Part shown: positions 1 to 64,000 of the stretch, piece by piece
How the letters are laid out: the number at the start of each line of letters is the position of its first letter
Numbering within the stretch: position 1 is the first letter of the stretch
Origin: Ignavibacteria bacterium
GTDB taxonomy: Bacteria > Bacteroidota > Ignavibacteria > Kapaibacteriales > UBA4661
Direction: 5' to 3'
Assembly (NCBI GenBank): GCA_013298775.1
Contig: JAAFIV010000005.1
Location: forward strand, 124,001-188,000
Length of the DNA stretch: 64,000 bases
The notes under the pieces: generated by a model
The model's input: only the letters and a program-made list of their open reading frames with translations
What the model was told of the DNA's origin: nothing
Database searches by the model: none
Translations under genes and position numbers: made by a program

Positions 1-2
1 CA

Positions 3-740
3 CGCTTTTTGCGCGAAAAAACCTTGTCGAATTTCAACATCAAAAACAAAGAAATTGATGTTATTCCGAACTTCATTGATACGAACTTTTACAAGCGTTG
101 CGTGGATTGCGACGTGCGCAAGCAATACGCTCCCAACGGCGAGAAAATCTTGATGCACGTCTCGAATTTCCGCCCCGTCAAGCGCGTAACCGATACAGTG
201 CGCGTGCTGCATGAAGTCTTGAAAAGCGTTCCGGCGAAGCTCATTTTGGTGGGCGACGGTCCTGAACGTTCCGACGCGGAACGCCTCAGCCGCGAACTAG
301 GAATTGCCGAACATGTGCGCTTTTTGGGTAAACAAACGGGCTTGCCGCAAATCCTCTCGGCGGCAGATGTTTTCTTGCTTCCCAGCCAATCAGAGAGTTT
401 TGGCTTAGCGGCACTGGAAGCGATGAGCTGCCACGTACCAGTGGTAGCAACAAGCGCGGGCGGGATTCCCGAAGTCGTTGCACACGGCGAAACGGGCTAC
501 GTTGCTGAGGTTGGCGATACCGAGCGCATGGCAAAATATACCGTCGAACTGCTCACCAACGAGAAAAAACACACCCGCTTTGCTAATGCCTCTCGCAAAC
601 GTGCGGTGGAAGAATTTGAAACGAAATTGCTTTTGCCTGATTACGAAAAACTCTACGAACGCGTCCTCGCAGCACCGCCAACTGCACAAGAAACAAACGG
701 CACGGCGTATAGCAATGGTGCGCTTTCGTATGTGATTTAG
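3..740 (+). CDS. bshA: BshA-like glycosyltransferase (bacillithiol biosynthesis), 5' truncated by window edge
   Basis: The frame is open from the first complete codon, so only the C-terminal 245 residues are present. The segment starts just before V-I-P-N-F-I-D, the linker into the second Rossmann domain of GT-B group 4 enzymes. It then shows N-F-R-P-V-K-R, L-V-G-D-G-P-E-R and the nucleotide-sugar site P-S-Q-S-E-S-F-G-L-A-A-L-E-A-M. These match N-acetyl-alpha-D-glucosaminyl L-malate synthase, the cytosolic enzyme joining UDP-GlcNAc to L-malate as the first step of bacillithiol synthesis. The assignment to BshA rather than another GT4 rests on the V-S-N-F-R-P-V-K-R-V stretch and overall similarity. 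The last ~20 residues are low-complexity and family-atypical. The gene is followed by repeat-rich DNA, and no operon partner is visible here. Confidence 0.82.
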   Translation, partial: RFLREKTLSNFNIKNKEIDVIPNFIDTNFYKRCVDCDVRKQYAPNGEKILMHVSNFRPVKRVTDTVRVLHEVLKSVPAKLILVGDGPERSDAERLSRELGIAEHVRFLGKQTGLPQILSAADVFLLPSQSESFGLAALEAMSCHVPVVATSAGGIPEVVAHGETGYVAEVGDTERMAKYTVELLTNEKKHTRFANASRKRAVEEFETKLLLPDYEKLYERVLAAPPTAQETNGTAYSNGALSYVI

Positions 741-760
741 CAGAATTGTAGTTCGTGAAT

Positions 761-892
761 AAGGTTGTGGACATAATTATGTTCAATTGGGCAGACAAGA
801 GTGTCTGCTTGTGCCGAAGCCAGTTTTTATGCGGTAGCGCGTAACACTCTTGTCTGCGCCACGAGATGCCAAATTATTGTGTCCACAACCTT
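761..892. repeat. Inverted-repeat element with GTTGTGGACA arms and inner CAGACA/TGTCTG palindromes
   Basis: The outer arms AAGGTTGTGGACATAAT (761-777) and its complement at 873-892 are near perfect, with a small insertion in the right arm. Inside, GCAGACAAGAGTGTCTGC (791-808) is itself palindromic and is answered by its complement at 843-860. The inner core is related to the elements at 5044, 33843 and 46788. Confidence 0.7.
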
Positions 893-900
893 AGTTCTTA

Positions 901-1044
901 ACTCACCTTACGCACACCCTCGCGCTGCCCTCACCCCTCGCTGCGCGAGACCCTCTCCCAGAGGGCGAGGGTTGATGGAGACCAGCTCTGAAGCCCTCTC
1001 CCTCTGGGAGAGGGTTGGGTGAGGGGCTTGTGCGTAAGGTGAGT
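901..1044. repeat. CTCTCCC/GGGAGAG palindromic element, copy 1
   Basis: The outer 15-bp arms ACTCACCTTACGCAC (901-915) and their perfect complement (1030-1044) enclose several GAGGG/CCCTC inverted motifs, including CCCTCTCCC at 951-959 and GGGAGAGGG at 1006-1014. A related element lies at 49090-49217. When translated, this family gives the spurious peptide Q-P-S-P-R-G-R-G-L. Confidence 0.75.
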
Positions 1045-1082
1045 TCTTAAATACACTTCTTGAATGCAAGGTCTGCGTCTTC

Positions 1083-2426
1083 TCAATACGGCAATAAACG
1101 TTGTGCCGGAAGGCTGCCCACCTTGATTAAACCTAGCTGCTCGGTCATTGCAAAGACAAGATTGTTTTGCACATCCACGCCTGGAATCAAGCAAAGAAGC
1201 GGGGCATCGCTGAGGGAAATGACCTGTTGAAATACACCGTCTTTCCGCATGATATACACACCGACGGCATCGCCTTTGGTACCAACAAAGGCGATATTTT
1301 CTTCACCAATCATAGGCGCACCAATGACGGCGAGGTCGTAACTAAGCCGCCACAATTCCTTACCGCTCTGGTCGAAACCGTAGAGAAGAGTAAGCGGCTC
1401 GCCAACTCCGACACGGTATCCTGCTACCACTATCAAAGGCTCATTACTACTTGCTTGCGAGCCAATGCTCATACCTTGCGGCGCGAAAGTAAGGGGTTTT
1501 TCCCAAAGCGTTTTTCCTGTTTGCGCATCTAAAGCAAGAAGAATGTCCGTGCGTTCGCCGTTGCGTTCACGTATGCCCGCAAGCAGTACGATTCCTGCGC
1601 CAGAAGCTCCTCCACTGGAAACTCCACCGCCGAGAACAGGTGATTTTGTAATGCGCGTTTCGGCAAGCTGCACCGCCCAGCGCACGCTCCCATTTGGTGC
1701 GAGCGAGAGAACCGAATCGCTTTTACCGCTTTCATTGTGCGATAATCCCATAACAATATTTTCCTGCTCATCAGCAGCAATGGTGCGGGTTGGGGCTAAT
1801 GTGTACTCTTTGCGCCATTCTGTTTTGCCGTCCGCATCTAGTTTTATGAGTGTTCCATTTGTACCATTCGCGCTGAAGGCAGTAATGATGCCGTTTTTCA
1901 GCAACAGAAGGTCAGAAAAGAAGGACTGTGCGCTTGGTGTGAATAATGCTTGTTTTGAGCGGCGTTTGCCTGTTTTATCGAAGCTATACAGTGCGCCATC
2001 ATTGGCGAGAAGGTAAAAATTGTCGTTTACATCTGCGCAGGGGAAAGAGGCGGCAACCGCACGTTTGCCGCTTGGTAGCTCGTCCAACGGCGATTTCCAC
2101 TCTAGTTTGTTATTCGCATAGCGGAGTGCGTAGCCGTCGGTGCTGGCAAGGTAATTGTGATTGAAGGTAATCGGTATCGGCGGCGTAGCTGCGCCGTTTG
2201 GAAGGGCTTCACCGTTGTTTTTCTTTGCGGCATCTTTTGGCACATCGGTAATTATCATTGTTGAAAATGAGCCAGAAAGCTCATAATTGCTTGCTCGTGA
2301 AGCACCGCCATAGAAATTGTAATTTTCAAGCGGCTTTTGCTTGGCACAACTCTCCAACAATACGCTGCTCAAAAAAAGGCTTCCTACGAGAAGGAATATC
2401 CTGTAAATATTGGTTGTTATGTGCAT
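1083..2426 (-). CDS. Lipoprotein with PQQ-like beta-propeller
   Basis: The product is 447 residues from the ATG that directly precedes a signal peptide. The hydrophobic core (residues 9-24) ends in a lipobox L-E-S-C, with Cys27 as the predicted lipidation site. The mature part repeats the PQQ-propeller strand pattern G-K-x-x-W (for example G-K-T-L-W-E-K-P-L, G-K-E-L-W-R-L-S, G-K-T-E-W-R-K-E). A propeller of about seven blades on the periplasmic face of the inner or outer membrane is therefore likely. BamB has a similar fold, but the surrounding genes do not support a BAM role, so the function is open. A longer start 27 bases upstream adds nothing recognisable. Confidence 0.75.
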   Translation of the reverse strand: MHITTNIYRIFLLVGSLFLSSVLLESCAKQKPLENYNFYGGASRASNYELSGSFSTMIITDVPKDAAKKNNGEALPNGAATPPIPITFNHNYLASTDGYALRYANNKLEWKSPLDELPSGKRAVAASFPCADVNDNFYLLANDGALYSFDKTGKRRSKQALFTPSAQSFFSDLLLLKNGIITAFSANGTNGTLIKLDADGKTEWRKEYTLAPTRTIAADEQENIVMGLSHNESGKSDSVLSLAPNGSVRWAVQLAETRITKSPVLGGGVSSGGASGAGIVLLAGIRERNGERTDILLALDAQTGKTLWEKPLTFAPQGMSIGSQASSNEPLIVVAGYRVGVGEPLTLLYGFDQSGKELWRLSYDLAVIGAPMIGEENIAFVGTKGDAVGVYIMRKDGVFQQVISLSDAPLLCLIPGVDVQNNLVFAMTEQLGLIKVGSLPAQRLLPY

Positions 2427-2808
2427 GCAACAAGAATGAAAAAACAGCATCATGGTAAAAAAGGAAAAGACATTGAGAAAAGATGTGTCCGCGTAGTTGA
2501 TGATTACTCTGATGATTCCTACGACTATTCCTATGATTATTCCTACGCGAAAAGGGAACTTTGTTCGTCTTTATCTGTGTTTTCACAGACAATACGAATT
2601 GTTTGAATACCAGTTGTTCTTTGGCAATCTACGAAGAGATGCACAGAGACACCAAATTTCTTCTTTTGGATGATGACGTTTTGCTCACGTGGTCTTGCTT
2701 TTGGCACTCCAAAGCACCATGACGAAAACCTGTGATTCTGAAAATTTCATCGTAAAAAGTCCGAAATTTTTCGTAATATCATTTTTTACCACCAATTTTG
2801 AGAGTATT
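2427..2808. other. Divergent intergenic region with a short Tyr/Asp-coding-like microrepeat
   Basis: This lies between the divergently read lipoprotein and the 139-residue protein and should contain promoters for both. At about 2497-2552 there is a degenerate 9-12 base microrepeat built on GATTCCTACGACTATTCCTA. I see no exact TAnnTTTG element and no hairpin. Reading frames through it look like chance. Confidence 0.4.
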
Positions 2809-3228
2809 ATGGCATTAGATATAGCCTCGCTTCAAGCAGAACTGACTGGGGATGAGCTACAACAATACTGGGCTTCGTGCCTTGATGAATACAAAGAAGC
2901 AACTCTCGAAGAGCGTGCAAAACTTCTCTCGTGGGTACACAACCTCCGCGATGGATTTCTCTCCCATGCTGCTGATATTGACGATGAAGAAGAATTACTC
3001 GTTTCAGTCGCGCTTAGTTATATCGAGCTGAAGAGCAAATGGCAAATGCTGAATACGCAGGTGAATTACCAAGTTTTTCGCACCGGCGAAGCAAAGCCAG
3101 AACTGATGTTCAAATCGTCCCTTCTCAGCGTCATTGTTGATACCATTGGTAAATTTCTAACGACTGAGGACATTACCAAAATTCAAGAATTTTTGCTCAA
3201 TCCTACCGCCGAGCCACTCCGATTCTAG
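2809..3228 (+). CDS. Hypothetical small acidic protein
   Basis: The product is 139 residues from the ATG at 2809. An upstream start would add 40 residues of poor composition with no family resemblance. It is predicted mostly alpha-helical, acidic in the middle (D-I-D-D-E-E-E-L-L at about residues 60-68), and has no signal peptide or membrane segment, so it is probably cytosolic. I do not recognise the family. The C-terminal part I-T-K-I-Q-E-F-L-L-N-P-T looks like a regular helix-turn. It lies 47 bases upstream of the processing-protease gene in the same direction and may be co-transcribed. A 15-base tandem duplication (3218-3247) covers its stop codon. Confidence 0.65.
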   Translation: MALDIASLQAELTGDELQQYWASCLDEYKEATLEERAKLLSWVHNLRDGFLSHAADIDDEEELLVSVALSYIELKSKWQMLNTQVNYQVFRTGEAKPELMFKSSLLSVIVDTIGKFLTTEDITKIQEFLLNPTAEPLRF

Positions 3229-3247
3229 TTAATCCGATTCTAGTCAA
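3218..3247. repeat. 15-bp tandem duplication over a stop codon
   Basis: TCCGATTCTAGTTAA (3218-3232) is followed directly by TCCGATTCTAGTCAA (3233-3247), differing at one base. The first copy contains the TAG stop of the upstream gene, so the duplication leaves the protein unchanged. Confidence 0.7.
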
Positions 3248-3275
3248 TCAATACGCTTCAACAATACTTTGTGCA

Positions 3276-5018
3276 ATGAGTTTTTTATCACGTTCTGGTT
3301 TGCGCACTTCTCTTCGTGTGCTGAGTGTTGCTGGTGTGGGAATTCTACTCGCGGCAAGCGCATTCGGATTTCGCGCCATTAGTGATAATGCGATGTACAT
3401 TAAAATTTCTAAGTCATTAGGAATTTTCGGGGAGTTTTTTCGCCAAGTTTCCAACGAATATGTGGATGAAATTGACCCATTGGAATTCGTTGAAGCGGGC
3501 ATTGAGGGCATGGTGAAACATCTCGACCCCTACACAACCTATATCAGCGATGAAGATAGCGAAGAAGTAGATATCATCACAACGGGCGTGTATGGCGGAC
3601 TTGGCATTACAACTGCGCTCATTGATAGCAACGTAACGATTGTCGGGATTACCGAAGGGTGCGCGGCAGAAAAAGCTGGTCTGCGCGTGGGAGACAAAAT
3701 CTATTCTCTTGATTCAACTGTTGTTCTTTTTGCAACGACAAACGACCTTCGCAAGCATACACGCGGAAAGCCCGGAACGACAGTCCCTGTGAGGATTCTC
3801 CGAAGCGGTGTGCGTGATACCTTATCGTTTTTGCTCATTCGCCAAGAAGTTACGCTGAAAAATGTAACGTATAGCGGCTTGCTTCCTGCCACACAGGAAA
3901 TAAGCACGGGAGATGCGGCGACGAAAAAAAGTGGTGTTATTGGGTACATTCGCTTGGAACGCTTCACGACTGGCGCAGCAAATGAAGTCCGCGAGGCATT
4001 GGAACAGCTTCGCAAACAAGCGGGAACGGAAAAGAGGGAATTGCAAGGCTGGGTACTCGATCTGCGTGAGAATCCAGGAGGGCTGCTGGATGCGGCGGTT
4101 GGTATTTGCGAATTGTTTGTTCCGTCGGGAACGCTGATTGTCGCAACGCGTGGGCGGAGCAGCGATAGTGAACGCCGCTACATTTCACGCCGTCCACCGC
4201 TCGAACCCACATTGCCACTTGCTGTACTCATTAGCGAAAACACCGCCAGCGCGAGCGAAATCGTTGCGGGGGCATTGCAAGACCTTGACCGCGCCGTGAT
4301 TATTGGAGAGCGTTCCTTTGGGAAAGGGCTTGTCCAGACAATTTCCGCGCTTCCTTACGATGCCACCTTAAAAATGACCACCGCAAAATACTACACGCCT
4401 TCCGGACGCTGCATTCAAAAAATTGACTATAATCAACGCCGGCATGGTATCGTGAAGTCGCAATTGGACACAAGCAAAACGTTTCGGACAAGCACTGGAC
4501 GTATTGTTCGCGACGCAAGCGGTATTCTCCCCGACACCGTTGTTGCTTTGCAAGTGCAGTCGGACATTATCGAAGAATTGTTTCGCAAAAATGTTCTTTT
4601 TCAATTTGCCAACGAATTTTCTGGCATCCGCGCTACACTTCCCGATAATTTCAGCGTTGATAAACGCACTGTGGAACAGTTTTATGCGTTTGCCAAGCGA
4701 AGTAAATTTGTCTATGAAAGTCCAGCATATCGAAAACTCTTGGAGATTGAGCGTTTACAACAGATTCAGCCGCTTAGTTCTGCCGTCGCAGCACACATAG
4801 CATCGGCAAAACAACAACTCGCCAAAGAACAGACGCAAGAACTCGAAAAACAGCGCGAAACCGTTACGGACGCGCTCTACGAAGAAATTTTAGAACGTTT
4901 TTACTCACGAAGCACTGTTATCGGAAAAACCTTGAACAACGATGGCGACCTTCAAACCGCCCGCTCACTCTTGGTGAATCCGAAACGCTACAAGGCTTTG
5001 CTACGGCAAGTACAATAA
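3276..5018 (+). CDS. C-terminal processing peptidase, S41 family (CtpA/Prc type) with PDZ domain
   Basis: The product is a 580-residue periplasmic serine protease. Residues 11-33 form a signal peptide or membrane anchor. A helical region with L-D-P-Y-T-T-Y-I follows (about residues 80-90), then a PDZ domain (about 105-190: G-L-G-I-T, G-L-R-V-G-D-K-I). The S41 catalytic domain (about 225-375) contains D-L-R-E-N-P-G-G-L-L and E-N-T-A-S-A-S-E-I-V-A-G-A-L-Q-D. The Ser/Lys dyad is most likely Ser325 and Lys350 (G-E-R-S-F-G-K-G), spaced 25 residues as in characterised CTPs. The C-terminal about 200 residues are helical and less conserved. The family trims or degrades periplasmic proteins by recognising non-polar C-termini in the PDZ domain. 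Confidence 0.93.
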   Translation: MSFLSRSGLRTSLRVLSVAGVGILLAASAFGFRAISDNAMYIKISKSLGIFGEFFRQVSNEYVDEIDPLEFVEAGIEGMVKHLDPYTTYISDEDSEEVDIITTGVYGGLGITTALIDSNVTIVGITEGCAAEKAGLRVGDKIYSLDSTVVLFATTNDLRKHTRGKPGTTVPVRILRSGVRDTLSFLLIRQEVTLKNVTYSGLLPATQEISTGDAATKKSGVIGYIRLERFTTGAANEVREALEQLRKQAGTEKRELQGWVLDLRENPGGLLDAAVGICELFVPSGTLIVATRGRSSDSERRYISRRPPLEPTLPLAVLISENTASASEIVAGALQDLDRAVIIGERSFGKGLVQTISALPYDATLKMTTAKYYTPSGRCIQKIDYNQRRHGIVKSQLDTSKTFRTSTGRIVRDASGILPDTVVALQVQSDIIEELFRKNVLFQFANEFSGIRATLPDNFSVDKRTVEQFYAFAKRSKFVYESPAYRKLLEIERLQQIQPLSSAVAAHIASAKQQLAKEQTQELEKQRETVTDALYEEILERFYSRSTVIGKTLNNDGDLQTARSLLVNPKRYKALLRQVQ

Positions 5019-5043
5019 TTTTAACAAATATTTTGCGCGTTTT

Positions 5044-5126
5044 GTGGCACAGACAAGAGTGTCGGCACTACCTCATCAATACTTCATCAATACTGGCTTC
5101 GGTAGCACAGACAATCCTTGTCTGTG
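5044..5126. repeat. CAGACA/TGTCTG palindromic element, copy at the protease-nuclease junction
   Basis: TGGCACAGACAAGAGTGTC (5045-5063) and TAGCACAGACAATCCTTGTCTGTG-like DNA (5103-5126) flank a short tandem CATCAATACTT duplication (5074-5095). It shares its core with elements at 33843 and 46788 and lies between a stop codon and the next real start. Confidence 0.65.
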
Positions 5127-5185
5127 TATTTCACAACAATCTTCCATTACCTTTTGGACACAAGCGTAGAGAACACGGTACACAC

Positions 5186-6571
5186 ATGAAACTTGAATTA
5201 CAAATGCTGGGAGGCGCAGAAGAAATCGGTGCAAATTCCTGCTATCTAAACATTGGCGGACATGGGGTTGTGATAGATGCTGGCTTGCATCCACGCCGCC
5301 GCGATAAGTTTGCTTTACCCGATTACGACCTTTTAAGCGAGAAGCGCGTTGATACCTTCTTGCTTACGCATGCGCACACCGACCACGTTGGCGGCTTACC
5401 GTATTTTATGAAACGCCAGCCTCATGCTCGCATGATTACAACACGCCCTACGCGAGAACTTATCGAAGTGATGCTGCGCAATACTATTAAACTTCTTACG
5501 CTGGATTCTACCGAAGGTTTGCCTGAAAACCCGCTTGAATTCTACGATTACAAGCTCTTGAATAAATTCGGAACGCTCTTTGAAGGCTTTTTGTACGAGG
5601 AGGAAATCGTTCTCAGCGAAGACCAATACTACAATGGCAATCACGCTCAACACGGCGTAACAATGAGCTTCCACGATGCCGCGCATATTATCGGCTCGGC
5701 GGCGGCACGTTTCAGCGTGAATGGCGCGACAATCCTTCATAGTGGCGATGTGCAGTTTACCAAACAATCACTCTTGCCTGGAGCATCCCTGCCCCAAGAA
5801 CCGCTTGACTGCTTGATTTTGGAATGCACCAACGGCGCGGATGAAAATCCTGTTCCCTATGCAGAAGAAAAACAACGCCTTGCAGATTTTATCAATCGCA
5901 TAACCAATCAAAACGGCTCGGTACTGCTTCCTACCTTCGCACTCGGCAAAACCCAAGAAGTGCTGAAAGTCGTTTCCAATTTGATGAATTCTGGAAAAAT
6001 CCCGCGTTTGCCGATTTATACTGGCGGCATGAGTAAACGTATCGGAAAGATTTACGACCGCTATGCACACAGCGTTCCTCGCGTCGAACCTGGCTTTGCG
6101 TTGTCGGGAATTCCGCAGGTAAGCGTGATATATGAGAAAATGCTCACCGAAAAATTCTTCCACGAGCCTGGCATTGTCATCATTTCTAGTGGAATGTTGA
6201 ATGTTGGGAGTCCTTCGTATTCACTCGCGCAACGGTGGATGGAAATGGAGCATTTTGGCATTGGCATCATGGGCTACCAAGACCCGTCCACACCTGGTTA
6301 TCACTTGCTTCAATCAACAAAAGGCGAAGAATTTATCATGGCGGAGAAAGTAACGACGAGGGTTTGCGACGTAGAACGTTTCCGCTTCAGCGCACACGCT
6401 TCGCGGGCAAATTTGCTGGAATACGTGGATGCCGTCAAGCCCAAGCACCTCTTCCTCGTGCATGGCGACGCGACAGCGGCAGAGTCCGTTGCCGCAGCGG
6501 TAAAGTCGAGTTTGCCCGAAACGAAAGTCTGCATCCCGCGTTTGGGTGTTTCATATGAGATTGATTTGTAG
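5186..6571 (+). CDS. Metallo-beta-lactamase/beta-CASP RNase (CPSF/Ysh1-like)
   Basis: The product is 461 residues from the ATG at 5186. An in-frame upstream extension would translate the repeat at 5044-5126 and is rejected. The N-terminal metallo-beta-lactamase fold carries H62-A-H64-T-D66-H67, the di-zinc signature, followed by H-D-A-A-H-I-I-G-S-A and H-S-G-D-V. The beta-CASP insertion shows L-P-T-F-A-L-G-K-T-Q-E-V and I-S-S-G-M-L. The C-terminal lobe has R-F-S-A-H-A-S-R and F-L-V-H-G-D, the extra beta-CASP histidines. These proteins are endo- or exonucleases acting on RNA in the cytosol. It resembles the archaeal/bacterial CPSF-like group more than RNase J, lacking the C-terminal RNase J extension. 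It converges on the interrupted S41 gene downstream. Confidence 0.88.
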   Translation: MKLELQMLGGAEEIGANSCYLNIGGHGVVIDAGLHPRRRDKFALPDYDLLSEKRVDTFLLTHAHTDHVGGLPYFMKRQPHARMITTRPTRELIEVMLRNTIKLLTLDSTEGLPENPLEFYDYKLLNKFGTLFEGFLYEEEIVLSEDQYYNGNHAQHGVTMSFHDAAHIIGSAAARFSVNGATILHSGDVQFTKQSLLPGASLPQEPLDCLILECTNGADENPVPYAEEKQRLADFINRITNQNGSVLLPTFALGKTQEVLKVVSNLMNSGKIPRLPIYTGGMSKRIGKIYDRYAHSVPRVEPGFALSGIPQVSVIYEKMLTEKFFHEPGIVIISSGMLNVGSPSYSLAQRWMEMEHFGIGIMGYQDPSTPGYHLLQSTKGEEFIMAEKVTTRVCDVERFRFSAHASRANLLEYVDAVKPKHLFLVHGDATAAESVAAAVKSSLPETKVCIPRLGVSYEIDL

Positions 6572-6587
6572 GCTTTTTTTTGCCTAC
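6568..6587. terminator. Short inverted repeat with T-run in the loop
   Basis: GTAGGC (6568-6573) and GCCTAC (6582-6587) flank eight thymines. The repeat overlaps the nuclease stop codon and lies between two convergent genes. The T-run is in the loop rather than after the stem, so it is an unusual and weak terminator candidate. Confidence 0.3.
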
Positions 6588-6600
6588 GCCGCGTGTACGT

Positions 6601-8970
6601 TTATTTGATAAGATTCAACGCTGCTTCCACAACTTCGTCACGCCCCTCGCGTACACCCTTCAGCGTCCGCACTGCTGGAAGGTTCGGTTTTATGCCGACA
6701 AGATGATGCTGCGAGCCATCATGCTTCGTAACTTTCATGCCCGTCCATGTGATTACGCCGCTTCCGACAAGCGGAAACATGATGATATTCCCATTCGCAC
6801 CAGCACTTGCGCCGCCGATAATTTCACCAAGACGGTATTCCTCGACAATGTTCAAAATAGATTCTCCCTGACTATACGTCCCATTCCCAGCCAAAAACAC
6901 AACCTTTCCTTTGATGCGCGGCTTTTTCGGAACAAGCTGCCAGCGACCATTGGTGTCGGAGCCTTGCACACGCTCTTGGTCAGGATACACGATGTGCGGA
7001 ATGTTCCAGCGCATGGACTGGAGAGGAGCATCGGTCAGGTATTCGAGGATTTTCCCGTTATCATTCGGATAGCCGCGAAGGTCGAAAATGACTCCTTTCG
7101 CCAACGACAAATCCGCTATTTTCTCCTCAATATCTGCAACGGAAACCTGCGCCATATCAACATACCAGACCGCGTCTGCTGGCGAAGAACCCGATAATTG
7201 TTGCATTCTGGGATGTTCAAACGGAAAAGAGCGTACACGCCCACACCGCACCGTTGTTGAGATAACTTGCCCATTTCGTTCAAGAGTAATTGCAGCTTCC
7301 GTATTTTTGAATAATAGGAGATTTTCCGCCGCTTTGTGCTGCTTCCACTGTACAGTACCTGAAACAAGCGCGATTTCTTCCTGCATTCGCCGTCCTGTAT
7401 CAATGCTATCAATACTCAACAAAATATCGCCGCGCTGCAAGACCGAATCCTTCGACGCAAGGATTATCGGCTTTCCCTCAATGTTTCCAACAACGCATGG
7501 AAGCATCTGATAGCGATAGTTCGGAACATACTGGGCGTGTCCGTCTTACAACGCCTCCAGCATTCGGCGCATAACAACGGAAAACTCCTTTGTGGAGGAG
7601 CTTCGCAGCGTCGCTTGGAGTGTTGTTGTCAACACGGAATCCCAATTTACCCGCACAACATCGAAGTACGGATAAAAATGTTTGAGCGCATTCCACGCCA
7701 TAATACTTTCTGCAAGGCGCACAGATTCTTGCTCCAAAGCATCTCTGTCTAATTCTATCGGATTGACAGACTTGTACAATAATTGCTCAAAAGCAGCGCG
7801 ACTTTCTGGCGTAGAACCAAGCGTTGAAGCACTATCCGAATACAATGCAACGGGAAAAGCGCATTGTAAGCCACCTCCGATTTTTTTAACAATCAGCTCA
7901 TCAGTATTTGGTTTTGCGGCAAAAAGCTCTGTAAATGTAGTTTGCTTCTCAGGGGAAATGTATTCAATGAGCGCACAATATTCTCCCTCGTAAGGTGTTT
8001 CTGTACTTGGTGTCACAACATAACCAGCACCGCTGCCATCCCATTCCCTATACCCTTTACGCCCTGTACTCATAACGCTAAACTTCTCAAAACCTCCGTT
8101 AGATATTGGTATAGGCTTCCAGCTTGTTTCACCTATTGCCCTTGTAAAAAGGCGTATATCATCCACCCAAACTTTCCCCTTACCGTGTGCTAAACAACCA
8201 AATGTTATAGTAACTGCATTCGTATCTACCGTACCAACAATAGTGTAGGTGTTCCATGCGGAGGAGGATCGCACTGTTGCATTAGAAAAAAAGCCTCGGA
8301 GACCATCATTCCTATCGACCCGCAGCCACATAGACCCATAATCCTCTTCATTACTCACATCTGCCTTCACGGCAGCAGTAAATTTTATTTCTTTACCCCA
8401 AAGCTGCCGAACGGGATAAACATTTGCCGCGTTTGAAGCGGACTCCTCAATGTAATTTCTGACCCCGCCATAACCAGCATTTCTTTCATTGCTTTTCGTA
8501 CCGCGATTAAGGCGGACACTCTGGTACGGGGTATTATCACCAAAACTATACATTCCTACACCTACGCCCTGATGCTGCCAAGCTACTATTTTCAAGCCTT
8601 TCAGGGCATTTGGCTTCGTTATTGGAATCGGTGTTTCGCCCACCCGCAGAATTTGTAGCGTTGGCGCAATCGGCAAAAAAAGCTCTTTTAATGTTTGTTG
8701 TAGTTCCTCGCTTGTTCGCACTCCCTTTACCTTTTGCGCTCCATACATTGCAAACTTTCCCCAATTCATCCGTGCTGCTTCATCGCTGGGATGGAAATAG
8801 CGCACATAGCCGTAGAGCTTTGTGAACGCACGGAGATTAACCACCTGCTGCTCCAATGCGCTTGGAGGTTGCCTGGTTGCTATTGACGTTGGTACTTTTT
8901 TGCGTTGCGCCAAGGCTTCCGATTCAGCAAATAGACCGAAAGAAATCAAGAGAATGGCTAGGTATTGCAT
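6601..8970 (-). pseudogene. Secreted S41-family peptidase interrupted by a single in-frame TAA
   Basis: One continuous frame of 790 codons runs from the ATG at 8970 (signal peptide M-Q-Y-L-A-I-L-L-I-S-F-G-L-F, ending A-L-A-Q) to the stop at 6601, except for TAA at 7548-7546 (codon 475). The codons on both sides are in the same phase and rejoin a typical family sequence (M-L-E-A-L, stop, D-G-H-A-Q-Y-V-P), where a Lys is expected. One substitution, AAA to TAA, would explain it. The upstream part has an S41 N-terminal region with Y-G-Y-V-R-Y-F-H-P and a carbohydrate-binding-like insert. The downstream part has a PDZ-like region and the peptidase core with D-L-R-G-Y-P-N-D-N-G and N-G-T-Y-S-Q-G-E-S. 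Decay is otherwise absent, so the mutation is recent, a sequencing error, or a read-through site. Confidence 0.8.
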
Positions 8971-9022
8971 AAATGCTGGAAAGGTTAAAAGTTTTCGGAA
9001 AATACACCATTTTGAAGATTTA

Positions 9023-9352
9023 TTACCGCTCAAAAAACAGCACTCCAACCCGCATAACATGGTCTTTCACCGCATTATCAGTCAGCGCGGCAAAGTGCAA
9101 AACATCCACCATATACGGCAACGAACTATCATCGCAATCAGCTTTGATGCGGCGAATGATTGCATCGGAAACGTCAGGATTCATCACAGCGAGGTCTATG
9201 TCGCTGCCGTGCTTAAACGTCCCTTTTGCGCGGCTTCCGAAGATGCAAACCTGCTGCACATCGGGGTAACGGCGCAGTATGTCGTGCAGGGTTGTCATAT
9301 CGCGGTCGGTAAGACCGAAGCGGTTGCGAGTCAGTATTTGTGGGGCATTCAT
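9023..9352 (-). CDS. mntA: MntA-like nucleotidyltransferase antitoxin
   Basis: The product is 109 residues of the minimal nucleotidyltransferase (MNT) fold. The catalytic motif G-S-x10-D-x-D is complete: G39-S40, then D51-I52-D53. A third acidic residue probably lies in P-Y-M-V-D-V-L. In characterised type VII toxin-antitoxin systems this protein inactivates its HEPN partner by adding AMP to a tyrosine. Its start overlaps the stop of the HEPN gene by four bases (9349-9352), the arrangement expected for a translationally coupled pair. It ends 52 bases before the interrupted S41 gene. Assignment as antitoxin is inferred from the pair; stand-alone MNT proteins of other function exist. Confidence 0.85.
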   Translation of the reverse strand: MNAPQILTRNRFGLTDRDMTTLHDILRRYPDVQQVCIFGSRAKGTFKHGSDIDLAVMNPDVSDAIIRRIKADCDDSSLPYMVDVLHFAALTDNAVKDHVMRVGVLFFER

Positions 9353-9783
9353 GGATTTTCTTTTGAAGGATTTTCTTCCGAAGACTGCATTTCTGCGGAC
9401 AAAGACATATACACCGAGCGCAAAGCGGGAAAGACGCTACTTCGGAAGATAGGTTCAGCACGTTCAAATTTTTCCCCGCTATAATCGTGAGAAAGCAAAT
9501 TGCGCAGTTCCAAACCGTCTATCAATTCTTGGGCGCAAGAAATATAGCCGCTTTGCTCGGCAAGACGAAACACATCTTTGGGCGAAGGTTTGAAGACAAA
9601 ACCGCGCTCTTCCAAAAAATCTTTGAGGGTTTTCCATGCAAGTTCAAGCGTAAACTCAAAACGCTGCACAAGCCCGTTGCGCTCAAGCTCATTCAAATGC
9701 GGCATATTTACGGCTTTTTCCAACCGTGCAAATGCTTGTTCAAAATTGCGAAAGCGTTGCTGCCAGCGAATATCGTGGTTCAT
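9349..9783 (-). CDS. hepT: HepT-like HEPN toxin (HI0074 family)
   Basis: The product is a 144-residue all-helical HEPN-domain protein, formerly annotated as nucleotidyltransferase substrate-binding protein. It contains F-E-F-T-L-E-L-A-W-K-T-L-K-D and the RNase signature R-x4-H-x-Y as R94-N-L-L-S-H99-D-Y101. Arg and His are the expected RNA-cleaving residues, and Tyr is the residue modified by AMP in studied HepT proteins. The last ~12 residues are Ser/Glu rich. Gene order is toxin first, antitoxin second, with a four-base overlap. It starts 109 bases after rplQ, just past that operon's terminator, so it either has its own promoter near 9800 or relies on read-through. Confidence 0.87.
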   Translation of the reverse strand: MNHDIRWQQRFRNFEQAFARLEKAVNMPHLNELERNGLVQRFEFTLELAWKTLKDFLEERGFVFKPSPKDVFRLAEQSGYISCAQELIDGLELRNLLSHDYSGEKFERAEPIFRSSVFPALRSVYMSLSAEMQSSEENPSKENP

Positions 9784-9831
9784 TTGTGCGAGATTTGTTT
9801 AGGTAAATTGGGCAGACTCCAATATACAAAA

Positions 9832-9862
9832 AAACGCCGCAAGTATAATACTTACGGCGTTT
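9832..9862 (-). terminator. Rho-independent terminator of the ribosomal supercluster
   Basis: AACGCCGCAAGTAT pairs with ATACTTACGGCGTT around a very short loop. Read on the minus strand the stem is followed by seven T, immediately downstream of rplQ. It separates the ribosomal genes from the toxin-antitoxin pair. Confidence 0.85.
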
Positions 9863-9891
9863 GATAATGTTTTGCTCTGTAAGAAAATGTC

Positions 9892-10491
9892 TTACTCAGC
9901 AGCTTTTTCTTCAATCTTTACTTCTTCGGGAGCAGCTTCTATTGCCTCTGCTGCTACGTCTTCAACCTGTGCTACTGCTTGAGCGACGCTTGCAGCTACT
10001 TTTTGCTGAACACGTGCTTGCGCGGGCGATACAGGTGCTTCTTTACGCTTTTTCTTGCGACCAAGAGAAGCGCGACCATCTGCTTGCTCTGCCCAATCAA
10101 CAAGTTCAATCATTGCTGTACGTGCACCGTCGCCGAAACGTACACCTGTTTTCACAATACGAGCATAACCGCCCGGACGAGATTCTACCACAGGTGCAAT
10201 CGTATCAAACAATTCTTGTAAAACTGCTTTATCACGAATGTAGCGACCAACAACGCGGCGCGAGTGAATATCTACTGTTTGACCATTTGGCAACTGATTG
10301 TTTTGCTCTGCCAAGTACGCATTTTTCGCCTTCGTGATTAAACGCTCGACGAAAGGGCGCAATTCTTTTGCTTTTGCTTCGGTTGTTTTCAGGCGTTTGT
10401 GCTGCAAGAGCGACGTTGCCATATTGCAAAGAAGAGCGCGGCGATGGCTTGCCGTACGCTTGAGTTTTCTACCGGACTTTAAGTGTCTCAT
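9892..10491 (-). CDS. rplQ: 50S ribosomal protein L17, with long C-terminal extension
   Basis: The first ~120 residues are a standard L17 (M-R-H-L-K-S-G-R-K-L-K-R, then R-A-L-L-C-N-M-A-T-S-L). The protein then continues to 199 residues, against about 120-130 in Escherichia or Bacillus. The extra segment begins with a basic patch (R-K-K-K-R-K-E) and becomes Ala/Glu/Val rich and acidic at the end. Extended L17 is common in Bacteroidota, though this one is on the long side. It binds 23S rRNA near the exit tunnel. It is the last gene of the cluster, 69 bases after rpoA and ahead of a strong terminator. Confidence 0.97.
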   Translation of the reverse strand: MRHLKSGRKLKRTASHRRALLCNMATSLLQHKRLKTTEAKAKELRPFVERLITKAKNAYLAEQNNQLPNGQTVDIHSRRVVGRYIRDKAVLQELFDTIAPVVESRPGGYARIVKTGVRFGDGARTAMIELVDWAEQADGRASLGRKKKRKEAPVSPAQARVQQKVAASVAQAVAQVEDVAAEAIEAAPEEVKIEEKAAE

Positions 10492-10560
10492 TGCTAAGGG
10501 AAAAGGAAATGTGAGATATTATCGTAAAAAGCCGCACAAGAAGCCGCTAAAAGACCGTCC

Positions 10561-11559
10561 TTAGTCTTCTGCGGGTTGTTTTTCATCTTCTTGCAGGTAC
10601 TTTTCCACGTCCATACCAAAATGGAGATTAAATTGCTGTACGATTTCGGTCAATTCCGCAAGGGATTTGCGACCGAAGTTGCGGAACTTGAGCATATCAG
10701 CTTCTTGGCGGCGCACAAGGTCGGCGAGAGTTTTGATGTTTGCTGCTTTCAAGCAGTTGTGCGAGCGCACCGAAAGTTCCAAATCATCCACTGACGTAAT
10801 CAAAATGCGGCGAACACGTGCAAATTCTGCGTCGCGGGATTCATCTTCCTGCTCAACTTCTTCTTCAATATCGAAGTTGATGAAGAGTTGGATGTGGTCG
10901 CGCAAAATACGTGCAGCCTGTTCCATTGCTTCATCAGCAAGAATAGTTCCGTCAGTTTCTACGTCAATTGTCAAACGCTCATAGTCAGTTTTTTGACCCA
11001 CACGAAATGGCTCAATGCTGTATTTTACGTTCTTAATTGGCGTGAAGATGGAATCAATCGCAATTGTGTTTACGGGGAACTCGGGGTCGCGGTTTTCATC
11101 GGCGGGAACATAGCCTTTGCCACGTCCGCAGATAAGTTCGATTTCAACATCAGCATCCTTCGAGAGCGTAGCAATGTAGTGGTCAGGGTTCATGACTTCT
11201 ACTTGGTCGCTTGCTGTTTGAATATCTTTTGCGGTAAAGGTATGCGGACCTTTCAAGCGGAATGCGACTTGCGCACCTTTTTTATCCAACATTTTCAGGC
11301 GAACACCCTTCAAATTGAGGATTATTTCAGCCATGTCTTCGGCAACGCCTTGAATTGTTTGAAACTCATGCAATACGCCGCTTACCCGCACAGCGACAAT
11401 CGCCGCGCCAGGAATAGACGATAAAAGAACACGGCGAAATGCGTTACCGATTGTTACGCCATAGCCGCCTTCGAGCGGCTGCAATACGAAAATTCCGTGG
11501 TTCGGTGTTGAATTATCACCAATAATCACACGTTCCGGCATTTGCATTGAAAGACTCAT
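10561..11559 (-). CDS. rpoA: RNA polymerase alpha subunit
   Basis: The product is 332 residues. The N-terminal dimerisation domain carries the hallmark G-Y-G-V-T-I-G-N-A-F-R-R-V-L-L-S-S, and the C-terminal domain has helix-hairpin-helix elements (L-S-V-R-S-H-N-C-L-K and F-G-R-K-S-L-A-E-L) for contact with UP elements and activators. The linker (about residues 235-255) is acidic (E-E-E-V-E-Q-E-D-E). Normally rpsD precedes rpoA in the alpha operon. Here a 258-base non-coding stretch occupies that place. Confidence 0.98.
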   Translation of the reverse strand: MSLSMQMPERVIIGDNSTPNHGIFVLQPLEGGYGVTIGNAFRRVLLSSIPGAAIVAVRVSGVLHEFQTIQGVAEDMAEIILNLKGVRLKMLDKKGAQVAFRLKGPHTFTAKDIQTASDQVEVMNPDHYIATLSKDADVEIELICGRGKGYVPADENRDPEFPVNTIAIDSIFTPIKNVKYSIEPFRVGQKTDYERLTIDVETDGTILADEAMEQAARILRDHIQLFINFDIEEEVEQEDESRDAEFARVRRILITSVDDLELSVRSHNCLKAANIKTLADLVRRQEADMLKFRNFGRKSLAELTEIVQQFNLHFGMDVEKYLQEDEKQPAED

Positions 11560-11817
11560 ACGCGATAGTTCTTGATTACTTCAAAGAAAAAAATTCATGG
11601 ATTTGAAGCCAGAGTTTACCATATCCAAAGGTTTGTACGTGGGGCAGTAATACGAAAATCGCATTATTGCTTGTGTTGTGAATACTGCATTAACTTGTCT
11701 TTGAGAAACATTGCCTCTGAGAAAGACTTTGCACAAGAAATTCATCATTTCACCATACAAAGCATTCTAAAAGAACGTATTTATGCGCTTTTCGAGCAAC
11801 ACAGTCAGCACAAACGC
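11560..11817. other. Non-coding gap at the usual rpsD position
   Basis: The 258 bases between rpsK and rpoA carry no frame resembling S4 (no start followed by the basic S4 domain) on either strand. Plus-strand frames crossing it continue antisense into rpsK and are not credible. It could hold an internal promoter or an mRNA leader for rpoA-rplQ, but I found no exact TAnnTTTG element. Confidence 0.6.
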
Positions 11818-12207
11818 TTATACTCTTCTGCGCTTCGGCGGACGGCAGCCGTTGTGCGGGATAGGAGTGCGGTCGAGGATGATTTGTACTTCCAAGCCAG
11901 CTTGGTTCATGGCGCGGACAGCCGCTTCACGACCCGAACCCGGACCTTTGACAAATACATCAACTTTGCGCAATCCCATATCGTATGCTTCTTTCGCTGC
12001 GTGTTCCGCACTTACTTGAGCAGCATACGGGGTGTTCTTTTTTGAGCCGCGAAAGCCGTTCCGACCTGCGGAAGACCAGCTCAGAACATTACCATACACA
12101 TCGGTAATTGTTACTTGGACGTTATTAAACGTGGCACGAACAAAGGCTTTGCCATGAATGTCGGACACTGTTTTTTTCTTTGTACGCTTTGCGTATGTTT
12201 TAGCCAT
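11818..12207 (-). CDS. rpsK: 30S ribosomal protein S11
   Basis: The product is 129 residues. The core motifs [23 protein letters not shown] and the C-terminal [15 protein letters not shown] are all present. S11 sits on the 30S platform and helps shape the mRNA exit region. The N-terminus is Lys/Arg rich (A-K-R-T-K-K-K) as in relatives. It follows rpsM after 194 bases. Confidence 0.98.
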
Positions 12208-12401
12208 AACAGATGTTGAAAGGAAAGAGGACGTATGAAAATTTCATTATCAAAATTTCATTGCCGAAGTCGGATGTGTTTGAAGCAGCGAAATCGGGTA
12301 CTCAGGAAAGTATTGCCTGAAATGCGCTTCGGCAACTGCATTTGAAAGCCTTTTGCAAGGACACTCTTCCAAAAGCAGTTGCCGTTGAATGCGCGAACAG
12401 A

Positions 12402-12782
12402 TTACTTACGAGCAGCTTTTTTCTTACCTGCAACCGTCTTACGACGACCTTTGCGGGTACGAGAGTTTGTACGCGTGCGCTGACCGCGAACCGGCAAGCC
12501 ACGACGGTGGCGCAAGCCACGATAGCAACCAATGTCCATAAGACGCTTGATATCGAGTTGCGTTTCTGAGCGCAACTGACCTTCTACGCTATATTCGTTG
12601 GTGATGATTTGGCGCAAACGCGCAATTTCCTCATCCGTAAATTCAGCAACGCGCTTCGACGGGGGAATATTGGCTTTTTCCAAAATTTCGTAAGAACGGG
12701 ATTGACCAACCCCGAAGATATATTGAAGCCCAATAAACGCATGTTTATTTTTGGGCAAATCAACGCCTGCGATACGTGCCAA
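12402..12782 (-). CDS. rpsM: 30S ribosomal protein S13
   Basis: The product is 126 residues beginning [10 protein letters not shown], with the helix-two-turn-helix region G-V-G-Q-S-R-S and the C-terminal [10 protein letters not shown]-x-T-N-S-R-T tail that touches tRNA at the A and P sites. It lies 21 bases after rpmJ, in the standard order. Confidence 0.98.
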
Positions 12783-12803
12783 TGTGGTACTCCTTGAAAA
12801 AAA

Positions 12804-12920
12804 TTAACCTTGACGTTGCTTATGACGAGGATTTTTCTTGTTAATTACGTACACTCTACCTTTGCGACGCACGATTTTATCATCTGCGCTGCGCTTTTTA
12901 ACGGAGGCTTGAACCTTCAT
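12804..12920 (-). CDS. rpmJ: 50S ribosomal protein L36, zinc-free form
   Basis: The product is only 38 residues, starting [14 protein letters not shown] and ending P-R-H-K-Q-R-Q-G. The zinc ribbon of the classical form (three Cys and one His) is lost: the Cys positions are replaced by Ser, Asp or other residues, so this is the zinc-independent (C-minus) type usual in Bacteroidota. It lies between infA and rpsM. A promoter-like element lies upstream at 13090-13120. Confidence 0.96.
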
Positions 12921-13089
12921 TGTTGCAATCCTTGAATGAAATTAACGTATAGATTTTGTGCGTGTTTTTAGTGTTTTTTCTGCCGTTTTTTCTGCTAAAT
13001 TTGACAGAAAAAAATGTCTGCACTAGCAATTTTTTTTTGCCAAGCACAGACGGAACATTGTGTTTTCACAGTAGTTCAGGGCAAGATTA

Positions 13090-13120
13090 CAAATATAACA
13101 TTATTTGTAACGATAAACAA
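13090..13120 (-). promoter_or_regulatory. Bacteroidota-type promoter for rpmJ-rpsM-rpsK
   Basis: On the minus strand TTG (13120-13118) is followed after 20 bases by TATATTTG (13097-13090), an exact TAnnTTTG -7 element. It overlaps the last codons of infA and would start transcription near 13083, about 160 bases upstream of rpmJ, giving a long leader. Confidence 0.5.
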
Positions 13121-13319
13121 CTCTGCCTTTTGTTAAATCGTATGGCGAGAGTTCAACGGTAACTTTATCGCCTTGAATAATCTTGATGAAATTCATCCGC
13201 ATTTTGCCGGAAACGTGCGCAAGTACCTTGTGCCCGTTTTCCAACTTGACGATAAATTGCGCATTGGGGAGCGTTTCCTCAACAAGACCATCTACGCGAA
13301 TTAAGCCTTGCTTCGCCAT
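13101..13319 (-). CDS. infA: Translation initiation factor IF-1
   Basis: The product is 72 residues, a single OB-fold of S1 type: [20 protein letters not shown] and [17 protein letters not shown]. It binds the A site of the 30S subunit during initiation. Position between map and rpmJ is the common one in this phylum. The promoter for the next genes begins inside its 3' end. Confidence 0.97.
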
Positions 13320-13384
13320 ACTGTGAACGTGTTTGTGAAAAGGAAGAGAGCAGCTCGCAAGCGCATTAGAAGCGCGTTGATGCG

Positions 13385-14206
13385 TTACTGCAACAGTGTC
13401 AAAATAATCGGCGGTTCTTTTTCTTGAATGATGACCGTATGCTCGAAGTGTGCCGAATACTTGCGGTCGGCGGTGCGAATTGTCCAGCCGTCGTCGTCGG
13501 TATCAACTTTTGCTTTTCCGGCATTCACCATTGGCTCAATCGCAACTGCCTGACCCGCACGGAATCTCACGTTTGGATACTGTTCACGATGCAAAAGCGG
13601 CGGAATAAAGTTTGGAATTGAAGGCTCTTCGTGAATTTGTTCACCAATGCCATGCCCGACCAATTCACGCACACAAGAGAAGCCGTTGCGTTCAACGTGT
13701 TTTTGAATTGCACCCGACACCGTGTAAACTTTATTGCGTCCCGTTGCTTGCTCCAAGCCCAGCAACAATGCCTCTTCGGTTACGCGCATGAGTTTTTTCG
13801 CTTCTGCGGAAATCTCACCAACAGCAAAGGTATAAGCACTGTCGCCATGATAACCGTTTTTATAGACTCCAATGTCAAACGACAAAATATCGCCTTCTTG
13901 AAGTTTATAGCTCGACGGCAATCCGTGAACGACAACATCATTCACCGACATACACGAAGCATACTGATATGTCAAATAACGCTTTTTGCCGCCGACTTCA
14001 CTTTGCCAAGGAACTTGATAGCCCTTGAATGAAGGAACGGCATCGTGCGAGAGAATATACTCTTCCGCAATATTGTCAAGTTCAAGCGTTGTTACTCCAA
14101 TGCCAACGTGCTTTCCGACCAGTGTTATTGTATCGGCAACAATACGGCATGATTCTTCGATATAATCAACTGCTCGTTTCACCTTGACGGACGGCGCACC
14201 AACCAT
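13385..14206 (-). CDS. map: Methionine aminopeptidase, type I
   Basis: The cytosolic di-metal enzyme removes the initiator Met from new proteins. All five metal ligands are visible in order: Asp in S-F-D-I-G-V, Asp in H-G-D-S-A, His in G-H-G-I-G, Glu in H-E-E-P and Glu in H-F-E-H-T. I chose the ATG at 14206 (273 residues, M-V-G-A-P-S-V-K-V). A TTG directly after the secY stop at 14245 would add 13 residues and cannot be excluded. The protein is slightly longer than the ~250-residue norm, with an extra loop [13 protein letters not shown] near residue 68. It lies directly after secY. Confidence 0.94.
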
Positions 14207-14245
14207 AACATTTCTTGAAGAATTTTCTTGAAATACGGTTAGCAA

Positions 14246-15613
14246 TTAGTAGCCTGAACCCGGCGCACCAACGTTTGTGCCAACACGACCACGCAGTTTA
14301 CCACTCTTCATAAAGCCGTCGTAATGACGCATGAGCAAGTATGATTCAATTTGCTGAAGCGTATCAAGCGCGACACCAACAATGATGAGCATACTCGTAC
14401 CACCGAAGAACGATGCAAAAAGAGACGGAACTGCGAGAACATTAGAAACAAACACGGGCAAAATTGCAATCAGAGCAAGGAAAATTGAACCCGGAAGTGT
14501 AATGCGCGTTAAGATATTATCCATGTATTCAGCAGTCGGCGCACCTGGACGAACACCAGGAACAAAGCCACCTTGTTTCTTCATATTATCGGCAACATCT
14601 TTTGGATTGAAGGCGATAGCAGTGTAGAAGTAGGTAAAGAATACGATGATGATTGCGTAGAAAAAGGCATACACAAATGAGCGGTCGCTCCATACACGAG
14701 CAAGAGAAGCTGCCCACTGTGCATCGGGAAAGAAACTCAAAATCGTAGTCGGAATGAACATGATTGACTGCGCAAAGATAATCGGCATTACACCTGCTGT
14801 ATTCACACGAAGCGGGATATACTGCGTTGTGCCGCCATACACTTTACGACCAACCACGCGCTTTGCGTACTGCACCGGAATACGGCGTGTACCTTGCGTC
14901 ATCAAAATCACGACGGCGATAATTCCTGCCAATAGAACAAGCAAGATAATATCTACAATCCACACCCGCGAACCAGCCGCGATAAGTTGGAACTCTTGGA
15001 TAAATGCGGCGGGAAGCTGTGCAATGATACCAATAAAGATAATCATTGATGTACCGTTGCCGATACCACGCTCGGTGATTTGCTCACCTAACCACATGAG
15101 GAAGATTGTACCTGCTGTTAAAAGAACGATAGAAGTCAAAGTAAATAAGAAACCGCTATCTGGCACAACCGAAACACCGTTCGGTCCTTGTGTGCTTGCG
15201 ATTTTTATTGTCACTGCCCACGATTGCAAAGTAGCAATAATCACCGCAGCAAAGCGAGAGTATTGATTCAAGCGGCGGCGACCTTCTTCGCCTTCACGTT
15301 GTAAACGCTGAAGCTCAGGAATGAAGATACCTGCAAGTTGCAAGATAATCGTGGCGGAGATGTACGGCATGATACCAAGAGCGAAAATCGCTGCTTTGGA
15401 GAATGCGCCCCCTACAAAGAGGTCGAAAAGTCCAAAGAGGGTATTCGATGCCGAGTTCGCGCTTGCTGCTGCCAGGGCGGAAACATCAACGCCTGGCAAG
15501 GTTACGTGCGAACCTAAGCGCACAACAAGCAATACTCCGGCGGTGAAGAGGATTCTCTGCCGGAGTTCTTCAATTCTGAAGATATTTTTGAGGGTGTCTA
15601 GTATTCTATTCAT
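14246..15613 (-). CDS. secY: Preprotein translocase subunit SecY
   Basis: The product is a 455-residue inner-membrane protein with about ten transmembrane helices. Recognisable segments are the N-terminal R-L-G-S-H-V-T-L-P-G-V-D, the plug-proximal region, I-T-E-R-G-I-G-N-G-T-S-M-I-I-F-I-G and the C-terminal loop D-V-A-D-N-M-K-K-Q-G-G-F-V-P-G-x-R-P-G that contacts SecA and the ribosome. The start overlaps the last eight bases of rplO, so translation of the two is likely coupled. Confidence 0.97.
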   Translation of the reverse strand: MNRILDTLKNIFRIEELRQRILFTAGVLLVVRLGSHVTLPGVDVSALAAASANSASNTLFGLFDLFVGGAFSKAAIFALGIMPYISATIILQLAGIFIPELQRLQREGEEGRRRLNQYSRFAAVIIATLQSWAVTIKIASTQGPNGVSVVPDSGFLFTLTSIVLLTAGTIFLMWLGEQITERGIGNGTSMIIFIGIIAQLPAAFIQEFQLIAAGSRVWIVDIILLVLLAGIIAVVILMTQGTRRIPVQYAKRVVGRKVYGGTTQYIPLRVNTAGVMPIIFAQSIMFIPTTILSFFPDAQWAASLARVWSDRSFVYAFFYAIIIVFFTYFYTAIAFNPKDVADNMKKQGGFVPGVRPGAPTAEYMDNILTRITLPGSIFLALIAILPVFVSNVLAVPSLFASFFGGTSMLIIVGVALDTLQQIESYLLMRHYDGFMKSGKLRGRVGTNVGAPGSGY

Positions 15614-16067
15614 GAACCGTTACCGTGCCTCCGGCTGATTCAATTTTTGCTTTTGCGGATTCGGAGAATTTATGTGCGGACACTTTCAACGCCTTTGTAA
15701 TTGCACCATTGCCCAAAATTTTGAGCGGCGCATTACCTTTGCTAATGATGCCCAAGTCGTGCAATACGTCAAACGTAACTGCACCACCATTGAATTTGCC
15801 TGCAACAGCTAATTCTTCAAGCATTGCAACATTCACGCACTGATACTCAATGCGGAAGGGGTTTTTGAAGCCAAATTTCGGCAAACGGCGGTTAAGCGGC
15901 ATTTGACCGCCCTCGAAGGAGCGTTTACGCTTATAGCCAGCGCGAGATTGGTGTCCTTTATGACCTTTTGTGGATGTTCCACCATGCCCTGAGCCTGTAC
16001 CGCGACCGATACGCTTCACGCTTTTGCGCGACCCGGGGCTATACGTCAAGTTGCCGACGTGTTTCAT
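15606..16067 (-). CDS. rplO: 50S ribosomal protein L15
   Basis: The product is 153 residues. The N-terminal glycine- and basic-rich tail R-I-G-R-G-T-G-S-G-H-G-G-T-S-T-K-G-H-K-G is the family signature, followed by F-E-G-G-Q-M-P-L-N-R-R-L-P-K-F-G-F. L15 is an assembly protein of the 50S subunit. Its last codons overlap the secY start. Confidence 0.97.
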   Translation of the reverse strand: MKHVGNLTYSPGSRKSVKRIGRGTGSGHGGTSTKGHKGHQSRAGYKRKRSFEGGQMPLNRRLPKFGFKNPFRIEYQCVNVAMLEELAVAGKFNGGAVTFDVLHDLGIISKGNAPLKILGNGAITKALKVSAHKFSESAKAKIESAGGTVTVHE

Positions 16068-16112
16068 GGATGCGACCTTCTAAGGATGAAATAGTAATCT
16101 TGTATTCTAAAG

Positions 16113-16292
16113 TTATGCTTCTTCTACTTTTACGAGATGCTGAACAACATTCAACATTCCGAGTGTAGAAGCATTTTTCGGCTGCGTAACAACGCTATTC
16201 GGGCGACCAAGACCCAATGCCTTAATCGTGCGTTTTTGCGCTTCTTTGCAGTTAATGATACTGCGTACTTGAGTGATTTTGAGCTTTGACAT
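16113..16292 (-). CDS. rpmD: 50S ribosomal protein L30
   Basis: The product is 59 residues from the ATG giving M-S-K-L-K-I-T-Q-V-R-S, the normal L30 N-terminus. An in-frame start nine codons upstream is unlikely. T-I-K-A-L-G-L-G-R-P-N is the conserved core. It is absent from some bacteria but present here in the standard place between rpsE and rplO. Confidence 0.95.
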   Translation of the reverse strand: MSKLKITQVRSIINCKEAQKRTIKALGLGRPNSVVTQPKNASTLGMLNVVQHLVKVEEA

Positions 16293-16345
16293 AGTTCTCG
16301 TTGGTTGAAACGTCTGCAATAAGTTCGTTCAAGAATGCTGAAGAA

Positions 16346-16849
16346 TTAACCAAACATCACTTTGCGAACATCAATACCGCGACGTTCAGCGATTGTTTGT
16401 GCATCTTGCAGTTGAGTAAGAGCTTGGAAGGTTGCTTTTACGGTGTTGTGCGGGTTAGAAGAACCAAGGCTCTTCGTGAGTACGTCCTGCACACCAGCCA
16501 TCTCAAGCACTGCACGAACACCACCGGAAGCAATTACGCCTGTACCAGGTGTTGCTGGCTTCAAGAGAACTTTGCCCGCACCAAACTTTCCAAACACGTC
16601 ATGCGGAATGGTATTGTTGCTCAACGTGATTTTCACGAGGCTTTTACGCGCAGCGTCGGTTGCTTTTGTGATTGCGTCGGCAACTTCATTCGCTTTGCCG
16701 AGACCATAGCCAACATGACCATTGCCATCACCAACAACAACGATTGCACTAAATCCGAAACGTCTGCCACCTTTTACAACTTTTGCTGTACGTGCGACGT
16801 TTACAAGTTTGTCTTTGAGTTCTAACTCAGATGATTTCTGTTTAGCCAC
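16346..16849 (-). CDS. rpsE: 30S ribosomal protein S5
   Basis: The product is 167 residues. It shows the double-stranded-RNA-binding N-terminal half ([20 protein letters not shown]) and the C-terminal half with [15 protein letters not shown]5 takes part in mRNA entry and decoding fidelity. A 110-base gap separates it from rplR. Confidence 0.97.
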
Positions 16850-16959
16850 TGCAACACTCAGTAAAAATTCATTAGTATTTGTTTATTTCTTTTTGAAATG
16901 TTTGAACCGATTTTGGGCGTTTTCTCTTCTGTGCAACATTGCGAAAGAGATGCTTGCAA

Positions 16960-17328
16960 TTAAAACTGCAAACCAGCTTCACGCGCACCATCAGCAAGGG
17001 CTTTCAGGCGACCATGATAAATAAAGCCGTTACGGTCAAACACAACACTTTTTACACCCGCAGCAGCAGCGCGTTCGGCAAGGAGTGCGCCAACGATTTT
17101 GCTTTCTTCGATTTTACCCGAAGCCGCATCAATCTTTGCTTTCACGTCCTTGTCTGCACTTGAGGCAGCTACAATAGTGTGCATCTTTGCATCGTCAATC
17201 ACTTGCGCGTAAATGTGGCTGAGACTGCGATACACCGTCAAACGGGGACGCTCTGCTGTACCAGAAATTTTACGGCGAACGCTTTTTTTACGACGCTCAC
17301 GACGCTCATATTTATTCGTTGTAATCAT
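16960..17328 (-). CDS. rplR: 50S ribosomal protein L18
   Basis: The product is 122 residues from the ATG at 17328. A TTG four codons upstream is less likely. [22 protein letters not shown] and [13 protein letters not shown] are standard. L18 binds 5S rRNA with L5 (also encoded here) at the central protuberance. Confidence 0.96.
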
Positions 17329-17448
17329 TTTTTCAAGCAATGAAAATTGAAATACTTGGAAAGGTTCGGAATGAAAGGGGAGCCGCGAAACGAGGTCTCA
17401 ACCAATCGGACACCGAATGCAAGCATGGGACTATTACTTGCGCTTTTC

Positions 17449-17994
17449 TTACTTGCCCTTGCCGCCAGATTTGCCCGCTTTGCGACGAATGTACTCGCCC
17501 TGATAGCGAACACCCTTGCCTTTATATGGCTCTGGAGCACGAAGTTCACGCAATTTCGCCGATACCTCACCGACAAGCTGCTTATCTACGCCCGTTACAG
17601 TAAGCTGTGTTGCGGAGGTTGCCGCAAACGTGATACCTGGAGGCGGAATAAACAGAATCGGGTGAGAATACCCAAGCGACAGATAAAGGTTTTTGCCGCG
17701 TAATTCGACTTTGTAACCAACACCTTCAATATCAAGTGTTTTGGTAAAGCCTTTGGTAACTCCCTCAATCATGGAGTTAATCATTGCGCGAACCAAGCCG
17801 TGAAGCGCACGGACGTGCTTTTCATCGGAGGAGCGAGCAAAGGACATAGTTCCGTCTTTCATTTCATGCGAAATTGCATCCGGAATGCTGAACTCAAGTT
17901 CACCCTTCGGTCCTTTTACCTTAACGCTCTGACCGCTGACGGTTACTTGAGCATCTTTTGGGATTGAGATGATTTTTTTGCCAATACGAGACAC
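17449..17994 (-). CDS. rplF: 50S ribosomal protein L6
   Basis: The product is 181 residues of two tandem L6 folds, starting M-S-R-I-G-K-K-I-I-S-I-P and ending with the signature P-E-P-Y-K-G-K-G-V-R-Y. It sits near the factor-binding region. About 120 bases of non-coding DNA separate it from rplR. Confidence 0.97.
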   Translation of the reverse strand: MSRIGKKIISIPKDAQVTVSGQSVKVKGPKGELEFSIPDAISHEMKDGTMSFARSSDEKHVRALHGLVRAMINSMIEGVTKGFTKTLDIEGVGYKVELRGKNLYLSLGYSHPILFIPPPGITFAATSATQLTVTGVDKQLVGEVSAKLRELRAPEPYKGKGVRYQGEYIRRKAGKSGGKGK

Positions 17995-18080
17995 GGCAAG
18001 ACTCCTTCAAATTCTACGTTAAATGTTCAGAATCATTCTAAAGTTAGAGTGTAAAGTACCAAACTGCGCGATTACTACAA

Positions 18081-18476
18081 TTAGTAAATCGTGCAAAGAA
18101 CTTCACCGCCGACGTTCAATTTACGAGCTTCTTTATCGCTCATAATGCCTTTCGGCGTAGAGAGAATCGCAATACCAAGACCGCTACGAACTCGCGGAGC
18201 TTCTGCCGAAGCTGTATAGCGACGGATTCCCGGACGGCTTACACGGGTAATTTTGTCAAACGGAGCGCGACCATTATGGTAGCGCAACGAAACACGCAAA
18301 ATGCCTTGTTTGTTGTCCGAAATTACTTCGTATTCACCGATGTAACCTTGTTCCTTCAAGATTTTTGCAATCGCAACTTTCATCTTTGAAGAAGGAATAT
18401 CAACGCGCTTGTGCCGTGCTTTTTGAGCATTGCGGATGCGGGTGAGGAAGTCGGATATCGGGTCAGATAACTGCAT
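18081..18476 (-). CDS. rpsH: 30S ribosomal protein S8
   Basis: The product is 131 residues: D-P-I-S-D-F-L-T-R-I-R-N-A at the N-terminus and the rRNA-binding C-terminal G-L-G-I-A-I-L-S-T-P-K-G-I-M-S-D. In Escherichia S8 represses the spc operon by binding near rplE. Whether that holds here cannot be told. Confidence 0.97.
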   Translation of the reverse strand: MQLSDPISDFLTRIRNAQKARHKRVDIPSSKMKVAIAKILKEQGYIGEYEVISDNKQGILRVSLRYHNGRAPFDKITRVSRPGIRRYTASAEAPRVRSGLGIAILSTPKGIMSDKEARKLNVGGEVLCTIY

Positions 18477-18566
18477 GATAATTGAGCGTTATGATGATAC
18501 TTAGCGTTGTTTCAAATGAGGGTAAGGTAATTTGTGAAGCGCGTAAATCCTTGCTTCGCAGACATC

Positions 18567-18836
18567 TTACCAGCTTGACTTGCGAACACCTGGAATTTTT
18601 CCATCGAGCGCAAGTTCACGGAATTTATTCCGTCCCAAGCCAAATTTGCGATAGACACCTTTACCGCGCCCAGTCAGGCTACAACGGCTGCGAACACGTG
18701 TTGCAGAGCTGTTACGGGGGAGTTTTTGCAAACCTTCCCAATCGCCTGCTTCTTTTAATGCTGCACGTTTTTCAGCGTATTTATCAACAAGTCGTTTGCG
18801 TTTGTCGTTTCGCGCTGTGATTGCTGTTGTTGCCAT
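18567..18836 (-). CDS. rpsN: 30S ribosomal protein S14, zinc-free form
   Basis: The product is 89 residues, the longer C-minus type: [20 protein letters not shown] replaces the CxxC...CxxC zinc ribbon of short S14. With the zinc-free L36 above, it shows that the cluster encodes zinc-sparing versions as its only copies in the window. Confidence 0.97.
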
Positions 18837-18908
18837 ACTGCAAAGTGAAAATAAAAGTACAAAGTGTCAAATTCTTTAGAATGGTAAAGCCTAGATAAAC
18901 ACTCAGGT

Positions 18909-19556
18909 TTATGCTGCTTGTTGTTGCTCGCGCTTGCGGAATGGGAAACCAAATTCTTTCAAGAGCGCGTATGCTTCTTCATCGGTTTTTGCGGTGGTTA
19001 CAAAGGTAATATCCATACCGCGAATTTTGCTTACTTTATCAACGTCAATCTCAGGAAAGATAATCTGCTCTTTGATACCGAGCGAATAATTACCACGTCC
19101 GTCGAATGATTTATCTGGCAAACCACGGAAGTCGCGGATACGCGGAGTTACGATATTGATAAAGCGGTCAAGGAATTCAAACATATGGGTACGGCGCAAT
19201 GTTACGCGACAGCCAATAGGTTGATTCACACGAAGTTTGAAGTTTGAGATAGCTTCTTTAGCGGTAGTTACAGCAGGACGCTGACCCGTAATAAGCTCCA
19301 ATTCTGTTACGGCAGCTTGAATCATTTTTTGGTCTTGGGTTGCTGCGCCAACACCCATATTCATCGTGATTTTATGTAGTTTCGGTACTTGCATCACGGT
19401 TTTGTAGTTGAACTGCTTCATCAAAGCAGGAACGACATTTTCTTTGTAAAACTTTGCAAGGCGGGCTTCTGCTGCTTTTGGAGCATCCTCAGAAAGACGC
19501 GCACCTTCAAATGCAAACTCTACTTTTTTGGTTTTAACTTGTTGTTGTTTTGCCAT
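18909..19556 (-). CDS. rplE: 50S ribosomal protein L5 with N-terminal extension
   Basis: The product is 215 residues, against about 180 usual. The normal L5 begins near residue 32 ([10 protein letters not shown]). The preceding segment is an extra basic-then-acidic stretch ([10 protein letters not shown] and S-E-D-A-P-K-A-A-E). The core has [14 protein letters not shown] and [11 protein letters not shown]5 binds 5S rRNA. No internal ATG fits the standard N-terminus, so the extension looks real. Confidence 0.95.
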
Positions 19557-19657
19557 AACAGATGTCGGGACTAAATAAGTCGGTAAAAATCAATCGAAAA
19601 GTTCATTACTAATGCAAGAGCGTGAAGCCGCTTCCATCGCAATGATATGGGATTGGT

Positions 19658-19978
19658 TTAGATTTGCTCGCCAGTGGTGCGAGCGATGCGAACACGAGAA
19701 ACGGTGCCGTTTTGCTCAACTTTTTTCACGCCGAGGCGTGTGGTGTTTTTCTCACCATCAAGGAGCATCACATTTGAATAGTGAATCGGCATTTCGCGTT
19801 CTTGGATAGAGCCGTTTGGCTGTCCTTGAGCTGGCTTCATATGCTTCTTACGCACGTTTACGCCTTCGACAATAACACGCATTTTGTCGGGCAATATTTC
19901 GGTAACACGACCTTCTTTGCCTTTGTCGTTGCCAGCAATGACGCGGACGGTGTCATTTTTTTTAATTTTGAGTTTCAT
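19658..19978 (-). CDS. rplX: 50S ribosomal protein L24
   Basis: The product is 106 residues from the ATG giving [16 protein letters not shown], the normal KOW-domain start. An in-frame ATG nine codons upstream would add an untypical leader. N-V-R-K-K-H-M-K-P is the RNA-contact loop. L24 is an early assembly initiator of the 50S subunit. Confidence 0.96.
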
Positions 19979-20071
19979 AGCTTTGTGTCGAGATTGAAAT
20001 GTCAAATCATCAATATCAAATCGTCAATTCGTGCGTACTTTATTGCTTCATACTATCGCTTCAAGAAGTTC

Positions 20072-20440
20072 TTAGAGAACTTCGGGAGCAAGGGAAACAA
20101 TTTTCATAAAGCTCTTATCACGAAGCTCGCGGGCAACTGGTCCGAAGATACGTGTACCACGTGGCTCACCTTGTGTGTTCAAGAGAACGGCTGCATTTTC
20201 GTCGAAGCGAATATATGAGCCATCTTTGCGGCGAATTTCTTTTTTGGTGCGAACAATCACAGCGCGAGATTTATCGCCTTTTTTCACACCAGCATTTGGG
20301 ATTGCGTCTTTTACGGAAACGACAATAATGTCGCCAATACCTGCATAACGCTTTTCATGACCGCCCAAAACACGGATACAACGTACTTTACGCGCACCGG
20401 AATTGTCGGCAACAACGAGGTTTGATTCTTCTTGTATCAT
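20072..20440 (-). CDS. rplN: 50S ribosomal protein L14
   Basis: The product is 122 residues: [17 protein letters not shown] at the N-terminus, [14 protein letters not shown] near the C-terminus. It is highly conserved and forms an intersubunit bridge; it is also the docking site for the silencing factor RsfS in other bacteria. Confidence 0.98.
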
Positions 20441-20470
20441 GGCAAAATACGCTCACTTTCTGTGAAAAAA

Positions 20471-20749
20471 TTATTTAGCGCGTTCGAGAATTTCAACCAA
20501 ACGCCAGCGTTTGCGCGCACTGAGCGGGCGTGTTTCCATGATGCGAACGGTATCGCCTTCGTTGCACGAATTTTCCGCATCATGCGCCATGAATTTATTG
20601 GTCTTTTTGAAGTATTTCTTGTAAAGTGGGTGCGCAACTTGTCGCTCTACAGCAACAAGGATGGTCTTATCCATTTTCTTCGCACTGACAACTTTACCAA
20701 TTTTTACTTTGCGTCTTCCGCGTTGAGGCTGGGTTTGTGTCGTTTCCAT
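20471..20749 (-). CDS. rpsQ: 30S ribosomal protein S17
   Basis: The product is 92 residues, an OB-fold: [17 protein letters not shown] and the [15 protein letters not shown] segment. The N-terminal ~10 residues ([10 protein letters not shown]) are basic and slightly longer than average. It is five bases from rpmC. Confidence 0.97.
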
Positions 20750-20754
20750 TAGTA

Positions 20755-20961
20755 TTACATCGTTGAAAGTTCACGCTCACGAATAATTGTATTTATGCGG
20801 GCGATGTCTTTGCGCAGTGTGCGTAAGTACGCTGCATTTTCGAGTTCGCCTAACGTTTTTTGGAAGCGGAGATTGGTCAAGGTTTCTTGAGAATCACGAA
20901 GAGCCATTGCAAGGTCTTCAGCATTCAATTTCCGCAAGTCTTCAGATTTACGCGCCTTCAT
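20755..20961 (-). CDS. rpmC: 50S ribosomal protein L29
   Basis: The product is a 68-residue two-helix hairpin protein: [11 protein letters not shown] and [13 protein letters not shown], then [11 protein letters not shown]29 lies at the tunnel exit. Two bases separate it from rplP and five from rpsQ, the tightest packing in the cluster. Confidence 0.97.
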
Positions 20962-20963
20962 AA

Positions 20964-21386
20964 TCAGTGCTCCTGAGCATCAATTCTGGTTACAAATTTC
21001 GTTTTAATCGGCAGTTTGTGCGCTGCAAGGCGGAACGCCTCCATTGCTTTTTCCTTATCAACACCATCAATTTCAAACATGATGCGACCAGGCTTTACAA
21101 CTGCCACGTAGTATTCCGTGCTACCTTTACCAGAACCCATCCGTACTTCGGCGGGCTTTTTAGTGAAGGGTTTATCGGGGAAAATACGAATCCAGATTTT
21201 ACCGTCGCGGCGCAAGTAACGGTTAATCGCAATACGCGCCGATTCGATTTGACGGTTGGTAATCCATGCCGGTTCCAAGGCTTTCAAGCCGAATGTACCG
21301 AAGGCTACTTGTGAGCCGCGATACGCTTTACCTTTCATGCGACCGCGCTGGGTTTTACGATATTTAACTCTTTTTGGGAGCAGCAT
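20964..21386 (-). CDS. rplP: 50S ribosomal protein L16
   Basis: The product is 140 residues: [17 protein letters not shown] and [19 protein letters not shown]. The arginine of the R-M-G-S-G-K-G loop, the site of hydroxylation in some bacteria, is conserved. L16 contacts A-site tRNA. Confidence 0.98.
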
Positions 21387-21441
21387 GATACATTTCCTTG
21401 AGAATTAAGCTATTTGCTTCTACGTTTTGATTTTAATTCAA

Positions 21442-22131
21442 TTAGCGAGCCGCTTTTGCCTGAGGTGCAGACGAGGACGGTTTTTCTTGGTACATTGATT
21501 CTGCGCCGTCAAGCACTTCACCCAAACATACCCATACTTTAATACCGATTGTTCCGTAAATGGTCTGCGCACGAGATGTTGCGTAGTCAATGTTTGCACG
21601 CAAGGTGTGAAGCGGTACGCGACCTTCGCGGTATTGCTCCATGCGCGACATATCCGCGCCACCCAAGCGACCATTGCACACGATACGCACACCTTCAGCA
21701 CCCATGCGCATTGCATTGCTCACGGCTTGCTTCATTGCACGGCGGTATGAAATACGACCTTCTAACTGCTGCGCGATGGTATCACCCACGAGCTGCGCAT
21801 CAATTTCAGGACGCTTGATTTCGCTGATCAAGATTTTTACTTCTTTAGATGTAAGTTTCTTCAATTCCTCTTCGAGCTGCGCAATTTCCTTACCCGAGCG
21901 ACCAATCACCACGCCTGGGCGAGATGTTTTGATAGTCAAACGAATTTGCTTTGCAGTGCGCTCAACGATAATGCGAGAAATCCCAGCTTTTTTCAAGCGT
22001 TCATTCAAATACTTGCGCACCATCATATCTTCAGAGAGCTTGCTTGCGAAGTTGCTCTCATCGAACCAGTTAGCGTCCCATGCACGGATAATGCCTAGAC
22101 GAAGTCCAATGGGGTTAGTTTTCTGACCCAA
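21442..22131 (-). CDS. rpsC: 30S ribosomal protein S3
   Basis: The product is 229 residues: G-Q-K-T-N-P-I-G-L-R-L-G-I at the N-terminus, then a KH domain (P-G-V-V-I-G-R-S-G-K-E-I) and the C-terminal lobe with G-R-L-G-G-A-D-M-S-R. S3 lines the mRNA entry channel and has helicase activity. The last ~12 residues are a Ser/Ala/Lys tail. Confidence 0.98.
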   Translation of the reverse strand: MGQKTNPIGLRLGIIRAWDANWFDESNFASKLSEDMMVRKYLNERLKKAGISRIIVERTAKQIRLTIKTSRPGVVIGRSGKEIAQLEEELKKLTSKEVKILISEIKRPEIDAQLVGDTIAQQLEGRISYRRAMKQAVSNAMRMGAEGVRIVCNGRLGGADMSRMEQYREGRVPLHTLRANIDYATSRAQTIYGTIGIKVWVCLGEVLDGAESMYQEKPSSSAPQAKAAR

Positions 22132-22173
22132 AGTGTTATCTCCGAATTGAAATGGTATTGTTTTAGAATTTAC

Positions 22174-22527
22174 TTACTGTTGGGAAGACACAACGATTGT
22201 CAAATGATTCATGCGCTTGCGAATGCGATACGCACGACCCATTGGCGCAGGGCTGATGCGGCGAAGCATCGGACCGCCATTGACAAATGCTGCACTCACT
22301 TTTGCTGTTTGCATATCGAAACGAGCAGCATCGTTTTTGTTTTCCAAATTTGCGTAGGCAGAGCGAAGAACTTGCTCTGCTTCGCGAGCAGCGTGTTTCG
22401 GGTTGAACTTCAAGAGTCCAACGGCTTCGGCAACACTTTTGCCGCGAATCATGTCAATAACAAGACGCATCTTGCGCGGTGAGCCGGGAAGAAAACGCTT
22501 GGTTGCTTTTGCTTCAAACTTTTGCAT
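22174..22527 (-). CDS. rplV: 50S ribosomal protein L22
   Basis: The product is 117 residues: S-P-R-K-M-R-L-V-I-D-M-I-R-G and the hairpin G-P-M-L-R-R-I-S-P-A-P-M-G-R-A that lines the exit tunnel, where macrolide resistance changes occur in other species. No unusual residue is evident there. Confidence 0.97.
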   Translation of the reverse strand: MQKFEAKATKRFLPGSPRKMRLVIDMIRGKSVAEAVGLLKFNPKHAAREAEQVLRSAYANLENKNDAARFDMQTAKVSAAFVNGGPMLRRISPAPMGRAYRIRKRMNHLTIVVSSQQ

Positions 22528-22547
22528 GATACTTGACCTATGAAGAT

Positions 22548-22826
22548 TTATTTTTTAAGATCTTTGCGGTTTCCTGAGTGTCCTTTGTAGGTGCGTGTCG
22601 GCGAGAACTCACCGAGTTTATGACCCACCATGTTTTCGGTTACATACACGGGAATAAATTTATTGCCGTTGTGTACCGCAAAGGTATGCCCTACAAATTC
22701 GGGCGAAATCATGGAAGCACGCGACCATGTTTTGACAACGACTTTTTTATTGGAAGCATTCAGCGCGGTAATCTTTTTAGACAACTTAACGCTGATGAAA
22801 GGACCTTTTTTCAGGGAACGTGCCAT
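22548..22826 (-). CDS. rpsS: 30S ribosomal protein S19
   Basis: The product is 92 residues: [27 protein letters not shown] and [17 protein letters not shown]19 pairs with S13 in the 30S head. The C-terminus (G-N-R-K-D-L-K-K) is slightly shorter than some. Confidence 0.98.
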
Positions 22827-22931
22827 ATGCTAAGTCTATGTGAAAATCAAGAATGAAGACAGGTAACGTTTCTGTCAATATCTGGGAAATTCAAGAATAA
22901 ATTCTCAAGAATGCCGTGAATTATGTTGAAA

Positions 22932-23765
22932 TTACTTCACGCGGCGGCGTACAATGTACTTACTTGAGGTTTTGCGCTTCTTACGGGTCTTCAACCCTTT
23001 TGCAAGCTGACCCCACGGAGAGCGCGGATGCTGACGACCACCGCCCGATTTGGAGCGACCCTCACCACCACCCATTGGGTGGTCAATCGGGTTCATCGCC
23101 ATACCTCGTGTTTGTGGACGCACACCGAGCCAAATCATACGACCTGCTTTGCCATACGAGATATTCTCGTTATCAGCATTACCGATTTGACCAAGCGTTG
23201 CCATACACGTAATCGGGATAAGGCGAACTTCGCTCGAAGGCAATTTGATTTGTGCGTACTTCTCGTCGCGAGCAACAAGCTGTGCTGCTGCGCCTGCGGT
23301 ACGCGCCATCTGACCGCCTTTACCTGGCTTCATTTCGACATTGTGAATGAACGAGCCGACGGGGATTTTTCCAAGCGGAAGAGCATTACCGTCGCGGATT
23401 TCCGCATTCGGACCTGCTTGCAAGGTATCGCCAACTTTGATGTTTTGTGGAGCAAGAATATAGCGCAATTCGCCATCTTCGTACTTCAACAAAGCAATAC
23501 GGCAGGTACGATTTGGGTCGTATTCAATGGCTTCTACGCGAGCATTTCCAGCTTTATTGCGCTTGAAGTCAATGATACGATACCGACGCTTGTGTCCGCC
23601 GCCACGGTGACGCGATGTAATGCGCCCCGTGTTGTTACGTCCACCTGATTTTTTCAGGGGAGCAAGAAGGCTTTTCTCCGGAGTAGATTTGGTAATCTCT
23701 TCAAACGTGCTAATAGAATAAAAGCGCGTTCCGGGCGTAATGGGTTTAAGTTTGCGAAGAGGCAT
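22932..23765 (-). CDS. rplB: 50S ribosomal protein L2
   Basis: The product is 277 residues. [21 protein letters not shown] is the RNA-binding N-terminal motif. Near the C-terminus [14 protein letters not shown] carries the histidine implicated in peptidyl transferase support. A 105-base gap to rpsS holds no gene. Confidence 0.98.
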
Positions 23766-23810
23766 AGTCTAAAACTCGTGTCCTGTTATTCAACGTTAAA
23801 CGTAACCGGA

Positions 23811-24104
23811 TTATTCGTTTGTACCGGTGCCGATGTCAATGGTTTGACCTTCTTTCAGTGTTACATACGCCTTTTTCCGTGCTGCTGTTTTACCAACAAA
23901 ACGACCGCGACGAGTAAACTGAAGTTTGTTTTTGGGGCGCATACGAATAGTACGAATACTAATCACATCCACACCGAATTGAGCTTCTACTGCTTTGCGA
24001 ATCTCAATTTTATTCGACTTAATCTCAACTTCAAAAGCGTATTGACGCTTTTCGTTGAGCTTTGCAGCTTTTTCGGTAATAATGGGGCGTTTAAGAACTT
24101 GCAT
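23811..24104 (-). CDS. rplW: 50S ribosomal protein L23
   Basis: The product is 97 residues: L-K-R-P-I-I-T-E-K-A-A-K-L-N and the basic loop R-M-R-P-K-N-K-L-Q-F-T-R-R-G-R. It is the docking site for trigger factor and SRP at the tunnel exit. Confidence 0.97.
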   Translation of the reverse strand: MQVLKRPIITEKAAKLNEKRQYAFEVEIKSNKIEIRKAVEAQFGVDVISIRTIRMRPKNKLQFTRRGRFVGKTAARKKAYVTLKEGQTIDIGTGTNE

Positions 24105-24115
24105 TGGTGTACCTC

Positions 24116-24742
24116 TTATTCTGCAAAGGTTTTAGCAATGACATCTATTGCGCTCTTGTGAACAAGAATTTTCTTGTTACTGAGGATGTCATATGTTGAT
24201 ACTTTATCCGCAACTTGTGTCGTCAAGCGGTCAATATTGCGGGATGACATATACACGTTTTCATTGCTTGTAGGCAATAACTGAAGCGTCTTTTGGTCGG
24301 TCAGATTCAACGCTTGCATTACCGAAGCCATTTGCTTGGTTTTGATTTCATTGAATGCTAAATCTTCCACCACAACGATATTGTTTTCGCGCACACGCAA
24401 TGTCAATGCTGACTTACGCGCAAGACGCTTCACTTTTTTCGGTAAATCTACCGAATAACGATGCGGCGTTGGACCGTGAACTGCGCCACCACCAACCCAA
24501 AGCGGGGAGCGGGTGCTACCAGAACGAGCGGTACCACGACCTTTTTGTTTCCAAGGCTTTTTGCCGCCGCCTCTAACCTCAGCGCGACCTTTCGCCTTGT
24601 GCGTACCTTGACGCTGACGAGCCAAGTATGAACGAACAGCAAGATACATTGCGTGTTCGTGCGGCTCGACATTGAAAATCAAATCCGGCAGTTCAACCTG
24701 TCCGGTTACTTTTCCTTCTTTGGAATAAACATCAACTTTCAT
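24116..24742 (-). CDS. rplD: 50S ribosomal protein L4
   Basis: The product is 208 residues: G-T-H-K-A-K-G-R-A-E-V-R-G-G-G-K-K-P-W-K-Q-K-G-x-G-T-A-R is the long tunnel-lining loop signature. L4 autoregulates the S10 operon in gammaproteobacteria; no corresponding leader hairpin is evident here. It lies 10 bases after rplC. Confidence 0.97.
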   Translation of the reverse strand: MKVDVYSKEGKVTGQVELPDLIFNVEPHEHAMYLAVRSYLARQRQGTHKAKGRAEVRGGGKKPWKQKGRGTARSGSTRSPLWVGGGAVHGPTPHRYSVDLPKKVKRLARKSALTLRVRENNIVVVEDLAFNEIKTKQMASVMQALNLTDQKTLQLLPTSNENVYMSSRNIDRLTTQVADKVSTYDILSNKKILVHKSAIDVIAKTFAE

Positions 24743-24752
24743 GATTGTGTCC

Positions 24753-25373
24753 TTAGAGCTTTACAATCTCAACGATAGAGTTTGGCGCACCGGGGATGCT
24801 GCCTTTAACGATAAGCAGATTTGATTCAGGTACGATACGCAATACTTTCAAATTGCGAACAGTGATTCTATCACCACCCATGCGACCTGCCATGCGCATA
24901 CCTTTGAAGACGCGCGACGGATATGACGAAGAACCAATCGAGCCAGGGGCGCGAGGGCGGTCAGATTGACCGTGCGTCGTCATACCGATACCACCGAAGT
25001 GGTGGCGTTTTACAACGCCTTGAAAGCCGCGACCTTTAGACTCGCCAGAGACTTTAATCTTGTCGCCGACAAGAAAGTCTTCAACGGTCAATTCATCGCC
25101 AACTTTTACTTGTTTTTTGACGCTACGGAATTCGCGCAAGGTGCGTTTGAATTCCACTTTTGCTTTCGCAAAATGACCTGCAACAGGCTTGTTTACTTTC
25201 CGCGCGGGAATGTCTCCAAAGCCAATTTGCACAGCCTCATAGCCGTCATTTTCTTTGGTGCGAACTTGCACCACTGGGCAAGGACCAGCTTCGATTACTG
25301 TGCAGGGAACATAGTCGCCTGTTTCAGTAAATATGCTTGTCATGCCAATTTTTCTGCCGAGTAATACGCTCAT
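24753..25373 (-). CDS. rplC: 50S ribosomal protein L3
   Basis: The product is 206 residues starting M-S-V-L-L-G-R-K-I-G-M-T-S-I-F. The ATG at 25373 has a good Shine-Dalgarno (GAGGAG, about 10 bases upstream) that overlaps the rpsJ stop; an in-frame GTG further upstream is rejected. F-Q-G-V-V-K-R-H and G-S-I-G-S-S-S-Y-P-S-R-V-F-K-G are conserved. L3 reaches the peptidyl transferase centre. Confidence 0.97.
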   Translation of the reverse strand: MSVLLGRKIGMTSIFTETGDYVPCTVIEAGPCPVVQVRTKENDGYEAVQIGFGDIPARKVNKPVAGHFAKAKVEFKRTLREFRSVKKQVKVGDELTVEDFLVGDKIKVSGESKGRGFQGVVKRHHFGGIGMTTHGQSDRPRAPGSIGSSSYPSRVFKGMRMAGRMGGDRITVRNLKVLRIVPESNLLIVKGSIPGAPNSIVEIVKL

Positions 25374-25387
25374 TGTTAGTTTTCTCC

Positions 25388-25696
25388 TCACACTTTGATT
25401 TCAACATCCACGCCGGCAGGTAATTCCAAGCGCATCAGGGAATCCACCGTTTTCGGTGTTGAGTTCAGAATGTCAATCAGACGCTTATGTGTCCGTGATT
25501 CAAATTGCTCGCGCGATTTTTTATCCACGTGCGGGGAGCGCAAAACTGTGTAGATTTGCTTCTCCGTCGGGAGCGGAATAGGTCCCGAAATCACTGCGCC
25601 TGTCTGCTTTACCGTACGAATAATACGTTCAGCAGATTTATCAATCAAATTGTGGTCGTAGGACTTCAGCTTAATGCGAATTTTCTGACGTGCCAC
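25388..25696 (-). CDS. rpsJ: 30S ribosomal protein S10
   Basis: The product is 102 residues: [14 protein letters not shown] and [22 protein letters not shown]. Translation appears to start at GTG (25696-25694). S10 also acts as the NusE antitermination factor. It is the first gene after the terminator behind tuf, so a promoter in the 60 bases upstream or read-through must serve the S10-spc genes. Confidence 0.97.
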
Positions 25697-25756
25697 CGTA
25701 GTGCCTCTTTACAGAAATTACCTTGATGTTCTTATGAATTATGCGGCTTGTTAAAA

Positions 25757-25802
25757 AGAGAGGCAGCTTGTATTCTGATTGCAGTTTCAAACTGCCTCTT
25801 TA
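25757..25802 (-). terminator. Terminator between tuf and rpsJ
   Basis: AGAGGCAG (25759-25766) pairs with CTGCCTCT (25792-25799). On the minus strand the stem is followed by CTTTTTAA. It splits the long cluster into a str transcript and an S10-spc-alpha transcript, perhaps with partial read-through. Confidence 0.65.
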
Positions 25803-25824
25803 TTTTCGTTAGCCACGAGGAGTA

Positions 25825-27033
25825 TTATTCAAGAATTTTCGTTACAACGCCCGAACCTACCGTGCGACCACCTTCGCGGATAGCAAAGCGTAAGCCTTCT
25901 TCCATAGCGATTGTCGTAATAAGGTCAATGGTAAGGTTGTCGAGGTTATCGCCCGGCATCACCATCTCGGTGCCGCTCGGCAATGTTGCGATACCCGTAA
26001 CGTCTGTTGTACGGAAATAGAATTGCGGACGATATCCGTCAAAAAACGGAGTATGGCGACCACCTTCTTCTTTTGTCAAAATATACACCTGAGAGGTGAA
26101 TTTTTTGTGCGGTGTAATTGAACCTGTTTTTGCGAGAACCATGCCGCGCTCAAGTTCAGCTTTATCAACACCACGAAGGAGGAGACCAACGTTATCACCA
26201 GCACGACCTTCATCAAGCAACTTACGGAACATCTCAATACCCGTAACTGTTGTTTTCTTGCTAAGACCAAGACCGATGATTTCAACTTCTTCGTTTACTT
26301 TCACAATGCCACGCTCAATACGACCCGTGCCTACTGTACCACGACCTGTGATAGAGAACACGTCCTCAATTGGCATAAGGAACGGCTTATCAACCGCACG
26401 CTCAGGCATTGGGATGTAGGTATCAACAGCGTTCATGAGTTCATAGATGCAATTGAGACGCTCGTCCGTTGCCGGAGCAGCACTGTCAGAACCAGCATCA
26501 AGAGCTTTCAACGCAGAACCTTTTACGATTGGCGTATCATCGCCAGGGAAATTATAGCGGCTCAAAAGCTCACGAATTTCCATTTCTACAAGTTCAACGA
26601 GTTCAGGGTCAGCAATGTCAATTTTGTTCATAAACACGACGATACGCGGTACACCTACTTGACGCGCAAGTACGATATGCTCACGTGTTTGCGGCATTGG
26701 ACCGTCTGTTGCAGCAACAACGAGAATCGCGCCGTCCATCTGAGCAGCACCCGTAATCATGTTCTTAACATAGTCAGCGTGACCTGGGCAATCTACGTGA
26801 GCGTAGTGACGATTATCTGTCTCGTACTCAACGTGTGCCGTAGCGATGGTGATACCACGTGCTTTCTCTTCTGGTGCATTATCAATAGAATCAAATGCAC
26901 GGAACTGAGCATTACCTTTCTTTGCCATACCTGCTGTGATAGCAGCGGTCAAAGTCGTTTTGCCGTGGTCAACGTGACCGATTGTACCGATATTTACGTG
27001 CGGTTTATTACGCTCAAATTTTTCTTTAGCCAT
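25825..27033 (-). CDS. tuf: Elongation factor Tu
   Basis: The product is 402 residues, delivering aminoacyl-tRNA to the ribosome. The GTPase motifs are G-H-V-D-H-G-K-T (G1), R-G-I-T-I-A (G2), D-C-P-G-H-A (G3) and N-K-I-D (G4). [10 protein letters not shown] opens domain 2. It is a few residues longer than the 394-397 norm because of a Ser/Ala/Pro-containing insertion near residue 190 ([10 protein letters not shown]). GAGGAG about 10 bases upstream is a strong ribosome-binding site. It is the only tuf in the window and the last gene of the str group. Confidence 0.98.
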
Positions 27034-27103
27034 TGCAGTAGCTCCTCAAACTGAGATGAAAAATTGTGAAAATGTGTTGATTTAATTCGTTGTAAGTTTT
27101 CTA

Positions 27104-29167
27104 CTAATAGTAGCTCGTCGTTGGAAGTTGCGTTGGTTCGTACCGTGCAAACTTCATCGTGTAGGATGCGCGACCTTGCGACAATGAGCGCAAGCGTGTT
27201 ACATACCCAAACATCTCCGAGAGCGGCACAAAGGCTTGAATCACTTGCAAATCTGAGCTTTGCTGTGCTATACCTTCGATTTTACCGCGCCGCGCATTCA
27301 GGTCTCCAACAACATCGCCCATATTTTTGTCTGGCGTTACCACCGTAACTTCAAAGACAGGCTCAAGGAGTGTCGGACTTGCACTGCGCATTGCCTCGCG
27401 TACCGCATTAGAAGCGGCAACACGAAAGGCAACATCCGTAGATTCGGCGGGGTTAAATGTTGCATCAACAAGTTCAACTTTTACATCAAGCACGGGATAA
27501 CTCATAACGGGACCGTTTTGCAACGCCTCACGAGAACCCTGCTCGACCGATTGAACAAATTGCTTAGGCAACACCGAATCGGCAACTTTATTTTCAAAGA
27601 CGATTCCTTTACCGGAATCATTTGGCGATACCTGAACCTTGACGCGGGCAAACTGCGCTTTTCCTGCTGCTTGTCGTTCAAGAGTTTCATCGGCTGTTGC
27701 GCTTGCCATGATTGTTTCCCGATAGGAAACTTGGGGCTTGCCAACATTTACGCCAACGTTAAATTCTCGCTTCATTCTATCAACCATGATTTCGAGCTGC
27801 AACTCGCCAACGCCGCTGACAAGTATTTGTCCCGTTTCTTCATCGGTTTTGAAGGAGAACGTAGGATCTTCTTCGGAGAGTTTTTGTAGTGCATCATTGA
27901 GTTTATCTTGGTCAGCTACCGTTTTCGGCTCTATTGCCTGATTGATAACTGGCTCGGCAAACTCAATCTTTTCGAGGAGGATTGGTTGGGCTGCATCGCA
28001 GATTGTATCGCCTGTTCGTGCGCCTTTGAATCCAACAACGGCAACAATCGAACCTGCATACTCTTCTTCAACGTCTTCGCGTTGATTTGCGCGAATTCTC
28101 ATCAAACGCCCGATTCGCTCTTTTTTGCCTGTTGTAGCATTCAAAAGATGCGCACCGGATTTAAGCGTTCCTGAGTAAATGCGTAAGAAGGTAAGACGAC
28201 CAACAAATTGGTCTGTTACAATCTTGAAGGCGAGAGCCGCAAGCGGCTCGTCGTCTTTGAAGTTGCGATGCAACTCCTCGTGCGTTTCAAGAGTATATCC
28301 TTGTACACCGCCAATATCAGATGGGGACGGCAGATATGCAATGACAGCATCTAAAAGTTGCTGTACGCCTTTATTCTTGAAAGAGGCACCACAGAGAACT
28401 GGTGTAATTTTCGCTTGAATTGTTCCTTTACGAAGCGCAGAGACAATCTCTTCATTCGTCAATGCGCCCGATTCCAGATATTTTTCCAAAAGCATATCAT
28501 CAAACTCCGCCGCCGCTTCCGTCATTGCATTGCGATATTCCTCAGCTAATGCTTGCATTTCAGAAGGAATTTCACGAGTCTCGAATGTAAAACCGAGCGA
28601 TTCTTCATCGTAGTAGATTGCCTTCATCTCTAGCAAATCCACAATACCCGTAAACTCATCTCCTGCGCCAATCGGAAGCTGCATCACGACAGGACGCGCC
28701 TTCAATATATCTTTCATCATTTCTACCACTCGAAGGAAGTCCGCGCCAACTCTGTCCATTTTATTGACAAAAGCGATACGTGGAACTTTATACCCTTCGG
28801 CTTGTCGCCAGACTGTTTCGGACTGAGGCTCAACGCCGCTTACCGCACAGTACAAGGCAACCGCACCATCTAAAACCCGCAAAGAACGCTGCACTTCGGC
28901 AGTAAAATCAACATGACCCGGAGTGTCTATCAAGTTAAAATGACAGTCTTTCCATTGGCAGTATGTTGCTGCGGAACTAATCGTAATCCCGCGCTCTCGC
29001 TCTTGCTGCATGAAGTCCATCACAGTAGTACCATAATGCACTTCACCGATTTTATGAACTACTCCTGCATAAAACAGGATGCGCTCACTGGTGGTGGTTT
29101 TTCCAGCATCAATATGCGCCATAATGCCGATATTTCGTACTTTCTCTATCGGGATGGAACGCGCCAT
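27104..29167 (-). CDS. fusA: Elongation factor G (str operon copy)
   Basis: The product is a 687-residue translocase GTPase. It shows A-H-I-D-A-G-K-T-T (G1), R-G-I-T-I-S-S-A (G2), D-T-P-G-H-V-D-F (G3), N-K-M-D-R (G4), then domain 2 and domains III-V with V-G-E-L-Q-L-E-I and [10 protein letters not shown]. It lies between rpsG and tuf, the classical order. It differs strongly from the second EF-G at 39012-41123, for example [12 protein letters not shown] here against [11 protein letters not shown] there. This is presumably the housekeeping copy, but which of the two does translocation and which recycling is not decidable from sequence. Confidence 0.96.
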
Positions 29168-29221
29168 ATTAACACACGCAAAAGAACTATTCTCTCAAAG
29201 AACTAAAATTTTTATTTTCAA

Positions 29222-29689
29222 TTACCACTTGAAGTGCGCAAATGCTTTGTTTGCTTCGGCCATACGGTGCATATCATCACGCTTTTTCACAGCAGTACCT
29301 TCACCGTTTGCAGCAGCCATTAACTCATTCGCCAAACGCTGCGCCATAGACTTATCACGACGCTGGCGCGATGCACCTTTAATCCAACGGATAGCGAGAG
29401 CGATACGGCGACTTTCTGGTACCTCTGAAGGCACTTGATAGGTAGCACCACCAACGCGACGCGCACGAACTTCCAAAGCTGGAGCGATATTCGATACCGC
29501 CTTGTGAAAGATTTCTACTTCGTTCTGACCTGTTTTCTCACGAATAATATCAAGCGCACCATACATGATACCTTGCGCTACTTGCTTTTTACCGTCAAGC
29601 ATGATATTATTCACAAAGCGCGTAATCATTACGTCTTTGTACTTTGGGTCAGCCGGTGTCGGGCGGCGGTCTGCGCGTTTCTTTCTCAT
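29222..29689 (-). CDS. rpsG: 30S ribosomal protein S7
   Basis: The product is 155 residues: M-R-K-K-R-A-D-R-R at the start, R-F-V-N-N-I-M-L-D-G-K-K and R-R-V-G-G-A-T-Y-Q-V-P-S-E-V. It nucleates assembly of the 30S head and, in Escherichia, regulates the str operon. It follows rpsL after 58 bases. Confidence 0.98.
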   Translation of the reverse strand: MRKKRADRRPTPADPKYKDVMITRFVNNIMLDGKKQVAQGIMYGALDIIREKTGQNEVEIFHKAVSNIAPALEVRARRVGGATYQVPSEVPESRRIALAIRWIKGASRQRRDKSMAQRLANELMAAANGEGTAVKKRDDMHRMAEANKAFAHFKW

Positions 29690-29747
29690 CGCTGAATTAA
29701 AATTAAAATGGTAGATTTCTATCGAATTTTTAGGAACAGGTTTCTAC

Positions 29748-30155
29748 TTATTTCTTCTTACCTGTTGTTGCTGCGGGCTGTCCTGGCTTCGGCTTTTTCG
29801 CGCCGTATTTTGAACGAGCCTGCTTGCGGTCTTTTACGCCTTGTGTATCGGCGGTACCGCGAATAATGTGGTAACGAACACCTGGCAAATCTTTCACACG
29901 ACCACCGCGAATCATCACGATTGAGTGTTCCTGCAAGTTATGTCCTTCACCTGGAATATATGCCGTTACTTCAATCTGATTCGTCAAACGAACACGCGCA
30001 ACTTTACGAAGAGCAGAGTTTGGCTTCTTTGGCGTTGTTGTGTACACGCGAGTACAAACACCACGCTTTTGCGGGCAAGAATCCAATGCTGGAGACTTAC
30101 TTTTGTACAAAACCTCTGTACGACCTTTGCGAATTAACTGATTGATTGTTGGCAT
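29748..30155 (-). CDS. rpsL: 30S ribosomal protein S12
   Basis: The product is 135 residues: [12 protein letters not shown] and the decoding loops [11 protein letters not shown] and [10 protein letters not shown]. Lys in P-K-K-P-N-S is the wild-type, streptomycin-sensitive residue. The C-terminal tail ([16 protein letters not shown]) is about ten residues longer than in Escherichia. It is the first gene of the str operon, with a promoter at 30263-30294. Confidence 0.98.
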
Positions 30156-30505
30156 AATATCAACGGAATATCGTAAACGTTTTCTACTGTTTTTGCCTTG
30201 TGAAAATCTTCGCTAAAAAACTTTCATTTTTGAGGCAGATGAAATTTTGCTGTCAAGAATAGCAAAGCTACGGCGTTTTGTAATTCTGTGCAAATTTTTT
30301 TTTCTATTTCCTTTAAAATCCTTGCACTCACGCAGCAAAAAATACGCCACGAACAGCACCAAATCTAGCCTCACACTACTTTCAAAATATTTTCACTTTG
30401 TGTGTATTTTTTCTAAAAATGTCGTTCAAAGAGCTTTCATCGTTATCTCGTTTTCCTGTTTTTTGCTGGTGTTTTTCCTCATGAAATCCTGCTTTTACGC
30501 GCCTG
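30156..30505. other. Leader and promoter region of the str operon
   Basis: 350 bases of AT-rich DNA between the cyclase stop and rpsL, both on the minus strand. It holds the promoter at 30263-30294 and a leader of about 100 bases before rpsL. I see no clear terminator for the cyclase gene. Confidence 0.6.
30263..30294 (-). promoter_or_regulatory. Bacteroidota-type promoter of the str operon
   Basis: On the minus strand TTTG (30294-30291), a 20-base spacer and TAGCTTTG (30270-30263) match the -33/-7 consensus TTTG and TAnnTTTG exactly. Transcription should start near 30256, about 100 bases before rpsL. Confidence 0.65.
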
Positions 30506-33500
30506 TTATGACTTTTTCCCCGCAAGAAAATACGTCTTCATCGCACCTTTACCTTTTACCTCAATCATTCCGCGCTCTTCAAACTCATATTTTTCTCTCA
30601 GCAATATGTACGTTGCCTCTGAACATTGCACCCGCCCCGCTTCGCCGCTTGATTCCATGCGGCTTGCCGTGTTTACGGTATCACCCCAAAGGTCGTAGGC
30701 AAATTTTTTCTCGCCAATTACGCCCGCCGTCAGATAGCCAGAATGAATACCAACGCGAATGCTGATAGGCAAATTTTCTGTTTCGGCAAGCTCCGTGATG
30801 GCAAGCTGCATATCCAGTGCCATTGCGGCGATTGCAGCAGCGTGTTCGTCGTTGGGAATCGGTACGCCCGCGACCGCCATGTACGCATCGCCAATCGTCT
30901 TAATCTTTTCTACACCATGCACTTCGGCGAGTTGGTCGAAGACGGAAAACATTCTATTCAGCATCACAATCAATTCTTCTGGCGTTACGCGCGATGCAAT
31001 TTTGGTAAAGCCTACCATGTCGCTAAACAGCACTGTCGCGCTCTCGAAGGTATCGACAATCGTGGTTTCGCCCCATTTTAGGCGTTCTGCAATCGAAGGT
31101 GGCAAAATATTGAGCAATAAATCTTCCGACTTATTCCGCTCGCCATCCAGAACAGAGCTTAAAATCTGGATTTCGTTCAATGAATCCGAGAGTTTATTGT
31201 TGATTTGCTGCAATTCCGTGTTTGCTTCTCGAAGCTCTGAAGTACGCGTGGTTACTTGCTTTTCCAGCCATTCGTTTCGCGCTTCAATGCCGCGAATGCG
31301 AGCGCGATACGCCACAAAGCCAATACATATCACGCTTGCAAGCGATAAGCCAATAAACCACCACGTGCGCCAAATCGGGGGAGCAATCACAACCCGCATG
31401 GTTGCTCCTTCTTCGTTCCAAATGCCGTCGTTGTTTGCTGCTCGCACGCGAAACTCATATTCGCCTGGTTCAAGGCTCGTGTACGTGGCTTCACGCCTTG
31501 CTCCAGCTTGAATCCATGCTTTATCCAAACCATCTAATTTGTACGCAAACGCATTGCGCTCGGGCGAATTAAAATCCAACCCCACAAAACTAAAGGTCAG
31601 TGTGTTTTCATCGTAGCGGAGGCGAATGGTGCGTGTGGCTTGAACCGTAGAATCCGTCAGGAGTTCAGAGCGTTCAGCATTTTTTACAGAGGAAATCAGC
31701 ACGGGCGGCGGCGTTTGATTATACACCATTTTCGTCGGAACAAACGTATTTACGCCATTCGCACCACCAAAAAACATTTCCCCCGATGCCGCATAAAACG
31801 CCGAACCACGATGAAATTCATTGCCCTGCAAGCCGTCGTCCGTGTCGTACACGTGTACAACTTTACGCCGCTCTGGGTCAATTTCCGCCAAACCGCGCTT
31901 GGTGCTTACCCAGAGCATACCAGAGGCATCGCACAAAATCGCGCTAATGCTACCGCTTGGCAAACCATCGCGCTCGGCAAGAATAAATGGAGAACCGTAC
32001 AAACCTTGATTTGATGAGCCTTGCGCGGTATTGTTTTGATTTTCCATGCGGCGATATTGCTGCAAGCCCTGTCCGCGCGTTCCCACCCACAATGCCTCCG
32101 TTGTGTCTTCGTACAATGCGCTCACGACAACGCCTGATAGCCTCACGGTTACATTGCCCGTCGCACGGTCGAGTTCGCGCAAACCTTTGTCGGTGCCAAT
32201 TAAAAATCGCCCGCGCTTGTCTTCGAGAACGCATAAAATTCGTTCTTCATGCCCCGAAGCCTCTTCATTCCTTGCTTGTACGACATACTGGCGCGAGGGT
32301 AGATTGTTTTGCGGCAGAGAAGTTAAAGGGAAAGATTCGCCCGCAACCCAGACTGCGCCTTGCTTATCCAAATAAATTATTTGAATAGTTGCATCAAGCG
32401 GAATACCTGCAAACCTTGTCATTGCTTGTGTTTGAGTGTTGTAGCTCCATAAACCGCCGTGAACCAAGCCAATCCACAGGGTGTTATTACCATCGAAACG
32501 CACTGCCCATGCGGTGTCGCTGCCGAATCTATCCTTGCGAAAATACGCCCATTCGTTTGTTTCAGGGGTGAAGCGATTCAAACCGCCTGTTTGCGTGGCA
32601 AACCAGAGGAAGCGTTTATTTGCGCCATTTGCAGGGGTTTCTGCTATTCCGCGAACATAATTGCTGGACAACGCAGGACGCTCCGTGCGCAAGGCAGCCG
32701 AAATATGACGGAATTTATGCCGAAAACGCGCATACTTGTTCAATCCATAAAACTCCGATGCCGCCCACACAACGCCCGACGCATCTTCAAACAATGCCTG
32801 AACAACATTTCCCGACAAGGTATGCGGATTATTCGGAACAGGCTGCAAGCGAGTAATTACAGGCTTTACGAAAGATTGCTCCGCAAAGTGCAAAATGCTT
32901 ATTCCGAGATTTGTTCCCACCCACACATCCCCATTTGCAAGGCAGAGGAGTGAGCGAACAGTATTGCTCGTCAAGCTATCGGCTTCGGTGTACGAGGCAA
33001 GTATTTGTCCGCTTTCTGCATCAATGCAACGTAAGCCTGCGCTCTCGGTGCCAATCCAAAGACGTGTTTGCAGGCGCACCGCGCCTTGTGTGCTGCGGAC
33101 GTTACCTTGCTGCATGGCGAATGCTGTTATCGGCGAATTGGGCTGCAAGCCGCATTCTACTTGGCGGAGCGAACTGCGGCTCTTGTTCAGTGCGTATAGG
33201 CTTGTTGGCGTTGCAAACCAGAGAGTGTGCGTGGCGGCATCTTCGACAATTTTCACAATATCGTACACCTCGCTTGATTGCTGCTTTGGCAGGACTTTTT
33301 GAAACGACATTGTAGCGCGGTCAAGGCGCAGCAATCCACGCGACGTGCCGAACCACAAGGTTTTATCAGCATCTTCGCAGATGGTACGCACTGTTATTGG
33401 ACAAAGTGAAGTGGGGAAGGGAAGAAAGTCGAAGCTCTGCGTGCGAGTATTGAAGCGGCTTACACCTTTTGTACTGCGTGTGGCGCACCACAGCGCACCT

Positions 33501-33811
33501 GTATAATCTTCCTGAAGAGCAGTAATGGTGCTGATTCCAGTGGAAAGAGAATCCGGCAACTGCTGGTGAAAGTGCTGAAAACGCAATCCGTCGTACTCGT
33601 TCAAGCCATCAAACGCGCCAAACCACAATATGCCGCGAGAATCCTGAAAAATGGTATTTACAATCGAACTTGATAAACCCTGCTCTTCAGAAATGCGCTC
33701 CAAACGCATTTCCTCTGCTGTTTGAGCAATGGAGCGGCTTGCAGGGAAGACCGAGACAATAAAAATAAATGGCAACAAATAGCACCAAGAACAAGTAATG
33801 ACGCGCTTCAT
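30506..33811 (-). CDS. Sensor adenylate cyclase: Reg_prop beta-propellers, Y_Y_Y domain, membrane helix, coiled coil, class III cyclase
   Basis: The product is 1101 residues from the ATG at 33811. A signal peptide (to about residue 30, S-I-A-Q) precedes some 700 residues of repeats of the I-W-F-G-T-x-x-G-L type, two 7-bladed periplasmic propellers as in hybrid two-component sensors. A Y_Y_Y Ig-like domain (about 730-805, ending E-P-G-E-Y-E-F-R-V-R-A-A-N-N-D-G-x-W) leads to one membrane helix (about 812-836), a coiled coil, and the cyclase (about 915-1095). The latter has F-S-D-M-V-G-F-T and I-G-D-A-Y for the metals, Lys in K-I-K-T-I-G-D and Asp in Y-D-L-W-G-D-T-V-N as adenine-selecting residues, and N-T-A-S-R-M for the transition state. 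It is probably an adenylate cyclase regulated by an extracytoplasmic ligand. The ligand is unknown. Confidence 0.88.
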   Translation of the reverse strand: MKRVITCSWCYLLPFIFIVSVFPASRSIAQTAEEMRLERISEEQGLSSSIVNTIFQDSRGILWFGAFDGLNEYDGLRFQHFHQQLPDSLSTGISTITALQEDYTGALWCATRSTKGVSRFNTRTQSFDFLPFPTSLCPITVRTICEDADKTLWFGTSRGLLRLDRATMSFQKVLPKQQSSEVYDIVKIVEDAATHTLWFATPTSLYALNKSRSSLRQVECGLQPNSPITAFAMQQGNVRSTQGAVRLQTRLWIGTESAGLRCIDAESGQILASYTEADSLTSNTVRSLLCLANGDVWVGTNLGISILHFAEQSFVKPVITRLQPVPNNPHTLSGNVVQALFEDASGVVWAASEFYGLNKYARFRHKFRHISAALRTERPALSSNYVRGIAETPANGANKRFLWFATQTGGLNRFTPETNEWAYFRKDRFGSDTAWAVRFDGNNTLWIGLVHGGLWSYNTQTQAMTRFAGIPLDATIQIIYLDKQGAVWVAGESFPLTSLPQNNLPSRQYVVQARNEEASGHEERILCVLEDKRGRFLIGTDKGLRELDRATGNVTVRLSGVVVSALYEDTTEALWVGTRGQGLQQYRRMENQNNTAQGSSNQGLYGSPFILAERDGLPSGSISAILCDASGMLWVSTKRGLAEIDPERRKVVHVYDTDDGLQGNEFHRGSAFYAASGEMFFGGANGVNTFVPTKMVYNQTPPPVLISSVKNAERSELLTDSTVQATRTIRLRYDENTLTFSFVGLDFNSPERNAFAYKLDGLDKAWIQAGARREATYTSLEPGEYEFRVRAANNDGIWNEEGATMRVVIAPPIWRTWWFIGLSLASVICIGFVAYRARIRGIEARNEWLEKQVTTRTSELREANTELQQINNKLSDSLNEIQILSSVLDGERNKSEDLLLNILPPSIAERLKWGETTIVDTFESATVLFSDMVGFTKIASRVTPEELIVMLNRMFSVFDQLAEVHGVEKIKTIGDAYMAVAGVPIPNDEHAAAIAAMALDMQLAITELAETENLPISIRVGIHSGYLTAGVIGEKKFAYDLWGDTVNTASRMESSGEAGRVQCSEATYILLREKYEFEERGMIEVKGKGAMKTYFLAGKKS

Positions 33812-33842
33812 AGTGAGAAGATTTAAGAAGTAAAATATCTTC

Positions 33843-34229
33843 AGTAGTAGCACAGACATTCTTGTCTGTGAGTATTAGTGCGGGCTTCAGGCGACAAACA
33901 CAGACAAGAATGTTATCTGTAGTGGAGTAGAAGTCATAGAGTTCTTTGACAATGAGAGTTTTGATAGTCCATGGAAAATGGCTTTGCAGCTTGTCGCATT
34001 CGCCCCCTTGATAAAGGGGGAACGGGGGATTGCTGTTTTGCGCGGTCTCCACCACCCCAAGCTCACGCGAAGGCGACCAAATCCCCCGTTCCCCCTTTAT
34101 CAAGGGGGCGAAGGATTGATGCGACTTTCACGGCATTGTCGGCAAAAGACCGAACTACCAAAACTTTCGTTGTCAAAGACCATACTACCGTCTACTCCAG
34201 TGCAGGTAGCAAGAATGTCTGTGCCACTG
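33843..34229. repeat. Nested inverted-repeat structure, about 390 bp
   Basis: The outer arms carry the AGACATTCTTGTCTG-type element (33851-33870 and the complement at 34209-34229). Inside them, DNA around 33921-33970 is complementary to about 34148-34200 (GGAGTAGA, CTTTGACAA, GAGTTTTGATAGT and their complements). Innermost is the perfect 31-base repeat at 34001-34031 and 34080-34110. A second CAGACAAGAATG core lies at 33900-33913. Confidence 0.75.
34001..34110. repeat. Perfect 31-bp inverted repeat of the CCCCCTTGATAAAGGGGG type
   Basis: The arms at 34001-34031 and 34080-34110 are exact reverse complements, each containing CCCCCTTGATAAAGGGGG and CGGGGGATT, with a 48-base centre. Each arm can also fold on itself. 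The element resembles intergenic repeats seen widely in bacterial genomes. Confidence 0.85.
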
Positions 34230-34260
34230 AAGCAAGAGAAAACTTACTTTAGGAAACCCT

Positions 34261-35343
34261 TTACATCGTTGCCCCAGCCTTCAGCATTTCTGCGCGTTCC
34301 GAGAGTTGCAACTCGCGGATAATCTCCTCAATCTCACCATTTATCACTTCTTGCAAGGGATAATTTTTCGCATCGCCTTCCAAACGGTGGTCAGTTACGC
34401 GGTTTTGCGGATAATTGTAGGTGCGGATTTTATCGGAGCGGTCGCCGCTTTTCACCATGTCTTTTCGCGTTGAAGACAGCTCTGCTTGTTGCTTGGCGAG
34501 TTCTAGTTCGTACAATCGCGCTCGTAGCACTTTCATTGCTTTTTCGCGGTTTTTAAGCTGTGAACGCTCGTCCTGACACTGCACCACAATTCCCGTCGGA
34601 ATATGCACCATGCGCACTGCCGTTTCGACTTTGTTCACATTTTGCCCGCCTTTGCCGCCAGAGCGGAAAATATCAATGCGCAAATCGCCTTCGTTGATAT
34701 GCACTTCCACTTCGCCGACTTCGGGCATAATTGCGACGGTTGCGGCGGATGTGTGGATGCGCCCGCTTGCTTCTGTGTCTGGCACGCGCTGGACGCGATG
34801 CACGCCGCTTTCGTACTTCATCATGCCAAATGCTTCTTCGCCCGCGAGCGAGAAAATAATTTCTTTGTAGCCACCGCGCTCACCTTCGTTGAAATCAATC
34901 ATTTCCATTTGCCAGCCTTTTGTATCGGCGAAGCGGTGATACATTCGGAAGAGGTCGCCGGCGAAGATTCCCGCCTCGTCGCCGCCTGTGCCAGCGCGAA
35001 TTTCCACGATACAGTTTTTATCGTCATTCGGATTGCGCGGAAGCAACAACACCTGCAAATCAGATTCCATGCGCTCTTTGGCGGCATTCAGGTCGTCCAT
35101 TTCGGATTCGGCAATTTCGCGCAAGTCAGCATCCACGCCAGGTGTGGCGAGAATTTCCTTATTTTCGCGGAGTTGTTTTATCGTGCGAAGATAGTCCTCG
35201 CCAGATTTGGCAATACTTTCAAGGCGTTTGTGTTCGCGCGAAAGGTCGCTGAAGCGTTTGTAATCGTTGAGAATATCGGGCGCGGCAAGCATATTGGTGA
35301 GTTCGCCGAAGCGTGCGATGATTGCGAGAATTTTTTCTTCCAT
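34261..35343 (-). CDS. prfA: Peptide chain release factor 1
   Basis: The product is 360 residues, the cytosolic factor reading UAA and UAG. The catalytic tripeptide is in [10 protein letters not shown]. The stop-codon-reading P-x-T motif is P-D-T (in [14 protein letters not shown]), so this is RF-1 and not the S-P-F-bearing RF-2. The helical N-terminal domain (1-100) and A-G-T-G-G-D-E-A follow the family. The middle residue of P-x-T is Asp where Ala or Val is more usual. It is flanked by repeat DNA downstream and by a divergent aceA upstream. Confidence 0.95.
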
Positions 35344-35385
35344 GATGCGTGGTTTATCGTTTCAGTTGAGAACGTTTATACACGA

Positions 35386-35393
35386 CAAATCTA
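35386..35393 (-). promoter_or_regulatory. Possible -7 element for prfA
   Basis: TAGATTTG on the minus strand matches TAnnTTTG and lies 43 bases before the prfA start. No good TTTG is found at 19-21 bases spacing, so the call is weak. Confidence 0.3.
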
Positions 35394-35602
35394 CGCTTTT
35401 TCAGGCATAAAACCTGATAACGGTTTGGAGTTTTTGAATTGTACAGGGATTTTTCGCTCAAATCCAAAAAATTTCGCTTCAAGAAAAATTTCGCTGGCAT
35501 AGAGATAAAATAATTGTATTTTGATATCATCATTAAACGCTCTTTTTGGTGGATTTATCTTCAGATGTAAATCTTTTCATAATAAAGACTTACTTACTTT
35601 GT

Positions 35603-35623
35603 TATTTTTGTTGATATATCAAC
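35603..35623 (+). promoter_or_regulatory. Possible aceA promoter with overlapping operator palindrome
   Basis: TATTTTTG (35603-35610) is an exact TAnnTTTG. The perfect palindrome GTTGATATATCAAC begins at its last base and covers the expected transcription start. A regulator dimer bound there would block initiation. The -33 box is poor (TTTT instead of TTTG). Confidence 0.4.
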
Positions 35624-35717
35624 GGTTGCGCATTCAATGGTTGTGTAGTATGCTATTTTGAACTAATTCTATTTCTTCAATTTCTTCTTTAATCTTTCAA
35701 GTTAGTGGAGATGTGGT

Positions 35718-37007
35718 ATGAAAAACACGATGAAAACCGCCCAGCAACTCTTTAACGACTGGCATTCCAACGAGCGGTGGCACGGGATTACGCGCCCCTA
35801 CACGCCAGAAGAGGTCGTAAAATTACGCGGTACGGTTGAGATTAAATATTCACTTGCCGAGCTAGGCGCAGAGCGGCTTTGGAACTTGCTTCACAGCGAG
35901 GACTACATCAACGCCTTAGGTGCGCTCACTGGCAATCAGGCAATGCAAATGGTAAAAGCTGGCTTGCAAGCAATTTACCTTTCCGGCTGGCAAGTAGCGG
36001 CGGATGCAAACTTAGCAGGGCAAATGTACCCCGACCAAAGCCTCTATCCCGCAAACAGCGTTCCGCACGTTGTTAAGCGCATTAACCAAACACTGCAACG
36101 CGCTGACCAAATCCACCATTCCGAAGGTAAAAATGGAATGTATTGGATGGCTCCGATTGTTGCGGACGCGGAAGCGGGTTTTGGCGGTCCGTTGAACTCG
36201 TTTGAGCTAATGAAATCCATGATTGAAGCGGGTGCGGCGGGTGTTCACTTTGAAGACCAGCTTGCATCGGAGAAAAAATGCGGACACTTGGGCGGAAAAG
36301 TTCTCGTGCCGACCTCGCATTTTATCCGAACCCTCGTAGCAGCGCGTCTTGCAGCCGATGTCTGTGATACGCAAACACTCGTCATTGCTCGCACCGATGC
36401 CAACGGTGCAGACCTGCTCACCAGCGATGTGGATGACCGCGACAAGGAATTCTGCACAGGAGAGCGCACACATGAAGGCTTCTACCGCGTCCGTCCGGGT
36501 ATTGAGTCCGCTATTGCTCGCGCAATCAGCTACGCACCGTATTCCGACCTCATTTGGTGCGAAACCTCCACGCCCGACATGAAAGAAGCACGGATGTTTG
36601 CTGAAGCCGTCCGCGAAAAATTCCCGAATAAAATGCTAGCGTACAACTGTTCGCCGTCCTTCAACTGGAAGCGTAATTTGAGCGCACAAGAAATCGCTAT
36701 TTTCCAACGCGAATTGGGCGCAATGGGCTACAAGTTCCAATTCGTAACGCTTGCAGGCTTCCACGCATTGAATTTCTCCATGTTCAGCCTTGCAAAAGGC
36801 TACAAAGAGCGCGGAATGGCATCGTATTCGGAATTGCAGGAAGCTGAATTTGCTGCCGAAGAGCATGGTTACACGGCAGTCAAGCACCAACGCGAAGTCG
36901 GCACGGGTTATTTCGACCTCGTGTCGGAAGTTGTGAGCGGCGGAATGTCGTCCACAACCGCGCTTGCTGGCTCGACCGAAGCACACCAATTCCACATTGA
37001 AACCTAA
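35718..37007 (+). CDS. aceA: Isocitrate lyase
   Basis: The product is 429 residues, cytosolic, splitting isocitrate into succinate and glyoxylate, the first step of the glyoxylate shunt. The catalytic loop K-K-C-G-H-L-G-G-K is intact, with Cys188 as the general acid. W-Q-V-A-A-D-A-N and [11 protein letters not shown] bind metal and substrate, and N-C-S-P-S-F-N-W is conserved. Length matches the ~430-residue bacterial class. It is followed by a terminator and then by malate synthase with its own promoter, so the two shunt genes are neighbours but probably separate transcripts. Confidence 0.97.
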
Positions 37008-37073
37008 ACGAAATTATGAAATCTGAGGGATAAGGGCTGAATGTTTGCAGACCTTTTCCTTGAGATGCTCTTT

Positions 37074-37119
37074 TACAACCCCGCATCATTCCTTATGTTT
37101 GCGGGGTTGTGTGTTTTTT
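37074..37119 (+). terminator. Terminator after aceA
   Basis: ACAACCCCGCA (37075-37085) pairs with TGCGGGGTTGT (37100-37110) around a 14-base loop, followed by GTGTTTTTTG. It lies 67 bases after the aceA stop. Confidence 0.8.
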
Positions 37120-37124
37120 GTAGA

Positions 37125-37157
37125 TTTGAGCAATTACTGACTATAGTTTTATTTTTG
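37125..37157 (+). promoter_or_regulatory. Bacteroidota-type promoter of aceB
   Basis: TTTG (37125-37128), a 21-base spacer and TATTTTTG (37150-37157) match the -33/-7 consensus. The predicted start near 37164 leaves a leader of about 17 bases before the ATG. Confidence 0.5.
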
Positions 37158-37180
37158 ACCCTTCTTCAAAACAAACACTT

Positions 37181-38788
37181 ATGCCACAACTCACACTCCC
37201 AACAGGCGTTAGCATTTCTGGCGAAATCCAACCACAATTTTTGGAAATTCTCACGCCTGAAGCACTTGATTTTATCACGCTTTTACAGCGCACCTTCAAC
37301 GCACGGCGCAAGGAATTACTTGCCAAACGCGCGGAACGTCAGCACGATTTCGATGCAGGAAAAATGCCCGACTTTCTTCCCGAAACAGCATCCGTGCGCT
37401 CTGGCGATTGGAAAGTCGCTCCAATTCCCGCAGATTTGCAGAATCGCCGTATTGAAATCACGGGTCCAGTCGAACGGAAAATGATTATCAACGCGCTTAA
37501 TTCTGGTGCGAATATTTTCATGGCAGATTTTGAAGATGCGAACTCGCCGACGTGGTTTAACGCCATTCAGGGGCAAATCAACTTGCGCGATGCTATTCGC
37601 CGCCAAATAGATTTCACCTCGCCCGAAGGTAAAGAATACAAACTGAATGCGCAAGTGGCGACGCTGCTTGTGCGCCCGCGCGGCTGGCATTTGCTGGAGA
37701 AGCACATCACCGTTGATGGCGAGGAAATGTCGGGTTCGCTCTGCGATTTTGGTTTGTACTTTTTCCATAACGCGAAAGAACTGCTCGCACGTGGCTCTGG
37801 ACCGTATTTTTACTTACCAAAACTCGAAAGCCACTTGGAAGCACGGCTCTGGAACGACGTGTTTACGCTGGCGCAAACAACGCTCGGTGTACCACATGGT
37901 TCGGTGAAAGGTACGATGCTCATTGAAACCATTCCGGGCGCGTTTGAAATGGAGGAATTTTTGTACGAACTCCGCGACCACGCGGCGGGCTTGAATGCTG
38001 GGCGGTGGGACTACATTTTCAGCGTTATCAAAAAGTTCCGCAACCGCATGGAAACGCCGCTCCCAGACCGCATCCAAGTAACGATGACCGTTCCCTTTAT
38101 GCGCTCGTACACGGAATTGCTCGTCAAAACCTGCCACACGCGCGGCGCACACGCTATCGGCGGCATGGCAGCATTTATCCCGAATCGTAAAGATGCAACT
38201 GTCACGGAGACAGCACTGGCGCGAGTTCGAGCTGATAAAGAGCGCGAAGCAAATGACGGTTTCGACGGTTCGTGGGTGGCGCACCCTGATTTGGTTCAGA
38301 TTGCCAAAGAGCCATTCACCGCAAAACTTGGCGACAAACCGCACCAAAAGGAGCGTTTGCGCGAGGAAGTGAGCATCAAAGCCGCAGATTTACTTGCGTT
38401 TGTGGTGCCAGATGGAAAAATTACCGAAGCAGGTTTGCGAAATAACATCAACGTCGGGATTCAGTATGTGGAGGCGTGGTTGCGTGGCAATGGAGCGGTG
38501 GCAATTCACAATCTTATGGAAGATGCGGCAACGGCAGAAATCTCGCGGACGCAGGTGTGGCAATGGATTCACCACGCAAAGGGCGTTCTGGACGATGGAC
38601 GGAAAATCACCATTGAACTCGTGCGCCAGATTATCGCTGAAGAAATGGAAACCATCCAAAAAGCCTTTGGCGACGCGCTTTTTGCGCAGGGACGTTTCCC
38701 CGAAGCGCGTGAAATCTTCGACCGCTTGGCAACTTCGCCGGAGTATGTTGATTTTCTCACGCTTCCAGCGTATGACCGCTTGGCGTAA
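37181..38788 (+). CDS. aceB: Malate synthase A
   Basis: The product is 535 residues, condensing glyoxylate with acetyl-CoA to malate. The short A-type isoform is indicated by its length and by [12 protein letters not shown] near residue 115. The metal- and acetyl-CoA-site regions include [16 protein letters not shown], where a Glu binds Mg, G-R-W-D-Y-I-F-S and [22 protein letters not shown] with the catalytic Asp. Some other malate synthases are fused or found beside aceK; no isocitrate dehydrogenase kinase is seen here. It converges on fusA copy 2 through a shared terminator. Confidence 0.97.
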
Positions 38789-38862
38789 TTCTTGTCGTGA
38801 GTTTATCCAGCAAATTCAATCCATCGCAAACAGTACCATTTACAAAATTTCCTTGCAAAAAA

Positions 38863-38898
38863 AAACGGAGCAAAAGCGCATTGGCTCTTGCTCCGTTT
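38863..38898. terminator. Bidirectional terminator between aceB and the second fusA
   Basis: AAACGGAGCAA (38863-38873) pairs with TTGCTCCGTTT (38888-38898). An A-run precedes the stem, so on the minus strand it gives a T-run; on the plus strand the stem ends in TTTGATATATTTTTG. Confidence 0.75.
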
Positions 38899-38969
38899 GA
38901 TATATTTTTGATATATTCTTGCTGCATACCTTCGGCATTCATGCTTGCAATAAGCAAAATGCCACCCCG

Positions 38970-39017
38970 TTTCCTGTCTTTATGCTTTCCTGTCTTTATG
39001 CTTTCCTGTCTTTATGC
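38970..39017. repeat. Three tandem 16-bp repeats overlapping the end of fusA copy 2
   Basis: TTTCCTGTCTTTATGC occurs three times in exact succession (38970-38985, 38986-39001, 39002-39017). The last copy contains the fusA stop codon and last codon. Confidence 0.9.
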
Positions 39018-41123
39018 GTTACCTTCAGCGCGACGCTTTTGGTACTCTTTTGACATTTCTTCTTGAATAGACTTCGGTACTTGTGCGTACTTCGCAAATT
39101 CCATGGAGAACTCGCCTTTGCCCTGTGTTGCAGAGCGGAGGTCGGTGGAGTAGCCAAACATCTCGGAAAGCGGTACTTCGGCGTTTACAACGACGTAGTT
39201 GCCGTCGGTGTCTGTTCCCATAATCACGCCGCGACGCTGGTTGAGTTGTCCGATAACTTGTCCTTGGAATTCGTCTGGTACAGAGATTTCTACGTTCATA
39301 ATTGGCTCAAGAATCACCGGACCTGCATCTTTGTAGAATTCACGCACAGCAGTCATCGCCGCAACTTTGAACGCCATCTCTGAAGAGTCCACTGAGTGAT
39401 ACGCGCCGTCGTTCAAGACCACGCGAACGCCCATTACTGGCTGACCAATAAGCTGACCATTTTGGAACTGCTCGGTAAAGCCTTTATCGCAAGCAGGAAT
39501 GTATTCACGCGGAATAACACCACCAACGATTTCATCAACAAATTCGTAGTTTTTGTCGCCTTCCAATTCTGCTGGCTCAAAGTAGCCCGCAACGCGACCG
39601 AATTGACCAGAACCACCTGTTTGCTTTTTGTGGGTGTAGTTGAATTCAGCGCGTTTGGTGAGTGCTTCGCGGAATGCCACTTTTGGCTTACCAACGTTCA
39701 CTTCGCAGTTGTATTCACGCTTGATACGCTCGATGTAAATTTCCAAGTGCAATTCGCCCATGCCTTTTACAATCGTCTCGCCGCTTTCTTCGTCACGATA
39801 GACGCGGAAGGTCGGGTCTTCTTTTGTAAAGCGGTTCAATGCTTTCGAGAAGTTTACTTGACCAGTTTTGTCTTTCGGAGAAACCGCAAGCTCAATAACG
39901 GGATTCGGTACGAACATAGACGACATGGTTACGTTTTGTTTGCCGTCGGTGAAGGTATCGCCAGAGGCGCAATCAACGCCGAAGAGAGCAACGATGTCGC
40001 CTGCTTGTGCAGAATCAATCTCGTTCATCTCGGCAGAGTGCATCCGCACGAGGCGCGGCACTTTTACTTTTTTCTCGTTCACCATGTTGATAATCGTATC
40101 GCCTTTGGTTACTTTGCCTTGATAGATGCGCATGTAGGTCAGCTGACCGTATTTGCCATCCTCAAGTTTGAACGCAAGCATCACAAGCGGCTTCGACGGG
40201 TCGGAGCTGAGAGCAATTTTTGCTTCGTTGTTGTCTTGGTCGAGAGCTTCAATTTTGGTTTCTGACGGGCTTGGCAAAAAGCTGATAACACCGTCCAACA
40301 AGGTTTGAACGCCTTTGTTTTTATACGCCGAACCAACAAACACTGGTGTAAGTTTCAAGGAAAGCGTTCCTTTGCGGATAGCTGCCATGATTTCTGCTTC
40401 GGTGATTTGGTCCTCTTGTTCGCCCAAGAATTTTTCCATGATTGCATCATCGAAATCCGAAACTGCTTCTACAAGCGTATGGCGACGCTCTTTTGCATCT
40501 TCCAAAAGATTTGCTGGAATGTCGGTGTAGCGGATGCTTTCACCAGAATCGCCATCAAAATAAATCGCTTTCATTTTCACAAGGTCAATAATGCCTTCAA
40601 AATCAGCCTCGCGACCGATTGGTACTGTTACCATGACAGCATTATGGTTCAATTTCTCGCGGAGCTGGCTGACAACTTTGTCCGCATTCGCGCCAGCACG
40701 GTCCATTTTATTGATAAACGCAACGCGCGGAACGCTGTAACGGCGCATTTGGCGGTCAACCGTGATAGACTGGCTCTGAACGCCCGAAACCGAGCAAAGA
40801 ACAAGGACAGCACCGTCCAAAACGCGCAAAGCACGCTCTACTTCTACGGTGAAGTCCACGTGACCAGGAGTGTCAATGAGGTTGATGTTGTAATCGCCCC
40901 ACATACAGTAGGTTGCTGCGGATTGAATCGTAATACCTTTTTCGCGCTCCAAATCCATGGAGTCCATTTTCGCACCAACGCCGTCTTTGCCACGAACTTC
41001 GTGGATGGCGTGAATACGACCTGTGTAGAACAGGATACGCTCAGAAAGGGTGGTTTTGCCGGAGTCAATGTGCGCAGAAATACCGATATTGCGCACCTTG
41101 TCAAGAGAAACTGCGGTGGACAT
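39012..41123 (-). CDS. fusA: Second elongation factor G, mitochondrial EFG1-like
   Basis: The product is 703 residues from the ATG at 41123 ([15 protein letters not shown]); an upstream in-frame start adds only a poor leader. All GTPase motifs are present: [25 protein letters not shown] and N-K-M-D-R. The switch-I region [21 protein letters not shown] and [15 protein letters not shown] are hallmarks of the mitochondrial EFG1/spdEFG1 branch rather than typical bacterial EF-G. It is complete, so it is probably functional. A split of labour between translocation and ribosome recycling with the str copy is known for such paralogues and is a reasonable inference. Confidence 0.93.
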
Positions 41124-41539
41124 GATACTTGCTCTTAAAAACTGTAAAAAAAGAAAAATGAATGAGTTATTTGCTCTGGAATTTGCCAACCGTTTAGGCT
41201 GGTAAAGATTACTAATTTACAATTATTTCTTGTCAAAACCTAATTTTCATAAAAACGCTGCTATGGCGGTAAAGTAATGGCAAATGATAGCTTGCTTCTG
41301 ATTGCTCACCGACCTTGAAGATAAAAACGCTGAAAATGCAGACTATATCTTGCTTGCAGAAAAAACAAATTCAAAGCGTGAAAATCAAAAAACAGGCTTG
41401 CAAGCCAGACTAAAACTAGCCTACAAGCATTTTGAAAAGAAATTTGCTTCAAAAAGAAGAAACCACGAGCCGCAGAATATCTGCAAAAGCTCGTGGTCTC
41501 TGGGGTTTGGGTGTATTTCAGGAGTATATTTTCTCTGCG
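41124..41539. other. Intergenic region upstream of fusA copy 2
   Basis: 416 bases between two minus-strand genes. It must hold the promoter of the second EF-G gene: TTGACA-like DNA followed after 22 bases by TAATCTTT (about 41230-41200) is the best, imperfect candidate. The anti-sigma terminator lies at 41462-41497. No gene seen. Confidence 0.4.
41462..41497 (-). terminator. Terminator of the sigma/anti-sigma pair
   Basis: ACCACGAGC (41462-41470) pairs with GCTCGTGGT (41489-41497). On the minus strand the stem is followed by TTCTTCTTTTTG. Confidence 0.7.
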
Positions 41540-42661
41540 TTATTTTTTCTCCAAGCGTTCAAGTTCGCGCTTCCATTTCGTGAGCGACACCGCGCCCGTT
41601 TCTTGCAAAATGCCAACGGCTTCCTGCAAGGTTTGGAGAGCTTTTTCACTATTTCCTGTCGCGCGGAAAAGCACGGCTTGTTCGGCAAGAATTTCGCCAT
41701 ACACTTCGCGTAGCTTCAGATTTTGTGCGCCTTTCAGAGCTTTGGCGAAATATTGCGCACTTTCCTCATACTGAGCAGCTTCGCGGAGAATCATGCCCAA
41801 GCGTTTTTGCGTGATAACTGCGCTTGTTGCCTCGCCTTTTTGCTCGTAACCTTGAAGTTGTAGCGTGTACTCATCAATCGTTTCGCGGAGCTTGCTTGCG
41901 CCGTGAATGCTTGCATCCGAGCGGGCTTCTTGCTCTTGAGATGGTGCTTGAACGCTTGCTAGCGGCGTAGTCTGCGCTGGTGCAGCTTGTTCGGTTTGTG
42001 ATTGATTATCAGATTTTTGTATTGAATTTGCTACTGCAGAACGCTCTGAAAGGCGCGTATTTTCTGAGGTTTGAGAAGGAATACTTCCTAATGGCTTTGC
42101 TGTTTCTTCTGCGTGATTTTGCTGCGTAGAGCTTGGCGCAGCAAGGTTTTGTGAGCCTTGTGAAGATTGCACACTTTGCTCAATTGCCACACTTTGGCGT
42201 TCTTGCGCACCCTTGTTCCATTGCCACAACCCCGCACCAACACTTGCACACACAAGCGACGCGACAATCACTTTCGAGGCTGTGATATTGGCAAGAATGG
42301 AGCCAGTAATCGCACTTTTTGCGGGAATGCTGCTTGCTGCGGCACTGGTCGCCGCGCCGCTTGTAGCCATGCCACTTGTAGCACCAGCACTCGCCGCAGA
42401 CGCGGCTGCGCCCGTAACAACAACTTGTGCGAGATTGTGCTGCATTTCCGAGAGAAAGGCAGTGTCCACCTGATTTTGCCAATGGTTGCTGGCATTGGAA
42501 TCATCCAAAAATTCATCAAACGTCAGGACACCACGTACTTCATCGGCGAAGGCGGGATTTGTAGCGAGCAGGGCGTGAAAGCGTTGCTCTTCATCGCCTG
42601 TGAGTGCGCCATCCATATATTTTACGAGTAAATCTTCGTGTGTTGCGAGCAGCGTGTTCAT
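41540..42661 (-). CDS. Putative anti-sigma factor with membrane helix and periplasmic TPR-like region
   Basis: The product is 373 residues. The N-terminal ~75 residues (Y-M-D-G-A-L-T-G-D-E-E-Q-R-F-H-A-L-L) look like the short helical anti-sigma domain found in FecR-type and zinc-less regulators. An Ala/Ser/Thr-rich linker (83-112) leads to one membrane helix (about 128-148), then a Gln/Ser-rich stretch and a C-terminal helical region (about 265-373) with TPR-like pairs (Y-E-E-S-A-Q-Y-F-A-K-A-L and N-S-E-K-A-L-Q-T-L-Q-E-A). No HxxxCxxC zinc motif is visible. It overlaps the sigma factor gene by four bases, which strongly supports a paired role. The signal it senses is unknown. Confidence 0.72.
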   Translation of the reverse strand: MNTLLATHEDLLVKYMDGALTGDEEQRFHALLATNPAFADEVRGVLTFDEFLDDSNASNHWQNQVDTAFLSEMQHNLAQVVVTGAAASAASAGATSGMATSGAATSAAASSIPAKSAITGSILANITASKVIVASLVCASVGAGLWQWNKGAQERQSVAIEQSVQSSQGSQNLAAPSSTQQNHAEETAKPLGSIPSQTSENTRLSERSAVANSIQKSDNQSQTEQAAPAQTTPLASVQAPSQEQEARSDASIHGASKLRETIDEYTLQLQGYEQKGEATSAVITQKRLGMILREAAQYEESAQYFAKALKGAQNLKLREVYGEILAEQAVLFRATGNSEKALQTLQEAVGILQETGAVSLTKWKRELERLEKK

Positions 42662-43275
42662 TGGAGTTCCTTGAAAATCGGTGTAAGTAATTCTCGTAGT
42701 TGTTGTTTAGCGCGGAAAACCCGTACCTTTGCGAGCGAAAGCGAAATCTTGAGCAATTCCGCTATTTCCTCGTGTTGCAAACCGTCGTAAAATTTCAATT
42801 CAAATGCTTCACGTAAATCTTCGGGAAGCTGCCCTATTGCGCGGTCGAGGGATTCTTGTAGTAAGAAATCACGCGCTTCGTGAGCATTGCCGTCGTCGCT
42901 GGGCGTGAGTGCGTCGAATTCCTCATCAATTTCCTTGTTCTGCACAAGGTCGCGCTGTTGCCGCTTCGAGACCTTCATCACGTGATGCCGCGCAATCGTG
43001 AAAAGCCACGCCGCATAGTTACCGCCGGTGAACTGTTCGCGTTTTTCAAAAACGGTACTCATTACGGCTTGGAATGCGTCTTTTGCGGCATCGTGTGAGG
43101 CGGTTGCCCGTAGGCAATACGCATACAAGCGTTTGTCGTAACGTTTGTAGAGCGTGTTGAAGGCTGATTCCGAGCCGCCCTCACGGACTTCCTGAAAAAG
43201 CTGCTCATCGCTGGGCGTGTTGGCAGCCTTGTCCGTGCTTGCTTTTGGAGGACTTTTTGGTAAAGATTGATTCAT
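42658..43275 (-). CDS. RNA polymerase sigma factor, ECF type
   Basis: The product is 205 residues from the ATG at 43275 (M-N-Q-S-L-P-K-S), preceded by AAGG about 8 bases upstream. Longer in-frame starts would give up to 300 residues but add only an untypical Pro/Thr-rich leader. Region 2 is L-Y-K-R-Y-D-K-R-L-Y-A-Y-C-L to Y-A-A-W-L-F-T-I-A-R-H. Region 4 is L-P-E-D-L-R-E-A-F-E-L-K-F-Y-D-G-L-Q-H-E-E-I-A-E-L-L, a helix-turn-helix. It would direct polymerase to a stress or envelope regulon and be held inactive by the coupled membrane protein downstream. Confidence 0.9.
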   Translation of the reverse strand: MNQSLPKSPPKASTDKAANTPSDEQLFQEVREGGSESAFNTLYKRYDKRLYAYCLRATASHDAAKDAFQAVMSTVFEKREQFTGGNYAAWLFTIARHHVMKVSKRQQRDLVQNKEIDEEFDALTPSDDGNAHEARDFLLQESLDRAIGQLPEDLREAFELKFYDGLQHEEIAELLKISLSLAKVRVFRAKQQLRELLTPIFKELQ

Positions 43276-43737
43276 CGTTTGCCTTATCGTTGATGGATTG
43301 GTGCGGTCTGTGCGCTGCGTCCGCGTTGGCGCGTTTGGCGGAAGAAGCGGTAGCCCTTCAGCTCGCGCCGACACACGGGGCATCGTGGTCGGGAGATGTG
43401 TTTGGAAACGTGATTGAATCGGCATCATAGCGGTATTCAACAAAACATCAACGGCAAATTTAGTGATTTCTTCCGAAGGAGAAAGATTTTGATGTGATTT
43501 TCTTTCTCGCCTCTGTACATAAAAAGCGCGGAGTGGAAAAAGAGTTACAAAAAATTTCACGGAATGTGAAAATGGTGTAAAAAGATGCTTTCCTCTCTAT
43601 CCTGCCGAGTTGAAAGAGAATGAACTGTATCGCTTCAACACTGCGTAAATCAAGTAAAATAAGGTTTTGTTAGGTCGAAAAATGCTGATAGATTTGTCGT
43701 GTGTTTCATTTTCCTTCACCTTTCATTCAAATATCGT
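43276..43737. other. Divergent region upstream of the ECF sigma gene
   Basis: 462 bases. Part could encode an N-terminal extension of the sigma factor if an upstream start (43428 or 43560) is used. The rest is AT-rich and should hold both promoters. No hairpin or repeat seen. Confidence 0.4.
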
Positions 43738-44454
43738 ATGAAAATCGGTCTTTCTAAAGCAAGCGGTTCACCAAATTATGCGAAATATGATGAATGGCTG
43801 AAAACAGCCGACCCGCACGTTGAAACCATTGATTTATCCTTGCTTCGTCCCGCAGAGGCAGCAAATGTCTTGGAAACCTGTATTGGTCTTGTTCTGACGG
43901 GTGGACCCGATGTGCATCCCTCGCGCTACGGCAAGGAATCCGACCTTGAACGTTGTTCCACTGAAGCAGAACGCGATGAATTAGAATTTGCCTTATACGC
44001 AAAAGCAAAAGAATTAAAAATGCCTGTTTTGGGCGTGTGTCGCGGTGCGCAGCTTATCAATGTTGCCGAAGGCGGGACGCTCGTGATTGATATTCCCGAC
44101 GACACGAAAACCGCACAGGAACACGCTCGCATCCAAAACGTTGATGCCGAGCATCCTGTGAATGTTTTGGCGGGTTCGATTATTACCAAAATCACGGGCG
44201 ACAACGAAGGATTGGTCAATAGTGCGCATCACCAAGCCGTCGAGAAGGCGGGTGAAAACTTGTACATTAGTGCTGTTTCTGGCGATGGAATTAACGAGGC
44301 GATTGAATGGCGCGATTCCTCTGGGAAGCCCTTCCTGCTTGGTGTGCAATGGCATCCAGAGCGCATGAATTACGCTAATCCATATTCCATTAACATTGCT
44401 CGCCATTTTTTATTTGAAGCGGAATCGTATCAACTATTGGTGAAAAAGGCGTAA
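43738..44454 (+). CDS. Class I glutamine amidotransferase-like peptidase (C26, gamma-glutamyl hydrolase type)
   Basis: The product is 238 residues from M-K-I-G-L-S-K-A. The triad of the PuuD/C26 family is visible: Cys in L-G-V-C-R-G-A-Q-L-I-N, His in Q-W-H-P-E and the following Glu. L-T-G-G-P-D-V-H-P-S-R-Y precedes it, and S-A-H-H-Q-A-V is the substrate-side motif. Family members hydrolyse gamma-glutamyl bonds, for example gamma-Glu-GABA in putrescine breakdown. No other polyamine genes are near, so the substrate is uncertain. Cytosolic. Confidence 0.87.
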   Translation: MKIGLSKASGSPNYAKYDEWLKTADPHVETIDLSLLRPAEAANVLETCIGLVLTGGPDVHPSRYGKESDLERCSTEAERDELEFALYAKAKELKMPVLGVCRGAQLINVAEGGTLVIDIPDDTKTAQEHARIQNVDAEHPVNVLAGSIITKITGDNEGLVNSAHHQAVEKAGENLYISAVSGDGINEAIEWRDSSGKPFLLGVQWHPERMNYANPYSINIARHFLFEAESYQLLVKKA

Positions 44455-44557
44455 GTGCAGGTGTTTCACAGGCGGCGGAACGCAGGCAGTAGGATAGACA
44501 GGGGCTTCTATTCTGGCGGGGGAAATTTCCTCGAAATTGCTCTTGCCGAATGGCAAC

Positions 44558-46030
44558 TTACCAATGCAGCACAAAAAACGAAACCATTGCCAAGCACGCT
44601 AACAACGCCGAGACCGCGTACAATCTCTTTTGGCGAGAAACTCCTCCCCACAATGCCATGATGATTGCTGCTACAAAGAGCAACGCAGTAAGAATATAAA
44701 AGCGAAAGGGCGCAGATGGCGTTACCACACGAAGCCGATAAATACTACTGCGGCTCTCTAAACCAATTGCATCAATACCTGCAAGGCGGAGATACCATTC
44801 GCCTTTGGGCATAGCGAGACTCAGTGTATCCTGCCCCAGAACAAAGGCGTGAAGCGGCTTCTGGAAAGTAATGTCCTCTGCAATTTCAAAGCGTACACGC
44901 GGCGATTGCTTCTTCCATTGAAAAAGCATTTGTCCTGCAAAGAGAGAATCGGTGAGGTTTGGTGAGATAAGCTCTGGCACAGGCGGCAATGGACGTGGCT
45001 TCTCAGGCGGTGCGTCAGTTGCAACCCGGGTTCCAAAGTTTTCTGGTACTTTCATTGCTTCGCCCGTAGCATTCTGCACATTTGCATTTCCTTCATGCAC
45101 CGAGACGAGCGATTGATTGTTTGTGTTCAGCTCAATTTTCGCCGCCGTTTTGTTCAATGCCACCGAAACCTCACCATTCGCCGTCTTCACAAGGAGTGGC
45201 TCTTGAGTATCCTGTATAGATTTCATTTTTACAAACACGCTGCCCTTCATAAGGCGTATCTGCTCGCTTGGTCCGATATTGAGTTTAGTAGAATCAGAGA
45301 CTACCTGCGTTCCATAAATCATCACCACTGAATTTTCCGCAATTTGCACCCGTTGTTTATTTTGAAACGTAATCTCTGCACGGGCTTTATCAATGGTTTG
45401 AAGACGGTGATGTTCATAAATCTGTGTTCCCAAGCGGGCTTCCTGCCAGGTTTCATCCCAAGGAGCTTGTGATAGTACAGATGGCAATAGTGCTGTAATG
45501 CGCCCTTCCGCTTGAACGGCTGTTCCTTTGTCTAGCGTTTGTGGGCGTTCTGTGCGAGAACTCAGCGCAATGATTTCAATGCGACGATTTTGCGCCCGTC
45601 CTTCTTCGGTGTCATTATTGATAAGTGGCTTCATAGAACCTATGCCACGAGTTTTTATGCGTTGTGTAGCAATTCCTTGTGAAACCAAATAGCTGCGTAC
45701 CGCATCGGCGCGAGCTTCGGAAAGGCGAAGATTTTGCTCGGGATTGCCAACATTATCGGTATGCCCACTTATCTCAATGATGAGCTGTGGTCGGGCTTTC
45801 AGGTAGCCGAGCAATGCCGTAAATTGCGGACGCTCCGCTTCGGCTATGGTCGAACTACCTTTTTCAAAAACGTTGTTTTTGAAAATGAGCTTTTTTCCCG
45901 GACGCAGGTCGAAGGTTGTTTCGCCACGTGCTGATTCTGGGCTGACGACACCCCAAATTTTTCCACAACACACCATGCCGTAGAGGATAAACATCAAACC
46001 GTTCTTGATAAGTAAAGACCTGATTCTCAT
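44558..46030 (-). CDS. OmpA-like/FecR-domain fusion with C-terminal membrane helices
   Basis: The product is 490 residues from the ATG at 46030. A signal segment (about 1-30) is followed by an OmpA-type peptidoglycan-binding domain (about 45-150: I-S-G-H-T-D-N-V-G, L-R-L-S-E-A-R-A-D-A-V, Q-N-R-R-I-E-I). A FecR-type region follows (about 175-330: V-Q-I-A-E-N-S-V-V-M-I-Y-G and V-S-V-A-L-N-K-T-A-A-K-I-E). After a Pro-rich link and an Ig-like part there are two membrane helices at the very C-terminus (about 442-464, 470-490). FecR proteins usually carry DNA-regulator partners or membrane anchors at the N-terminus, so this order is unusual. Perhaps it senses wall or outer-membrane state. It lies near, but is not adjacent to, the ECF pair. 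Confidence 0.75.
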   Translation of the reverse strand: MRIRSLLIKNGLMFILYGMVCCGKIWGVVSPESARGETTFDLRPGKKLIFKNNVFEKGSSTIAEAERPQFTALLGYLKARPQLIIEISGHTDNVGNPEQNLRLSEARADAVRSYLVSQGIATQRIKTRGIGSMKPLINNDTEEGRAQNRRIEIIALSSRTERPQTLDKGTAVQAEGRITALLPSVLSQAPWDETWQEARLGTQIYEHHRLQTIDKARAEITFQNKQRVQIAENSVVMIYGTQVVSDSTKLNIGPSEQIRLMKGSVFVKMKSIQDTQEPLLVKTANGEVSVALNKTAAKIELNTNNQSLVSVHEGNANVQNATGEAMKVPENFGTRVATDAPPEKPRPLPPVPELISPNLTDSLFAGQMLFQWKKQSPRVRFEIAEDITFQKPLHAFVLGQDTLSLAMPKGEWYLRLAGIDAIGLESRSSIYRLRVVTPSAPFRFYILTALLFVAAIIMALWGGVSRQKRLYAVSALLACLAMVSFFVLHW

Positions 46031-46220
46031 AGGTTTAAATGGCGTTATATTTATATTGCCCTTAAAAATTTTCTGCCTGATATTGCGATAAAGAGAACAC
46101 ACTCACAATTTGATGTTCCGCATCGTTGTAAAAATTAGCAAATTGCTGTTTCTTCTTCTAAGGATTTGTAGCAATTACCATTCCTTTTTTGGTGCAGTTT
46201 GATTTTTCTGTTTCAATTCT

Positions 46221-46787
46221 ATGACCCAAAAGCGTCTTTTTATTTTTTCAGCACCAAGCGGAGCTGGCAAAACCACGATTGCGCGGCATTTGCTGGAGAA
46301 GTTTCCGCAAATGAAGTTCTCCATTTCCGCAACCACACGCCCGCGCCGCGAGAAAGAAACCCACGCCAAAGACTATTATTTCCTTAGCAAAGGAGAGTTT
46401 CAAACAGCCCTTCGCGCAAACGAACTCGCGGAATATGAGGAAATTTTTGGTAATTTTTACGGCACTCTCAAAAGCGAGATAAATGCCGCGCTCAGTGAGG
46501 GAAAACTTCTCGTCTTTGACATTGACGTAAAAGGCGCACTGAGCCTTCAACGCGCTTACCCAGATGATTCGTTGCTCATTTTTGTCGCGCCGCCGAGCAT
46601 GGAAATTTTGCAACAACGCCTCACCGAACGCAATACGGAATCCGCCGAGCAGCTTCGTTTGCGCCTTGCCCGTGCGGAAATGGAACTACAAGAGCAAGGA
46701 AAATTCGATGAAATTATTGTGAATGATACTCTTGAACATTCCTTCCAAGCCGCACGGGAACTGGTGTATAAGTATGCTAGACTTTAG
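46221..46787 (+). CDS. gmk: Guanylate kinase
   Basis: The product is 188 residues, cytosolic, phosphorylating GMP to GDP with ATP. The P-loop is S-A-P-S-G-A-G-K-T-T. S-A-T-T-R-P-R-R-E-K-E binds GMP. I-D-V-K-G-A-L-S-L and the lid R-L-R-L-A-R-A-E-M-E follow in order. Length is slightly below the 200-210 norm. A palindromic repeat begins right at its stop codon. Confidence 0.97.
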   Translation: MTQKRLFIFSAPSGAGKTTIARHLLEKFPQMKFSISATTRPRREKETHAKDYYFLSKGEFQTALRANELAEYEEIFGNFYGTLKSEINAALSEGKLLVFDIDVKGALSLQRAYPDDSLLIFVAPPSMEILQQRLTERNTESAEQLRLRLARAEMELQEQGKFDEIIVNDTLEHSFQAARELVYKYARL

Positions 46788-46869
46788 TAGTGGCACAGAC
46801 ATTCTTGTCTGTGTTTTTTTACTTGAACCCAGCACCAACACTCACAGACAGGAATGTCTGTGCCACTAA
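46788..46869. repeat. CAGACA/TGTCTG palindromic element, copy after gmk
   Basis: AGTGGCACAGACATTC (46791-46806) with TTGTCTGTG, and the near-perfect complement at 46845-46869, form a stem of about 25 base pairs. A run of seven T follows the first half (46816-46822). The element starts within one base of the gmk stop and ends just before the next gene, so it may end the gmk transcript. Confidence 0.85.
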
Positions 46870-46872
46870 TTG

Positions 46873-48108
46873 ATGTTTTTGTATTCCACAAAAACAGCTG
46901 CCATTTTCTTTCCATCTTTTGAATTGACCGATATGCTTACGGTACTGATTTACATGGCATTAGCTATTCTGACGGTGTTTGTGTGTATTGCGCTCTACAA
47001 TTACTTGACTGCGCCAATGCTCCGCACAGTGCCAAGCCCAACCGCACGAAACGAATACGCCTCCACGCCGCGAGTATCGGTGCTGATTCCAGCCCGCAAT
47101 GAAGAAGCAAATATCGCTCAGTGTTTGCAAGGTTTGTGTGCGCAGAATTATCCGCAACTGGAAATTATCGTTGTAGATGACCATTCCACCGACCGCACCG
47201 CAGAAATTGTACAATCCTTTGCGGCACAATACCCGCATATTCGCTTGCTTGAAGGCAGACCGCTTCCGCCAGAATGGACGGGCAAAAACTGGGCGTGTCA
47301 GCAACTAAGCGCATCAGCAACAGGAACAATCCTCATTTTCACCGATGCCGACAACACCCACGCGCCAAACGCCGTGCTGAACACGGTTCGCTGGATGCAA
47401 CGCTACGACCTTAGCATGATTTCTGCTTTCCCCGAACAGCGCACCCTCACGATGCCCGAACAGCTTGCCGTTCCTGTCGTGGATACGTTTGTGTATGCGG
47501 GTTTGCCGCTTTGGCTCACGTATCATTCGCCATATCCATCGCTGGCTGCCGCAAATGGTCAATGGATAGCCTTCACGCGACAAGCATATATCGAACTTGG
47601 CGGGCATTTGTCGGTACGCAAACACGTTGTGGAAGATGTGGAACTGAGCCGCGCCGCCAAACAACGCGGTTTCCGAATGCTCACCACTGCTGGCACTGAC
47701 CTCATTTTCTGCCGAATGTACTCGAGTTTTGATGGCGTGTGGAATGGATTTACCAAGAATTTGTTTGGTTTAGTTGGCTACAACAGCATTGCCTTTTTCG
47801 TGCTACTCACGATGCTCTTTATGGCGTGTATTCTTCCCTACTTCACGGTCTGGTTTGCGGAATATCGCTGGATTTCGCTCGGCGCGATTGCTCTCAATCT
47901 CCTCTTGCGCTTTCTCGTTGCGCAAAAATTCAAGCATCCTTTGTGGCAAAGCGTGGTGCTGCATCCCGTCGGAATTGGCTTCATTATTGGTATTGGGCTA
48001 AATTCACTGCGCAAAGTGAAAAATGGCACTATCCAATGGAAAAACCGTGATATTGATACGAGCGCACTCCTGAAAACAATTTCGCTCGAAGATGCGATGA
48101 AAGGCTAA
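46873..48108 (+). CDS. Membrane-anchored family 2 glycosyltransferase
   Basis: The product is 411 residues from the first ATG; an ATG at 46933 giving M-L-T-V-L-I-Y is equally possible. One N-terminal membrane helix, a GT-A domain with V-S-V-L-I-P-A-R-N-E-E-A-N-I, V-V-D-D-H-S-T-D, the metal-binding F-T-D-A-D-N (DxD type) and V-E-D-V-E-L-S, and two or three C-terminal helices. The product resembles CrtQ-like/hopene-associated and sterol glycosyltransferases that act on membrane lipids or carotenoids. The exact acceptor cannot be told; no lipid-synthesis partner gene is adjacent. Confidence 0.8.
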   Translation: MFLYSTKTAAIFFPSFELTDMLTVLIYMALAILTVFVCIALYNYLTAPMLRTVPSPTARNEYASTPRVSVLIPARNEEANIAQCLQGLCAQNYPQLEIIVVDDHSTDRTAEIVQSFAAQYPHIRLLEGRPLPPEWTGKNWACQQLSASATGTILIFTDADNTHAPNAVLNTVRWMQRYDLSMISAFPEQRTLTMPEQLAVPVVDTFVYAGLPLWLTYHSPYPSLAAANGQWIAFTRQAYIELGGHLSVRKHVVEDVELSRAAKQRGFRMLTTAGTDLIFCRMYSSFDGVWNGFTKNLFGLVGYNSIAFFVLLTMLFMACILPYFTVWFAEYRWISLGAIALNLLLRFLVAQKFKHPLWQSVVLHPVGIGFIIGIGLNSLRKVKNGTIQWKNRDIDTSALLKTISLEDAMKG

Positions 48109-48110
48109 AC

Positions 48111-48210
48111 GAGGTGAGGGTCTCGCTTCTTCGCGAGGCTCTCACTTCCTCACTCACACGCTCTCTTGCGTCAAAGTGAGACCCTCGCTGAGGAAACGAG
48201 AGCCTCACTT
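48111..48210. repeat. GTGAGGGTCTC/GAGAGCCTCAC element, copy 1
   Basis: GTGAGGGTCTCGCTTC...GAGGCTCTCACTT (48115-48148) is followed by a second, complementary pair ending in CTCACTT (48174-48210). Each half is a hairpin and the two halves can also pair. Related copies lie at 52000 and 57165. Confidence 0.75.
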
Positions 48211-48250
48211 CAAACTGACTATTTCAAAATTTCTCAAGCACCTTAGATTT

Positions 48251-49063
48251 ATGCCAATTTTCCAACTCGTTGATTCCCAACGCGGTATTCTGATAATCGC
48301 AAACGACGCAGATACGCGCTCTACGCGGCATATCGCCTTGTTGTGCAAAGAGAAGAATCACTACTTTCGTATTTTCACCGAGAATCCTCTGGATGACGCA
48401 TGGGAAGACATTCAAGACCATGTTTTCAACGATATTGATGATACTCGTGCTTTCTCGCCGCATATTATTGTGGATTGCAATATCATCGTCCGCGACGACG
48501 CAGAATACATTATGCTGATAGACGAGCATCCCGATAGCATCGTTTTAAGTCTTTCCCCAACAACGACATCTGCCGCTCTTGCCCGTATTTATACGAGCAT
48601 CAACATTGCACGAGTGAATCTTCTTTCTGGTTTTTTTCCGCAAATGCAAACCGTAGAATTCGCGCCCGTTGTAACCATGAGCGAGGAGCATAAATATCAG
48701 GCAATACATTTTTTGGAGAGCTTGGGCGTGCAGACCGAAGAAATTCAAGATGTGGTCGGATTCATTACACCCCGCATTGTTGCTATGCTGGTGAATGAAG
48801 CTGCCTTTACGCTGATGGAAGAAACCGCCGGAATAAAGGATATTGATTTAGCAATGAAATTCGGCACAAATTACCCGCTTGCTCCCTTCCAATGGTCAGA
48901 CGAAATTGGTACAGATGTGGTCGTTGCTATTCTCGACGCGCTCTATGCGGAATATCATCAGGAACGCTACCGCGTGTGCCGTTTGCTCAGGCAGTATGTG
49001 AGCTTGAATTTGCTTGGAAAGAGCATCGGTGCTGGGTTTTATTCGTATAATTCTGGGATATAA
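48251..49063 (+). CDS. 3-hydroxyacyl-CoA dehydrogenase-like protein with degenerate NAD domain
   Basis: The product is 270 residues from the ATG at 48251. The C-terminal half (about 145-270) matches the dimerisation domain of 3-hydroxybutyryl-CoA dehydrogenase: V-G-F-I-T-P-R-I-V-A-M-L-V-N-E-A, D-I-D-L-A-M-K-F-G-T-N-Y-P-L and G-A-G-F-Y-S-Y. The N-terminal half aligns in layout (H-I-I-V-D-C-N-I, I-V-L-S-L-S-P-T-T-T) but lacks the GxGxxG dinucleotide motif. The catalytic His position (normally L-H-F-F-N-P) reads L-S-G-F-F-P. It is therefore probably not an active NAD-dependent dehydrogenase, or it uses other chemistry. Length is near the normal 282, so it is a diverged and not a truncated protein. 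Confidence 0.7.
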   Translation: MPIFQLVDSQRGILIIANDADTRSTRHIALLCKEKNHYFRIFTENPLDDAWEDIQDHVFNDIDDTRAFSPHIIVDCNIIVRDDAEYIMLIDEHPDSIVLSLSPTTTSAALARIYTSINIARVNLLSGFFPQMQTVEFAPVVTMSEEHKYQAIHFLESLGVQTEEIQDVVGFITPRIVAMLVNEAAFTLMEETAGIKDIDLAMKFGTNYPLAPFQWSDEIGTDVVVAILDALYAEYHQERYRVCRLLRQYVSLNLLGKSIGAGFYSYNSGI

Positions 49064-49089
49064 TTTCAGTTTCTCACTTTGTGCAGGAG

Positions 49090-49217
49090 ACCCCTCACCC
49101 AACCCTCTCCCAGAGGGAGAGGGCTTCAGAATCTTGTGCTTTCCAACCCTCGCCCTTTGGGAGAGGGTCTCGCACCGTCTTCGGAGCGAGGGGTGAGGGC
49201 ATACAGTGTGCGTAAAG
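49090..49217. repeat. CTCTCCC/GGGAGAG palindromic element, copy 2
   Basis: CCCCTCACCC...CTCTCCCAGAGGGAGAGGG (49090-49123) and the complementary TTTGGGAGAGGGTCTC...GGGGTGAGGG (49157-49199), ending GTGTGCGTAAAGTGG as copy 1's GTGCGTAAGGTGAG does. It sits just before the YfhO gene and lies in its reading frame, so it would give a false N-terminal extension. Confidence 0.75.
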
Positions 49218-49267
49218 TGGGGCAACATTACCTTTTCATCTCAACCCCTGTTTGTGGAGGAAATTTC

Positions 49268-51973
49268 ATGGCAAAACAGCCACACCCGTCTTCGGCGCAG
49301 AAACCGCGTCCTTCCGTAATCCCCGAACAATATCACTCGCTCTTGTACTGCGCCGCTCTAGCGATTGCGGTGCTGATATTCTTGCGCTCAACGCTCTTTG
49401 GCGGCGGCGTATTTGTGTCGTCCGACGGCATTTCCTCTGGGAGCTTTGTTCCCTACTTGGAAGCAGCGAAGAAGGCGGGAGAATTTCCCCTCTGGCTGCC
49501 GCATATTTTTTCGGGTTTGCCGAGCTACGCTGCCCTTCTCACGACGGGCGACCGGTGGTGGGATGTGATAATGGTGGTGTTTTACGGCATCACCAATGGC
49601 ATTGGAAGCCTCTTCCAGAGCGATGCAGCGCGGGTTGGTAGCTTTTACATTATCTACGGCATTGGCTTGTTTTTGCTGATGCGCATGAAGCAGCACGACC
49701 GCTTCGCGGCGTTCTTCACGGCATTTGCGGGCATTTTTTCAACCTTCGTGATTGTCTGGGTCATGATTGGACACAACACGAAACCAATGGCGTTAATGAC
49801 CTTACCGTATATTCTGATGTGCTTAGAAAAGCTCCGCGAGCGGTTTAGCATCTTTTACGCGGCGGTGCTGTTTATCGTGGTGCATATTTTGGTGGAATCC
49901 ACACACGTACAGATGAGCTTTTATGCGGCGTGTTGCTTTGGGTTGTATTTCGTCTTTGAGACCATTTCGCGCCTTGTAAAAAAAGAAGCAATTACAGGCA
50001 TTATGCGAGCGGCGGGCGTACTTGTGGTGGCGGGCGGTTTGGCGTTTGCAATGGCTTCCGACCGCTATTTGTCGGTGTTGGAATACACGCCCTACTCCAC
50101 GCGCAGCACCGCGCCGATTGAAAAAACCGTCGGGCAAAAGCAGGATGCTTCGGGCGGTTTTGATTACGAATACGCGACAAATTGGTCGTTTTCACCCGAA
50201 GAAATGATGACCTTTTTTGTGCCGAATTACTTCGGTTTTGGGAAAATGAAAATCGGCGAAGAAGTGCAATCCACCTACTGGGGACAAATGCCCTTCACCG
50301 ACGCAGCAAACTACATGGGCATTGGCGTACTCGTGCTGGCGGGCTTTGGCGCGTGGAAGTTTCGGCGCGATTCCTTTGTGCAGTTCCTCGTCGCAATGGC
50401 TCTCTTCGCGCTTGTGCTGTCATTTGGGAAAAATCTGCCTCTTCTGTACAATTTCTTTTTCAATGTTGTTCCCGGATTCAACAAGTTTCGTGCGCCCTCG
50501 ATGGCACTCGCGCTCACGCAATTTGCGGTGCCAATTCTCGCGGGCTTCGGTATAACCGCGCTTCTTGCCGTGCGTCGCGGTGTGGCGTTTCATAGCGAAT
50601 CGGACGAAGCAGACCATACGGAAACATCAGAAATTCATAAAGATTCGCACAAAGATTCTCACAAGGACGCGCATAAACACACGCACGGTGCGCACGATGC
50701 CGCTCGCACTCGTGGCGCGAAAAAGCAGAACACGGATTCGCCAGAATTGCAGCAAGCGCAGCGAAATTGGTTGCTTTTTGGTGTCGGCGGAACGGCGTTA
50801 TTCCTTGTTGCGGGGCTGTTGTTTGGCGTTGTTGGCAAGGAATCGTATCGCTCGGCAGTGCAGACGGCAACAAAGGCGCAATACGCGCCCGCAATCGCGC
50901 AATATCAAGGCACAGAGCAGTTTGTAGGTGTGCAGCAGCGCGTGGAACAGATTGCGCAAGAACGCTCGGCGCAAGTGTATGACTTGATGATAACGGATTG
51001 GTACGTTACGGCGTTTATCGCGCTCGCGTTCGCGCTTGCCGTGTGGCTATTTGTGCGGAAAATGTTGCCCGAAACGCTCTTCTTTGCTGCGCTCGCGCTG
51101 CTTCTTGTCATTGACCTTTGGCGCGTGGACCTTCGCCCAATGGAAATTTCCAAGCAAGATTACAAACAATCCGTTTTCCGCAAAACCGACGCAATTTCCT
51201 TCATCCAGCAAGATACCTCGCTTTTCCGCGTGGCAGATTTCGCGCAGCAAGCAAACGTGCTGGCGTACTTCGGTTTGCAACACGTTCACGGTTATCATTC
51301 GGCAAAGATGAGGATTTATCAGGATTTGCTGGATGTTGCGGGCAATGGCGGTGGCTCGGTGATTACAAATCCGTTTTTGTGGAATTTGATGAACGTGAAG
51401 TATATTCTCTCCGACCGCCCGATTAGCGAAGGAATGGAGCCGAGTTTCAAATCGCAGGAAACGCAAATGTTGGTGTATGAGAATCCGTCCGTGTTGCCAC
51501 GCGCATTTTTGGTGAATAAAGTCCAAGTGGCGCAGCAAATGGAGATTTTACAGCATTTGAAAAAAGGCGATTTTAGCGCGTTGGATGTTGCCTTTATCGA
51601 AAAACCGCTTTCAATTCCGCTTGATACCATCGTTGGCGAGCCAATCGAGCATGTAAACCGCGTAAAATCTACCACGTTCAAAAATGAATTGGTCAAATTC
51701 GAGGTGGATGCGACGGGAACGAACTTTTTGTTTGTGAGCGAAGTATATTATCCAGCAGGTTGGAAAGCGTATATTGACGGCAAAGAAACGGAAATTGTGA
51801 AAGCAAATTACGCCTTTCGTGGCGTGGTCGTGCCGCAAGGAAAACACACCGTCGAGATGCGCTTCACCTCTCAAAAATTCTCGCTTGGCAAGAATCTCAG
51901 CCTTGCTGGAAACGTGATTGTTCTCGCGCTCTTAGGCGTAGGCGTTTGGCAAATGAGAAAGCCGAAAGCCTGA
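49268..51973 (+). CDS. YfhO-family multi-pass membrane protein with His-rich loop
   Basis: The product is 901 residues from the ATG at 49268, which has a GGAGGA ribosome-binding site 6 bases upstream. More than ten membrane helices are spread along the chain. The extracytoplasmic C-terminal part ends Y-Y-P-A-G-W-K-A-Y-I-D-G-K-E and P-Q-G-K-H-T-V-E-M-R-F, the YfhO hallmark. This family is distantly related to GT-C glycosyltransferases that use lipid-linked sugars. Near residues 450-480 it carries an insertion rich in His, Asp and Lys (repeats of H-K-D-S, then H-K-H-T-H-G-A-H), probably a flexible loop. The sugar or acceptor is unknown. Confidence 0.85.
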   Translation: MAKQPHPSSAQKPRPSVIPEQYHSLLYCAALAIAVLIFLRSTLFGGGVFVSSDGISSGSFVPYLEAAKKAGEFPLWLPHIFSGLPSYAALLTTGDRWWDVIMVVFYGITNGIGSLFQSDAARVGSFYIIYGIGLFLLMRMKQHDRFAAFFTAFAGIFSTFVIVWVMIGHNTKPMALMTLPYILMCLEKLRERFSIFYAAVLFIVVHILVESTHVQMSFYAACCFGLYFVFETISRLVKKEAITGIMRAAGVLVVAGGLAFAMASDRYLSVLEYTPYSTRSTAPIEKTVGQKQDASGGFDYEYATNWSFSPEEMMTFFVPNYFGFGKMKIGEEVQSTYWGQMPFTDAANYMGIGVLVLAGFGAWKFRRDSFVQFLVAMALFALVLSFGKNLPLLYNFFFNVVPGFNKFRAPSMALALTQFAVPILAGFGITALLAVRRGVAFHSESDEADHTETSEIHKDSHKDSHKDAHKHTHGAHDAARTRGAKKQNTDSPELQQAQRNWLLFGVGGTALFLVAGLLFGVVGKESYRSAVQTATKAQYAPAIAQYQGTEQFVGVQQRVEQIAQERSAQVYDLMITDWYVTAFIALAFALAVWLFVRKMLPETLFFAALALLLVIDLWRVDLRPMEISKQDYKQSVFRKTDAISFIQQDTSLFRVADFAQQANVLAYFGLQHVHGYHSAKMRIYQDLLDVAGNGGGSVITNPFLWNLMNVKYILSDRPISEGMEPSFKSQETQMLVYENPSVLPRAFLVNKVQVAQQMEILQHLKKGDFSALDVAFIEKPLSIPLDTIVGEPIEHVNRVKSTTFKNELVKFEVDATGTNFLFVSEVYYPAGWKAYIDGKETEIVKANYAFRGVVVPQGKHTVEMRFTSQKFSLGKNLSLAGNVIVLALLGVGVWQMRKPKA

Positions 51974-51999
51974 TACATACTGGCATTGACAGATTTTCC

Positions 52000-52037
52000 G
52001 TGAGGCTCTGACTTCTTAGTCAGGGTCTCACTTTTTT
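52000..52037. repeat. GTGAGGCTC element, copy 2, likely terminator
   Basis: GTGAGGCTCTGAC (52000-52012) pairs, apart from a mismatch or two, with GTCAGGGTCTCAC (52019-52031), and TTTTTTT follows at once. It lies 26 bases after the YfhO stop and probably ends that transcript, showing that this repeat type can act as a terminator. Confidence 0.65.
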
Positions 52038-52073
52038 TCTAACCCTCTTGACTTCAAACCCGCACCAAACCTC

Positions 52074-52715
52074 ATGGCACAGCAACCTCTCACGACACAA
52101 GAACTCACCACGTACATCCACGAACACCTTGAACACAAGGCAGAATCTACCTTGCAGGTAATTGAAATTCCCGATGAGATTTTTTGGAACATTCAAAAAG
52201 AACAAGCAAAAGAGCTTGCCGAACACTTTGGCACAAACGTCTTTCTTCGGCTTCCCGCCTCCGAGCGAGTATTTTTTGAATGGCTAAAAGAGCAAGAAGA
52301 AAGCGTCTGGAACGACCTCTGGGCAAGCGATTTCCCTGATGAAACCGAGCAGACCGAGCCATATCTGGTGGGAATCGGCTTGCTGCCTGAAATGGTTACG
52401 GAAGCGCGTGGTTTCCCGATTTGCGACCTCTCCACACAGCCAAACTACTTTTTTTCCTACAAAAACTTCAATGCCGAAGAAATTAAACCCATGATAGATG
52501 CTGTTGTTCAGCGCATGGAGGACGGCAAAGAACTCTCGGCAAAAGAGGGATTTCTCATGGAAATACGCCGTGCGCCGATAGATGCGTGGCGGTTTGCATA
52601 CACGTATGGTCAGCCAATTCAAGCAATAAAGCGCGTTGCAGCAGATTTAGTCGAAGACGGCGTGTTGCGCACGGCAGACCGCGAGAATATGTCGGACTTT
52701 TGGGGTTGGGAGTAG
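52074..52715 (+). CDS. Hypothetical protein, 213 residues
   Basis: The product is soluble, acidic, without signal peptide or membrane segment. I do not recognise a family. Visible features are a helical N-terminus (H-E-H-L-E-H-K-A), the W-x-x-I-Q-K-E-Q-A-K-E-L-A-E motif at about 44-58, F-F-E-W-L-K-E-Q-E-E-S-V-W near residue 75 and Y-F-F-S-Y-K-N-F-N at about 125. It ends in F-W-G-W-E. It stands alone between a terminator-like repeat and a 380-base gap. Confidence 0.6.
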   Translation: MAQQPLTTQELTTYIHEHLEHKAESTLQVIEIPDEIFWNIQKEQAKELAEHFGTNVFLRLPASERVFFEWLKEQEESVWNDLWASDFPDETEQTEPYLVGIGLLPEMVTEARGFPICDLSTQPNYFFSYKNFNAEEIKPMIDAVVQRMEDGKELSAKEGFLMEIRRAPIDAWRFAYTYGQPIQAIKRVAADLVEDGVLRTADRENMSDFWGWE

Positions 52716-53096
52716 ATTCTGTGCCGTTTGCAACCTATTTCCTGCTCAATAGTTCTTGCGACAACGCGGCGTTGCCTCCACAAAGACACCATTTTACACT
52801 TCTTAACATTACATTCCCCAGCAAATTATGTATGTTTGCTTGCCACGTTTGCCAACGTGTAAACATCGGGAAATCATACACCGCCTGTACAGGATAGAGT
52901 GATATGTGCATGAATATTTTTGTGGCTGGATTTGTCAAATAGTTGTCCAAAAAAATGCTTCCTCTGGGGCTGTTTTTTTAATGGCATGTTCAACCAAAAA
53001 CTCAACAGTGAAATCTCCTGAAAAAGGCTTGATGACGTGATGCTCACGCTATTTTTTTGTCTTTTTCTTTTTCTCTACTTCATATTTACGAGTATT
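52716..53096. other. Intergenic region before the DUF4397 protein
   Basis: 381 bases without a credible gene. TATGTTTG (52831-52838) matches the -7 consensus but has no TTTG at the right distance and lies 260 bases from the next start. No hairpin or repeat seen. Confidence 0.4.
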
Positions 53097-56000
53097 ATGA
53101 CTGCTTCTGTACGCACACAATTTCGCCTATACATGGCGTTATTGCTGGGGTTTGTGTTTGGAATACACACGCTGCACACGGCTTTGAATGCACAGGTCAT
53201 CACGCTTGCACCGCAAACAGTGAACATACCGACAACCTTGCAAATGATTCACAACTCTCCCGACCCCGCGCTCAGTCCGATAGATATTTCGCTTGGCGGT
53301 ATGTTGTCGAACATTGGGCAATCCTTCGCGCCCGTGCAGACTGGCGCACGTTTCCGCACTTCTACGCCGCCTCTTCTCAGCATTGGCGGAAACACGGTTG
53401 ATAGTATGTTCTCGAAGCCGCTTGCTGTGCGCCTTAGCTCGCAAATGAGCCGACTTTCGGCTCAGGACAACGCAGGTATTCCTTTTGCGGTGGGCAAAGG
53501 CGCGAATGTCGTGATTCTAAGCGGTGTTCAGAACCCACGCCGTTTTGTATCGAATCCAAATAGCATTCCCACCGATAAACGTTTTGCGCAATTTATTGAT
53601 ACAACAACCATCACAACATCAGCAACGGTGCGCCTTCTCGTCTATCACGGCGTAACGGACGCGCCGCAGTTGGATGTGATTGTGCGAGGCGTGGGACGCA
53701 TTGCACGGCTTTCCTACGGCGAAGGTATGTTTGTGGATGTTCCAACGGCAGATTACGAGATTGAAATGCGCGGTTCCACCACAACGACGCTCTACGGCTT
53801 GTACAATATGCCCTTGCAAACGCTGAATCTCGGCGGGCAACGCGCAACGCTGATGTCGTCGGGGTTCTTGGCAACAAGATTGTCGAACAATCGCCGCGTC
53901 CAAGCCCAGTACGGAAGTCCCTTTGCTGCAATTCTTGTGCCGTCGGATTCGCTCTCGCAAGCAATTCGCCTGTTCTCGCCCACCCCGCCGCCGCCGCCGC
54001 CAACCACGCTACAACTCATTCACAATTCCCCCGACCCCAGCTTTAATCGGATGTCTATTTGGGCTGGAACGGCGGTTACATCGGGTTCGATTCGCTTTAT
54101 TCCCTTTATTCAGCAATTTACCTATCGCAACGCCACACAAAGCACAAATGCGTTTATTACCACGATTCCCACTGGTGGCGGTGGTCCAGGTGGCGGTCCG
54201 ATTACCGTTATTCGAGAAGAAATCAATTTTGGAAGCGTTTTAGGAACGGTGTTGGCAATCAATCCCGCGTTGAATAATATCCGCCCTGGACAAACGCTGA
54301 ATTTTACACGCTTTCCGGGCGCGAGTATCACACGCGGAAGCAGCATTATTCTTGCGCATGGCGTTTCTACGCCAAATACTTTCGCACAAAATCCCGATAC
54401 CACCCTCGATAGACTTCTCCGCCTTTCCACCTTCACCGACCCCTTTGACGAGGTTGATACAAATCTCGTCCGCGTACTGCTCTTTCACGGCGTAACCGAC
54501 GCGCCACGAGCGGATTTCATCATCCGCGAAACTGGCGATACGCTGGCAACCTTGAAATATGGTCAAGGGCAATACGTTACGCTGAACCCCGAATTATACA
54601 CGTTGGATGTTCTTGTGAGCGATGGCGAAGAAGCTCTCGGCTCCTTTGTGCTGCCGCTTGGCGAACACATCGGACAGCGCATTACGGTTATGACATCGGG
54701 CTTTTTGAATTCTGCGGCAAACCGCAATGGTTCGCCGTTTGCGGGAGTGCTGGTGTCGCCGCGCCCGGGACGGCAGCCCGACGTTTTACGCGCTCTGCCC
54801 GCTCCGACGTTGCTCGCGCCCACAACCTTGCAGCTTATCCATAATTCGCCAGATTTATCCTTATCGCCAGTGCGGGTCTGGCTTGGACGACCAACGAATA
54901 ATAATAATATTCCGCCGTTCAATCCGATGAATCCTAATGCTCCTGCCGCTCCAGAGACCGTAACAAATTTTTCTATTCTCGAATCGCCCTTGCGTTATCG
55001 CAATGGAAACTTGGCGCAATCTGGCTTTGGCGACTTCATTCCGTTTTACAAAGACGTAATTTCCGTACCGCTTTCGCTTGTTCTCACGACAACTGCTTCG
55101 CGCACCGTTACAACGGCATTGTACCGCACACCATTCATCATTGGTCGTGGCGCGAACATCCTGATTTCATCAGGTGTTCAGCGTACACGCAGTTATGCCG
55201 CCAATCCCGACGGTATTCCCACAGCAACGCAAATACGCCAGTTTATTGATACCTACCGCCTCACAACGACCGATGTTGTGCGCCTTTTCGCCTACAATGG
55301 CTTGACGGACGCACCACAACTAGAGTTTGTCGCACGGGGCAATTTCCCCATGCAAAGCACTGTCGCAAACGTCAGCACCGTTGGCACAACGACGATAACG
55401 ACCATTAGCACGATTACCGTCTATACCGCATCAACAGTGTCCTTGGGCAGATATCGCTTTGGCGAAGGCGGATTCACCACCCTTCCAACGGGCGATTATG
55501 CGATTGATGTGCGTGTGGCAGCCTCGCAAAGCACCGTTGCAAGCTATTCTGCAACACTCGCAACCATGCAGCTTGGCGGGCAACGTATCACGCTTACGCC
55601 TTCTGGCTTTTGGAATTATTCGGCACAAAATCAAACGGGAAATCCGTGGCAAATGCTGGCAGTTGTGAACACGCTCGAAGCACTCACCAGCACCATCAAC
55701 ACCGTAACAGTGGCGACAACAACCACAGGAACACTCGTAACCTTGATTACGACCAGCACTATTCCAATGCCGCATAGTTTCTTGCTTCCTGTGTTGCAAC
55801 TGCCGAAATCTGGCTCTAGTGCTGCTTTCTCCGACGATGGCAGCGCAGAAGCGTTTGCAGGAAATGAAACAGCGTATCAAGTAGAACTCACACAAAATGC
55901 AGAATCTACGCTGCTTCGCAGCTATCCGAATCCAGCAAACAATGAAACTGCGGTGCGCTACATTTTGCCAACATCCTCCGAAGTGCGTATCAGTCTTTAC

Positions 56001-56162
56001 GACGCACGTGGGCAGCGTATTACGGAATTTGCGCCTGCCCAGCAAGCGGCAGGCGAGCATTTGCTTCGCTTGGATGTGAGCGCATTGCCACAAGGCGCGT
56101 ATCATCTCGTTCTTTCGCATGGCAAAGGCGTAAGCCGAGTATTGGTGCAGGTTGTACGGTAA
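53097..56162 (+). CDS. Secreted protein with three DUF4397-like domains and T9SS sorting domain
   Basis: The product is 1021 residues. A signal peptide runs from the ATG at 53097 to A-L-N-A-Q. Three units each begin T-L-Q-x-I-H-N-S-P-D (about residues 45, 300 and 578), the DUF4397 opening, and share H-G-V-T-D-A-P or N-G-L-T-D-A-P and A-R-G/R-G-x-x-R segments. Units 1 and 2 are linked by a poly-Pro stretch. The C-terminal ~80 residues, S-Y-P-N-P-A-N-N-E-T-A-V-R-Y to V-S-R-V-L-V-Q-V-V-R, are a type A Por sorting signal. The protein is exported through the type IX system and anchored or released at the surface. Function unknown; adhesion or a matrix role is a guess. Confidence 0.85.
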   Translation: MTASVRTQFRLYMALLLGFVFGIHTLHTALNAQVITLAPQTVNIPTTLQMIHNSPDPALSPIDISLGGMLSNIGQSFAPVQTGARFRTSTPPLLSIGGNTVDSMFSKPLAVRLSSQMSRLSAQDNAGIPFAVGKGANVVILSGVQNPRRFVSNPNSIPTDKRFAQFIDTTTITTSATVRLLVYHGVTDAPQLDVIVRGVGRIARLSYGEGMFVDVPTADYEIEMRGSTTTTLYGLYNMPLQTLNLGGQRATLMSSGFLATRLSNNRRVQAQYGSPFAAILVPSDSLSQAIRLFSPTPPPPPPTTLQLIHNSPDPSFNRMSIWAGTAVTSGSIRFIPFIQQFTYRNATQSTNAFITTIPTGGGGPGGGPITVIREEINFGSVLGTVLAINPALNNIRPGQTLNFTRFPGASITRGSSIILAHGVSTPNTFAQNPDTTLDRLLRLSTFTDPFDEVDTNLVRVLLFHGVTDAPRADFIIRETGDTLATLKYGQGQYVTLNPELYTLDVLVSDGEEALGSFVLPLGEHIGQRITVMTSGFLNSAANRNGSPFAGVLVSPRPGRQPDVLRALPAPTLLAPTTLQLIHNSPDLSLSPVRVWLGRPTNNNNIPPFNPMNPNAPAAPETVTNFSILESPLRYRNGNLAQSGFGDFIPFYKDVISVPLSLVLTTTASRTVTTALYRTPFIIGRGANILISSGVQRTRSYAANPDGIPTATQIRQFIDTYRLTTTDVVRLFAYNGLTDAPQLEFVARGNFPMQSTVANVSTVGTTTITTISTITVYTASTVSLGRYRFGEGGFTTLPTGDYAIDVRVAASQSTVASYSATLATMQLGGQRITLTPSGFWNYSAQNQTGNPWQMLAVVNTLEALTSTINTVTVATTTTGTLVTLITTSTIPMPHSFLLPVLQLPKSGSSAAFSDDGSAEAFAGNETAYQVELTQNAESTLLRSYPNPANNETAVRYILPTSSEVRISLYDARGQRITEFAPAQQAAGEHLLRLDVSALPQGAYHLVLSHGKGVSRVLVQVVR

Positions 56163-56220
56163 CAATTGCTCTTCTCGTCCTCCGCTTTCTGAAGCGGTGA
56201 ACGGGTTTCACGGAAAAGAA

Positions 56221-56262
56221 AAATCCCCTGTATGGCGTAATTGCTGTGCGGGGGATTTTTTT
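56221..56262 (+). terminator. Terminator after the T9SS cargo gene
   Basis: AAATCCCC (56221-56228) pairs with GGGGATTT (56251-56258) around a 22-base loop, and TTTT continues to 56262. It lies about 60 bases after the stop. Confidence 0.75.
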
Positions 56263-56379
56263 GTACCATGAAAAATTGTTACCAAGTGTTAAAAACCCTA
56301 GAATTCATGCGGCATTGAGGCAAGAAAACGGTAGATTGCCACACAACAAACACTCCTCCACAAACCGCATCAATGCTTC

Positions 56380-57150
56380 ATGCTTCCTATTCTCAGCCTT
56401 CTTGCTGCCCTTGTGCTGTTCTCCACAACAAGTTTTGCACAAGGAAATACGCCTCAAACTCAAGATTCTACGCGCTCTTCCACGCAACCGCTTGGCACAA
56501 CAACGCCGGGCGAATATCCCTTCACACCCGAGCAAGACCGCCAGTTTTATCAAGCTCTCAGCCAGTACGTGATTGGTGCGGTGCGCTTTCGCTTCGATGC
56601 TCAACGAACAACGGTGCAGCGCATCAATGAAGCCATGTTTGGGACGTTGAGCGAAAGTATTGCGGGGCGAAATATGGATTTTTCGTACGAGATGTTTACG
56701 CCAAATTCCCGTGCGAATCGCTTGTACGTGCGCGACCGTTTAGCCTCGTTTGATATTGCTGGTGTACGCTCGTCGTCGCACATTCAGGGCATTGACCGCG
56801 AAGAAGAAGAATCGGCGCGGAAGCTGCGGGAATTTTTCGGTATCAAGGAAGATATTTCCGCAAACGTGATGGATAAATCCTACAAGTTTTTGGAAATGTT
56901 GGGCTTGCGCGAGAACGTTAGCCCGCAACTTGAATATACATTAGAGCAAGAATCCCTCGTCGATGTGTGGATTATTTCGCTGGAATCGCGGCAAATTAAG
57001 CATCTCCTCAGCGCACGGCAACCCGAAGGCACACATACCATCACGTGGAATGGCACAAACGACGACAACCTCCGAATGCCGCGTGGATACTACATCGGAC
57101 AGGTTTTTGCTGATAAAAAGCGGATTCTACAAAAGGGAATTCGCTGGTAA
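56380..57150 (+). CDS. Secreted protein with FlgD/Por-like C-terminal Ig fold
   Basis: The product is 256 residues. Signal peptide M-L-P-I-L-S-L-L-A-A-L-V to S-F-A-Q at the start. The middle is helical and polar (residues 45-170, no known family). The C-terminal ~65 residues fit a FlgD-type Ig domain: V-D-V-W-I-I-S-L-E-S-R-Q, then E-G-T-H-T-I-T-W-N-G-T-N-D-D-N and R-M-P-R-G-Y-Y-I-G-Q-V. This is the fold that caps many secreted proteins of the phylum. It may be a cargo or a surface subunit; the helical middle part is not recognised. Confidence 0.68.
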   Translation: MLPILSLLAALVLFSTTSFAQGNTPQTQDSTRSSTQPLGTTTPGEYPFTPEQDRQFYQALSQYVIGAVRFRFDAQRTTVQRINEAMFGTLSESIAGRNMDFSYEMFTPNSRANRLYVRDRLASFDIAGVRSSSHIQGIDREEEESARKLREFFGIKEDISANVMDKSYKFLEMLGLRENVSPQLEYTLEQESLVDVWIISLESRQIKHLLSARQPEGTHTITWNGTNDDNLRMPRGYYIGQVFADKKRILQKGIRW

Positions 57151-57164
57151 AAATGCTGAGGACT

Positions 57165-57246
57165 GTGAAGCTCTCAATTCTTATTGAGGGTCTCACTTCC
57201 ACACAAGAAAAAGTGAGACCCTCGCCAAGAAGCGAGAGCCTCACTT
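57165..57246. repeat. GTGAGGCTC element, copy 3
   Basis: GTGAAGCTCTCAATTC...GAGGGTCTCACTT (57165-57198) is followed by AAGTGAGACCCTCGCC...GAGAGCCTCACTT (57211-57246). Two hairpins stand in tandem, as in copy 1, between the FlgD-fold gene and the peptidase gene. Confidence 0.75.
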
Positions 57247-57337
57247 TCTTTTCCACACACAAAATTTTTGGCATACATTCTGCACGTCTCCTTGCCAAAA
57301 ATAATAACCGATTCAATCAGTGTTTGTGAAAAAAATT

Positions 57338-59227
57338 ATGTATTCGATAGAACAACGTGATGAACAGCTTTTGGGAACATCCGCGGCAATTCGCTATCAC
57401 TTCCATTTCGAGCAAGCGCATCAACACGTGCTGCGCGTGGTAATGGAAGTGGACATTGCCCAAAGCGGCGCAGTGGTGCTGGGTTTGCCCGTGTGGATTC
57501 CGGGTTCGTATAAAATTCGGGATTATATCTCCACGCTCGGCAGTTTCCAGCTTACGAGTGCAGACGGGAAACCGCTCGCGTGGCATTGGCTTACGAAAAA
57601 TCGTTTGGAAGTGCAAGCCGAACAAGGCGTGTTGCGCGTGGAATATGCGTACTACGCCTACGAGAAAGATTCGACGATTCGCTCCTCGCACATCACGCGA
57701 AATCACGCTTTTCTGAACCTTGTAACCTGTTGTATGTTCGTGGAAGGGCGCGAGGCGGAGATTCACCACGTGTATTTCCATCACAACCGCGAAAAATGGG
57801 CAAATGTTTCCACGCAGCTTTCGCCCGTGAAAGCGAGCATTGCTGCCGATGAGCCGCTTGTGCTGGGTGCGTTGAATTATGATATTATCGTGGATTCGCC
57901 CGTTGAAATTGGCAATCACTACGTTTCGAGCTTTGATTACGAAGGCGCGACGATTGAAGTTGCCATTGCAGGACGCGGAAACTACGATGCCGACTGGCTT
58001 ACAGACCGCATCAAAACTATCATCGAAACCGAAGCACCGATTTTTGGCGGTTTGCCCTTCGACCGCTACGTGTTTATCATTCACCTTTTTCCCGGAATGC
58101 GCGGCGGCGGCTTGGAACACGCTCGCTCGTCGGTGAACGCGATGGAAAGCGGTTCGGGCAAGCATTGGGGCGATACGGCAAAGCTCCACAGTTTGCTGTC
58201 GCTGCTCTGCCACGAGTTTTTCCATGTTTGGAACATCAAGCGGATTCGCCCCCGCGAGCTTGGTCCGTTCAATTACAACCAAGAAAATTTCACGCGAATG
58301 CTCTGGCTTGTGGAAGGCGCGACCTCGTACTACGACGACCTTCTCACGTATCGGTGCGGTTTCTACACGCGGGCAGATTACCTCAAAATCCTTGCCAAAG
58401 ACCATCTCACGCCCTTTTTCCGCACACCTGGACGCAATGAAGCCAGCATTAAGGACAATAGTTTTCAAGCATGGGTAAAGCTCTACTTGCCGCATGACGA
58501 CTCGCTGAATCGCAATATTTCGTACTATCTGCACGGCGACTTGGTGTTTTGGTGTTTGGACTTGCACATCATTGCCGAATCCAACGGCACAAAACGCTTC
58601 GATGACGCTTTCCGTGCGCTCTGGAAGCAATATCAAGACCGACCGGAACAAGGCATTACCGAAGATGAATTTATGACCATCGCGGAGGCAGCAACAGGTG
58701 TAAAAATCCGCGAAAAGCTGCTCACGTGGCTGAATGGCAAAGGCGATGATTTGCCGCTCCCCGAGATATTTGCGCCCTTTGGCTTGGAATGGAAACAAAC
58801 GGGCGCACCCGAAGCAACGAAAATGGGCGAGAGCTTACCGACCATGACGCTTGCAACGAAGCTCTTTACAGGCATGACGCTGAAATCCGAAGGCGGGAAA
58901 GTTATCATTGCAACGGTACAAGCAGGAACGCCCGCACACGAGGCGGGGCTTGGCGCGGACGATGAAATCGTCTTTGTGAACGGAGCGCGTATCACGTCGG
59001 TGGACGACGTAGAAACACTTATCGCCAAGCGAGGCGTAGAGCGGTTTTCAGAGATTGTCCTCGCCAGCGATGCAGGAATGATTACCACCGCACTCAAACC
59101 CGCACCATTCCTTGAGTACAGCCTTCGCACCATTGCCGAACCCACCGACGACCAAAAGCGTTTGCTGGAGTTTTGGCTTGAACGCAAGGAGTTTCCGAAG
59201 GAAGAAGCGAAAACATTAGGGTCGTGA
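57338..59227 (+). CDS. M61-family metallopeptidase with PDZ domain
   Basis: The product is 629 residues from the ATG at 57338; a GTG six codons upstream is also possible. The N-terminal beta domain (1-190) is followed by the catalytic core with zinc motif H292-E293-F-F-H296 and the downstream W-L-V-E-G-A-T-S-Y-Y, whose Glu is the third ligand. A PDZ domain (about 500-590: V-I-I-A-T-V-Q-A-G-T-P-A-H-E-A-G-L-G-A-D-D-E-I) follows. This is the glycyl aminopeptidase type. No signal peptide is clear, so it may be cytosolic. It is complete. Confidence 0.9.
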   Translation: MYSIEQRDEQLLGTSAAIRYHFHFEQAHQHVLRVVMEVDIAQSGAVVLGLPVWIPGSYKIRDYISTLGSFQLTSADGKPLAWHWLTKNRLEVQAEQGVLRVEYAYYAYEKDSTIRSSHITRNHAFLNLVTCCMFVEGREAEIHHVYFHHNREKWANVSTQLSPVKASIAADEPLVLGALNYDIIVDSPVEIGNHYVSSFDYEGATIEVAIAGRGNYDADWLTDRIKTIIETEAPIFGGLPFDRYVFIIHLFPGMRGGGLEHARSSVNAMESGSGKHWGDTAKLHSLLSLLCHEFFHVWNIKRIRPRELGPFNYNQENFTRMLWLVEGATSYYDDLLTYRCGFYTRADYLKILAKDHLTPFFRTPGRNEASIKDNSFQAWVKLYLPHDDSLNRNISYYLHGDLVFWCLDLHIIAESNGTKRFDDAFRALWKQYQDRPEQGITEDEFMTIAEAATGVKIREKLLTWLNGKGDDLPLPEIFAPFGLEWKQTGAPEATKMGESLPTMTLATKLFTGMTLKSEGGKVIIATVQAGTPAHEAGLGADDEIVFVNGARITSVDDVETLIAKRGVERFSEIVLASDAGMITTALKPAPFLEYSLRTIAEPTDDQKRLLEFWLERKEFPKEEAKTLGS

Positions 59228-59233
59228 TTTTTT

Positions 59234-59366
59234 GGACGCAGATGAAGATGATTGAATGGATAAAGATGATGAAAAAGTAGAAAATATTAAGGGTGTAAGC
59301 ACATTCATGCTATCATCTTCATCAATCAAATCATCTTCATCAATCAAATCATCTTCATCTGCGTCC
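59234..59366. repeat. Inverted repeat ATCTTCATC/GATGAAGAT with tandem 18-mers
   Basis: GGACGCAGATGAAGATGATT (59234-59253) is complementary to the right arm ending at 59366 (CATCTTCATCTGCGTCC). Between them, TCATCTTCATCAATCAAA is repeated exactly (59313-59330, 59331-59348). This family differs in sequence from the others in the window. Confidence 0.7.
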
Positions 59367-59400
59367 CCTCTTCATTGCCGAAAACTAGACAATTACAAAA

Positions 59401-59441
59401 AAACGCGGTGAACCTCATCAATACAAGGTTCACCGCGTTTT
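59401..59441. terminator. Bidirectional terminator between the peptidase and small gene
   Basis: AAACGCGGTGAACCT (59401-59415) pairs with AGGTTCACCGCGTTT (59427-59441), a perfect 15-base stem, with A-run before and T-run after, serving both convergent genes. Confidence 0.9.
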
Positions 59442-59462
59442 CTTTTTGAGAACAAAACAAAA

Positions 59463-59750
59463 TTATTGTGTATCTGGCACGTACAGCTCCGCCAAGTTCT
59501 CGCTTTTCGAGATAGTGTCCAGTGCGGCTTGTCCTAGAAACTCTGTAAACATCTCGCTTTCATGGAGATAATCATTGATGAGGTCGGAGAGCGCACTCGC
59601 AAAGAAGCGGTAGTCGTCGTGCTTGACGAAATCGCGGAATTTCTCAATATCTATTTTCGCACGAACATCCTCCGAGAGATTATCATAAATCGTTTGGCGG
59701 ATGTAGGTTTCGGACAGATTGAGAATCGGGTAGGTGGTCAGGGCTGCCAT
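59463..59750 (-). CDS. Hypothetical small protein, 95 residues
   Basis: Acidic, helical and soluble. It shows no signal peptide and no family I know. V-R-A-K-I-D-I-E-K-F-R-D-F-V-K-H-D-D and L-N-E/D-Y-L-H-E-S patterns suggest a compact helical bundle. It lies downstream of, and in the same direction as, the DUF5916 gene, with 114 bases between. The terminator on its 3' side is in the right place. Confidence 0.6.
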   Translation of the reverse strand: MAALTTYPILNLSETYIRQTIYDNLSEDVRAKIDIEKFRDFVKHDDYRFFASALSDLINDYLHESEMFTEFLGQAALDTISKSENLAELYVPDTQ

Positions 59751-59864
59751 AAAAACTCCTCGTTAGACGTGAGTTAGGGATGGAATGAATTGGTTGAAGG
59801 CGCGTAAAATCGGAAATTTCTGCGATATTCTCAATGCTTTTCTCAATGCTTTGCACACACAACC

Positions 59865-62174
59865 TCAAATATTCAACCAATACGTGAATTTCAGCGCGAT
59901 TGCGCGATTGCGAATCTGAAAACTCGTGGCATCGTAATTGTCGGTATAGACCAAAAATATATCCGACATCGGCGCAAACCGCCATTGTACGCGGGTGTTG
60001 AGGTTTACGTTATTTGCTTGCGTGTTGTATTGCAAAAAGGCGGTGAGGAAAATATCGCGCGTCGGTGTGAGGTCGAGCAGAAGGCTCGCAAGATTCAACT
60101 GCGCGGATTTGAAGGGCTGCGGAAGTGTGATATTATCTTGCTGGAAATTCACCGTAATTGAACCAAAGGGCTGAAAACGATAGGCGAGCGAAACGCGCCA
60201 ATTTAAGTTCGAGCCATTGTAGTAGCCGCCAGATTCTATGCGAGTGGAAGCAGTGAAAAGTGCGCGGCGGTCGGTAGAAAAATTTCCACCAAATCGCCAG
60301 TAATTGTATTCTCCCGTCGGAAGTTCGTTTGCTTTGTCGCCGCGTCCTGTTGGGTCGAAGGGAAAAGTAAGGCGCGTGAAAATATTGCCGCCAAAGACGG
60401 AGAGATTCATCGTATTGGTAAACGTCACATAGTAAAAAGCAAACGATTCATTGTCCAGCACATTGAAGCGACCACTGTTGTCGAAATACGAGCTTTGCTC
60501 CAAGCCTGTTCCATGCTCATTGACGATGCTGCGGTCGTCGGGATAAAAGGTTTTTTGAATGTAAGGCTGCCACCGCCAAATGCCTCGACGCGGCACAAAA
60601 CCTACTTCGGGATTGTAATTCGTGCCAATGTATTCATGATTCCAATTCACTTCCAAGCCCGGAACCGAGTACCGAAGCCATCCCGCGCTGGCAAATTGGT
60701 CTGCTTTTTGGTTTGGCGTGAAGTTTTGATGGAAAAAGAGTTTTCCCTGCCAGGTGCCGTCATTGCTGATGAGATTGAAGTCTGCGCCGAGTGTGCGATT
60801 GAAGTTGTTTCCTTGCTCGTTGAAATTATTCCCCTGACGATTCACGAAAATCATCCCGATATTCGACCGCCCAAAGACGCGCCGTTGTGCGGCTGCGACG
60901 GTGTAGTTTTGCGTTTCCAAATTAAAACGTTCCGATGTGGCAGTTTGCATACTTAAAATCCCCACACGCCAGTTATCATCAAGGTTTCCCGTCAATCGTG
61001 CGCCGACGGGAATGCTGATGGGCGCGAGTGCGCCACTGTTCGTGGGGTCGTTCACCAAGCCGATTTTCCGCGAGAAAAAGGGGCGAATTTGCGAAAAACC
61101 AAACTGCGAAAAGAGGTCGCTATTTTCGATGAAAAACTGTCGTTGTTCGGGGAAAAAGATGCTGAAACGGTTCAAATTGGTTACTTGCCTATCCACGCTG
61201 ACGTTGGAAAAATCAGGGTTGATGGTCAAATCAAGGTTCAAACTCGGCGTAACTGCGTACTTCACATCGCCGCCGATATTGTAATTCCACTTATCTTTTT
61301 CGTCCTGCGCAAAGGAACGATTGTACAAGCCCGTAACCGAGGGAATAATACTCATATTCAGCCCCGATGTGCTTGGTGGCGTATCCCACTCCAGCACGCC
61401 CGTATGCACAAGCGAGAAAGCATTGAAATTGATAGGAAAGCGCGTCCAGGTGGAAAGTTCGTTGCGAATCCAATCCCAGCGCACCACGTTGATACGCCAG
61501 CGTTTGCGCCCACCCTCGAAACGAATTGCCCGAAAAGGAATCGCAAATTCCGCCGTCCAACGGTCTTTCTGCACGTTTGTTTCCGAGAACCAGACGTTAT
61601 CCCACGTTCTGTCCATGCCGAAATTCCCACCATTTGCCACAAAACCTTCCGACTGCACACCAAGCGGCGAAACGCGGAAACCAAAGCCATTCTGCCCCGT
61701 TCCAAGCGGGTCGAGAACAATCATCACGCCATCGCTTTCGTCGGCAGCAAAATCGCGGCGGAGCGATTGGAAATAAAAATTTCCTGCGGTGGAATCGAAG
61801 CAGGTGAAGGAAAAATACATATAGTTGTCGTCGTACAGAGCCTGCACCATTACTTGGTTGCGAGCGGGAAGAGAATCCGTCGGGTAATGTTGGACGAAGT
61901 TTTGGATGGGCGTTGCGGTGGCGGAAGTCCAGGCTTCATCGGTGAGCTTGCCATCAATTACGGGGGCTTTTTGTGCGCGTTGGATTTTCAGGATGTAATT
62001 ATCAAAGGGAGAAGCCTGTGTTTGTGCGCTTTTTGCGGCACTTTCTTCGCTACTTTTCGGCGGTTCCATTTGTGCAAGAAGCAATGGCGCGACAAACAGG
62101 CACATAGACAATAAGCTACAAAAGCGTATCAATACTGATTTTCGACGGATGAAATGTGGTCGTGCTTGTGTCAT
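59865..62174 (-). CDS. DUF5916 outer-membrane-type protein with CBM9-like domain
   Basis: The product is 769 residues from the ATG at 62174; an earlier in-frame start would put 83 extra residues ahead of the signal peptide. After the signal peptide (V-L-I-R-F-C-S-L-L-S-M-C-L-F) comes a carbohydrate-binding family 9-like domain (about 50-230: A-P-V-I-D-G-K-L-T-D-E-A-W, Y-D-D-N-Y-M-Y-F-S-F). The rest (about 260-769) is rich in amphipathic beta strands and ends Q-W-R-F-A to K-F-T-Y-W-L-N-I, like a barrel. R-F-S-I-F-F-P-E-Q-R-Q-F-F-I-E-N is a strong DUF5916 match. Role in uptake or surface binding of glycans is inferred. Confidence 0.85.
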   Translation of the reverse strand: MTQARPHFIRRKSVLIRFCSLLSMCLFVAPLLLAQMEPPKSSEESAAKSAQTQASPFDNYILKIQRAQKAPVIDGKLTDEAWTSATATPIQNFVQHYPTDSLPARNQVMVQALYDDNYMYFSFTCFDSTAGNFYFQSLRRDFAADESDGVMIVLDPLGTGQNGFGFRVSPLGVQSEGFVANGGNFGMDRTWDNVWFSETNVQKDRWTAEFAIPFRAIRFEGGRKRWRINVVRWDWIRNELSTWTRFPINFNAFSLVHTGVLEWDTPPSTSGLNMSIIPSVTGLYNRSFAQDEKDKWNYNIGGDVKYAVTPSLNLDLTINPDFSNVSVDRQVTNLNRFSIFFPEQRQFFIENSDLFSQFGFSQIRPFFSRKIGLVNDPTNSGALAPISIPVGARLTGNLDDNWRVGILSMQTATSERFNLETQNYTVAAAQRRVFGRSNIGMIFVNRQGNNFNEQGNNFNRTLGADFNLISNDGTWQGKLFFHQNFTPNQKADQFASAGWLRYSVPGLEVNWNHEYIGTNYNPEVGFVPRRGIWRWQPYIQKTFYPDDRSIVNEHGTGLEQSSYFDNSGRFNVLDNESFAFYYVTFTNTMNLSVFGGNIFTRLTFPFDPTGRGDKANELPTGEYNYWRFGGNFSTDRRALFTASTRIESGGYYNGSNLNWRVSLAYRFQPFGSITVNFQQDNITLPQPFKSAQLNLASLLLDLTPTRDIFLTAFLQYNTQANNVNLNTRVQWRFAPMSDIFLVYTDNYDATSFQIRNRAIALKFTYWLNI

Positions 62175-62804
62175 AAAAGTAGTCCTTGCGGCGTGAAAAT
62201 TTCCCCGAAAATGTAGGAGCGTGGTTATGCAAAAATGGCTCAATACAGCGTAAAAAGGTGCATACGCAAGAAACGAAAGAAAGTTGCTTGCATGAGAATT
62301 TGTGAGCGGAGAATGGACGCAATATACGATTTTCAAGCAACCTAACGCACCGACAAGCAGAGGCTCTACGGCAAGAACTTCTTTTAGCAAAACGTAATGG
62401 GAGAAAAAGGGAGATATTTTCAAACCTCAGTATTTATCAGTTCTTCAGACTGTTTTTTAGGAAATATGAGCCTTCCAGCCTTACGAAAAAAAAGCCTGAA
62501 TTCACCCCATCAAAAAAGTGCATTTTTCTTGAAAAATCACATTCTCCTCACATTTTTTCTCATTGCGGCTTCCTATATATTTGTGCTGAGGAATACTTGA
62601 CGTTTTGGTAGAGATTTTTATGACGTTCTTGTATAGAAAGTCCTGACCTTTTGGCTCATGGTTTCTCGTACCCAAATACCGATTTTTGTGCAGTGAATTT
62701 GATACTCGCTTTTTCTTACAAACAATTTTCGGAAAAGCTCAGTGCGGGATGCCCTATCATTTTTACTCATTTTTTCTTATCATTTTTTGTTTTGGAGAAT
62801 CGTT
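62175..62804. other. Divergent intergenic region
   Basis: 630 bases between the DUF5916 and Asp-box genes. No exact TTTG-N20-TAnnTTTG pair on either strand. A frame at 62397-62600 has no ribosome-binding site and a poor composition, so I do not call it. Near 62600-62660, GACGTTTTGG / GACGTTCTTG / GACCTTTTGG is a loose triple repeat. Confidence 0.4.
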
Positions 62805-64000
62805 ATGAAACGCTTTTTTTCTGTGCTACTGTGCATCTGTGCCACATTCCTGACCGTATTGCCAATGCCAATATTCGCACAACCAGGGCTAACCTGGACT
62901 CGTATGTCAAGTGCCGAGGCATTAGGAATAAGTTTTATTTTTAAGGCGAGCCCTTCTGTCCTCTTGGGCATAAACTCTACGCTTGCTTCTGTCACCAGTC
63001 CTGCTATCGACAAACTCTACCGTTCAGTAGATAATGGTATAACATGGACGTTATTTTCGCCCAATGAGAACTTTTCTGGCTTTGCTCGTGCGAACGGTCG
63101 CCTGTATGCTATTACGAACCCAACCCCAAATAATACCCGCTTGATTACTTCTACGAATGACGGTGCTACGTGGTCGCAACTAAGCGTATTGCCGTCCAAT
63201 AACTACGCGCCAGGGGTGTACTCAAAAATCATTGTCAATGGTAGCACTATTCTGATTGTGCAAATGGCAACAGAGAAGGTACTTATCTCGCAAAATGGCG
63301 GAGTTACATTCACCGAAACAGCAACCAATCTGCCGAAATCTTCAGCTTCAGGTTTGGCTTTTTTTGATTGCATTCTCACAAAAAATGGTTCGTATCTGCT
63401 TTCGCTTTCAGAAACCTCAAGCACACCTGCCAACTCAACAACAGCAACGCTCTGGCGTTCGACGAGCGGCACAACGTGGCAGCCTGTTACGACGACGCTC
63501 TCAGCCTACAAAGGCGCAGATGAATTACATCAACTTCCCAACGGCGATATTTACGGTGCTTTTACACGAACAGGAACGACGTATGCTCTTGATTGGCTGA
63601 AATCAACCGATGCTGGCTTGACGTGGACATCCATACCGTACCCGCCTGGAGGCGCAAATCCCGTTCTTGGGCGGAGTGGATTCACATTGGGGAATACTCT
63701 TTTTACCATCAATGCAGGAACGACCAGCACTTTTAGCGGTTCATCGTGGCAATCTGCGACAACGCTAATGAGCGCGACACCGTTGCCAAGATTTGTGGCA
63801 ACAAAAGTAAAAGGATTGGTCAGCCCAATGTCGGATATACCGAATGAGGAAGTATTTGTATCGGAAGAAACCATTGGCGGAAGAGCAATCTGGCGTAGTA
63901 CTGCTGGTCTGGCACCGCCGCCTGTTCCAATTATTACAGATATTTGCTCAGAGGACAGCCGCTTTTGCGGAACACCTCAGAACGTCGGAGAAGGGTTTGT
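62805..64000 (+). CDS. Secreted Asp-box (BNR) beta-propeller protein, 3' truncated by window edge
   Basis: The frame is open from the ATG at 62805 (GGAGA 6-10 bases upstream) to the window end, about 398 codons. The signal peptide is M-K-R-F-F-S-V-L-L to I-F-A-Q. Repeats of the Asp-box type S-x-D-x-G-x-T-W are clear: R-S-V-D-N-G-I-T-W, T-S-T-N-D-G-A-T-W, S-Q-N-G-G-V-T-F and K-S-T-D-A-G-L-T-W. After about residue 370 the sequence changes to C-S-E-D-S-R-F-C-G-T, perhaps the start of a different domain. Such proteins are sialidase-like in fold but mostly non-enzymatic, and are often T9SS cargo; the C-terminus is not in view. Confidence 0.85.
   Translation, partial: MKRFFSVLLCICATFLTVLPMPIFAQPGLTWTRMSSAEALGISFIFKASPSVLLGINSTLASVTSPAIDKLYRSVDNGITWTLFSPNENFSGFARANGRLYAITNPTPNNTRLITSTNDGATWSQLSVLPSNNYAPGVYSKIIVNGSTILIVQMATEKVLISQNGGVTFTETATNLPKSSASGLAFFDCILTKNGSYLLSLSETSSTPANSTTATLWRSTSGTTWQPVTTTLSAYKGADELHQLPNGDIYGAFTRTGTTYALDWLKSTDAGLTWTSIPYPPGGANPVLGRSGFTLGNTLFTINAGTTSTFSGSSWQSATTLMSATPLPRFVATKVKGLVSPMSDIPNEEVFVSEETIGGRAIWRSTAGLAPPPVPIITDICSEDSRFCGTPQNVGEGF

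What the first reader, a model, noticed from the sequence alone, without database searches (positions are those of the whole stretch)
7546..7548. Single in-frame TAA interrupts an otherwise intact S41 peptidase
Codons on both sides are in the same phase, and translation continues at once into D-G-H-A-Q-Y, where the family has Lys-Asp-Gly. Signal peptide, middle domain and catalytic core are otherwise clean. A single AAA-to-TAA change explains it. Possible readings are a very recent pseudogene, a sequencing or assembly error, or stop read-through.
Basis: seen in the sequence. Interest (0 to 1): 0.6.

Follow-up and report, generated by a model that had tools for sequence, protein, structure and literature searches.

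The report
Peptidase gene cut by one stop
A gene for a secreted protein-cutting enzyme is interrupted by one stop codon that none of the compared relatives carry, which most likely means that this bacterium has just lost the enzyme (or that one base was misread); it is an ordinary event and shows no sign of special decoding.

Summary
On the minus strand, one 789-codon frame (8970..6604) encodes a secreted, tricorn-like S41 peptidase and is broken only by TAA at codon 475 (7548..7546), just before the Asp-Gly-His motif. None of the homologues found in relatives or other phyla has a stop inside. The family has no fixed Lys at this site (Arg, His, Cys, Ser, Lys, Gln and others occur), so an AAA ancestor is not shown. 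The closest sister genome lacks the gene, so it cannot show the ancestral codon. The gene lies in a rearranged, variable slot beside rplQ and a MNT/HEPN-like pair. Programmed read-through is not supported: the stop is not conserved, TAA is the commonest stop in the window, release factors are present, none of the 37 tRNAs found reads UAA, and no RNA structure stands out. Restart at the next ATG would lose both the signal peptide and the presumed catalytic His. With no second lesion in 2.36 kb, the stop must be recent. Best reading: a very young nonsense pseudogene of an accessory peptidase. An error, or a variant present in only part of the sampled population, cannot be excluded without reads. 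Interest is low.

The parts
6601..8970 (-). Whole reading frame of a secreted tricorn-like S41 peptidase, 789 codons plus natural stop, interrupted once
   Evidence: translation; homologues align 17-788; PF03572 40.1 bits, cut-off 24
7546..7548 (-). In-frame TAA, codon 475
   Evidence: absent from all homologues
7549..8970 (-). Upstream part, 474 codons: signal-peptide-like N-terminus, helical N-terminal domain, beta-sandwich-like middle domain, C1-like helical stretch
6601..7545 (-). Downstream part: Asp-Gly-His, PDZ-like region and S41 catalytic core, open frame of 314 codons plus natural stop
7537..7545 (-). Asp476-Gly477-His478, invariant motif with the presumed catalytic His, directly after the stop
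   Evidence: invariant in A1; aligned to KDGHT of 4l8k
6862..6873 (-). Ser700 to Glu703 of the nucleophile loop (TYSQGE), both end residues kept
   Evidence: invariant columns S700 and E703
6601..7506 (-). Frame from the first possible restart codon (ATG, the 14th codon after the stop); lacks the signal peptide and Asp-Gly-His
9023..9783 (-). Upstream neighbours (context): MNT nucleotidyltransferase-like and HEPN-like gene pair next to rplQ
   Evidence: ORFs, named from sequence by eye; same place in G007, not next to rplQ in G005

Best explanation
This is a recent nonsense mutation in an accessory, secreted S41 (tricorn/CPAF-like) peptidase gene. Translation stops after codon 474, before the presumed catalytic His and the whole catalytic domain, so the only expected product is a secreted, inactive N-terminal fragment and the enzyme is lost. 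The gene is a single copy of a patchily distributed family in a rearranged slot, and ten other S41 domains remain in the genome, so loss is plausibly tolerated. Shown: the stop, the intact frame around it, intact homologues, and no tRNA found for UAA. Inferred: that the base is real in the organism, that the product is inactive, and that loss is neutral.
For: One lesion only, in a frame that is open in every homologue found. Invariant residues D476 G477 H478, S700 and E703 are kept. The restart frame loses the signal peptide and His478. Lesion counting: about 3.9% of random substitutions in this frame would make a stop, so no second lesion limits the neutral changes since loss to about 75 (substitutions only) or 22 (if a tenth of mutations are indels), i.e. 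about 1-3% of sites. The family is dispensable in this genus: no match in three of eight genomes, including the closest sister at 96% completeness. The genome has ten other S41 domains, none with a stop inside. The slot 6571-9821 is not shared with the sister.
Against: No reads were available, so one wrong base gives the same picture. No conspecific genome is held, so polymorphism cannot be seen. Faster change in the C-terminal half of this copy (15 of 84 positions invariant in seven relatives lost, against 4 of 89 upstream) might suggest older relaxation, but relative-rate tests are mixed, and post-stop decay on that scale should have left further stops.
Confidence: 0.68

Rival explanations
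1. The TAA is a single-base sequencing, consensus or assembly error, or a variant present only in part of the sampled population; the gene is intact in most cells.
For: One base in an otherwise clean frame with intact catalytic residues; the assembly is a draft (95 contigs); the scan of the window's ORFs for same-frame neighbours raised no other obvious interrupted gene, so the genome does not look to be in general decay.
Against: No repeat or homopolymer at the site that would favour a miscall; good assembly statistics (99.2% complete, 0.25% contamination); nothing in the sequence itself points to an error.
Confidence: 0.25
2. The stop is read through (programmed, or by a suppressor tRNA), so that the full enzyme is made at a low level, as a dosage control.
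For: The frame continues open for 314 codons with intact catalytic residues. Full-length product from nonsense-interrupted genes has been reported in Shigella diguanylate cyclases, mechanism unknown (PMC11327459).
Against: No homologue shares the stop, the criterion of the stop-codon mining study PMC1914089. TAA ends 28 of 41 long window ORFs. Three proteins with the RF-1 domain are encoded, one of them in this window. None of 37 tRNAs has a UUA anticodon. RNA around and after the stop folds no better than shuffles (z +0.65); no Rfam element. TAA is neither the Sec nor the Pyl codon.
Confidence: 0.03
3. The gene now works as two proteins: a secreted binding domain and a restarted catalytic half.
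For: An ATG lies 14 codons after the stop. Restart at a Met near a premature stop is reported in Shigella (PMC11327459).
Against: The restarted half lacks Asp-Gly-His, which is invariant in A1 and lies where the S41/tricorn catalytic His is expected, and it lacks a signal peptide. No relative is split this way.
Confidence: 0.03

Closest known systems
Peptidase family S41 (Pfam PF03572), tricorn/CPAF-like branch (PDB 4ghn, 4l8k, CPAF 3dor, tricorn 1k32)
   Same: Catalytic-core profile, Asp-Gly-His before a PDZ-like region, Ser and Glu on the nucleophile loop, fold of the core
   Different: Carries an extra N-terminal region with a beta-sandwich-like domain; here interrupted by a stop before the His
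Young bacterial nonsense pseudogenes (single in-frame stop)
   Same: Lineage-specific stop, intact homologues elsewhere, otherwise clean frame
   Different: Nothing notable
Recoded genes (selenoproteins, pyrrolysine proteins, UAA/UAG reassignment)
   Same: Frame continues after a stop codon
   Different: Wrong codon for Sec or Pyl, stop not conserved, no UAA-reading tRNA found, UAA is the common terminator

Membership tests
Peptidase family S41 (PF03572) | Profile match over the catalytic core | tested here: met
   40.1 bits, cut-off 24, residues 603-764
Peptidase family S41 (PF03572) | Catalytic Ser, with His and Glu of the tricorn/CPAF-like branch, at conserved positions | tested here: inconclusive
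   H478, S700 and E703 are invariant in alignment A1; which acidic residue completes the site and the geometry were not measured
Peptidase family S41 (PF03572) | Proteolytic activity | not testable with these tools
   needs protein
Tricorn C1 domain (PF14684) | Profile match over the curated cut-off | tested here: inconclusive
   20.5 bits, cut-off 24; structure match of the whole model to tricorn 1k32, E 1e-11
Nonsense pseudogene | Interrupted relative to intact homologues | tested here: met
Nonsense pseudogene | Signs of decay after loss (further stops, frameshifts, lost catalytic residues); expected of old ones, not required of young ones | tested here: not met
   none in 2.36 kb; fits only a very recent event
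Nonsense pseudogene | Base confirmed in reads or in a second isolate | not testable with these tools
   no reads, no conspecific genome
Read-through or recoded gene | In-frame stop conserved in homologues | tested here: not met
   no homologue has it
Read-through or recoded gene | Decoding tRNA for the codon, or a stimulating RNA element | tested here: not met
   no UUA anticodon; z +0.65; no Rfam match

The most novel reading that the evidence does not exclude
UAA at codon 475 is read as a sense codon at a useful rate, acting as a lineage-specific dosage switch for a secreted peptidase.
Probability: 0.02. Interest if true: 0.6.

Novelty: new member of a known kind. Interest (0 to 1): 0.12.

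Why it matters
It matters little beyond annotation: the gene should be recorded as one interrupted S41 peptidase gene, not as two genes or as a recoded protein. It is a clean snapshot of what looks like the first step of gene loss in an accessory peptidase family that the closest sister genome also lacks.

Tried and rejected
(1) Orthologue in the sister genome G005 to read the ancestral codon: the gene and its slot are absent. (2) Conspecific genomes in GTDB contigs: none returned, only distant homologues at 22-37% identity. (3) Suppressor tRNA: none found. (4) Recoding element by fold or Rfam: none. (5) Relaxed selection after the stop: more changes at otherwise invariant sites downstream, but relative-rate tests are mixed and partly blurred by similarity among tandem paralogues of G006. 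If all of the extra change had followed the stop, further stops would be expected, so it is read as divergence before the stop. (6) Close paralogue in the same genome as a back-up copy: none, only a short middle-domain hit. (7) Laying the whole genome out for a count of interrupted genes was not available. (8) The first alignment script read some loci on the wrong strand; it is replaced.

Full report
OBSERVATION. The minus-strand frame from ATG 8970 to the natural TAA at 6603..6601 has 789 codons. Codon 475 (7548..7546) is TAA and it is the only stop inside. The window is G000:C45:124001-188000 of a 5.19 Mb draft genome in 95 contigs (99.2% complete), and the whole-genome search shows the same single TAA. 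Homologues align across the stop without a break, the best at 53% identity over residues 17-788, so this is one gene and not two neighbours.

WHAT IT IS. Read through for searching only, the protein has a signal-peptide-like start, a helical N-terminal domain, a beta-sandwich-like middle, a C1-like helical stretch (PF14684 20.5 bits, under its cut-off of 24) and an S41 core (PF03572 40.1 bits, cut-off 24). The predicted model (mean pLDDT 79) matches solved S41 peptidases: 4ghn, photosystem II D1 processing protease, CPAF, CtpA/B and tricorn. In an alignment with ten distant homologues, Asp476-Gly477-His478, Ser700 and Glu703 are invariant. A weak sequence alignment with the solved putative peptidase 4l8k places its Lys-Asp-Gly-His-Thr at this spot. 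That this His is the catalytic one follows from general knowledge of tricorn and CPAF; it was not measured here. The stop would therefore remove the His and the entire core from the product.

RELATIVES. No homologue in relatives or in other phyla has a stop inside. The residue before Asp-Gly-His varies freely: R, C, R, H, R, K, S in the nearest seven copies and others further away. The nearest genome, G005 (about 93.5% DNA identity over the ribosomal-protein segment), has no copy. Its left block ends with the beta-CASP gene (window 6570) and its right block begins at window 9821, with dndC-like genes next to rplQ instead (gene names by eye). The genes that follow the beta-CASP gene in G005 lie on other contigs of the window's genome. 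In G007 the MNT/HEPN-like pair is next to rplQ, followed by dnd-like genes. The peptidase gene is therefore an accessory gene in a rearranged slot. Three of the eight genomes of the genus show no match, whereas G006 and G007 hold several copies.

HOW OLD IS THE STOP. In this frame about 3.9% of random substitutions create a stop. No second stop in 2,364 bases limits neutral substitutions since loss to about 75 at the 5% level, or about 22 mutations if one in ten is an indel. That is 1-3% of sites, less than the distance to the sister genome. The downstream half of this copy has changed at more of the positions that are invariant in seven near relatives (15 of 84, against 4 of 89 upstream). Relative-rate tests give p values from 0.0001 to 0.85 depending on the partner, so this is weak. 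Such divergence, if neutral and after the stop, should have brought more stops, so most of it predates the stop.

READ-THROUGH AND SPLIT-GENE READINGS. TAA ends 28 of 41 long ORFs in the window. Three RF-1-domain proteins are encoded. None of the 37 tRNA genes found has a UUA anticodon. The 111-nt stretch at the stop folds no better than shuffles and no Rfam element lies near. A published screen for read-through genes required the stop to be conserved in homologues in order to set aside pseudogenes and errors (PMC1914089); this one would fail. Full-length or restarted products from nonsense-interrupted genes are reported in Shigella (PMC11327459), so a trace of read-through is not excluded. 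A restart at the first ATG (7506) would give a protein without signal peptide and without Asp-Gly-His.

VERDICT. A single, real-looking and recent nonsense interruption of an accessory S41 peptidase gene (0.68). A base error or a partial-population variant (0.25) cannot be told apart without reads. Special decoding or a working split gene is unlikely (0.03 each). The finding is ordinary.

Noticed in passing
window 6571-9821: Rearrangement breakpoint or variable slot between the beta-CASP gene and rplQ: in the sister genome G005 the two flanks lie on different contigs, with dndC-like genes beside rplQ; in G007 a MNT/HEPN-like pair plus dnd-like genes sit there. It looks like a defence-gene hot spot next to the ribosomal operon.
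   Followed up: partly
window 33846-33913 and 46789-46867; more than 35 places in G000: Dispersed imperfect repeat of about 100 bases in both orientations, present in many copies here and also in the sister genome.
   Followed up: no
L006 (G009:C95) and L009: Family copies with Asp-Gly-Gln in place of Asp-Gly-His and an otherwise open frame: possibly catalytically altered S41 relatives.
   Followed up: no
G009:C89:36057-37445: The beta-CASP homologue in this genome shows one in-frame TGA in the search.
   Followed up: no
G006:C118:22582-27438: Two full-length copies of this peptidase family in tandem; their C-terminal halves are more alike than their N-terminal halves, as gene conversion would give.
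   Followed up: partly
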